DNA from: Actinotalea ferrariae
Lineage (GTDB): Bacteria; Actinomycetota; Actinomycetes; Actinomycetales; Cellulomonadaceae
Assembly (NCBI RefSeq): GCF_019733465.1
Contig: NZ_JACVQL010000057.1
Location: 1-34,945 of the forward strand
Length of the DNA stretch: 34,945 nt
Direction: 5' to 3'
Below are positions 1 to 34,945 of the stretch, one piece after another. Made by a program: the position numbers and the translations under genes. Each line of letters begins with the position of its first letter. The first letter of the stretch is position 1. Below the pieces are notes generated by a model, which ran no database searches, was not told where the DNA came from, and saw only the letters and a list, made by a program, of their open reading frames with translations.

Positions 1-32
1 CGAAGGCCGGGACCCGCGGGTCCCGGCCTTCG
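1..32. terminator. Perfect inverted repeat, probable terminator
   Basis: A perfect hairpin: a 14-base left arm starting CGAAGGCC, a CGCG centre and the exact complementary right arm. It lies 14 bases beyond the stop of the minus-strand cation transporter (47-1087), where its terminator is expected. No T-run is visible on the plus side, and the minus-strand continuation leaves the window. It could serve both strands. Confidence 0.7.
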
Positions 33-46
33 TCGCGTCCGGGCGC

Positions 47-1087
47 TCAGCCGGCGTCGTGGCCGCGGCGTGGCCGCTCGTCGCGGGGGCCGCGACGCCT
101 CGCGTCCGCGTCCGCGTCGACCCCGGGCAGCAGCTCGTCGGGCAGCTCGGGCACGGGCACGACGACGACGTCCTGCACCTTCCAGTCGAGCGCGACCAGG
201 GCCTCCTTCGCCGTGACCAGCTCGGCGAGCGAGGGAGACGCGCCGCCGCGCGGCACCGCGAAGGCCTCGACGTGGAACACGTGCCCCTCGTCGCGCACCC
301 GGCACCGCGCCTCCTCGACCCACGGCAGGTCCGTGAGCCGCTCCTCGAGCTGCGCCACGAGCGGGTGGGGGGCGTCGCCGTCGACGGTCTGTGCGCGGGA
401 GTCCATGAGCGCGGAGACCGCCGTGCGGAGGTTGCGCACGCCGTCGTGCAGGATGCTGCCCGAGATGAAGAGGGCGGCCACCGCGTCCGCCCACCACAAC
501 CCCAGGCCGATGCCGAGCACGCCGACCACGCCGCCGAGCGCCGTCATCCAGTCGGCCTTGTTCATGTCGGCGTCGGCGTGCAGCACGCGGTCGTGCAGCG
601 ACCGGGCCAGCGGCATCTTGGCGCGGCCCAGGAGCACCGGCGGGATGCCCGTGTAGACGAGCACGGCGATCATCGGCCAGCCCGACCGGACCACGTGCCC
701 GGCGATCTCCACGACGCCGACGGGCGGGTGCTCCTGCGCGAGCAGCCCTGACGCCGAGTCGAACACCATGAACGCGCCCATGGTCACGAGCGCGGTCGCG
801 GCGACGAGGTGCCCGACGCCGATCGACCGGTGATAGCCGTACGGGTGCCGTTCGCTCGGCGGACGGCGGGTCAGGTGCACGGCGACGAGGAACGAGATCG
901 GGGGGATGAAGGAGAGCAGGTCCTCGACCCACGCCGCCTTCATCGCCTGCGAGCTGCCCATGACGAGGTAGACGCCGGTCACGGCCGTGACGAGGAAGGC
1001 GATGGTCAACCAGGCGAGGCGGACGGCGCGACGGAGGTCGCGCTCCTCGTCGGCCGGGAGCTCGGTGCGTCCGAAGCGCGCGGTCAC
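47..1087 (-). CDS. CDF-type cation transporter with altered metal site
   Basis: A 346-residue inner-membrane protein of the cation diffusion facilitator type, which export divalent metals (Zn, Mn, Fe, Co) by proton antiport. Visible signs are several hydrophobic segments (about residues 24-43, 53-71, 90-116, 137-154, 180-215), the HPYG loop motif at 81-84 after the second segment, and a C-terminal cytoplasmic domain from about residue 230. The GTG start at 1087 overlaps the stop of the upstream lipoprotein as GTGA, so the two are probably translationally coupled. The start is internal to a longer open frame; the extension is only the shadow of the lipoprotein. By fixed-spacing comparison with E. 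coli YiiP (recalled from memory), the site-A ligands Asp45, Asp49, His153, Asp157 correspond to Glu55, Ser59, Met175, Asp179. Membership is fairly sure; substrate and activity are not. Confidence 0.85.
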   Translation of the reverse strand: MTARFGRTELPADEERDLRRAVRLAWLTIAFLVTAVTGVYLVMGSSQAMKAAWVEDLLSFIPPISFLVAVHLTRRPPSERHPYGYHRSIGVGHLVAATALVTMGAFMVFDSASGLLAQEHPPVGVVEIAGHVVRSGWPMIAVLVYTGIPPVLLGRAKMPLARSLHDRVLHADADMNKADWMTALGGVVGVLGIGLGLWWADAVAALFISGSILHDGVRNLRTAVSALMDSRAQTVDGDAPHPLVAQLEERLTDLPWVEEARCRVRDEGHVFHVEAFAVPRGGASPSLAELVTAKEALVALDWKVQDVVVVPVPELPDELLPGVDADADARRRGPRDERPRRGHDAG

Positions 1088-1563
1088 GGGTCGACGTCCT
1101 GCGCGAGGAGGAAGCGCTCGAGCTCGGTCATGAAGGCGTTCTCGCCCAGCCGCACGGCCATGACGTGCGCCTCGGGCTTCCCCTCGGGACCCGTGGTGTG
1201 CGCGTAGGGGTAGGTGAGCGCGGCGTGCTGGCTCCACGGGGAGGACGACGTCAGCCCGCCGACCACGAGGTCCAGCTCGTCGCGGTCGAGCTGGTCGACG
1301 AGCGCCTCCTCGCCGCCGCGGGTCCACTCGACCTCGGCGTCGAGCGTCCGGGCGAACTCGCGCACGAGGTCCGGCTCGATCCCGCGCGGGCCGGGCGCGT
1401 CGTCGTCCGGCTCGGCCTCGGTCCACGGCGGGTTCGCGGAGACGCCGACCCGCAGCACGCCGCCGCGCACGTCGTCGAGGGTGCCCTCCGGGTCCGTCGG
1501 GACCGTCGCGCCGCAGCCGGCGAGCAGCAGGCCGACGGCGACCACGACCACTCGTCTGATCAT
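1084..1563 (-). CDS. Short SBP_bac_3-like lipoprotein, one lobe only
   Basis: A 159-residue predicted lipoprotein: Arg-rich start, hydrophobic core and lipobox LAGC with Cys17. The mature part begins like family-3 solute-binding proteins (VLRVGVSANPPWT, then GIEPDLVREFA, then DLVVGGLT and LTYPYAHT) but passes almost at once to what looks like the family's C-terminal helix (GENAFMTELERFLL). The family usually has about 220-250 residues; the central second lobe seems absent. The ATG at 1563 was chosen because GGATGG precedes it and the signal peptide then has normal length; an ATG at 1581 is the alternative. It overlaps the cation transporter by four bases and lies 72 bases after the BY-kinase on the same strand. 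It probably sits outside the membrane; a role as transporter accessory or metal/ligand sensor is inference. Confidence 0.8.
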   Translation of the reverse strand: MIRRVVVVAVGLLLAGCGATVPTDPEGTLDDVRGGVLRVGVSANPPWTEAEPDDDAPGPRGIEPDLVREFARTLDAEVEWTRGGEEALVDQLDRDELDLVVGGLTSSSPWSQHAALTYPYAHTTGPEGKPEAHVMAVRLGENAFMTELERFLLAQDVDP

Positions 1564-1635
1564 GGACCCATCCAACGCCATCCCTGCGGTTCCGCACGTC
1601 GGCGGGCGAGGAGGTGAAGGAGGGCGCGGAGGGCG

Positions 1636-3195
1636 TCAGTCCTGGTCGGCGCCGAGCGGCCCGCCCGGCCAGCGGTTGCCGCCGACGGCCGCCGCGAGCG
1701 CCTCCTCCGGGTGCTCGGGCACGACGTCGTGCCGGGCGGCGTCGCGGGACGGTGACCGCCCGGCCGTCCGGCGCGGCTCGACCTCCTGCGCGCGGCGCGC
1801 GGTGAGGGCGGACATGCGCCGGCTCTTGCGTGCCTCGCTCGTGGGCTCGAGCGGCGAGTAGTCGTAGTACGCGTAGGAGCCGGCCTGCTTGGCCGGGACG
1901 CGGTTGAGGACGAGGCCGAGCACGCGGGCGCCGACCGTCTCGAGCGCCCCGAGCGACTGGCCCAGCTCCTGCTGGTGCACGGAGTGCGCGCCGACGACGA
2001 CGATCGCGCCGCCCGTGAGCCGGGCGAGGATCGCGGCGTCGGTCACGGGCAGGAGCGGCGGCGTGTCGATGATGACGACGTCGTACCGGCTGCTCACGGT
2101 CGCGAGCAGCTCCGCCATGGTGCGCGAGCCGAGCAGCTCGCTGGGGTTCGGGGGGATCTGGCCCGACGGGAGCACGTGCAGCTGGCCGTTGCCCCAGGGC
2201 TGGACGACGTCCTGCACCGAGGCGCGGCCGATGAGCACGGTGGTCAGGCCGACGGTGCCCTCGAGGTCCATGTACCGGGCGACCGACGGGCGGCGCAGGT
2301 CCGCGTCGATCAGCAGCACGCGCGTCCCCGCGTCGGCGAGCGTGATCGCGAGGTTGATCGCCGTCGTGGACTTGCCCTCACCGGGCAGCGACGACGTCAC
2401 GACCATCGTCTGCAGGTCGTCGGTCACGTCGAGGAACTGGAGGTTGGTGCGCAGGCGGCGGAAGGACTCGGAGCGCTGGCTGTGCGGGTTCGCCGCGAGC
2501 AGCAGCGGGCTCCGGGTCGCGTCGTCGTCGTGCACGATCTGGGCGACGACGGAGGTGCCGGTGACCTTGCGCACGTCCGCCTCGGTGCGCACCCGGGTGT
2601 CGAGGACCTCGCGCAGCAGCGCGATGCCGAAGCCGAGGGCGAGGCCGACGAGCACGCCGAGGGCCACGTTGAGCTTCGTGTTCGGGCTGGCCGGGTCGAC
2701 GGGCGGTGCGGCGGCGCGCACGGAGCTGATCTGCACGGGCGAGGGCCCGTCCTGCGGCTTCTCGAGCACGGTCACCTCGGTCGCGAGGCTCTCGGCCGTC
2801 GAGTTCGCGATGTCCGCGGCGTGCTGCGGGTCCTCGTGCGTGGCGGTGATGTTGATGAGGACGGTGTCGAGCGGGTTGTCGGCGGCGATCGACCGCGCGA
2901 GCTCGTCCGGGGTGGTGCTCAGGTCGAGGTTCTCGATCACGGGGATGAGCACGCGCGGGCTCGTCACCAGGTCCGTGTACGACTTGACCTGCTTCTGCGT
3001 GAAGCTGCTGCCCTGCAGGAGGTCCGAGGTCGTCCCGCCGCCCGTGCGGACTGAGACGAACACCTGCGCGCGCGCCTCGTACGTCGGCGTCGTCAGCAAC
3101 GTCACGCCGACGGCGGCCCCGAGGGCGACGAGCGTGATGAGCGAGATCGACACCCAGCGCTTGCGCAGGATCGCGACGTAGTCCTGAAGTTCCAC
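1636..3195 (-). CDS. Wzz/BY-kinase polysaccharide co-polymerase
   Basis: A 519-residue fusion of a chain-length determinant (Wzz) domain and a bacterial tyrosine kinase (CpsD/Wzc type). Residues 1-50 hold the Wzz start and first membrane segment (about 16-36); the proline-rich PVDPASPN motif at 166-172 precedes the second segment (about 175-194). The kinase has Walker A LPGEGKST at 270-277, Walker A' LLIDADLRRP at 294-303 and Walker B VVIIDTPP at 373-380. A tyrosine cluster YAYYDY at 441-446 is the likely autophosphorylation site, with about 70 Arg-rich residues after it, which is unusual since the cluster is often terminal. The GTG at 3195 has GGGGGAG six bases upstream. The gene is divergent from the exopolysaccharide operon, whose polymer length and export it should control. 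Confidence 0.93.
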   Translation of the reverse strand: MELQDYVAILRKRWVSISLITLVALGAAVGVTLLTTPTYEARAQVFVSVRTGGGTTSDLLQGSSFTQKQVKSYTDLVTSPRVLIPVIENLDLSTTPDELARSIAADNPLDTVLINITATHEDPQHAADIANSTAESLATEVTVLEKPQDGPSPVQISSVRAAAPPVDPASPNTKLNVALGVLVGLALGFGIALLREVLDTRVRTEADVRKVTGTSVVAQIVHDDDATRSPLLLAANPHSQRSESFRRLRTNLQFLDVTDDLQTMVVTSSLPGEGKSTTAINLAITLADAGTRVLLIDADLRRPSVARYMDLEGTVGLTTVLIGRASVQDVVQPWGNGQLHVLPSGQIPPNPSELLGSRTMAELLATVSSRYDVVIIDTPPLLPVTDAAILARLTGGAIVVVGAHSVHQQELGQSLGALETVGARVLGLVLNRVPAKQAGSYAYYDYSPLEPTSEARKSRRMSALTARRAQEVEPRRTAGRSPSRDAARHDVVPEHPEEALAAAVGGNRWPGGPLGADQD

Positions 3196-3378
3196 CTGAT
3201 CTCCCCCATGGGTGCTGTCCTTCGTGGCCCATCGGCGCACGGGGGACCGGTGTGAGGCGTTCGCGGCATGCGTCCTCGGTCCGCGGCAACGCCTCACATC
3301 CCGCGCGCTCGGCCGATCGGGGTGGTGACGCGCCCTCGCCCGAGGGGGCGCGCCGACGAGCGCGACAAGGCGGTGACC
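3196..3378. promoter_or_regulatory. Divergent control region of the EPS locus
   Basis: This is the only gap between the BY-kinase (minus) and the nine-gene EPS operon (plus), so promoters for both should lie here. It contains an exact inverted repeat, TGTGAGGCGTT at 3251-3261 and AACGCCTCACA at 3288-3298, 26 bases apart, with CGCGG beside the left arm and CCGCGG beside the right. No convincing -35/-10 pair was recognised. It could be a two-site operator or a stem-loop. Confidence 0.5.
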
Positions 3379-4986
3379 ATGCCCGGAGCAGTGCCCGACC
3401 TCTCTGACGTCGGCCTCACCTCGGCGGCACCGTCCGTGCCCTCTCCGGGCGGCGGGCGGCTGGACCACGTCCCCGCGCACCGCGACGGCGTCCCGGCGCC
3501 GCACGACGGCGTCCCCGCGCAGCGCGACGGCCGGGCGGGGGCGGTCGTCCCCGTGCGTGCCGGGCACCGCCGCTGGTGGGTCGCCTACTCGACGCGCGTG
3601 CTGCTGACCGACGCCGTCGCCGTCTACGTCGCCGTCTTCACGGCCTACGTCGTGCGCGAGGACGCCGCCGGGATCGCGCGCGTGAGCGGGCAGCTGTCGC
3701 CGACGTACCTCGCGGTGTCCGTCACGCTGATGTGGGCGTGGCTCTTCGCGCTCGTCGCGGGCCGCACGCAGGACCGGCGGCTCGTCGGCGTCGGGCCGGC
3801 CGAGTACCAGCGGGTGTTCTCCGTGTCGTGGCGCCTCTTCGCCGCGGTGGCGGTCGTCGCCTACCTCGGCCGGATGGAGATCGGGCGCGGCTACCTCGGC
3901 ATCGCGTTCCCCCTGGGCCTCGCCCTGCTCCTCGCCGGCCGCTACGGCTGGCGCCAGTGGCTCAAGCGGCGTCGGCGCGTGGGGGAGCTGCAGTCCTGCG
4001 TGCTCGTCGTCGGACACCGCGGGAAGGCCGAGCAGACCGTGCGCGAGCTGCGCGAGCGCTCCGGAGCGGGCTTCGGCGTCGTCGGCGTGTGCCTCCCCGC
4101 GGGGGAGGCCGACGGCGGCCCGGTCGACGGCGTCCCGGTGCTCGGCACGACCGACGAGGCCGCCGCCGTCGCGCGGCGCGAGGCCGTCGACGCCGTCACC
4201 GTCGTGGGCGCGGACTCGCTCACGTCCGACGTCGTGCGGCGGCTGGGCTGGGACCTCGAGGGCTCGGGCATCGACCTCGCCCTCACGGTCGCGGTGCGCG
4301 ACGTCGCCGGGCCGCGGGTGATCGTCAACCCCGTCAACGGCCTGCCCCTCGTGTACGTCGACGAGCCGCGGTTCTCCGGACCGAAGTACCTGGTCAAGAC
4401 GGTGTTCGACTGGTGCGGCGCGCTCGTGCTGTGCCTGCTGCTCGCGCCCGTGCTCGTGGTCGTCGCCGTGCTCGTGCGGCTCTCCGGCCCGGGGCCCGTG
4501 CTCTACACGCAGGAGCGCATCGGCGCGGGCGGCCGGACGTTCCGGATGCTCAAGTTCCGCTCGATGGTCGCGGGTGCGCACGAGCGCCTGGCCGAGGTGC
4601 TGGCCGCCGAGGGCGTGGCCGACGTCGGGCTCTTCTACAAGCCGAAGAACGACCCGCGCGTGACGCGCGTGGGCCGCGTGCTCCGCCGGTTCTCGCTCGA
4701 CGAGCTGCCGCAGCTGTTCAACGTGCTGCGCGGCGACATGAGCCTCGTCGGCCCGCGGCCGCAGATCGCGGACGAGGTCGCCCTCTACGACCGCAAGGCG
4801 CACCGCCGCCTCCTCGTGAAGCCGGGGCTGACGGGCCTGTGGCAGACGTCGGGCCGGTCGGGCCTCAGCCCGGCCGAGGGGATCAGGATGGACGTGTACT
4901 ACGTGGAGAACTGGACGCTGTTCGGCGACCTGCTCATCCTCGTGCGGACGGCCAAGGCCGTGCTGGCCGCGGAGGGTGCGCGGTGA
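3379..4986 (+). CDS. Polyprenyl-phosphate sugar-1-P transferase (EPS priming enzyme)
   Basis: A 535-residue WbaP/GumD-type enzyme that moves a sugar-1-phosphate from a nucleotide sugar to undecaprenyl phosphate, the first step of repeat-unit assembly at the inner membrane. The N-terminal half has several membrane segments (from about residue 70) and a nucleotide-binding-like cytoplasmic region. The C-terminal bacterial sugar transferase domain starts near residue 338 ([11 protein letters not shown]) and shows [18 protein letters not shown], the [20 protein letters not shown] region with the catalytic Asp-Glu pair, and KPGLTGLWQ. The ATG at 3379 has AAGG eight bases upstream; a frame-extending ATG at 3268 has no such site and lies inside the inverted repeat. 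The N-terminus carries three copies of a VPAxxDG heptad. It is first of nine overlapping genes. The sugar is unknown. Confidence 0.92.
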
Positions 4987-5885
4987 CGGGGGCCCTCACG
5001 GCCCCGGGTGCCGTCCAGGTCGAGGTGGTGATCGTCTCCTACGGGTCGATGCACCTCGTGCGACGCTGCCTCGAGTCCCTGCGCCTCCACGCCGCGCGGG
5101 AGGTGCGGCTGCGCATCCACGTGGTGGACAACGCGAGCCCCGACGGGACCGCCGACGCGGTCGAGCACGAGTTCCCGGAGGTCAGCCTCTGGCGACGTCC
5201 GTCGAACGACGGTTTCGCGGTGGCGACGAACACGGCGCTGCGCCACGTCACCGCGCCGTTCGTCCTCGTCCTCAACCCCGACACCGAGATCCCGGCCGGG
5301 ACGCTCGCCCACCTGCTCGACACCATGGCGGCACATCCCGACGCCGGCGTCGTCGGCTGCCGGCTGGTCCGGCTCGACGGCTCCCTCGACCACGCGGCCA
5401 AGCGTTCCATCCCGGACCCGGTCCAGGCACTCACCTACCTCGCGGGGCGTCGAGCGACGCACGCCCACTACCTCGCACCGTCGGTCGGGCACGACGAGCT
5501 CGGTGAGGTGGAAGCCGTGAACGGAGCGCTCATGCTCATCCGCACCGCCGCCCTCAGCGACGTCGGACTGCTCGACGAGCGCTACTGGATGTACGGGGAG
5601 GACCTCGACTGGTGCGTCCGTTTCGCCGCTCACGGCTATCGGATCCTCTACGACGGCCGGGTGTCGGCGCTGCACGTCAAGGGCGCGACCAGCGACCGCA
5701 GGCGCTCGACGAAGCTGATCTGGCACTTCCACCGGAGCATGGCGATCTTCTACGCCTCGCACAAGGCGGGGCGCAGCCGCCTGCTCGACGCCGCCGTCTA
5801 CGTCGGCATCTACGGCCGGTTCGCGCTGCTCGCATCGACTGCACCGCTGCGGTCCCTCGTCGGCCGACGCACGGTGTCCGCATGA
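4983..5885 (+). CDS. Family 2 glycosyltransferase (WbbL/rhamnosyltransferase-like)
   Basis: A 300-residue GT2 enzyme of the COG1216 type, which adds a sugar to the lipid-linked repeat unit on the cytoplasmic face. Visible motifs: VVIVSYGS near the start, VVDNASPDGT, RRPSNDGFAVATN, the metal-binding LNPDTE, and WMYGEDLDWCVR, which carries the usual acidic catalytic-base region. The GTG start at 4983 overlaps the upstream TGA as GTGA, and the stop overlaps the next gene's ATG. Resemblance to rhamnosyltransferases is general to the family; donor and linkage cannot be read from sequence. No dTDP-rhamnose genes are in the window. Confidence 0.88.
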   Translation: MTGALTAPGAVQVEVVIVSYGSMHLVRRCLESLRLHAAREVRLRIHVVDNASPDGTADAVEHEFPEVSLWRRPSNDGFAVATNTALRHVTAPFVLVLNPDTEIPAGTLAHLLDTMAAHPDAGVVGCRLVRLDGSLDHAAKRSIPDPVQALTYLAGRRATHAHYLAPSVGHDELGEVEAVNGALMLIRTAALSDVGLLDERYWMYGEDLDWCVRFAAHGYRILYDGRVSALHVKGATSDRRRSTKLIWHFHRSMAIFYASHKAGRSRLLDAAVYVGIYGRFALLASTAPLRSLVGRRTVSA

Positions 5886-6748
5886 CGAGCGCTCCCTCGC
5901 CCGCCCCCGAGCCAGCGGTCCGACTCGCGGTGGTGGTCCTCAACTGGAACTGCGCGAGCGAGACCGCCGCGGCGGTCCGGACGCTTCCCGACTCCTGGCA
6001 CGCGCGGGTCATCGTCGTCGACAACGGGTCCGAACGTGAGCTGGAAGCCCTGGCGGAGATCGAGTCCTGGCCGGGCGTCACGGTCGTGCGCCGTCCGTCG
6101 AACGGTGGCTACGCGGCCGGCATGAACACCGGCATCGACGAGGCCCGTCGACGGGGTTTCACGCACGCCGCGCTCGTCAACGCCGATGCACGTCCCGATG
6201 CGGCGACGCTCGTCGCACTCTCGCGGCTCGCCGCCGGGTCGGCCGTGGTCGGCACCGCTCAGCGGGACGCGTCGTCGCGGTACGTGACGGCGGCACGCGG
6301 CGGAGTGTTCGCGCGGGAGCTCGACTGCCCCGGCTGCGACGCGGGGGACCACGAGGTGGACGTCGTCACGGGAGCGACCATCCTTCTCGAGGTCGAGACG
6401 GCCGTTCGCCTCGGGGGCTTCGACGAGTCCTTCTTCCACTACGCGGAGGAGGTCGACTACTGCCTCCGCGTGCGCCGGGACGGTGGCCGGATCCGCTGGT
6501 CCTGCACGACCGTCGTTCCCCACGCGGTCGGCGGCTCGATCGCCCACGGGTCCGCGTCGGCCCACTACTACACGGCTCGCAACAAGGTCCTCCTGGCGCG
6601 GAAGCACGGCGTCGCCGTGTCCGCTCCGCGACTGCTGAAGGACGAGGCGACCTTCGCTCTACGAGCAGCTCGGGATCGCCATGTCGGTGCCTGGCTGACC
6701 GGTCTCCTGGACGGCGTCCGCGGCGTGGACGGGGCGCGGGGCCGATGA
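5882..6748 (+). CDS. Family 2 glycosyltransferase
   Basis: A 288-residue GT2 enzyme, second sugar-adding enzyme of the operon. It shows VVVLNWNCASET, IVVDNGSE, RRPSNGGYAAGMN, the nucleotide/metal site in the form VNADARPD rather than the usual NPDT, and FFHYAEEVDYCLRVRRDGG. After the catalytic domain comes YYTARNKVLLARKHG, a conserved segment in this subfamily. The ATG at 5882 overlaps the stop of the preceding GT2 by four bases, and its own stop overlaps the GT4 start by four. Acceptor and donor unknown. Confidence 0.87.
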   Translation: MTSAPSPAPEPAVRLAVVVLNWNCASETAAAVRTLPDSWHARVIVVDNGSERELEALAEIESWPGVTVVRRPSNGGYAAGMNTGIDEARRRGFTHAALVNADARPDAATLVALSRLAAGSAVVGTAQRDASSRYVTAARGGVFARELDCPGCDAGDHEVDVVTGATILLEVETAVRLGGFDESFFHYAEEVDYCLRVRRDGGRIRWSCTTVVPHAVGGSIAHGSASAHYYTARNKVLLARKHGVAVSAPRLLKDEATFALRAARDRHVGAWLTGLLDGVRGVDGARGR

Positions 6749-7890
6749 GGATCGCTGTCTTCTCGCACTCCGCCGGCCTCGGCGGCGCCGAGCGTTCGAT
6801 GCTCGAGCTCGTCGCCGCCCTGACAGGTCGTGGCCACGACGTCGTCGTCTACCTGCCCAGCGACGGTCCGCTCGCCGAGCTCGCCGCGGCCGCCGACTCT
6901 CCGCCGTCCGTCCGGTACTGCGCGAGCCACCGATGGCTGTCCCCTCGAGGCCGCGGTCCCGCCGGCGTCATCCGGCTCATCCAGTGCCTCCTGGACCTGC
7001 CGCGGACGCTCTGGGCGCTTCATCGCTGCTCACCGGACGTCGTCGTGTCGAACACCTCCGTCACCCCCACGCCGTTGCTCGCCGCGACGGTCCTCGGCCT
7101 CCCTCGCGTCGTGGTGGTCCGTGAGGCGATCGCGACCAACCCCGTCATGGCGTCAGCGCTCCCGGTCACCCTGGTCGTGCGGGCGCTGCACGCCTGGTCG
7201 GACGTCGTGGTCGCCGTCTCACAGTTCGTCGCAGAGCAGGTGCGCGCAGACCACGTGGTGCTCGAGGACGTGCGGCCGCTCGCGCCTCGGACGCGTGTGC
7301 GCGGCAACGGGCGCCTGCGGACGGCGGTCCTCGGCGCGGTGACACGTGACAAGGGACAGCTCGACGCCGTCAGAGCCGTGGCCCACGCCGTCTCCCAGGG
7401 CACGGACGTGGAGCTCGCGCTGTACGGCGCAGGAGCGGGACGCGACGTCAGTGCAGTGCTGGGTGAGGTCGCGGCCAACGGGCTCGTCGACCGTGTGGTG
7501 CACCACGGCGAGACGGACGACGTCGCCTCCGTGCTCGCACGCACCGACCTCCTGCTCGTCCCCTCGCTCAACGAAGGCTTCGGGCGCGTCACCGTGGAGG
7601 CGCTGCACGCTGGCGTCCCCGTGCTGGGCTATCGGTCAGGAGGGACGGTCGAGGCGATGGCGCTGGGCGGTGGGCTCCTCGTCGAGCCCCACGCCACGGC
7701 CCTCGGTGAGGCGATGACCGAGCTGGCGCGCGACGCGGAGGTGCTCGCCGACCTGGGTGCGAGAGCCGCCGCCGCCGGTGCGGAGTGGGCGCGGGTACGC
7801 AGCACCGATCACCTGGCCGACCTCGTGCTCGCCACGGGGCGAGGTCCTCGCCGTCCCGCACCCGTGCTGACGGGGGAGCGCGATGAGTGA
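6745..7890 (+). CDS. Family 4 glycosyltransferase (GT-B fold)
   Basis: A 381-residue retaining glycosyltransferase with two Rossmann-like domains. The N-terminal domain has the glycine-rich acceptor loop GLGGAERSMLEL at about 12-23. The C-terminal domain has LGAVTRDKGQLDAV and the EX7E motif in NEGFGRVTVEA near residues 275-285, which binds the nucleotide sugar. It should add one sugar to the growing lipid-linked unit. It overlaps the previous gene by four bases and the polymerase gene by eight. Donor unknown. Confidence 0.88.
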   Translation: MRIAVFSHSAGLGGAERSMLELVAALTGRGHDVVVYLPSDGPLAELAAAADSPPSVRYCASHRWLSPRGRGPAGVIRLIQCLLDLPRTLWALHRCSPDVVVSNTSVTPTPLLAATVLGLPRVVVVREAIATNPVMASALPVTLVVRALHAWSDVVVAVSQFVAEQVRADHVVLEDVRPLAPRTRVRGNGRLRTAVLGAVTRDKGQLDAVRAVAHAVSQGTDVELALYGAGAGRDVSAVLGEVAANGLVDRVVHHGETDDVASVLARTDLLLVPSLNEGFGRVTVEALHAGVPVLGYRSGGTVEAMALGGGLLVEPHATALGEAMTELARDAEVLADLGARAAAAGAEWARVRSTDHLADLVLATGRGPRRPAPVLTGERDE

Positions 7891-9196
7891 GCCGACGGTG
7901 GGAAGACTCCGCGAGACGGTCACGGCCTCGCGCGCCTGGCACGGTCGCGCCCTGGCTCTCGTCCTGCCCGTGACCACCATGGCGCCGGCACTGGGCGTGC
8001 TCGGGACGCCCGCACGCGTCCTCGTGGCCGCGACGGCGGGGTGGGCCGTCCTCCGTGCGCCGGCGCGGCTCCGTGAGCTGCAGGTCGGCCTCCTGCTCGG
8101 ACTGGTGCTCCTGCTCTCTGCCGAGGCGCTGGGGGCGCCGACCCTCGGCCACGGGCTCGTCCGGCTCCTCAACTGGCTCATGTTCGTGCCGCTCGTCTTC
8201 CTGCGCTTCGACGCGCGCGTCGCGCGTCTGCTCGGTGCGTCGCTCCTCCTGGCCTGCTGGCTGCAGGTGGTCGGCGTCGCCCTCCAGGCGACCGGGCGCC
8301 TGCGCGGGACCTGGGGCGGGCTTCTCGTGAGCGGGAGTCTCTTCGACCCCACGAACCGCACGCTCCTCACGAGGTACACGGGCTTCCTGGGCAATCCCAA
8401 CGACCTCGGACTCCTGCTCTGCCTGGGCGTCGTCGTGGCGCTCGTCGGTCTGGTCACGCGCGAGTACGGCAGGCGGAGCGTGCTCCTCCTCTCGGGCGCC
8501 TGCTTCACGTGGGTGCTGTTCCTCACCGGATCGCGGGGGGCGATCGTCGGACTGGTGGTCGGTATCGCCGTCGTCGTGGTGCTGCTCCGCCCGAAACACG
8601 CGGTCGCCGTCGCGGTCGGCGGGGTTGCGGTCGGCATCGTGCCGGTGCTGACCTCGGACGCCGTGCGTCGTGTGGTCGACTCGATCGGTGCGATCGTCGC
8701 GGGTCGCGACGCGAGCGCCTCCTTCCGTTCGAACCTGTGGGCCGAGCAGCTCCGCGTCAACGACCGGTGGCTCCTCGGGAACGGGTTCAGCGGCTACGTC
8801 GAGGGATCGCCCGGTGACGGAGCCGTCACGGGCACCGTGGACAACGCGTGGTTGAAGCTGTTGCTCGAGGCAGGGCTCGTGGGCTGCGCCGTCCTGGCAC
8901 TCCTCCTGCTGGCCTTCCTCGTGCCGCTGCTGACCACGAGGCGAGCAGCGACACCGTTCGCCTCGACGGTCGCCGTCGTGGTCAGCGCATGCCTCGTCAT
9001 GGTGGTGTGGCGCTCGCTCTCGGCTGACCTGCTCGACATCAACCCGTGGAACGCGGTCCTGTGGATCCTCCTCGGGCTCGCCGGCGGCCTCGCACGGACC
9101 GCCCGGACCCCGTACCACTCCCTGGACGTCCAGGGAGTCGTCGTGCCGGCGCAGCGGCTGTCGACCTCCCTTCCGGTCGGCGGGGGGATCCGGTGA
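7883..9196 (+). CDS. O-antigen ligase/Wzy-type polymerase
   Basis: A 437-residue polytopic membrane protein with about ten or more hydrophobic stretches. Family marks of the Wzy/WaaL O-antigen ligase group are GFLGNPNDLGLLL, LFLTGSRGA followed by a long hydrophobic run, and the external loop ending NGFSGYVEG plus TVDNAWLKLLLEAGLVG. In this context it is the likely polymerase joining repeat units after flipping. The ATG at 7883 overlaps the GT4 gene by eight bases. Ligase and polymerase cannot be told apart by sequence; context favours polymerase because a Wzz protein is encoded divergently. Confidence 0.88.
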   Translation: MSEPTVGRLRETVTASRAWHGRALALVLPVTTMAPALGVLGTPARVLVAATAGWAVLRAPARLRELQVGLLLGLVLLLSAEALGAPTLGHGLVRLLNWLMFVPLVFLRFDARVARLLGASLLLACWLQVVGVALQATGRLRGTWGGLLVSGSLFDPTNRTLLTRYTGFLGNPNDLGLLLCLGVVVALVGLVTREYGRRSVLLLSGACFTWVLFLTGSRGAIVGLVVGIAVVVVLLRPKHAVAVAVGGVAVGIVPVLTSDAVRRVVDSIGAIVAGRDASASFRSNLWAEQLRVNDRWLLGNGFSGYVEGSPGDGAVTGTVDNAWLKLLLEAGLVGCAVLALLLLAFLVPLLTTRRAATPFASTVAVVVSACLVMVVWRSLSADLLDINPWNAVLWILLGLAGGLARTARTPYHSLDVQGVVVPAQRLSTSLPVGGGIR

Positions 9197-10560
9197 ACGA
9201 CGCCGCAGAGGCGCCTCGAGGCCGCGTCGCGCTCATCGGTGCCTACGAGCGCGACAACTTCGGGGACCTGCTCTTCCTGCACCAGACGCAGGCGTACCTC
9301 GAGGCGGTGGGCCTCGAGGTCGTCGCCACGTCGGCGTTCGAGGCGGACATGCGGCCGCTGCTCGGGCGGCAGATCCCCGCATTCCACCGGGTTCTCGCGG
9401 AGGAGTCGTTCGACCACGTCTGGACCGTCGGTGGCGAGGTCGGCGGCGCCACGATGGACACGGCCTACCGATCCCTCGCGGACGACCGGTTCAGCCACAT
9501 CGGTGCCCGGTCCGGGGGCCGGGCGGCGAGGATCCGGGCGCTGAGCGGCGCGGAGCCGGGCGATCCGGCGTACGTCGCGCGGCTGACGGCCTTCCCGACG
9601 AACGCGCTCGCCTCGCTGACGGTCAACTCGGTCGGTGTCTCGGGGCTCGCTGCCCTGAGCGCGGAGGAACGGCGTGTGCACCTCGCCGCGTTGCGCGAGT
9701 GCGACTCCCTGGTGGTCCGGGACCGGAGGAGCGACGCCCTCCTGGCCGAGGCGAACGTCCCGCACACGCTCGCACCGGACCTCATCCACTCGATCGCCCT
9801 GACCCGTGCGAGGCCGCGCGTCTCCGACGTCGTCCTCGTGCAGGCGGCCGAGCGGTGGATCAAGGCCGTCGGCCCGCAGCAGGTCGCCCGCGCACTCGTG
9901 GGCGTACCGCAGCTCCGGGATGCACGCGTGCGTCTGCTGCTCGCAGGCACCGCACCGGGGCACGACTCGCCCGCCGCGTACCGGACGGTGATCGACGAGG
10001 TGCGCGCCCTCTCGCCCGAGGTCGACATCGCGGTGTGGGATGGTTCGCGCGACCCGTGGGAGATCGTCGACGCGATCGGTGGTGCGCGGCTGTGGGTGGG
10101 GCAGTCGCTGCACGGGCGCATCGTCGCGGGGGCATTCGGCGTGCCGCGCCTCAGCCTCGCTGACCCGAAGCTCGACATGTACGCCGCGACCTGGGACCGC
10201 GACATGCCGGCAGGCGTGACGCCCGCGACGCTCGGCGTCGCCGTGGACGAGGCGCTCTCGGCCCGTAGCGCACGTCAGGACCAGGGCCTCGGCCGCCGGC
10301 TGGGCCTGCTGGCAGACGCGTCGGTCCGAGCGACGGTCGACCGGATGCTGGCGCGCGACCCGCTCGATCGGGCGGTTGCTCGCTTCGCCTCCGTGGAGAG
10401 CCTGCGCCGCGGTCAGGTGTCCGACGCGGAGGGCCGGGTCCTCCGTCGCGCCGAGGACTCGGTGAGCCGCGGTGCGCGAAGCGCGACCGCCGTGCTCGAC
10501 CGGCACGCACGAGCGCTCGTGCTGCGCGCACGGTCGTCCACCGGCCGGTCACGTGGCTGA
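9193..10560 (+). CDS. Polysaccharide pyruvyl transferase family protein
   Basis: A 455-residue protein of the CsaB/WcaK family, which put a pyruvate ketal on a sugar using phosphoenolpyruvate. Marks are ALIGAYERDNFGDLLFL at the N-terminus (the usual NxGD turn), WTVGGEVGG, and the C-terminal GQSLHGRIVAGAFGVPRLSL signature of the family. The last roughly 90 residues are charged and not typical. Start GTG at 9193, preceded by GGGGGG and overlapping the polymerase stop as GTGA. It implies that the exported polymer carries negative pyruvyl groups, though a few family members have other roles. Confidence 0.85.
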   Translation: MNDAAEAPRGRVALIGAYERDNFGDLLFLHQTQAYLEAVGLEVVATSAFEADMRPLLGRQIPAFHRVLAEESFDHVWTVGGEVGGATMDTAYRSLADDRFSHIGARSGGRAARIRALSGAEPGDPAYVARLTAFPTNALASLTVNSVGVSGLAALSAEERRVHLAALRECDSLVVRDRRSDALLAEANVPHTLAPDLIHSIALTRARPRVSDVVLVQAAERWIKAVGPQQVARALVGVPQLRDARVRLLLAGTAPGHDSPAAYRTVIDEVRALSPEVDIAVWDGSRDPWEIVDAIGGARLWVGQSLHGRIVAGAFGVPRLSLADPKLDMYAATWDRDMPAGVTPATLGVAVDEALSARSARQDQGLGRRLGLLADASVRATVDRMLARDPLDRAVARFASVESLRRGQVSDAEGRVLRRAEDSVSRGARSATAVLDRHARALVLRARSSTGRSRG

Positions 10561-11848
10561 CACCCTCGCTGGTCCGCAGCCGCCCTCGCCGCAGGTCCGG
10601 CGACCGGACGGTCCCGTGGCGGTCCTGCTCGGTCGTCTCGCGGCGATGGTGTGCGTGCTCGCGACGGCACCCGTGATCGCCCGGGCGCTCGGACCTGAAG
10701 GCCGGGGGGTCACGGCGGCCGCCCTCGCGATCCTCGCCGTGGCACCGCTCGTCGTCGCTCTGGGTGTCCCGCTGGCGATCCGCAGACGACTGGCGGTCGA
10801 CGGGACCGCGCGTGCAGACCTCGTGCGAACAGGTCGCGTCCTGGCGGCGTCCACGGCGCTCGTCTCGTCGGCGGCAGCAGTCCCCCTCGAGGCGCTGGCG
10901 CTCCCCGGCCTCGACTGGCCCGCGCGGGTCGCCTTCTTCGTGTCCATGGCGCTGGTACCGCTGTCGGTCTCGTGGACGATCGACGCCAACGTGCTGCTCG
11001 TGGAACGACGGTTCCGCCTGCTCGGCGCGCTGTCCCTCGTCCACGGGCTCGTGTCGACTGCCATGGTGGTCGGCTTCTGGGCATGGGGACGACTCGACGT
11101 CTCGACCGTCCTGTACGCGTTCCTCGCGGGCAACGTCGTGACGTTCCTGGTCGGTCTCGTCGTCGTGGACGACCGCGGTGGCAGGGTGTCCGACGTGCGC
11201 GACGTCATCAGGGAGGGCTGCTCGCTGGTCGCGGGGCAGCTCGCCGAGGTGGGTGCGGCGCGGGTCGCGCAGATCGCGGCCCTCCCGCTGCTCGGTCCGG
11301 CTGCTGCGGGCCTCCACTCGGTCGCGGCGACGGCCGGCGGCGTCGGAGCCCCGGTCGCAGACGCCTACGCGAACGCGAGCTTCGGGCGTCTCGCGGACCG
11401 CTCCGACCATGGAGTGCTCGTCGCTGCGGTCCGCCGCGGCGCGGCCCTCGCACTGCTCAGCGGCGTCGCCGTCGCGTGCGCCGCATGGGCACTTGTGCCG
11501 GTCGCGTTCGGGGACCCGTTCACCGCCTCCCGGCCGCTCGCTCTCCTCGTCGCCGCGACGACGACCGCGGCGGGGGTCGGTGCCGTCGGCGGCGCCGCGC
11601 TGGCCGCACAGCGATGCGGCCAGCGCATGAGCATGGCGCGGGCGGTGGGCCTCGCAGCGAGCGGCGCGTTGCTCGTGCCCGCCGCCGCGTGGCTCGGCGT
11701 CACCGGCGTGGCTCTCGCCATGCTCGTGGGTTCGCTCCTGACGACCGCGCTGATCCTCCGCTTCGTCGGGGTCTCGCCGGCGCAGGCGGTGCCGCGTCCT
11801 CGCGACGTCGTCGCATCGATCCGCGAGCTGTTCGGCGTGCAGCGATGA
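10553..11848 (+). CDS. Wzx-type oligosaccharide flippase
   Basis: A 431-residue polytopic membrane protein of the polysaccharide-export (MOP/Wzx) type, with about a dozen hydrophobic segments and short charged loops. Early marks are GRLAAMVCVLATAPVIARAL and GPEGRG, seen in many actinobacterial flippases. It should turn lipid-linked repeat units to the outer face for the polymerase. The GTG at 10553 overlaps the pyruvyl transferase stop by eight bases. Sequence identity in this family is low, so the assignment leans on topology and on its place between pyruvyl transferase and a GT2 gene. Confidence 0.82.
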   Translation: MADTLAGPQPPSPQVRRPDGPVAVLLGRLAAMVCVLATAPVIARALGPEGRGVTAAALAILAVAPLVVALGVPLAIRRRLAVDGTARADLVRTGRVLAASTALVSSAAAVPLEALALPGLDWPARVAFFVSMALVPLSVSWTIDANVLLVERRFRLLGALSLVHGLVSTAMVVGFWAWGRLDVSTVLYAFLAGNVVTFLVGLVVVDDRGGRVSDVRDVIREGCSLVAGQLAEVGAARVAQIAALPLLGPAAAGLHSVAATAGGVGAPVADAYANASFGRLADRSDHGVLVAAVRRGAALALLSGVAVACAAWALVPVAFGDPFTASRPLALLVAATTTAAGVGAVGGAALAAQRCGQRMSMARAVGLAASGALLVPAAAWLGVTGVALAMLVGSLLTTALILRFVGVSPAQAVPRPRDVVASIRELFGVQR

Positions 11849-12828
11849 GCGCGCCGCTCGCCGAGGTCGTCGTGGTCCTCTACCGGTCGCTGCCGTCCGC
11901 CACGGAGGAGATCGCCGGCTTCCTGGACCTCGCCGCCCGCGACATGCGGATGCACTGGACCTTCGTGGACAACAGCGAGGACCAGCACGACTCGGCGCTC
12001 CTCGCGCCGCTCCTCGCTGATCGGGCGAACGCCCGGCTCGTCCGGCGCCCCGACAACCCCGGCTTCGCGGCTGCGTGCAACCTCGTCGGGCTGAGGACCG
12101 ACGCGCCGTGGCTGGTCCTCCTCAACCCCGATCTTCTCGTCACGGCGGAGGCTTTCGACGTGATGCGCGCCGCCATGGTGGGGGCCGACCGCTCGACGGC
12201 AGCGTTGGCCTTCTCCCAGCGGACAGGCACGCTGAGGCATGCGGGTGTGGCCTTCAGCGTCGCGGGCTGGTTCATGGACCGCGCTGTGCGCGACGCCTCG
12301 GGCCGGTCGCCGGGGGCACGCGAGCTCCTGTACCGGGTCTCCGGCGGGGGCGGGCGGCTCGTCGGCCCCTCGGGCGGCGCGGCGGCGTACCGTGCCGACG
12401 CCTTCCGCGCCCTGGGCGGGTTCCACGACGAGTACTTCGCCTGGGGCGAGGACGCCGATCTGGCCCTCCGGCTCGACCTCGCGGGTCTTCGCACGGGGTG
12501 CGTCGACGTCGACCTCCCGCACCAGGGTGGCCACTCGGTCGTCGGACCCGGCGTGCAGCGGCGGGCGCGCCTCCTCGCGCGCAACCGCGTCCTCCTTGCC
12601 GCACGCCTCTACACCGCTCCGCAGGCGGTCGCCTTCGCCGCGTTCTTCGTCGCGGTCCTCGCCGCCAAGGTGCCCCTGATGCTGCGCGACGGCACGCTCA
12701 CGGCGAACCTGCTCGGCGTCGTCTCGGGATGCCGGGCCGCGCGCAGCGCCCGGCGGTCGTACGACGGGGCACGGCTGCGGCTCAGGGACGGACTGCGCGG
12801 ACCGCCGCGGCGGGGGAGGGTGCGGTGA
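11845..12828 (+). CDS. Family 2 glycosyltransferase with C-terminal hydrophobic segment
   Basis: A 327-residue GT2 enzyme, third of this family in the operon. Motifs: EVVVVLYRSLP, TFVDNSEDQHD, RRPDNPGFAAACN, LVLLNPDLLVT and EYFAWGEDADLALRLDLAG. A hydrophobic stretch near residues 264-283 (AVAFAAFFVAVLAAKVPLML) may anchor it to the membrane; the tail is Arg-rich. The ATG at 11845 overlaps the flippase stop as ATGA. Substrates unknown. Confidence 0.86.
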   Translation: MSAPLAEVVVVLYRSLPSATEEIAGFLDLAARDMRMHWTFVDNSEDQHDSALLAPLLADRANARLVRRPDNPGFAAACNLVGLRTDAPWLVLLNPDLLVTAEAFDVMRAAMVGADRSTAALAFSQRTGTLRHAGVAFSVAGWFMDRAVRDASGRSPGARELLYRVSGGGGRLVGPSGGAAAYRADAFRALGGFHDEYFAWGEDADLALRLDLAGLRTGCVDVDLPHQGGHSVVGPGVQRRARLLARNRVLLAARLYTAPQAVAFAAFFVAVLAAKVPLMLRDGTLTANLLGVVSGCRAARSARRSYDGARLRLRDGLRGPPRRGRVR

Positions 12829-13286
12829 GGCGCAGGTCGGTGGGCGTGGTGCTGGTCCTCGGCGCCGCGCTCGCCGGGTGCGACGGCGCGATCGAGGGCG
12901 GCGTGCACGGCGATCACGAGTCCGGTCTCGCCTCCGCGACCGAGGCCGTGCGCCAGGAGCGTGGTGCCGCAGCCCCCACGTGGTCCACCTGCGCCGCCGA
13001 CGCCGCGCTCGCACGCGCCGAGGCCCTCGTCGGCGAGCCGGAGCTCACCCACGCTCCCCTCGACGACGTCATCGCCGACTGCGGGGTCACCGTCGCGGCC
13101 GAGAACCTCAGCCGCGCCCCCGCGGGGACGCCGGCCGACGACGTGGTCGCGGCCTGGATGGACTCGCCGGGTCACCGCTCCAACCTGCTCGACCCCGAGC
13201 TCACCCAGGTGGGCGTCGGCTGCGTCGAGGACGGTGAAGCGCTGCTCTGCGCGCAGGTCTTCCTGGGACCGCCCCGGGGCGGGTGA
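12825..13286 (+). CDS. CAP-domain (SCP/YkwD-like) lipoprotein
   Basis: A 153-residue secreted lipoprotein. An Arg-rich start and lipobox LAGC with Cys19 precede a CAP/SCP domain: helix ASATEAVRQERG, TWSTCAADAALARAEA, a His in ELTHAP, AENLSRAP, and AAWMDSPGHRSNLLDPELTQVGVG, giving the usual His-Glu-His arrangement. Four further Cys (in STC, ADC, VGC, LLC) may form disulphides. The GTG at 12825 has a GGGGGAGGG ribosome site and overlaps the GT2 stop. It is the ninth and last gene of the overlapping EPS operon. CAP proteins bind lipids, glycans or peptides; a role at the cell surface with the polymer is inference. Confidence 0.85.
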   Translation: MRRRSVGVVLVLGAALAGCDGAIEGGVHGDHESGLASATEAVRQERGAAAPTWSTCAADAALARAEALVGEPELTHAPLDDVIADCGVTVAAENLSRAPAGTPADDVVAAWMDSPGHRSNLLDPELTQVGVGCVEDGEALLCAQVFLGPPRGG

Positions 13287-13492
13287 AACCTCGCTCGGAC
13301 GCCCTTTCGCGGCACATCACCCGTGCGGCGCGGCTCACACCGAGCACGGACCGGTCGATCACCCCGTGACGGCGGAGAGCGGCCGACCGCTCGAACGGGT
13401 GAGATCCGGTCGGGCCCGTACCGCTCCGCCGTGCGAACGCGATGTCAGTACCGACGGGGCACGGCCCCGCGCACACGAGGGGCGGTGGACGC
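13287..13492. other. Intergenic region before the EAL gene
   Basis: About 200 bases without a gene. A short exact hairpin, GAGCGG-CCGA-CCGCTC, lies at 13377-13392, and the palindrome CCGCCCCGGGGCGG at 13269-13282 overlaps the end of the CAP gene. Either may weaken read-through from the EPS operon. A separate promoter for the EAL gene may lie here, but no clear boxes and no c-di-GMP riboswitch were recognised. Confidence 0.4.
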
Positions 13493-15781
13493 GTGGCTTC
13501 GCTCTGGGCCAGGTTCCTCGCCGCCGGCGCGCTCGTCGTCGTCGTCCAGTGGTTCCTGCCGTACGGCCTGCTCGGCGACAGCATCATCGTGGCCGCGGGT
13601 GCGGCCGGCGTCGTGGCGATGGTCGTGGGCGTGCGCCGGTACCGGCCCGCACGTCCCCTGCCGTGGTACCTCATGGCGGCCGGCGTGGCGTTCTGGGCCA
13701 CGGGTGACGGCCTGTGGACCGTCTTCGACCACGTGCTGGGCATCGACCCCTTCCCGTCGGGCGCGGACGTCGCCTACCTCGTCGCCTACCCGCTCTTCGG
13801 CGTCGGCCTGCACCTCCTCGCGCGCGGCAAGGGGCGTGCGACCGACCGCAGCGCGCTGCTCGACGCGCTCATCGTCGCGGTCTCGGTCGGCCTCGTGCTG
13901 TGGGTCGTCTTCATCGCGCCGACCTGGACGGACGCGGAGGGCAGCACGCTGGGGCGGTTCGTCGGCGTCGCCTACCCGATCGGCGACCTGGTCCTCGTGA
14001 CCCAGCTCGCCCACCTGACCGCCGCGCGCACGTCCCGCACTCCCGCGCTGCGCCTCCTCGGGGTCGGGTTCGTCGTCATCTTCGTCGCCGACCTGCTGTT
14101 CCAGGCCGCCGCGTACGTCCCCGTCCTCGACGAGAACATCGGGTGGCTCGACCCGCTGTGGATGCTCGCGTACCTCTTCTGGGGTGCTGCCGCGCTGCAC
14201 CCGTCGCTCCGGGCGACGGGCGAGCACGAGCGCGGACCGCAGCACACCCTCACGCCGCGCCGTGTCGCCTACCTCGCCCTCGCCGTCGCGGTGCTGCCCG
14301 GGCTTGTGCTCGTCGAGCGGTCGATGGGCCTGCGGGAGCACAACACCGAGGTGACGTTCGCGTCCCTGCCGCTCATCGCGCTCGTCATCGCGCGCATGCT
14401 CGGGATGGTGCGGCGCATGCAGGAGCAGGCGGACCGGCTGGCGCACCTCGCCGACACCGACTTCCTCACCGGGCTCGAGAACGCGCGCCGCCTGTCCTCG
14501 CGGGTCGACGCTCTCATCCGACCGGCAGCGGGCGGCTCGCCGCAGAGCGTGGCGCTGCTCCTCGTCGCCGTGGAGCGCTTCACCGAGATCAACGACACGC
14601 TCGGCCTGCGCACGGGCGACCAGCTGCTGCGCGCCGTCGGCGCTCGCCTCACCACGGCGGTGGACGCCGACGGCGTCGTCGCGCGCCTGGGCGGCGAGTC
14701 CTTCGGCATCCTGCTGCCGGGTGTGGCCTCGGGTCAGCGCGCCGCCGAGCGCGCGGCGGAGGTCCGCGCGGCCTTCGAGGAGCCGTTCCACCTGCCCGAG
14801 CTCACGGTCACGGTCGACGTCGCCGTCGGCATCGCGCTCGCCCCGGGCGACGCCGGGACCGCAGCGGACCTCCTCCAGCGCGCCGATGTCGCACTCTCGG
14901 CGGCGCGCGAGCGGCGCGACCTCGTCGCCTCGTACGCCGAGCAGATGCACAGCGGCGGTCCACTCACGCCGGTCCTCATGAGCGAGCTGCTCGCCGCGCT
15001 CGAGCAGGACCACGTCGTCGTGCACTTCCAGCCGCAGGTCGAGCTCCGCAGCGGACGGGTGCTGGGCGTCGAGGCGCTCGTGCGCTGGGAGCACCCGGTG
15101 CACGGCATGCTCGGCCCGCTCGCCTTCGTGCCGGCGGCCGAGCGCACCGGGCTCATCCGCCAGCTGACCCTGCACGTGCTGGACCGCTCGCTGGCCCAGG
15201 CCGCCGCGTGGCGGGCCGACGGTCGCACGATCTCCGTCTCGGTGAACCTGTCCGTGCGCAACCTCCTCGACCCGCACTTCGTCGAGGACGTGCGTGCGGC
15301 GCTCGAGCGGCACCGCATCCCGGCCCGCCAGCTCGAGCTCGAGGTCACCGAGACGATGGCGATGCTCGACCCGCACAGGTCCGTCGAGGTGCTCGGCGCG
15401 CTCGACGCGCTCGGTGTCACGCTCTCGGTCGACGACTACGGCACGGGCTACTCGTCGCTGGCCTACCTCCAGCGGCTCCCGCTCCAGCGGCTCAAGATCG
15501 ACCGGTCCTTCGTGGCCGGTGTGGTCACCGACGACGCGAGCGCGGCGATCGTGCGGTCGACCATCGAGCTCGCCCGCCACCTCGGCCTCTCGGTGGTCGC
15601 CGAGGGCGTGGAGGACGACGAGACGATGCTGGCCCTGCTCGGCATGCGGTGCTTCGCCGCCCAGGGCTTCGGGCTCGGCCGGCCGGTGCCGGCCGACCGC
15701 ATCCCGGCGATGATCGACGAGATCGAGGGTCGCGTGGCCGGCGTCGTCGGCGCGCGCGTGCCCGTCCAGCGCGGGGCCTGA
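13493..15781 (+). CDS. Membrane GGDEF-EAL protein, probable c-di-GMP phosphodiesterase
   Basis: A 762-residue protein. Residues 1-310 hold about nine hydrophobic segments of an actinobacterial membrane sensor type (GDGLWTVFDHVLG, PFPSGADVAYLVAYPLFGVG). A GGDEF domain follows (about 325-490) with DTDFLTGLEN but GGESF near residue 400 instead of GGDEF, and AVERF where DxDxF is usual, so cyclase activity is unlikely. The EAL domain (about 505-755) keeps EALVRWEHP, SVNLSVRN, LEVTETM, VDDYGTGYSS, LKIDRSFV, VVAEGVED and AAQGF, so c-di-GMP hydrolysis is expected. The GTG at 13493 follows GAGGGGCGGTGG; an ATG at 13442 has no ribosome site. Following the EPS operon, it may link the second messenger to polymer output. 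Confidence 0.88.
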   Translation: MASLWARFLAAGALVVVVQWFLPYGLLGDSIIVAAGAAGVVAMVVGVRRYRPARPLPWYLMAAGVAFWATGDGLWTVFDHVLGIDPFPSGADVAYLVAYPLFGVGLHLLARGKGRATDRSALLDALIVAVSVGLVLWVVFIAPTWTDAEGSTLGRFVGVAYPIGDLVLVTQLAHLTAARTSRTPALRLLGVGFVVIFVADLLFQAAAYVPVLDENIGWLDPLWMLAYLFWGAAALHPSLRATGEHERGPQHTLTPRRVAYLALAVAVLPGLVLVERSMGLREHNTEVTFASLPLIALVIARMLGMVRRMQEQADRLAHLADTDFLTGLENARRLSSRVDALIRPAAGGSPQSVALLLVAVERFTEINDTLGLRTGDQLLRAVGARLTTAVDADGVVARLGGESFGILLPGVASGQRAAERAAEVRAAFEEPFHLPELTVTVDVAVGIALAPGDAGTAADLLQRADVALSAARERRDLVASYAEQMHSGGPLTPVLMSELLAALEQDHVVVHFQPQVELRSGRVLGVEALVRWEHPVHGMLGPLAFVPAAERTGLIRQLTLHVLDRSLAQAAAWRADGRTISVSVNLSVRNLLDPHFVEDVRAALERHRIPARQLELEVTETMAMLDPHRSVEVLGALDALGVTLSVDDYGTGYSSLAYLQRLPLQRLKIDRSFVAGVVTDDASAAIVRSTIELARHLGLSVVAEGVEDDETMLALLGMRCFAAQGFGLGRPVPADRIPAMIDEIEGRVAGVVGARVPVQRGA

Positions 15782-15783
15782 GC

Positions 15784-15802
15784 GCCCGGAACGACGCCGG
15801 GC
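15784..15802 (+). terminator. Short hairpin after the EAL gene
   Basis: GCCCGG, seven loop bases, CCGGGC, starting three bases after the TGA. No T-run. A modest terminator candidate for the plus-strand gene. Confidence 0.35.
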
Positions 15803-15838
15803 ACGTCACCTCACGCGGACGGGCCTCCCAGCACGCCC

Positions 15839-15860
15839 CGGTCGCGTCAGTACGCGACCG
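15839..15860 (-). terminator. Hairpin over the reductase stop codon
   Basis: A nine-base perfect stem, CGGTCGCGT with ACGCGACCG, closes a CAGT loop. The stop codon of the minus-strand reductase (15847-15849) lies within it. It may end reductase transcription or work for both convergent genes. No T-run is visible. Confidence 0.4.
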
Positions 15861-16491
15861 TGAAGCGGCTGCGCCGGTGCGCCGGCTGCTCGACCTCGTC
15901 GACGATCGCGATCGCGAGGTCCTCCCCGGACAGGTGGGAACCACCCTCGTCGTCGGTGAGCAGCACGTCGTCGCCGACCCGGAACCGGCCCGTCCGCTCG
16001 CCCGGTGCGTAGGCGCCGAAGCCGGCCGCGGGGCTGACGTAGAACCAGTCGAGGCTCTCGGGGCGGCTCCTCAGCTCCTCCAGGACGCCGTCCATGATCT
16101 GCGCCTCGGCGAGGAAGGGTGCCGGGAAGGCGTCCGTCTCGAGCAGCTTGGGCCCGCCGGGCGCGACGAGCAGGGAGCCGGCCCCGCCGACGACGCCGAG
16201 CCGCACGCCGGCCGCGTCGGCCCTGGCCGCCAGGTCGCCGAGGATCCCCGCGAGCACCGGCTCGAGCTCACCGCGCGGCGGGACGGTCGTGACGACGACG
16301 TCGGTGTCCGCCGCCACCGAGTCCAGCAGGGCAGGGTCCGTCACGTCGCCCGTCTCGTAGGAGACGCCGGGCACCGGCTCCGCGGGCGTGTGCCGGCTGA
16401 ACGACCTGACCTCGTGCCCTCGGGCCGCCGCCTCGCGGACGAGGTGCGTCCCTGCGTAACCCGTGCCGCCCAGGACCGTGATGCGCGCCAT
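15847..16491 (-). CDS. NAD(P)-binding Rossmann-fold reductase (atypical SDR)
   Basis: A 214-residue soluble protein of the NAD(P)H-binding atypical short-chain dehydrogenase group (YwnB/YhfK-like). It starts ITVLGGTGYAGTHLVREAAARGH, with the GxxGxxG dinucleotide loop at residues 8-14, then an Arg in SFSRH that would suit NADPH, GDVTDP, and VVTTVPP. VVGGAGSLLV, DWFYVSPAAGFG and the end SGEDLAIAIVDEVE match the family. The usual catalytic YxxxK is absent, as is common here. The ATG at 16491 has GAGGAGG six bases upstream. It is divergent from the alpha/beta hydrolase pair. Substrate unknown. Confidence 0.85.
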   Translation of the reverse strand: MARITVLGGTGYAGTHLVREAAARGHEVRSFSRHTPAEPVPGVSYETGDVTDPALLDSVAADTDVVVTTVPPRGELEPVLAGILGDLAARADAAGVRLGVVGGAGSLLVAPGGPKLLETDAFPAPFLAEAQIMDGVLEELRSRPESLDWFYVSPAAGFGAYAPGERTGRFRVGDDVLLTDDEGGSHLSGEDLAIAIVDEVEQPAHRRSRFTVAY

Positions 16492-16630
16492 GCGTGACCT
16501 CCTCGATGGGGTGCGCGGCGATGACGTGCCGCGTCGATCGACACCCTAGGCATGCGCTCGGCCGGCGGGCGTGGGCGTCCCGCGAAGGGCTGACCTGTCG
16601 GCGTCGTCGTGCCGGTGCCCCCCGCGGCAC

Positions 16631-16636
16631 GTACGT
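16631..16636 (+). promoter_or_regulatory. -10-like TACGTT box before the hydrolase start
   Basis: TACGTT ends eight bases before the ATG at 16645 and no ribosome site lies between, which suits a leaderless transcript. No -35 box was recognised. The same arrangement recurs before 18310, 31437 and 32489. Confidence 0.4.
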
Positions 16637-16644
16637 TGGCTCGC

Positions 16645-17454
16645 ATGACCGGCGCTCCTCGAACGACCGGGACCACGGGGCGCGCCCGCGGTCCGCACGC
16701 GACCCGCGTCCTCGTCGAGCGCGAGCGCGTCACGGTCGAGGGTCACGATCTGTGGCTCACCCGCCTGGGTCCCGCCGACGGCGGTACGGCCGCGCCCGTG
16801 GTCCTCGTGCACGGGATCGGCGTCTCGGGCCGCTACTTCGAGCCGCTCGCGCACGAGCTCGCGCTCGAGGGCCCCGTGCTGGTCCCGGACCTGCCCGGCT
16901 TCGGCCCCAGCCCCCGGCCCGACGAGCCCCTCGGCATCGCCGACCACGCGCGCGTGCTCGTCGAGCTGGTGCGCCGGGAGGGGTGGGACTCCGCCCCGGT
17001 CCTCGTCGGCCACTCGATGGGTACCCAGGTCGTCACGGAAGCCGCCGCCGCGGTGCCCGACCTCGCGGCCGGCGTCGTCCTCATCGGGCCCGTCGCGGAG
17101 CCGGGCCGGCGCTCCGCCGTGCGCCAGGGGTGGCGCCTGCTGCGCGACACCCGGCACGAGACCCCGCGCGCCAACTGGGTCGTGCTCACCGACTACCTGC
17201 GCACCGGTCTGCGCTGGTACCTCGCGACGCTGCCGCACATGCTGGACTACCCGCTCGAGGAACGCATCGGCGACGTGACCCAGCCGGTCCTCCTGCTCCG
17301 CGGCGAGAACGACCCCATCGCCCCGCCCGGGTACGTCGAGCGACTCGCCGCACGTGCCCGCGACGGACGCGTCGACGAGGTGCCCGGCGCCGGTCACGTC
17401 GTGATGATGCGCCGCCCGCGCGCCGCTGCCGCGATGTGCCGGAGCCTCCGGTGA
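16645..17454 (+). CDS. Alpha/beta hydrolase
   Basis: A 269-residue alpha/beta hydrolase of the fold shared by esterases, haloperoxidase-like and C-C bond hydrolases. The oxyanion region is VVLVHGIGVSGRYFEP, the next turn DLPGFGPSPRP, the nucleophile elbow GHSMG, the acid LLLRGENDPIAPP and the base GAGHVVMM, so the triad is complete. The ATG at 16645 is close behind a -10-like box and no ribosome site is seen, so the gene may be translated leaderless. It overlaps the next hydrolase gene by four bases. Substrate unknown. Confidence 0.87.
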   Translation: MTGAPRTTGTTGRARGPHATRVLVERERVTVEGHDLWLTRLGPADGGTAAPVVLVHGIGVSGRYFEPLAHELALEGPVLVPDLPGFGPSPRPDEPLGIADHARVLVELVRREGWDSAPVLVGHSMGTQVVTEAAAAVPDLAAGVVLIGPVAEPGRRSAVRQGWRLLRDTRHETPRANWVVLTDYLRTGLRWYLATLPHMLDYPLEERIGDVTQPVLLLRGENDPIAPPGYVERLAARARDGRVDEVPGAGHVVMMRRPRAAAAMCRSLR

Positions 17455-18215
17455 CCCCCGGGGCCGCAGCAGCGCGCGCGGTGCGGTTCGTCGCGCCCCA
17501 TGCGCGCCACGCGTGGTGGCGCACGCTCGACTACGCGTACGTGCTCGTGCGCCAGGCCGAGGGCGCGCTGCGCCGCGGCGGTGCCGAGGCGTACCTGGAG
17601 GGCAGCACCCCGCCCGACGTCGTCCTCGTGCCCGGCGTCTACGAGAGCTGGCCGTTCATGCGGCCCATCGCCCAGCTCCTGCACGGCCACGGGCACGCGG
17701 TGCACGTGCTGCCCGCGCTCGGGTACAACATCGGGCCCGTGCCCGCGGCGGCCTCGGTGCTCGGCGCCTACCTGACCGCGCACGACCTGCGCGACGTCGT
17801 CGTCGTCGCGCACAGCAAGGGAGGTCTGATCGGCAAGCGCGCCATGCTGCGCGAGGACCCCGACGGGCGGATCCGCTCGATGGTCGCGATCAACACCCCG
17901 TTCGCGGGGTCGGCCTACGCGCGCTGGATCCCGCTCGCCTCGCTGCGCATCTTCCGGCCCGACGACGCGACCCTGCTCGAGCTCGGCGCCGAGCAGGAGG
18001 TCAACAGCCGCATCACGTCGGTGTACGCGCCGTGGGACCCCCACATCCCGGGCGGGAGCGTGCTGCCGGGCGCCGCGAACGTGGAGCTCGAGACGCCCGG
18101 CCACTTCCGCCCGCTGGCGGACCCACGGCTCGAGCGCGTGCTCCTCGCCGCCGTCCGGGGCGAGGGCGGCCAGCCGTCCGAGCCGCCCGCGGGGGCGGAG
18201 TCGTCCGGGGCGTGA
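17451..18215 (+). CDS. Alpha/beta hydrolase, lipase/esterase-like
   Basis: A 254-residue hydrolase with the nucleophile in AHSKGG (a GxSxG variant with Ala first), VVLVPGVYESWPFMRP at the oxyanion region, SMVAINTPFAGS after the elbow as in triacylglycerol lipases, DPHIPGGS as a likely acid loop and PGHFRPL holding the likely His. It differs clearly from the upstream hydrolase, so the pair is not a recent duplication. The GTG at 17451 overlaps the upstream stop as GTGA, so the two are probably made together. No signal peptide. Substrate unknown. Confidence 0.83.
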   Translation: MTPGAAAARAVRFVAPHARHAWWRTLDYAYVLVRQAEGALRRGGAEAYLEGSTPPDVVLVPGVYESWPFMRPIAQLLHGHGHAVHVLPALGYNIGPVPAAASVLGAYLTAHDLRDVVVVAHSKGGLIGKRAMLREDPDGRIRSMVAINTPFAGSAYARWIPLASLRIFRPDDATLLELGAEQEVNSRITSVYAPWDPHIPGGSVLPGAANVELETPGHFRPLADPRLERVLLAAVRGEGGQPSEPPAGAESSGA

Positions 18216-18254
18216 CCGTGCGCCCGGCGCGAGCCGTCGTCGGCCGACGCATGA

Positions 18255-18273
18255 TTCGGCCAGCCTCACCTTG
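18255..18273 (+). promoter_or_regulatory. DtxR/IdeR-like iron box before the VIT gene
   Basis: The 19 bases TTCGGCCAGCCTCACCTTG match the actinobacterial iron box (TTAGGTTAGSCTAACCTAA, recalled from knowledge) at 13 of 19 positions including the AG-CT core. It sits upstream of the -10-like box at 18298, as expected for iron-dependent activation of storage genes. It is degenerate, so binding is uncertain. Confidence 0.4.
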
Positions 18274-18297
18274 CTGGCGGACCTCGGCCGGCGTGCC

Positions 18298-18303
18298 TAG
18301 CGT
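18298..18303 (+). promoter_or_regulatory. -10-like TAGCGT box before the VIT gene
   Basis: TAGCGT lies six bases before the ATG at 18310 with no ribosome site between. It fits a leaderless transcript beginning at the start codon. No clear -35 at 17 bases. Confidence 0.4.
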
Positions 18304-18309
18304 CGGGCC

Positions 18310-19056
18310 ATGGGAACCGAGCGGGACGTGACGGCCGCCGAGCGGCGGGCCGTGCCTGCTGACGAGCCCCACACGAACGGGCTGCAGGCCCGGCTCAACT
18401 GGCTCCGCGCGGGCGTGCTGGGCGCCAACGACGGGATCATCTCGACGGCCGGCGTCGTGGTCGGCGTCGCGGCGGCGACCGCGCACGCGCAGTCGATCCT
18501 CGTCGCGGGCGTGGCGAGCCTCGTGGCCGGCGCGGTCTCCATGGCGCTGGGGGAGTACGTCTCCGTGAGCAGCCAGCGCGACACCGAGCGGGCGCTCATC
18601 GCGCTCGAGCGCCGCGAGCTCGCGGAGGACCCGGAGGGCGAGCTCCTCGAGCTCGCCGAGATCTACGAGGCGAAGGGTCTCTCGCCCGCGACGGCGCGGC
18701 AGGTCGCGATCGAGCTGACGGCCGACGACGCCCTCGCCGCGCACGTCGAGGCCGAGCTGGGCCTCGACCCGGACGAGCGGACCAACCCCTGGCACGCCGC
18801 GCTCGCGTCGGCGGTCGCCTTCACGGTCGGTGCGCTGCTGCCGCTGATCGCCGTCGTGCTCGCGCCGCCCGCGGTGCGCATCCCCGTGACCTTCGCGGCC
18901 GTCGTCGTCGCGCTCGCCCTCACCGGCACGATCAGCGCGCGGCTCGGACGGGCGCGGCGGCTGCGCGCCGTCGTGCGCCTCATCCTCGGCGGTGCGCTCG
19001 CGATGGGCATCACGTTCGGCATCGGCGCCCTCCTCGGCGCGACGGTCGTCGGCTGA
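18310..19056 (+). CDS. VIT1/CCC1-family iron/manganese transporter
   Basis: A 248-residue membrane protein of the vacuolar iron transporter family, which move Fe(II) or Mn(II) out of the cytoplasm. The family start WLRAGVLGANDGIISTAG is clear at about residues 31-48, followed by AGAVSMALGEYVSVSSQRDTE with the conserved Glu and the charged metal-binding helices (ERRELAEDPEGELLELAEIY), then three more hydrophobic segments including NPWHAALASAVAFTVGALLP. The length is normal. The start follows a -10-like box at once, and a possible iron box lies 37 bases further upstream. A detoxification or iron-storage role is the family expectation. Confidence 0.92.
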   Translation: MGTERDVTAAERRAVPADEPHTNGLQARLNWLRAGVLGANDGIISTAGVVVGVAAATAHAQSILVAGVASLVAGAVSMALGEYVSVSSQRDTERALIALERRELAEDPEGELLELAEIYEAKGLSPATARQVAIELTADDALAAHVEAELGLDPDERTNPWHAALASAVAFTVGALLPLIAVVLAPPAVRIPVTFAAVVVALALTGTISARLGRARRLRAVVRLILGGALAMGITFGIGALLGATVVG

Positions 19057-19174
19057 CCAGGAGGCGAGCGCCCCGGTTCGAGGTCCAGGGCGCGCCACCT
19101 GTCCTTGCCCGTGAACTGCTCGCGGGCCTTGGATGTCGTCACAGGGACGAAGCGATGCGAGGGGGCTTGCGGTC
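19057..19174. other. Gap with a possible coding remnant on the minus strand
   Basis: No complete gene. On the minus strand, about 19072-19150 reads TSKAREQFTGKDRWRALDLE with strongly G/C-ending codons, like a piece of a real protein, but with no start or partner domain. It may be the remains of a gene lost when the low-G+C segment downstream arrived. Nothing else is seen here. Confidence 0.25.
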
Positions 19175-19519
19175 GTGCGCGAGCAGACGTACGCGATACC
19201 TGAGAACGAGGACCTTGCTCACGCAGGTTCTCGGCGAACAACCGAACGCTCCGGCAGGCTCCTCGTCGTCATCTCGCTCGTCGTCGCGCTACCGAACATG
19301 GTCCTCGCGGCCCTCATGCCGGTGATCGGTATGCTGATTGCACTCGGCACGGCGAGCGTCGGCGCCACCCTCATGCTCAAGGGACGGGAGCGAGGCTGGG
19401 CGGCAGCGCTTCTCGCCGTGAGCGGGCTGGCGATCCTCGTGTCTCTCGCCGTCATGCTCTTCCTCCTCCCGGCAGAGGTGCGGCCGATCGGTACCAGCAC
19501 CCCGATCCCGGTGGGATGA
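19175..19519 (+). CDS. Small membrane protein of unknown function
   Basis: A 114-residue protein not recognised as any family. After a polar N-terminus of about 28 residues it has three hydrophobic segments (LLVVISLVVALPNMVLAALM, then VIGMLIALGTASVGATLML, then WAAALLAVSGLAILVSLAV), ending PIGTSTPIPVG. The GTG at 19175 was chosen because GAGGGGG lies eight bases upstream; an ATG at 19133 in frame has no such site. G+C is visibly lower than around it (roughly 64% by hand count over 19201-19380), with less biased codons, which suggests transfer or weaker selection. Confidence that it is a gene is moderate. Confidence 0.6.
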   Translation: MREQTYAIPENEDLAHAGSRRTTERSGRLLVVISLVVALPNMVLAALMPVIGMLIALGTASVGATLMLKGRERGWAAALLAVSGLAILVSLAVMLFLLPAEVRPIGTSTPIPVG

Positions 19520-19574
19520 ACCCGACGGCGTCCCGTCGTGGCGGACCTGCCGGCCGGCGAGGCAGCGCTTCGGT

Positions 19575-19609
19575 GGTGAGGTTGCGTCAGCATGCGACGC
19601 CAGGTCACC
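19575..19609 (-). terminator. Imperfect hairpin after the LacI gene
   Basis: GGTGAGGTTGCGTC and GACGCCAGGTCACC pair at 11 of 14 positions around a seven-base loop, 48 bases beyond the LacI stop on the minus strand. It could end the sugar operon. No T-run is seen. Confidence 0.3.
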
Positions 19610-19656
19610 AGTAAGCGGCCCGGCGGGAGCGCAGGGCCACAGAGCGGCCCGATGCC

Positions 19657-20681
19657 TCAGGCGCTCGCGCGCAGGATGAGCCGCGGCTCGTAGAGGATCG
19701 GCTCCGGCGGCACGTCCTCGCCCGCGAGCAGGGCCATGAGCATGCGGCCGGCGCGCGCGACCATCTCGCCGAGCGGCTGCGCCACCGTGCTCAGCGGCGG
19801 GTCCGTGGTCTCGGCGACGCCGATGTCGTCGAACCCGAAGACGGCGACGTCGTGGGGCACCGAGCGACCGCGCTGCGTGAGCTGGGTCAGGCCTCCCGAC
19901 GCCATGAGGTCGGACGCCACGAAGATCGCGTCCAGGTCCGGGTGCGCCTCGATGAGCCGGGCGGTCGCCTCCGCCCCGCCGCGCGCCGTGAAGTCGCCGT
20001 GCACGACGGCGTCGTCGGGCAGGCCCGCGCCCTGCAGCGCCTGCCGCCAGCCGTCGAGGCGGTCGACGCCCGCCGTCATGTCGGGCGGACCCGCGACCGT
20101 GCCGATGCGACGGCGGCCGGTCCGGAGCAGGTGCTCGGTCGCCATCCGCGCGCCCGCGGTGTGGTCGACGTCGACGTAGTACGGGGTGACGACGTCGAGC
20201 GGCCGGCCGAGGAAGACGCACGGGATGCCCGAGGCGACGAGCTCGCGGTTCAGCGCGTCGTCGCGGTGGTGGGAGGCGACGACCGCGCCGTCCACGTGCC
20301 CCTGCGTGAGGTAGCGCGACGCGCGTTCGGTGCTCGCGCCGCGGCGCGCGATGACGAGCAGCATCTGCAGGTCGGAGTCGTCGAGCGCGAGGCTCAGCCC
20401 GTTGACGATCCCGCCGAAGAACGGGTCGGTGAGGAGCCGCGCGTTCGGCTCGGGCACCACGAGCGCCACCGACCCCGTGCGTCGCGTCGCGAGGTTGCGC
20501 GCCACGGGGTTGGGGACGAAGCCCAGCTCGGCGATCGCCGCCTCGACGGCGGCCCGGGTCTGGGGGCTCACGAGGTGCCCTCCGTTGATGACCCGGGACG
20601 CCGTCGCGCGGGAGACACCGGCGACCGCCGCCACCTGGCGGATCGTCGGTGCCCCACGCCGTGCGAGGGCGTTGTTCATGG

Positions 20682-20685
<4 letters not shown>
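19657..20685 (-). CDS. LacI-family transcriptional repressor
   Basis: A 342-residue regulator. The N-terminal helix-turn-helix (PTIRQVAAVAGVSRATASRVI at about 13-33) and hinge helix (VPNPVARNLATRR) are typical of LacI; the rest is the periplasmic-binding-like sensor domain (GSVALVVPEPNARLLTDPFF, FVASDLMASGGLTQL, VAVFGFDDIG). The GTG at 20685 overlaps the GH1 stop as GTGA, so the repressor is the last gene of the operon it probably controls; an ATG two codons later is the alternative. Likely operators are the palindromes at 25685-25698 and 25730-25743. The inducer is probably a beta-glucoside such as cellobiose, by analogy with CebR/CelR. In Streptomyces cebR is placed differently. Confidence 0.92.
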
Positions 20686-22114
<1,429 letters not shown>

Positions 22115-22118
<4 letters not shown>

Positions 22119-23026
22119 CCCTTCACCGCTCCCTGCATGATGCCCGAGACCAGCTGCCGGCCGGCGACGGCGAACAGCAGGATGAGCGGGATGGTCGCCG
22201 CGACGACACCAGCCATGATCAACGCGTAGTCCTTGAAGTAGGAGGCCTGCAGCAGCTGCAGCGCCACGGGGAGCGTCGGGTTGGTGGACCCGAGCACGAT
22301 GAACGGCCAGAAGAACGAGGTCCACGACCCGACGAAGGTGAAGAGCGCGAGCATCGCGGCAGCCGGGCGGGCCGCCGGGATGGCGACGTGCCAGAAGGTG
22401 CGGATCATCGAGCACCCGTCGACGCGCGCCGCCTCGATGAGCTCGTAGGGGAGCGCCTCCTCGAGGTACTGCGACATCCAGAACACGCCGAAGGCCGTGA
22501 CGAGGCCCGGCACGATCACCGCGACGAGCTTGCCCGTCCACTCGAGCTTCGACATGACGATGAACAGCGGCACGATGCCCAGCTGGGCGGGGACCGCCAT
22601 CGTCGCGATGATGAAGACCAGCAGCGGCCGGCGGCCGCGGAAGCGCAGCTTGGCGAACGCGAAGCCTGCGAGCGTCGCGAAGAACACGACGGACACCGAC
22701 GTGACGACGGCCACGATGATGCTGTTGCCGACGGCCTCCCAGAACTTGATGTCCGAGGAGATGACGCGGCCGATGTTGTCGAACAGGTTCGGCCCCGGGA
22801 TGAGCGAGGGGACCGGGTTCTGCGCGATCGTCGCCGAGTCCGAGGACGCGAGCAGGAAGGCGTAGTAGATCGGGTAGGCCGAGATCGCGAGGACCAGGCC
22901 GAGCAGCGTGTACGTGATCCAGCCGGGCCGACGGTTGACGCCGGCGCCGCCGAGGTTGCGCTTGCGCGCCGCCGCACGGGCGGCACCACGGCCGGCCGTC
23001 TGGGCGATCATGGGGACCGAGCTCAT
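22115..23026 (-). CDS. Carbohydrate ABC transporter permease (MalG/CebG type)
   Basis: A 303-residue inner-membrane permease of the carbohydrate uptake-1 family. It has six hydrophobic segments and the EAA loop as YELIEAARVDGCSMIRTFWHV, where the ATPase docks. A polar Arg-rich stretch of about 30 residues precedes the first membrane segment (WITYTLLGLVLAISAYPIYYA). The ATG at 23026 overlaps the stop of the partner permease by four bases, with GGAGG-like sequence upstream on the minus strand. No ATPase gene is in the operon; a shared MsiK-like ATPase elsewhere is usual for these systems. Confidence 0.92.
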
Positions 23027-24102
23027 CGGAGGCCACCCTTCTCGATGTTGCGGGCGGCGCTGCGCGCGGCGGCCCGGCTGCGCCGGCGGCTCTCGCTGCC
23101 GGGCTGGGCGGTGGACGCGATGCGTCGCGTGATGGCGAAGTTGATGAGGCCGATCACCACGATGATGAGGAAGAGGATCCACGCGACGGCGGCCGCTCGG
23201 CCGAAGCTCTTCTGGGCGCCCCAGCCGAGCTCGTAGAGGAACATCGTCACGGTCATCCACTGCCGGTCCGCGCCGCCCTGGCCGAGCTGGTCGAACATGC
23301 GCGGCTCGTCGAAGATCTGCAGGCCGCCGATGGTCGACGTGATGACCACGAAGATCACCGTCGGCCGCAGCAGCGGCACCGTGACCGAGAAGAACTGCCG
23401 CACGCGCGAGGCGCCGTCGATCACCGAGGCCTCGTACAGGTCGCGCGGGATCGCCTGCATCGCGGCGAGGAAGATGAGCGCGTTGTAGCCGGTCCACCGG
23501 AAGTTGACCATCGTCGCGATGGCGACGTGGCTCGACAGCGGGTCGGCGTGCCAGCGGATCGGGCCGATGCCGACGGTCCCCAGCAGGCTGTTGATCATGC
23601 CGGCCTGGTCGGCGAAGAGGCGCGAGAAGATCAGCGCGACGGCGACGGGCGCGACGACGTAGGGCAGCAGGACGCCCATCCGCCAGAAGGTCTTGGCGCG
23701 CAGGTTCGCGTCGAGCACCGCCGCGATGACGATGGCCGCGATGACCTGGGGCACGGAGGACAGCAGGAAGATGCTGAACGTGTTGCGCAGCGCGGTCATG
23801 AACCGCGGCTGCTGCACGACGTCGAGGTAGTTCTGGACGCCGACGAACTCACCCTGGCCGCCGATCAGGTGCCAGTCGTGCACCGAGACGTACGCCGTGT
23901 AGATCAGCGGGAAGAGCCCGACGACGGCGAACACCAGGAAGAACGGCGAGATGTAGAGGTACGGCGAGACCTTGACGTCGAGCCGGCCGAGGAGGTTGCG
24001 CCGACGCTGGCGCGGGTCCTCGGGGGGCGCGTCGTGGGCGGGCACCCGCCGGGTGCGGTCAGGCACGCCCGGCTCGGTCCCGACGGGGACGGTGACTGAC
24101 AC
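23023..24102 (-). CDS. Carbohydrate ABC transporter permease (MalF/CebF type)
   Basis: A 359-residue inner-membrane permease, partner of the downstream one. A polar N-terminus of about 45 residues precedes membrane segments beginning YLYISPFFLVFAVVGLFPLIY; the EAA loop reads DLYEASVIDGASRVRQFFSV. The C-terminus is rich in Arg and Ala. The GTG at 24102 has GGAG six bases upstream. A 178-base gap with a strong stem-loop separates it from the binding-protein gene, so it is probably expressed at a lower level than that gene. Confidence 0.92.
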   Translation of the reverse strand: MSVTVPVGTEPGVPDRTRRVPAHDAPPEDPRQRRRNLLGRLDVKVSPYLYISPFFLVFAVVGLFPLIYTAYVSVHDWHLIGGQGEFVGVQNYLDVVQQPRFMTALRNTFSIFLLSSVPQVIAAIVIAAVLDANLRAKTFWRMGVLLPYVVAPVAVALIFSRLFADQAGMINSLLGTVGIGPIRWHADPLSSHVAIATMVNFRWTGYNALIFLAAMQAIPRDLYEASVIDGASRVRQFFSVTVPLLRPTVIFVVITSTIGGLQIFDEPRMFDQLGQGGADRQWMTVTMFLYELGWGAQKSFGRAAAVAWILFLIIVVIGLINFAITRRIASTAQPGSESRRRSRAAARSAARNIEKGGLR

Positions 24103-24183
24103 GGGAACTCCAGGGTGGGGGAGGCGACGTCGTGCTGGTCGCCGGGCGGGCTTGCCGGGTGGCCGGTGGCGGGCGGTCCGGTG

Positions 24184-24223
24184 AGGTGCCGGGCCGGGGC
24201 GTCAGGGCCCCGGCCCGGCGCCT
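24184..24223 (-). terminator. Strong stem-loop between binding protein and permeases
   Basis: Two 17-base arms (24184-24200 and 24207-24223) pair at 16 positions around a six-base loop. It follows the binding-protein stop at 24281 by about 60 bases and precedes the permease start by about 80. There is no T-run, so partial termination or 3'-end protection of the binding-protein message is more likely than full termination. Confidence 0.65.
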
Positions 24224-24280
24224 GTCACTGCGGGTCGGTCGCTGCGGCTCGGTGGCTGCAGCTGGGACACCGCGGGTCGA

Positions 24281-25594
24281 TCACTGCAGGCCGAGCTCCT
24301 GGAAGGCCTGGAGCGTCTTCTCCCACGACGACGCCGGGTCGTCCGTCTGGTCGACGTCGACGCGGGTCAGGCCGTCCGCGACCGTGGTGTGGATGGCGAA
24401 GTAGTTCGCACCCTTGAACGGCGTCGCCGTCACGGCCTCGGCGCGGTTGGCGAGGATCTCGCCGGTCGGCGCGTTGTTGAAGAACTCGTTCGTCGCGCTC
24501 AGCAGGTCCTCGGACTCGAGGGCCGCGACCTGGCTCGGGAACGTGCCCTTCGAGTTGAACGCCTTGATCTGCTGCTCGGGCGCCGTCAGCCACGCGGCGA
24601 GCGCCTTGGCCTCCTCCGGGTGCTCCGACTGGGTCGGGACCGTCAGGTACGAGCCGCCCCAGTTGCCGCCGCCGCCGGGGAAGACGTCGGCGATGTCCCA
24701 GCCGGTGACGCCGGCCGCGTTGCCCTCGATGATGCCGAGCATCCAGCCCGGGCACGCCATCGTCGCGAAGTTGCCGCTCTGGAAGGCGGCGAACCAGTCG
24801 TCGCTCCACTGGGCGAGGTGGGCCGAGAGCTCGCGGTCGACGCTCGCCTCGAGCACCGTGTAGTACAGGTCCTCGACCTCGGAGCCCTCGAGGCCGATGA
24901 CGGTGCCGTCGTCCTCCTCGTAGGCGTTCTCGAGCTGGTTGACCATGGCCTGGTAGGTCGCGCCGGCCGAGTCGAACCAGGCGGAGTCGGAGCTCGCGAC
25001 GAACTGCTCACCGACGGTGAAGTAGTTCTCCCAGTCGCCCTCGAGGAGGGTGGCGACCTCGGCACGGTCCGTGGGCAGGCCCGCGGCGGCGAAGAGGTCG
25101 GACCGGTAGCAGATCGCCTCCGGGCCGATGTCCGTGCCGTAGCCCATGAGCATGCCGTCGGCGGTGGTGGCGGCGTCGACCTTCCAGTCGAGCCAGCGAC
25201 CCTCGACCTCGGGGTCGCTCAGGTCGACGAACTTGTCCGAGAACTGCATGAGCTCGGTGAGCCAGTCGACCTCGATCGCCTCGATGTCGGCGAGGCCGGA
25301 GCCCGCCGCGAGCCGGGTGTTGAGGTTGTCACGGGCCTCGTTGGCCGTGGCCGCCTTCTTGTGCTCGACCGTGATGTTCGGGTGGAGCTCCATGTACTCC
25401 TCGACGAGCTCCTCGTAGCCGAACTCGTTGAAGGTGGCGACCGTGAGGGTGATCTCCTCGGTGGACTCGCCGCCCTCCGACTCGCCGCCCTCGCCGGTCT
25501 CGGTGCCGTCGCCGCCGCCGCAGGCGCTGGCGACCAGCGCCATGCCTGCGACTCCCGCGGTGAGCGCGAGCGTCCGCTTCCTGGTGGTGCGCAC
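24281..25594 (-). CDS. Sugar ABC transporter substrate-binding lipoprotein
   Basis: A 437-residue extracellular solute-binding protein of the family 1 type used for oligosaccharides. The signal peptide (RKRTLALTAGVAGMALVASAC) has a lipobox with Cys25, followed by a Gly/Glu/Ser-rich linker to about residue 47. The mature fold starts ITLTVATFNEFGYEELVEEY and includes YGTDIGPEAICYRSDLF, MACPGWMLGIIEG and the Trp/Gly-rich GGGGNWGGSYL, suitable for stacking sugar rings. The GTG at 25594 has AAGGAG eight bases upstream. It is the first gene of the operon, downstream of two LacI-type palindromes. Cello-oligosaccharide binding is inferred from the operon, not shown by sequence. Confidence 0.93.
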   Translation of the reverse strand: MRTTRKRTLALTAGVAGMALVASACGGGDGTETGEGGESEGGESTEEITLTVATFNEFGYEELVEEYMELHPNITVEHKKAATANEARDNLNTRLAAGSGLADIEAIEVDWLTELMQFSDKFVDLSDPEVEGRWLDWKVDAATTADGMLMGYGTDIGPEAICYRSDLFAAAGLPTDRAEVATLLEGDWENYFTVGEQFVASSDSAWFDSAGATYQAMVNQLENAYEEDDGTVIGLEGSEVEDLYYTVLEASVDRELSAHLAQWSDDWFAAFQSGNFATMACPGWMLGIIEGNAAGVTGWDIADVFPGGGGNWGGSYLTVPTQSEHPEEAKALAAWLTAPEQQIKAFNSKGTFPSQVAALESEDLLSATNEFFNNAPTGEILANRAEAVTATPFKGANYFAIHTTVADGLTRVDVDQTDDPASSWEKTLQAFQELGLQ

Positions 25595-25684
25595 TGGTGA
25601 CTCCTTCGTCGTCTCGGGCGGCTGCGGTGCCGCCCCGTCAAGGGACCGCGCTCGGGGGAGCGGGCCATCGCGTGCGTCCTGATC

Positions 25685-25698
25685 TGAGACCGGTCTCA
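25685..25698. promoter_or_regulatory. LacI-type operator O1
   Basis: TGAGACCGGTCTCA, a perfect 14-base palindrome with the central CG usual for LacI-family sites, 91 bases before the binding-protein start. Its outer form recalls the CebR site (TGGGAGCGCTCCCA in Streptomyces) but the centre differs. Probable target of the LacI protein at 19657-20685. Confidence 0.7.
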
Positions 25699-25729
25699 CC
25701 CGGTTTGCTGCGATGCCTCCCAGAATGTC

Positions 25730-25743
25730 TGGGACCGGTCTCA
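25730..25743. promoter_or_regulatory. LacI-type operator O2
   Basis: TGGGACCGGTCTCA, the same palindrome as O1 with one base changed, centred 45 bases from it. Paired sites on the same strand face favour cooperative binding or looping by a LacI dimer pair. Confidence 0.65.
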
Positions 25744-25938
25744 TCGGATGTGCACACCGTGGCCCGGGCCGCTGAGACGTGTCAACCGGCGTGATCCGAT
25801 CGTGACCTCGCCCTCGCCTGGCATCACCCGTCCGGGTGCGGGGACCCTCGTGCCGCAGGTCGCGCGGCCGCGGCGGGTCGGGAGCGGTGGAGCCCGTCTC
25901 GGCGCGACAGGCGGCCGCGGCCGGGTGATCCTCGGGGG

Positions 25939-26736
25939 ATGAACCAGCACGTGGCCGTCGCGCCGCCGGCCGCGGCGGACCCTGCCGCGCCGCGCCCCGA
26001 CGGCCCGCAGGAGGCCGAGGGCCTGCACGCGGCGTCGGACGGCGCCGGTCGGCTCCTCGACGGCGTCGGCGGCGGTGTCGCGGCGGTGGTCGAGCGCGTC
26101 GCCCGGTGGCGCGGGTCCAAGCCCATGCACCCGAAGGGTGCGCTGCTGCGGGCGCGGCTCGACCGGGCCGGCGGCGCGGCGTCCGGCGTCGCGTGGATCG
26201 ACGAGCCCGGGCACGACGACGTCGCCGTGCGCTTCTCGCGCGGTGGCGGCCTGCCCGACGGCTGGCCCGACGTCCACGGGCTCGCCCTGCGGACCCCTGA
26301 CGGCGCCGACCTGCTCCTGTCGACGAGCGGCCGCGCGATCGGGCTGCGGCACGGGCTCGCGCTCCAGCGCGTCGTCGGCCGCGGCAGCTACACGTCGATC
26401 ATGCCGTTCCGTACGGAGCGCGGGCCGGTCATGCTCGCGGCGCTGCCGGACCCGGAGCGCGACCTGCCGACGGACCCGGCTGCGCTCGCCGACGAGCTCG
26501 GCGCGCGACCGTGGCGCCTGACGCTCGTGTGGGCGCCGTTCCTCGGCGCCTGGCGGGCGTTCGGGTCGCTCGAGGTGTCCGGGCGGGCCCGTGACGAGAT
26601 CGACCCGCCCGTCCGGTTCGAGCCGCTCGCCCCGCCCGTCGGTCTCGCGGTGTACCCGTGGGTCGCGCGGGTGCGCGAGCCGGCCTACCTCGCCGCGCGC
26701 CGCGGCTTCCCGACGCCCACCAGCCCGCAGCCCTGA
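25939..26736 (+). CDS. Catalase-fold-like protein of unknown function
   Basis: A 265-residue soluble protein without signal peptide. After an Ala/Pro-rich start of about 50 residues it has HPKGALLRARLDRAGG and VRFSRGGGLPDGWPDVHGLALR, which resemble the first strands and the RFS...DxRGxAxR region of catalase-related heme proteins (SrpA type). The catalytic Asn and the heme-binding Tyr region of true catalases could not be placed, so activity is doubtful. The ATG at 25939 follows a G-run directly. It lies 11 bases before the YihY gene on the same strand, so the two probably share a transcript. Function not known. Confidence 0.7.
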   Translation: MNQHVAVAPPAAADPAAPRPDGPQEAEGLHAASDGAGRLLDGVGGGVAAVVERVARWRGSKPMHPKGALLRARLDRAGGAASGVAWIDEPGHDDVAVRFSRGGGLPDGWPDVHGLALRTPDGADLLLSTSGRAIGLRHGLALQRVVGRGSYTSIMPFRTERGPVMLAALPDPERDLPTDPAALADELGARPWRLTLVWAPFLGAWRAFGSLEVSGRARDEIDPPVRFEPLAPPVGLAVYPWVARVREPAYLAARRGFPTPTSPQP

Positions 26737-26747
26737 GGGAGACGACG

Positions 26748-27878
26748 ATGGCCCACCACCGCACCGACGAGCACGCGAGCGAGAAGTCCGACGCGCCGCA
26801 CCCCGACCACCCGAGCAAGCCGGACTCGCCCGCCGACCTCACCAAGCCGTCGTGGGGCTACGTCCTCAAGAAGACGCTGCGCGAGTTCAACCGGGACCAG
26901 TGCACCGACCTCGCGGCCGCGCTGACGTACTACGCGGTGCTCGCCCTGGCGCCCGCGGCGCTCGCGCTCGTGTCGCTGCTCGGCGTGTTCGGCGACGGCG
27001 ACCAGATCGTCGAGGACGTCATGGCGACAGCCCAGGACATGGCTCCTGGGCTGGACCTCGACACCGTCAAGCCCATCGTGGAGAACCTCGCCTCGCAGCA
27101 GGGCGCGGGGCTCGCCCTCCTCCTGGGTCTCCTCATCGCGCTGTGGTCGGCGTCGGGCTACGTCAACGCCTTCAGCCGGGCGATGAACCGGATGTACGAG
27201 ATCGACGAGGGCCGGCCGATCTGGAAGCTGCGGCCGTGGATGCTCCTCATCACCCTGGTCACGCTCGTGCTGGTCGCGATCATCTGCGCGGCACTGGTGC
27301 TGTCCGGTCCGGTCGCCGAGGCGATCGGTGGGGCCGTCGGCCTGAGCGAGCAGGCGGTGACGATCTGGAACATCGCGAAGTGGCCCGTCATCGTGCTGCT
27401 CGTCGCGCTGACGGTGGCGATCCTGTACTGGGGGACGCCCAACGTGCGCCAGCCGAAGTTCCGGTGGATCAGCGTCGGGGCGTTCGTGTTCCTCATCGTC
27501 TGGGCGATCGCGACCGTTGCGTTCGGGTTCTACGTCACCAACTTCAGCAGCTACAACGAGACGTACGGGTCGCTCGCGGGCGTCATCGTCTTCCTCCTGT
27601 GGTTGTGGATCACCAACAACGCGCTGCTCTTCGGTGCCGAGCTCGACGCCGAGCTCGAGCGGGGCCGTGAGCTGCAGGCGGGGATCAAGGCGGAAGAGAC
27701 CATCCAGCTCCCGCCGCGCGACACCAAGGCGAGCGACAAGAAGCAGAAGCAGCACGAGGAGGACATCGCCAAGGGCCGCGAGCTGCGCGAGTCGAACGGT
27801 CGCGACGCCGACCCGGACGACACCTCTGCGGGCGCCTCGACCGGGCGCGACCAGGACGGTCGCCGGGCGCGTCGCTGA
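26748..27878 (+). CDS. YihY/virulence factor BrkB family membrane protein
   Basis: A 376-residue membrane protein of the YihY family (once wrongly called ribonuclease BN). About six hydrophobic segments lie between residues 55 and 305. Marks are DLAAALTYYAVLALAPAALAL, LWSASGYVNAFSRAMNRMYE, PKFRWISVGAFVFLIVWAIA, SYNETYGSLAGVIVFLLWLW and NNALLFGAELDAELERGREL. The last about 65 residues are highly charged (Lys/Glu/Asp/Arg) and probably cytoplasmic. The ATG at 26748 has GAGGGAG six bases upstream. Function unproven in the family. Confidence 0.93.
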   Translation: MAHHRTDEHASEKSDAPHPDHPSKPDSPADLTKPSWGYVLKKTLREFNRDQCTDLAAALTYYAVLALAPAALALVSLLGVFGDGDQIVEDVMATAQDMAPGLDLDTVKPIVENLASQQGAGLALLLGLLIALWSASGYVNAFSRAMNRMYEIDEGRPIWKLRPWMLLITLVTLVLVAIICAALVLSGPVAEAIGGAVGLSEQAVTIWNIAKWPVIVLLVALTVAILYWGTPNVRQPKFRWISVGAFVFLIVWAIATVAFGFYVTNFSSYNETYGSLAGVIVFLLWLWITNNALLFGAELDAELERGRELQAGIKAEETIQLPPRDTKASDKKQKQHEEDIAKGRELRESNGRDADPDDTSAGASTGRDQDGRRARR

Positions 27879-27896
27879 CGCCCGGCGACGGCGGAC

Positions 27897-27940
27897 GACG
27901 CGCGGACCGGCCAGGCCCCCGAGCCGCCGGTCCGCGCGTC
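27897..27940 (+). terminator. Strong hairpin after the YihY gene
   Basis: Fifteen-base perfect arms, 27897-27911 (GACGCGCGGACCGGC) and 27926-27940, with a 14-base loop, 19 bases after the YihY stop. No T-run, as often in actinobacteria. Confidence 0.75.
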
Positions 27941-28043
27941 ATCACGGCCGCCCGACCCTGCCGCCTCGACGCGCGGCGGGCGCCGCGGCGCGGTAGGACA
28001 GGGGGGACCGAACGACCGACCCCGAGCAGAGGAGCGCCTCCGG

Positions 28044-28439
28044 ATGGAGCACTTCACGATCGCGACCGTCGCCGAGCAGAGCCCGGACTTCCGCAGGGTC
28101 CTGTGGACCGGCGAGCACACGCAGCTGGTCATCATGACCATCCCGCCGGGCGGTGAGATCGGCGAGGAGGTCCACGAGGACATCGACCAGATCCTCACCT
28201 TCGTCAGCGGGGTCGGCGAAGCCGTCGTCTCGGGGCAGAAGCGCAAGGTCGTCGCCGGTGACCTCGTCGTCGTCCCGGCCGGGAAGAAGCACAACTTCCT
28301 CAACACGGGTGAGAACCCGCTGATCCTCTACACGGTCTACGGCCCGCCCGAGCACGCCGACGGCGCGGTGCACGCGACCAAGGAGGAGGCCGACGCCGCC
28401 GAGGAGGCCGGCGAGGACGAGCCGCCCACCGCGGACTGA
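28044..28439 (+). CDS. Cupin-domain protein
   Basis: A 131-residue single-domain cupin. The first cupin motif is GGEIGEEVHEDIDQILTFVSG, with His and Glu/Asp metal ligands (about residues 36-56), and the second is VVPAGKKHNFLNTG (about 76-89) with the later His. The fold usually holds a metal ion and serves as an enzyme or sensor; the class is too broad to name a reaction. The tail after residue 108 is acidic and Ala/Glu-rich. GAGGAG lies about 10 bases before the ATG; the GGAG can pair with CTCC just upstream of the start. The gene stands alone between two hairpins. Confidence 0.88.
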   Translation: MEHFTIATVAEQSPDFRRVLWTGEHTQLVIMTIPPGGEIGEEVHEDIDQILTFVSGVGEAVVSGQKRKVVAGDLVVVPAGKKHNFLNTGENPLILYTVYGPPEHADGAVHATKEEADAAEEAGEDEPPTAD

Positions 28440-28458
28440 CCCCTCGGGCACGCAGACG

Positions 28459-28505
28459 GGAGCGTCCCGGCCCTGACACGCGAGCGTGTCGGGCCGGGAC
28501 GCTCC
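28459..28505. terminator. Long bidirectional terminator
   Basis: Fifteen-base perfect outer arms (28459-28473, 28491-28505), one unpaired base, then a six-base inner stem GACACG/CGTGTC with a CGAG loop. It sits between convergent genes, 19 bases after the cupin stop and 28 before the lipoprotein stop, and can serve both. Confidence 0.82.
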
Positions 28506-28533
28506 GGTCTGTCAGGGTGCGGGGACCGGTCCG

Positions 28534-28965
28534 TCAGGACTCGGAGGTCTCGCCCTCGACGCCCTCGTCGTCGTTGTCGGTGACGTCCTCGAAGTCGAAG
28601 CCGGACTGCTCGCAGCCCTCGCGCAGCGCGTCGGCGTCGACCGTGAAGCGACCCCGCATGTCCGGCCCGATCCGCTCGGAGTCGGCGTTCGAGACGGGCG
28701 GGTCGACGGTCGAGCGGATGGGCTCGGACTCCGAGCTCGCGGCGGACGCGGCGACGGCGTCCATGAGGTCGTCGCGCTCGTCGCCGTCGGCCCGCTCGGC
28801 CGCGACCAGGTCACGGCACGCGACGAAGCCCATCGGGTCGTCGTGCGCGAGGTCGAAGCCGCTCGAGAAGCTGTTGACGTCGTTGTCGGAGCTGCAGGCT
28901 CCGAGCGTCAGGAGCAGGGGCAGCGTGGCGGCGGCGATCACGGGGCGCAGGCGTCGTCGGTCCAT
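28534..28965 (-). CDS. Small acidic lipoprotein of unknown function
   Basis: A 143-residue predicted lipoprotein: RRR near the start, a hydrophobic core, and lipobox LGAC with Cys24. The mature part is polar and acidic, with FVACRDLVAAERADGDERDDLMDAV, a Ser/Glu stretch and an acidic end (DVTDNDDEGVEGETSES). Two Cys besides the lipid Cys (in VACRD and EGCEQ) could form a disulphide. No known domain recognised. The ATG at 28965 has no clear ribosome site. Confidence 0.75.
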   Translation of the reverse strand: MDRRRLRPVIAAATLPLLLTLGACSSDNDVNSFSSGFDLAHDDPMGFVACRDLVAAERADGDERDDLMDAVAASAASSESEPIRSTVDPPVSNADSERIGPDMRGRFTVDADALREGCEQSGFDFEDVTDNDDEGVEGETSES

Positions 28966-28985
28966 GTGATCAGTAAAGGACCCGC

Positions 28986-29020
28986 CCGCAGGAGCCGCGA
29001 CCGGGCGACGGGTCCTGCGG
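28986..29020 (-). terminator. Hairpin after the sigma factor gene
   Basis: CCGCAGGA at 28986-28993 pairs exactly with TCCTGCGG at 29013-29020 over a 19-base G/C-rich loop, about 60 bases past the sigma-factor stop. A possible terminator of the sigma operon. The rest of 28966-29082 shows nothing recognisable. Confidence 0.35.
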
Positions 29021-29082
29021 CCCGTCGCACGGGGCGCCGTCGCCGGCCGACCGGCTCAGCCCGGCCGCCTCCGTGCGCCGCC

Positions 29083-30333
29083 TCAGCCCGCCGTGACTTC
29101 CGCGAGGCGGCGGGCGAGGTGCTCGCGCTCGGCGTCGTTCGTCACGAGCCGCAGCGCGTCCCGGTACGCCGCCGCGGCCTCGTCGTCCCGCCCGAGGCGC
29201 CGCAGCAGGTCCGCGCGGGTCGCCGGTAGCAGGTGGTACGCGTCGAGCACGCCCTCGGCCGCGAGCCCGTCCACGAGGACGAGCCCTTGCTCGGGACCGT
29301 GCGCCATCGCGACCGCGATCGCACGGTTCAGCGCCACGAACGGCGAAGCCGTCGTGCGGGCGAGCTCGTCGTAGCTCGCGACGATCGCCTCCCAGTCGGT
29401 CGCCGCCGCTGACGGCGCCGTCGTGTGCTCGCCGGCGATCGCGGCCTGCAGCGTGTACGGCCCCGGCCCATCGCCGCTGCGCCGACGCGCGCGCGAGAGG
29501 AGGGCGTCGGCCTCCTCGGCCAGCGCGACGTCCCACGCGGAACGGTCCTGCTGGTCGAGCGGGACGAGCCGGCCCGCGGCGTCCGTGCGCGACGTCCGCC
29601 GGGCGTCGTGGAACAGCATGAGCGCGAGCAGCCCGAGCACCTCGGGCTCGTCCGGCATGAGGGTCGCGAGCAGCCGGCCGAGCCGGACGGCCTCCGCGGT
29701 GAGGTCCGCCCGCAGCAGCCCGCCGCGCGTCGCCACGTACCCCTCGGTGAAGAGCAGGTAGACGACGGCGAGCACGCCGCCGAGCCGCTCGGGGAGGGCA
29801 TGCGCGGGTGGGACCCGGTACGGGATCCGGGCGGTCGAGATCTTCTGCCTCGCGCGGACGAGTCGCTTCGACATCGCGGCCTCCGCGAGGCCGAACGCGC
29901 GGGCCACCTCCTCGACCGTGAGCCCGCAGACCGTGCGCAGGGTGAGGGCGACCTGGGTCTCGGGTGACAAGGCCGGGTGGCAGCACGTGAAGACCAGGCG
30001 CAGGCGGTCGTCACCGAGGTCGTCGCGGCTCGTCGGCTCGTCGGCGGACGTGAGCCGGCGGTCCAGGTCCACGGCCACCTCCTCGACGGTTCGGCGTTCG
30101 GTTCCTGCGCGGCGCAGGCGGTCCAGCGCCCGACGCCTGGCCACCGTGAGCAGCCACGCGCCGGGACGCTGGGGGACGCCGTCGCGCGGCCAGGTGCGTG
30201 CGGCCGCGACGAAGGCGTCCTGCGCGCAGTCCTCGGCGAGCGCCCAGTCGCCGGTGACCCGGATGAGGAGCGCCACCAGGCGCGGCCACTCCTGCGCGAA
30301 GGCGGCGCCGACGGCGTCGTCGGGAGAGGTCAT
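29083..30333 (-). CDS. ECF42-type RNA polymerase sigma factor with C-terminal extension
   Basis: A 416-residue sigma factor, about twice the length of an ordinary ECF sigma. Region 2 lies near residues 10-80 (VTGDWALAEDCAQDAFVAA, RPGAWLLTVARRRALDRLRR) and region 4 near 120-170 (ETQVALTLRTVCGLTVEEVA, AMSKRLVRARQKI). A DUF6596-type segment (ERLGGVLAVVYLLFTEGYVA) and a TPR-like C-terminus (PATRADLLRRLGRDDEAAAAYRDAL) follow. This layout and the DGPF gene just upstream define the ECF42 group, which lacks a classic anti-sigma factor; the extension is thought to control activity. The ATG at 30333 has GGAG upstream and lies 16 bases after the DGPF stop, so they form one operon. Confidence 0.92.
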   Translation of the reverse strand: MTSPDDAVGAAFAQEWPRLVALLIRVTGDWALAEDCAQDAFVAAARTWPRDGVPQRPGAWLLTVARRRALDRLRRAGTERRTVEEVAVDLDRRLTSADEPTSRDDLGDDRLRLVFTCCHPALSPETQVALTLRTVCGLTVEEVARAFGLAEAAMSKRLVRARQKISTARIPYRVPPAHALPERLGGVLAVVYLLFTEGYVATRGGLLRADLTAEAVRLGRLLATLMPDEPEVLGLLALMLFHDARRTSRTDAAGRLVPLDQQDRSAWDVALAEEADALLSRARRRSGDGPGPYTLQAAIAGEHTTAPSAAATDWEAIVASYDELARTTASPFVALNRAIAVAMAHGPEQGLVLVDGLAAEGVLDAYHLLPATRADLLRRLGRDDEAAAAYRDALRLVTNDAEREHLARRLAEVTAG

Positions 30334-30349
30334 GGGCGCGCTCCGGCGG

Positions 30350-30685
30350 TCAGGCGTCCGGGAACGGCCACACGGCTCGCAGCTCGATCGTCCCGAACCG
30401 CGCGGCGGGGTGGGCGGCGGCGACCGCGATGGCCTCGTCCAGGTCCGCGGTCTCGAGGAGGTCGAAGCCGCCGATCTGCTCGCGAGCCTCGGCGAACGGT
30501 CCGTCGGTGATCAGGGTGCGGCCGCCGCGGACCTGCACGGCCGTGGCCTCCTCGGCGGGCCGGAGCCGGTCGCCCGTCATGCGGATGCCGCGGGACTCGA
30601 CGTCCGCCACCCACGCGCTCGGGTCGGCGTCGGGGCCGGGGTCGGGGGCGTCGGGGTCGACGCGGACGAACATCAGGTAGCGCAT
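30350..30685 (-). CDS. DGPF/YCII-domain protein, partner of the ECF42 sigma factor
   Basis: A 111-residue YCII-related protein. It starts MRYLMFVRVDPDAP and carries the diagnostic TDGPFAEAREQIGGFDLLE at about residues 59-77, then ETADLDEAIAVAAAHP. DGPF proteins are the regular neighbours and targets of ECF42 sigma factors; their biochemical role is open. The ATG at 30685 has GGAGGATCC just upstream, a strong ribosome site. First gene of the two-gene operon. Confidence 0.92.
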   Translation of the reverse strand: MRYLMFVRVDPDAPDPGPDADPSAWVADVESRGIRMTGDRLRPAEEATAVQVRGGRTLITDGPFAEAREQIGGFDLLETADLDEAIAVAAAHPAARFGTIELRAVWPFPDA

Positions 30686-30744
30686 GGATCCTCCTCGGTG
30701 GTGGCGCGACCGGCGGTGGCACCGGGACGCACGGACACCCTCAT

Positions 30745-30771
30745 GACGCGGGCCGGGGCGTCACGAGGACA
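30745..30771 (-). promoter_or_regulatory. Candidate ECF promoter of the DGPF-sigma operon
   Basis: On the minus strand TGTCCT (30771-30766) and CGTC (30748-30745) are 17 bases apart, a usual ECF spacing; ECF42 promoters are known to have a TGTCGA-type -35. Two of the last -35 bases differ. It would start transcription about 50 bases before the DGPF ATG and suggests autoregulation. Weak. The rest of the gap 30686-30806 shows nothing. Confidence 0.35.
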
Positions 30772-30806
30772 TCCTGGCCGTGCACGGCGTCGTGACCTGC
30801 GTCACA

Positions 30807-31316
30807 TCACCGAGCGACGGTGCCGTCGTGCCCGGGCGGCTGACGCGGACGCGCCGGCGGGACCGGCGAGCGGGGCCGGCCGACGACGCGCGGAGTGGTG
30901 CTGCGGTAGCGCTCGTACGCGTCGCCGAACCGCTCGAGCAGGAGGCGTTCCTCGAGACGGGTCTTGCGGTCGAGCACCGCGACGAGCGCGACCCACGCCA
31001 GCAGGGGCTCCGGCCGCCGGCGCAGGACGGCCGCGCCGGCGGACGCGAGCGCGAGGGCCGCGTAGATCGGGTGGCGGCTGGTCGCGTACGGACCCGTGAC
31101 GAGCAGGACGGCGCCGTCGGGTGGCTGGACGTGCGGGGTGAGGCGCGAGCCGTGCTCGCGCGCCGCCCAGGCGGCGAACGTCCCACCGAGGGCCACGGCA
31201 GCGGCAGCCGAGACCGCGACGACGCGGGAGAGGCGCCAGCGTGCGCGTCCCGGCCAGCCCAGCGCCGCGACCGCGCCGAGCTGTGCGACGACGAGCCGGT
31301 CCCCGGGTCCCACCAT
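30807..31316 (-). CDS. ICMT/phospholipid N-methyltransferase-like membrane protein
   Basis: A 169-residue membrane protein of the isoprenylcysteine carboxyl methyltransferase-like group. The hallmark GPYATSRHPIYAALALASAG (about 84-103) includes the GPY and RHPxY residues that bind S-adenosylmethionine, and RLEERLLLERFGDAYERY followed by a PR motif is the usual C-terminal signature. Hydrophobic segments lie before and after. Bacterial members methylate varied targets, so the substrate is open. The ATG at 31316 lacks a clear ribosome site. It is divergent from the ArsR-like regulator across 120 bases that hold a repeated operator-like element, so it may be the regulator's target. Confidence 0.8.
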   Translation of the reverse strand: MVGPGDRLVVAQLGAVAALGWPGRARWRLSRVVAVSAAAAVALGGTFAAWAAREHGSRLTPHVQPPDGAVLLVTGPYATSRHPIYAALALASAGAAVLRRRPEPLLAWVALVAVLDRKTRLEERLLLERFGDAYERYRSTTPRVVGRPRSPVPPARPRQPPGHDGTVAR

Positions 31317-31372
31317 CGGCCCAGGATGGTCGACGGCACGCAGGCTGTCGACGTCGGGGAACGCAAGAGGAG

Positions 31373-31421
31373 TTGCGCAGCGATCGTTGCGCAACAATTC
31401 TTGCGCAAGAACTGTTGCGGG
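31373..31421. repeat. Four TTGCGCA boxes at exact 14-base period
   Basis: TTGCGCA begins at 31373, 31387, 31401 and (as TTGCGGG) 31415, each 14 bases after the last. The second and third are also palindromes: GTTGCGCAAC at 31386-31395 and TTCTTGCGCAAGAA at 31398-31411. They fill the space before the ArsR-like start at 31437. Likely operator array for that regulator. Confidence 0.8.
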
Positions 31422-31429
31422 AGTACCGT
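31401..31429 (+). promoter_or_regulatory. Promoter of the ArsR-like gene
   Basis: TTGCGC at 31401-31406 and TACCGT at 31424-31429 are 17 bases apart, and the start codon lies seven bases after the -10, so the message is probably leaderless. The -35 is inside the TTCTTGCGCAAGAA palindrome, so a bound repressor would block polymerase. Confidence 0.6.
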
Positions 31430-31436
31430 CGTGGGC

Positions 31437-32063
31437 ATGAGCCAGGACGACCAGATCCGCACCACCGACCCGGAGCGCATCCGCGCGCTGGCCCACCCCG
31501 TGCGGCTCGAGCTGCTCGAGGCGCTCGACGACCTCGGCGAGGCCACCGCGACGCAGTGCGCGGAGCGCCTGGGGGAGACGGTCGCCAACTGCTCCTTCCA
31601 CCTGCGCGTCCTCGCCAAGGCCGGCTTCATCGAGCCGGCGGCGGCGCGCGGCCGCGAGAAGCCGTGGCGTCCGACGAGCCCCGGCGGCCGGCAGATGAGC
31701 ATCGAGCCCGGCAACCCGGCCTCGCGGCACGCCGTGGCGGAGGTCGCGTCGCTCTCGATGACCCGCGAGGTCGAGCGCGTGCGCGCGTTCATCCAGGAGC
31801 AGCCCGACCCGCCCGCCGGGTGGGAGGACACGGTGACCGTGACGACGTCGTCCTTCTGGGCGACGGCCGACGAGCTGCGCGAGCTCGTCGCGCAGATCCA
31901 CGAGGTCACCGAGCGGTTCGCCGGCCGCTCGCGCGACGCCGCACTGCGGCCGGAGGGTGCGCGTCCGGCGCGGCTCTTCGCGACCGTCAACCCCGACAGC
32001 TTCCCCGAGACCACCTCCGCCGCGTCCTCGACCGACGCGCCCGACCTGAAGGCGACGTCATGA
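31437..32063 (+). CDS. ArsR-like winged helix-turn-helix regulator
   Basis: A 208-residue transcription regulator. The N-terminal 90 residues form an ArsR/HTH_20 domain: DPERIRALAHPVRLELLEAL, ATATQCAERLGETVANCSFHL as the recognition helix region, RVLAKAGFIEPA and a wing ending REKPWRPT. The rest, rich in polar residues, has no metal-site Cys pair, so it is not an arsenic sensor of the classic kind; actinobacterial relatives often sit beside MFS pumps. The ATG at 31437 follows the -10 directly. The stop overlaps the next gene's ATG as ATGA. It probably binds the four TTGCGCA boxes at its own promoter. Confidence 0.87.
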   Translation: MSQDDQIRTTDPERIRALAHPVRLELLEALDDLGEATATQCAERLGETVANCSFHLRVLAKAGFIEPAAARGREKPWRPTSPGGRQMSIEPGNPASRHAVAEVASLSMTREVERVRAFIQEQPDPPAGWEDTVTVTTSSFWATADELRELVAQIHEVTERFAGRSRDAALRPEGARPARLFATVNPDSFPETTSAASSTDAPDLKATS

Positions 32064-32347
32064 CCACGCACCGCATCGAGATCCGCACGCCGGCGCTGCC
32101 GCTGCCGACGCTCACCATGCCGACCCTCACCATGCCGACCGTCACCATGCCGACGGTCACCATGCCGAGGGTCGCACGGCCCGCCATGCGGCTGCGCCGC
32201 CTGCGCGCCGTGCTGGTCCTCCAGCTCTCGTCGGGCGAGCCCGGCGTCGTCGACCGGCGTCCGCACGAGCGCGCGCTGGCCGCCGCGACGGACCGCCTCG
32301 AGCAGCACCGCAGCGCCGCCCACGCGGCACGCCTCGGCGCCCTCTGA
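32060..32347 (+). CDS. Small protein with TMPT pentapeptide repeats
   Basis: A 95-residue protein not recognised. After THRIEIRTPALPLP come four pentapeptides, LTMPT, LTMPT, VTMPT, VTMPR (residues 18-37), encoded by four 15-base tandem repeats. The remainder is basic (RPAMRLRRLRAVLVLQLSSG) and ends in a likely helix (RALAAATDRLEQHRSAAHAA). The ATG at 32060 overlaps the regulator's stop as ATGA, so it is likely expressed, coupled to the regulator. Relatives of the regulator usually have a transporter in this place. Function unknown. Confidence 0.7.
   Translation: MTTHRIEIRTPALPLPTLTMPTLTMPTVTMPTVTMPRVARPAMRLRRLRAVLVLQLSSGEPGVVDRRPHERALAAATDRLEQHRSAAHAARLGAL
32111..32170 (+). repeat. Four 15-base in-frame tandem repeats
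   Basis: The unit CTCACCATGCCGACC occurs at 32111 and 32126 exactly, and with G for C at the first base and small 3' changes at 32141 and 32156. A partial copy (CTGCCGACG) precedes. The period is a multiple of three, so copy-number change would keep the frame. Confidence 0.92.
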
Positions 32348-32368
32348 CGCCGGCCCGCCGAGGCCCAC

Positions 32369-32416
32369 GGTTCTGGAACGGATGCGACGCCCAGGCGTCG
32401 CCTTCGTTCCAGAACC
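32369..32416 (+). terminator. Long hairpin after the TMPT-repeat gene
   Basis: Outer 12-base perfect arms, GGTTCTGGAACG (32369-32380) and its complement (32405-32416), enclose a second stem GCGACGCC/GGCGTCGC with a two-base centre. It begins 21 bases after the stop. A terminator for the regulator transcript is likely; there is no T-run. Confidence 0.75.
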
Positions 32417-32440
32417 AGCAGGGAGGCGGCGGCGGGCCCA

Positions 32441-32499
32441 GGGACCTTGGTCCCGGGTCGGCGGGTGGCGGGTTTCTACGGTTGAGGGGTGAGAAACCC
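32441..32499 (+). promoter_or_regulatory. Promoter and operator candidates of the membrane/copper operon
   Basis: TACGGT at 32477-32482 ends six bases before the GTG at 32489, a probable leaderless start. GGGTTTCT (32470-32477) and AGAAACCC (32492-32499) form an exact inverted repeat straddling -10 and start codon. A second inverted repeat, GGGACC-TT-GGTCCC, lies at 32441-32454. Both may be repressor sites; no -35 was recognised. Confidence 0.5.
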
Positions 32500-33673
32500 C
32501 GGGCGGCTCGCGCTCCTCGTGCCGGGCGGCATCGCGCTGCTCGCCGGGCTCGACGCCGCCCTGGTCCTCCTCGGCCTGCCCGCACCGGTCACGACCGACC
32601 GGCTGCCGCAGGTGCACGGGCCGCTGCTCGTCCTCGGATTCGTCGGCACGGTGATCGCGCTCGAGCGCGCCGTCGCGCTGCGCCGCAGGTGGGGCTTCCT
32701 CGCGCCAGGTCTGCTCGGGCTCGGCGCGCTCGTCGTGCTCACGCCCGCACCGGTCGCCGTCGGGCAGGGCCTCCTCGTCGTGGGTACGTCCGCGCAGCTC
32801 GCGGTCTACGCGGCGCTGTGGCGCCGGCAGGAGTCGGCGGCCCTCGGGCTCCAGGCGCTGGGCGCGGTGCTCGCCTGCGGCGGCGCGCTCCTGTGGTGGG
32901 CGGGTGCGCCGGTCCCGGCGGCGCTGCCGTGGTTCGTGGGGTTCCTCGTCCTGACGATCGCGGGGGAGCGGCTCGAGCTCGCGCGCGTCGGCTTCCTCCC
33001 GGCGTCGGCCGAGCGCGCGATCGGCGCCGCGGGGGTCGCGGCTTTCGCCGCCGTCGTCGGCACGGTGCTGCGGCCCGCGGCCGCGACGCCCCTGCTGGGG
33101 CTCGCGCTGCTGGCGCTCGTCGGGCTGCTCCTGGCGCACGACGTCGCCCGGCGGACCGTGCGCAGCGCGGGTCTGCCGCGGTTCGCGGCCTGGTGCCTCC
33201 TCGCCGGCTACGGCTGGCTGATCGTCGCCGGCGGGGTGTGGGCGCTCCTCGGCCCCGTCACGGAGGGTCCGGCGTACGACGCCGCGGTCCACGCGGTGTT
33301 CCTCGGGTTCACCCTGTCGATGATCATGGCGCACGCGCCCGTCATCCTGCCGGCGGTCCTCGGGGTCGCGGTGCCGTACGGACCCGGGCTCTACGGACCT
33401 GCGGCGCTGCTGCACGCCTCGCTCCTCCTGCGCGTCGTCGGCGGCGACCTGCGCGGCGAGCCGTGGGCGCTCGCGACGGGCGGGGCGCTCAACGTCGTCG
33501 CCGTTCTGCTGTTCGTGGCGCTCGTGGTGCGTGCCGCCGTGCGCGCGCGTCGGCCCCTCGCGGGACGTCGGGTCGGCGATGGGCAGACTCCGTTTCAGCA
33601 CGGTGACGCGTCGGCCGGTGAAGCCTTCGCCGACGACGTCGTCCCTGTGCCCGCGTCCGAGGCCCGCTCGTGA
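32489..33673 (+). CDS. Polytopic membrane protein, NnrS-like
   Basis: A 394-residue membrane protein with about eleven or twelve hydrophobic segments. Conserved-looking His sites are QVHGPLLVLGFVGTVIALERAVAL near residues 45-68 and SMIMAHAPVILPAVLG near 280, which recall NnrS-type and oxidase subunit I-like proteins that bind heme or copper. The C-terminal 35 residues are polar. The GTG at 32489 directly follows a -10-like box. It overlaps the following multicopper oxidase gene by four bases, a pairing I recall from other actinobacteria. A role in nitrogen-oxide or copper metabolism is inferred from that neighbour. Confidence 0.72.
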   Translation: MRNPGRLALLVPGGIALLAGLDAALVLLGLPAPVTTDRLPQVHGPLLVLGFVGTVIALERAVALRRRWGFLAPGLLGLGALVVLTPAPVAVGQGLLVVGTSAQLAVYAALWRRQESAALGLQALGAVLACGGALLWWAGAPVPAALPWFVGFLVLTIAGERLELARVGFLPASAERAIGAAGVAAFAAVVGTVLRPAAATPLLGLALLALVGLLLAHDVARRTVRSAGLPRFAAWCLLAGYGWLIVAGGVWALLGPVTEGPAYDAAVHAVFLGFTLSMIMAHAPVILPAVLGVAVPYGPGLYGPAALLHASLLLRVVGGDLRGEPWALATGGALNVVAVLLFVALVVRAAVRARRPLAGRRVGDGQTPFQHGDASAGEAFADDVVPVPASEARS

Positions 33674-34945
33674 GGGCGCGCTGGCACGTGCGCGTCAACG
33701 CGCTGGTCGTCGCGTGGGCGCTCGTGGCGGCCGCGGTCGCGGTCGCGCACCGGGCCGTGCCGGCGGCGCCCTGGCTCATGGTGCACCTGCTGCTGCTCGG
33801 TGCGGTGAGCACGGCGATCCTCATCTGGAGCGCGCACTTCGCGGAGGCCGTCCGGCGCCGCCCCCTGCCCGGCGGGCCGCGTGGGCAGGCGGCACGTCTC
33901 GCCGGCCACACCGTCGGGGCGCTGCTCGTGGTCGCGGGCCTGCTCGCGGAGCGCTGGCCGCTCGTGGCCACGGGCGCGCTCGCCGTCGGCGCCGTCGCCG
34001 TCTGGCACGCGGTGACGCTCGTGCGGCAGGGCCGCGGCGCGATGGGTGTGCGGCTCGGCTTCACCGCGTGGTACTTCGTCGCGGCGGCCGGGGCGATGGC
34101 CGTGGGCGCGGGTCTCGGGGCGCTGCTCGCCCGCGCCGACCTCGCCGGCACCGGCGCGGCACGCGCCTACGTCGCGCACGTCGTCGTGATGATGCTCGGC
34201 TGGGTGGGGCTCACGGTCGTCGGCACGCTCGTGACGCTGTGGCCGACGATGCTGCGGGTCCAGCTCGCCCCGGACGCGACGACGGCCGCGCGGCACGGGC
34301 TCGCGGTGCTCGGTACCGGGCTCCTCGTCGTCGTCGCGGGCGCCGCGGTCGGGTCGCTGCCCACCGCGGGCGCGGGCGTGGCGGTCTACGGCCTCGGTCT
34401 GCTGCGGACGACGTGGCCGCTGCTCGTCGAGGCGCGGCGTCGCGCGCCGGACACGTTCGCCTCCCGGTCGGTCGCGGCGGCCTGGCTCTGGCTGCTCCTC
34501 GTCGTGGCGGTGTGGTCCGGGCAGCTGCTCACGGCGCCGGGCTGGGCGCAGGCGCAGGCGGCGCTCGGCGCCGCGGTCGGGCTGCTCGTCGTCGGCTTCG
34601 CGGCGCAGGTGCTCGCCGGGTCGCTGTGCCACCTCGGGCCGATGGTGGTCGGCGGAGGCCCCGCCGCGGTCCGCGCGTCCCGCGCCCTCGTCGAGCGCGG
34701 CGGGACCGCGAGGCTCGTGCTCACCAACGGTGGGCTCGCGGTCTACCTCGTCGCCGAGCCGAGCCTCGTGCGCGTCGGCACCTCGATGCTCGTGCTGGGT
34801 GCGCTCATCGCGACGCCCTTCCTGCTCGTGCGGACCGCGCTCGCCGCGCGTCGTCGGCCGCGGAACCCTGCGCCCGCGATGCCGCCGGTCGAGCTGCTCA
34901 CGGCGCGACGTCGGCCCGGCGGGCCGGGGCTGGCCGCCGCCGGCG
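33670..34945 (+). CDS. Multicopper oxidase/copper nitrite reductase, N-terminal membrane part (truncated)
   Basis: The first 425 residues of a gene cut by the window end. The GTG at 33670 overlaps the upstream stop (GTGAG). About ten hydrophobic segments are visible, with HRAVPAAPWLMVHLLLLGAV at about 31-50, ILIWSAHFAEAV, VVMMLGWVGLTVVGTLVTLW near 175, PTMLR and SLCHLGPMVVGG near 320. In my recollection this membrane region precedes the NirK-like cupredoxin domains of actinobacterial multicopper oxidase proteins of about 850-900 residues; those copper domains would lie beyond the window. If only the membrane part exists, it would be a second NnrS-like protein. Confidence 0.75.
   Translation, partial: MRARWHVRVNALVVAWALVAAAVAVAHRAVPAAPWLMVHLLLLGAVSTAILIWSAHFAEAVRRRPLPGGPRGQAARLAGHTVGALLVVAGLLAERWPLVATGALAVGAVAVWHAVTLVRQGRGAMGVRLGFTAWYFVAAAGAMAVGAGLGALLARADLAGTGAARAYVAHVVVMMLGWVGLTVVGTLVTLWPTMLRVQLAPDATTAARHGLAVLGTGLLVVVAGAAVGSLPTAGAGVAVYGLGLLRTTWPLLVEARRRAPDTFASRSVAAAWLWLLLVVAVWSGQLLTAPGWAQAQAALGAAVGLLVVGFAAQVLAGSLCHLGPMVVGGGPAAVRASRALVERGGTARLVLTNGGLAVYLVAEPSLVRVGTSMLVLGALIATPFLLVRTALAARRRPRNPAPAMPPVELLTARRRPGGPGLAAAG

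Follow-up and report, generated by a model that had tools for sequence, protein, structure and literature searches.

Binding proteins of family 3 (PF00497) are characterized by two lobes, a ligand-binding arginine, and an ABC partner. The window, as the whole analysed stretch of 34,945 nucleotides from Actinotalea ferrariae is called here, carries near one end a gene whose product shares with this family of solute-binding proteins (SBPs) the profile match, the lobe-1 fold, and the lipoprotein-type export signal, but which has only one lobe and a replaced arginine, and is joined to a CDF-type transporter with no permease adjacent. What can a binding protein that has been cut to one lobe be doing beside a transporter of this kind? 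The answer towards which the evidence leans, with modest confidence, is that the lipoprotein is an extracytoplasmic accessory subunit of a divergent CDF-type transporter and no longer a Venus flytrap. The features of the locus are as follows.

1..32, no strand assigned: inverted repeat without mismatch, arms of 15 nt each flanking a central GC, terminator-like; directly past the transporter stop, at the contig end
47..1087, minus strand: divergent Cation_efflux (CDF-superfamily) membrane transporter, 346 aa
551..565, minus strand: transporter M175xxxD179, aligned with YiiP His155xxxAsp159
911-913, minus strand: transporter S59, aligning with YiiP Asp51
920..925, minus strand: transporter E55-D56, of which E55 aligns with YiiP Asp47
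1084..1087, minus strand: GTGA overlap of lipoprotein stop and transporter start, seen in the sequence
1084..1563, minus strand: one-lobed SBP_bac_3-derived lipoprotein, 159 aa; ATG at 1563, in-frame alternative starts at 1575 and 1581
1105..1167, minus strand: lobe 1, C-terminal part, return strand and helix (residues 133-153), from the AlphaFold2 model and alignment
1138..1146, minus strand: GEN motif (residues 140-142); G and E in 85/85 rows, N in 84/85
1165..1203, minus strand: short connector at the lobe-2 site of two-lobed relatives (residues 121-133), from alignment
1192..1482, minus strand: lobe 1, N-terminal part (residues 28-124), from the SBP_bac_3 profile, AlphaFold2 model and structure match
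1234..1236, minus strand: Trp110, which by profile alignment stands where SBPs have the Arg of their 'TPER' motif
1513..1563, minus strand: signal peptide with lipobox-like LLLAGC; Cys17 kept in 76/76 one-lobed rows
22163-22675 and 23119-23742, minus strand: two BPD_transp_1 (ABC permease) domains, close together, by profile match; about 21 kb from the lipoprotein gene

The lipoprotein and its missing lobe

A sequence-only reading of this DNA had described a lipoprotein that retains the start of a family-3 SBP, and this description stands. The protein scores 37.4 bits against SBP_bac_3 (cut-off 26.4) over profile positions 1-86 of 132, and its lipobox-like LLLAGC contains Cys17. Four other SBP_bac_3 matches in the same genome span profile positions 1 or 2 to 123-131. 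The relative L017 reaches 49.8 bits over profile positions 1-113, the Sphingobium form L055 scores 18.8 bits, below the cut-off, and the Sulfitobacter form L056 gives no match to this profile.

Structure prediction with AlphaFold2, for which an alignment of 17 homologues served as input, yielded a confident model (mean pLDDT 88.3, pTM 0.81) having the lobe-1 fold and one lobe only. The best four PDB matches listed by Foldseek are all the isolated domain 1 of TmArgBP (6y16, 7a99 twice, and 6gpc; E 2.9e-9 to 1.3e-8), which likewise consists of one lobe as an independent domain. Additionally, VIA-align places the model on TmArgBP domain 1 and on several full-length ArgBP entries with a Z of about 17, at 2.2-3.1 Å over 121-127 residues, the domain-1 entries spanning 123-127. 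The domain-1 entries were obtained by dissecting a two-lobed protein in the laboratory, and the match with them supports the lobe-1 anatomy that had been proposed earlier. According to the accessible text of PMC7589609, the man-made TmArgBP domain 1 retains arginine binding, whereas the window form is natural and its ligand arginine is gone.

The site of the loss becomes visible by comparison with two-lobed relatives. In an alignment of nine two-lobed and six one-lobed proteins, the gap starts a few residues past the lobe-1 'PY' and ends near the 'HVMAV' return strand. Asp98 and the GEN motif are separated by 109-112 residues in the two-lobed relatives and by 41-43 in most one-lobed proteins, a difference of about 67, with single one-lobed loci at 34, 39, 40, and 50. 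Values of 87-107 for L022, L023, L027, and L091 are false, the regular expression having matched an earlier site, and the one- and two-lobed labels were set by length. The AlphaFold2 model of the two-lobed L094 protein (pLDDT 90.1) contains the second lobe and one additional C-terminal helix, and it matches full arginine- and glutamine-binding proteins. The window lipoprotein is modelled without lobe 2 and without this terminal helix, its predicted C-terminus consisting of the return strand and the penultimate helix. Hence a second lobe is indeed missing, as had been supposed, but not the 90-100 residues then estimated: about 67 are measured here against two-lobed relatives, and the figure is smaller because lobe 2 is already short in those relatives. 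What had been taken for a retained last helix is the penultimate one.

The one-lobed form is by no means peculiar to the window; it occurs in a number of bacteria, for the most part actinobacteria. Removal of identical cores reduced 121 transporter loci to 85 distinct ones, in which 73 partners are one-lobed (142-165 aa), nine are two-lobed (225-235 aa), and three loci have none intact. With the window counted among the 73, the homologue search thus gave 72 one-lobed partners in other loci, so that a frameshift in a single genome or a local truncation was rejected. Seven of the two-lobed partners are actinobacterial (L034 in the same class, L094-L099 elsewhere in the phylum) and two lie on Sulfitobacter plasmids. 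Since SBPs are generally two-lobed, the one-lobed state is read as a loss of lobe 2 and not as the starting point of a gain. A transporter tree calls for two switches between the one- and the two-lobed state; it was built by a quick method with a midpoint root from 72 of the 85 transporters, leaving out the fragment L126 and 12 others including the two-lobed L099. In this tree, the two-lobed lineages lie between the actinobacterial and the alphaproteobacterial one-lobed clades (SH-aLRT 96, 97, and 99). Lobe 2 would accordingly have been lost twice independently, the second loss being likely but not proven, given the small number and long branches of the alphaproteobacterial rows and the midpoint rooting. 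The alphaproteobacterial members were drawn from plasmid records, and their one-lobed forms are reduced further than the others. Altogether, the structure prediction, the alignment with two-lobed sisters, and the tree bear out the earlier idea of a tidy excision of lobe 2 that kept both chain ends of lobe 1.

Single-domain SBPs have been described before. According to the accessible text of PMC10805632, RmSBP of Rhodothermus marinus (D0MDR1), first reported by Bae 2018 as cited, is a natural SBP with one alpha/beta domain of 164 aa without the signal peptide; it resembles the C-terminal SBP domain, and its gene reportedly lies close to one for a chemotaxis receptor, whereas the window protein is lobe 1. 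The word 'cation' is absent from the main text of that paper. RmSBP is absent among the matches listed for the window protein (48 in the profile search, 50 each in Foldseek and VIA-align). Furthermore, laboratory-made halves of ribose-binding protein (RBP) fold alone and lose binding, as stated in the accessible text of PMC10601554. The window protein is likewise a single-domain form of an SBP, and a binding-protein partner for a CDF-type transporter was not found described in the titles and abstracts covered by the literature search, subscription papers being mostly outside its scope. The shrinkage from two lobes to one represents a natural, probably repeated, experiment of the sort that engineers have probed by dissection in TmArgBP domain 1 and the RBP halves, and the two-lobed sisters with the same partner allow a direct before-and-after comparison.

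The gene pair, its distribution, and its neighbours

The four-base overlap with the transporter gene, already pointed out from the sequence, is the GTGA at 1084-1087. An exact 4-nt overlap recurs in 77 of the 85 distinct loci, window counted (GTGA in 39, ATGA in 38); these loci stem from several searches and are related to one another, so that they do not count as independent draws. Among the other eight, two have no partner frame and six have another spacing or a transporter or partner frame that is broken or fragmentary. Overlaps of 4 nt are common between bacterial genes generally.

Co-occurrence was followed in several genome samples, in which all counts are lower bounds since the searches score part of the candidates per genome. 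Within the family (150 genomes), at least 21 genomes matched profile A1: in 17 the match lies beside the transporter, in G033 it stands without one, G173 and G175 contain remnants (the former with a broken transporter, the latter with none), and in G119 it is an ordinary SBP. At the level of the order (347 genomes), the transporter occurs in at least 49 genomes and all 49 have an adjacent same-strand SBP-like partner, the transporter frame being broken in G529. Class-wide (394 genomes), profile A1 matches in at least 17 genomes, two of which (G559 and G207) contribute low-scoring ordinary two-lobed SBPs, and one identical set of at least 15 genomes contains the transporter, at E<=1e-40, and the true partner, at E<=1e-10. 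A phylum sample of 149 genomes contains the transporter in at least seven, the window's genome counted, and in the order of G362 (200 genomes) it was found, among the matches obtained, only in G362 itself. The same gene pair is also present on alphaproteobacterial plasmids.

The two genes are occasionally found apart. Arthrobacter sp. H14 and A. castelli carry a lone one-lobed gene (L018, L019) together with a transporter at a separate locus that has no partner there. The retention of both genes although they are unlinked favours the pairing, while their lack of adjacency weighs against a subunit. G033 has an intact-looking one-lobed gene and no transporter match in its genome, while the Arthrobacter plasmid p232 has a broken one-lobed gene and no transporter match in the 12-kb locus. 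Two later-found transporters without an adjacent partner (L137, L138) stand outside the 85. The Sphingobium YC-XJ2 locus contains no recognisable partner. On the Variovorax PBS-H4 plasmid (L061), the partner's place is taken by a CocE/NonD hydrolase gene that shares a 4-nt overlap with the transporter gene; as this transporter falls within the actinobacterial clade, it was probably acquired.

Values of dN/dS were sought for 13 pairs, the partner being represented by its last 135 codons only. Ten close or moderate one-lobed pairs gave 0.11-0.40 for the lipoprotein and 0.08-0.31 for the transporter, and one further, nearly identical pair gave 0 and 0.30, respectively. The two-lobed Sulfitobacter pair L058/L059 yielded 0.04 for the transporter and no SBP value, and L098/L099 yielded none. 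The one-lobed proteins are under purifying selection. A conserved and selected two-gene module, in which lipoprotein and transporter would have a joint function, is well supported by these sequence comparisons.

Comparison of the neighbours gave weak recurrences only and fixed no pathway. What we take to be an SDR-like cluster lies near the pair in nine loci (L018, L058, L081, L086, L098, L099, L101, L120, and L122), and in L018 a presumably broken SDR-like frame directly follows the lipoprotein gene; a cluster that is presumably alcohol-dehydrogenase-like lies near the pair in four loci. Just upstream in the window, the genes at about 1636-3200 and 3268-4986 presumably encode a polysaccharide chain-length/tyrosine-kinase protein and a sugar transferase, marking the start of an exopolysaccharide-type cluster. 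The sequence-only reading had seen no ABC permease nearby, which is correct for the neighbours but not for the window, where the two BPD_transp_1 matches stand at a distance of about 21 kb. A search with Rfam of 20 sources (the window and 19 loci) returned two tRNAs only, and no riboswitch that would hint at a metal.

The divergent transporter

The window transporter shares with CDF transporters of the YiiP/FieF kind a PF01545 match (Cation_efflux; 87.7 bits, cut-off 26.6). YiiP/FieF is also its best solved relative (E 4e-6 with profile A3), a single-sequence search having given no solved relative at 0.001. It differs from them in that its score against TIGR01297, the NCBIfam CDF superfamily, is 74.2 bits and lies below the cut-off of 82.35, in that it fails the CDF signature, in its metal site, and in having a dedicated lipoprotein partner. 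The Montanini TMD II signature, the CDF signature published in PMC1868760 (as given in its accessible text), matches none of the 85 transporters, whereas the YiiP stretch used as control does match. Moreover, the same genome has seven other Cation_efflux matches; all four of those tested carry the classical signature, and no SBP-like neighbour is found within the loci of these four.

The canonical D/D/H/D of the metal site is mostly E/S/M/D in the 85-transporter set. Asp47, Asp51, His155, and Asp159 of YiiP are taken here to be its site A. Among the rows with a letter at the corresponding position, E55 is present in 83/83 and M175 in 84/84, position 59 is Ser in 67, Ala in 9, Gly in 5, Thr in 2, and Val in 1 of 84, and position 179 is Asp in 77. 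Owing to the failure of the signature, the TIGR01297 score below cut-off, and the replaced ligands, the protein is named a divergent CDF-superfamily transporter. Such changes in the site speak against a simple YiiP-like Zn pump. The coupling to a transporter gene that had been claimed earlier is strongly supported by co-occurrence and overlap, but the label 'cation transporter' should be read with caution since the canonical metal ligands are mostly replaced.

Position 179 holds the site's last conserved carboxylate; in seven of the 84 rows (L055, L057, L060, L106-L108, and L116) it is replaced by Asn.

Possible roles of the lipoprotein

A surface sensor, a metal chaperone, or a regulator of the transporter had been put forward from the sequence alone as candidate roles. 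Residue counts cover 76 one-lobed rows (73 loci with L004, L018, and L019) and nine two-lobed rows, that is, 85 rows. Cys17, P22, D24, G140, E141, and N142 are identical in all 76 one-lobed rows, and the near-invariant polar residues besides Cys17 and His133 are D24, E85, D98, E141, and N142. W80, E85, GG102-103, and PW109-110, which by SBP topology we take to form the cleft side of a whole SBP, remain conserved in one-lobed forms, as do the PxDP linker and the GEN end. Such conservation of the cleft side and of the linker/GEN end would look like two contact faces, or like one contact face and a small binding site. Position 110 is Trp in 71 of the 76 one-lobed and five of the nine two-lobed rows, and Arg in 0/85. 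The 'TPER' Arg of amino-acid SBPs is presumably the carboxylate-binding residue that anchors the amino acid. As this Arg is absent also in the two-lobed rows, the capacity for amino-acid binding was probably gone earlier than lobe 2.

For the accessory subunit favoured here, the following course may be envisaged. A two-lobed family-3 SBP ancestor lost lobe 2, and the resulting secreted lipoprotein would be placed outside, at the membrane surface, and serve there as an accessory to the transporter. Flytrap closure and delivery to an ABC permease would have been given up; closure is impossible when lobe 2 is absent, and amino-acid delivery is unlikely when the ligand arginine is lost. The lipoprotein would then act through the conserved faces of lobe 1, the cleft side and the PxDP linker/GEN end, and at the outer mouth it may either act as a gate for the transporter or retain the substrate or pass it on. 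Against this reading weigh the exceptions in G033, Variovorax PBS-H4, and Sphingobium YC-XJ2 and the eight loci without the exact overlap. Moreover, a patchy, mobile distribution would keep genes linked even without contact, and among conserved bacterial gene neighbours a shared pathway is more frequent than a shared complex. CDF-type carriers would gain an outer-face control or capture device should the lipoprotein indeed be a subunit. The pairing suggests a binding protein rebuilt as the partner for a kind of transporter not previously linked to such proteins. A more far-reaching version is put forward tentatively, namely that the pair represents a new kind of two-part transporter, in which a divergent carrier of CDF fold, its substrate site altered, possibly works with a dedicated extracytoplasmic subunit that derives from an ABC-type binding protein and was twice independently cut to one lobe without loss of the pairing.

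The lipoprotein could instead be an extracytoplasmic sensor, in which weak, reversible binding of a small ligand to lobe 1 alone would turn the transporter or another receptor on or off, though this is rather unlikely. The absence of the presumed anchoring Arg from all 85 rows, the nine two-lobed ones included, makes an amino-acid ligand unlikely. In favour of a sensor, the cleft-side residues W80, E85, GG102-103, and PW109-110 are conserved in the one-lobed forms. In addition, TmArgBP lobe 1 alone (F57W) binds arginine with a Kd of 3.4 uM and the ligand washes off, as given in the accessible text of PMC7589609.

A metallochaperone or metal-holding protein that receives an exported ion from the transporter appears improbable. 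The adjoining gene is of the Cation_efflux superfamily in nearly all loci, and on one plasmid the pair lies near a metal-sensing repressor, a P-type ATPase, and a ZIP transporter, but the neighbourhoods compared share no metal theme. His133 occurs in 47 of the 76 one-lobed and in all nine two-lobed rows (56/85); besides the lipobox Cys17 it is the only Cys or His that reaches half of the 85 rows, which weighs against a metal-holding role without excluding it.

Still less probable is an assembly or stability factor, that is, a lipoprotein that only folds or inserts the transporter while the gene overlap serves co-translation. The exact overlap in 77/85 loci and the loss of the ligand-closing lobe would suit such a factor, but the two genes stand at separate loci in two Arthrobacter genomes, and conservation of the surface cleft would then be unneeded. 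Finally, a degenerating gene or annotation artefact, in which a decaying SBP is kept by linkage or as a translation leader, has the further-reduced alphaproteobacterial forms and the remnants in G175, G173, and plasmid p232 in its favour, but is very improbable given the dN/dS of 0.11-0.40 in ten pairs, the invariant motifs in 76 one-lobed rows, and the narrow length of 142-165 aa in 73 loci.

Some mobile records of the pair deserve mention on their own. A phage origin of L054 (MT835505.1, 'Bacteriophage sp.', a faeces scaffold) was considered and rejected; as its neighbours are ordinary and bacterial-looking and its transporter is sister to one of this order, the record is probably a bacterial contig under a wrong label. 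When IMG/VR was searched with the transporter, one locus came out, in which a contig of 28.9 kb carries a one-lobed pair. In one plasmid record, the two parts are named 'transporter substrate-binding domain-containing protein' and 'cation transporter'. On several Sulfitobacter plasmids (L056, L136), the one-lobed partner is annotated as 'enoyl-CoA hydratase', apparently wrongly.
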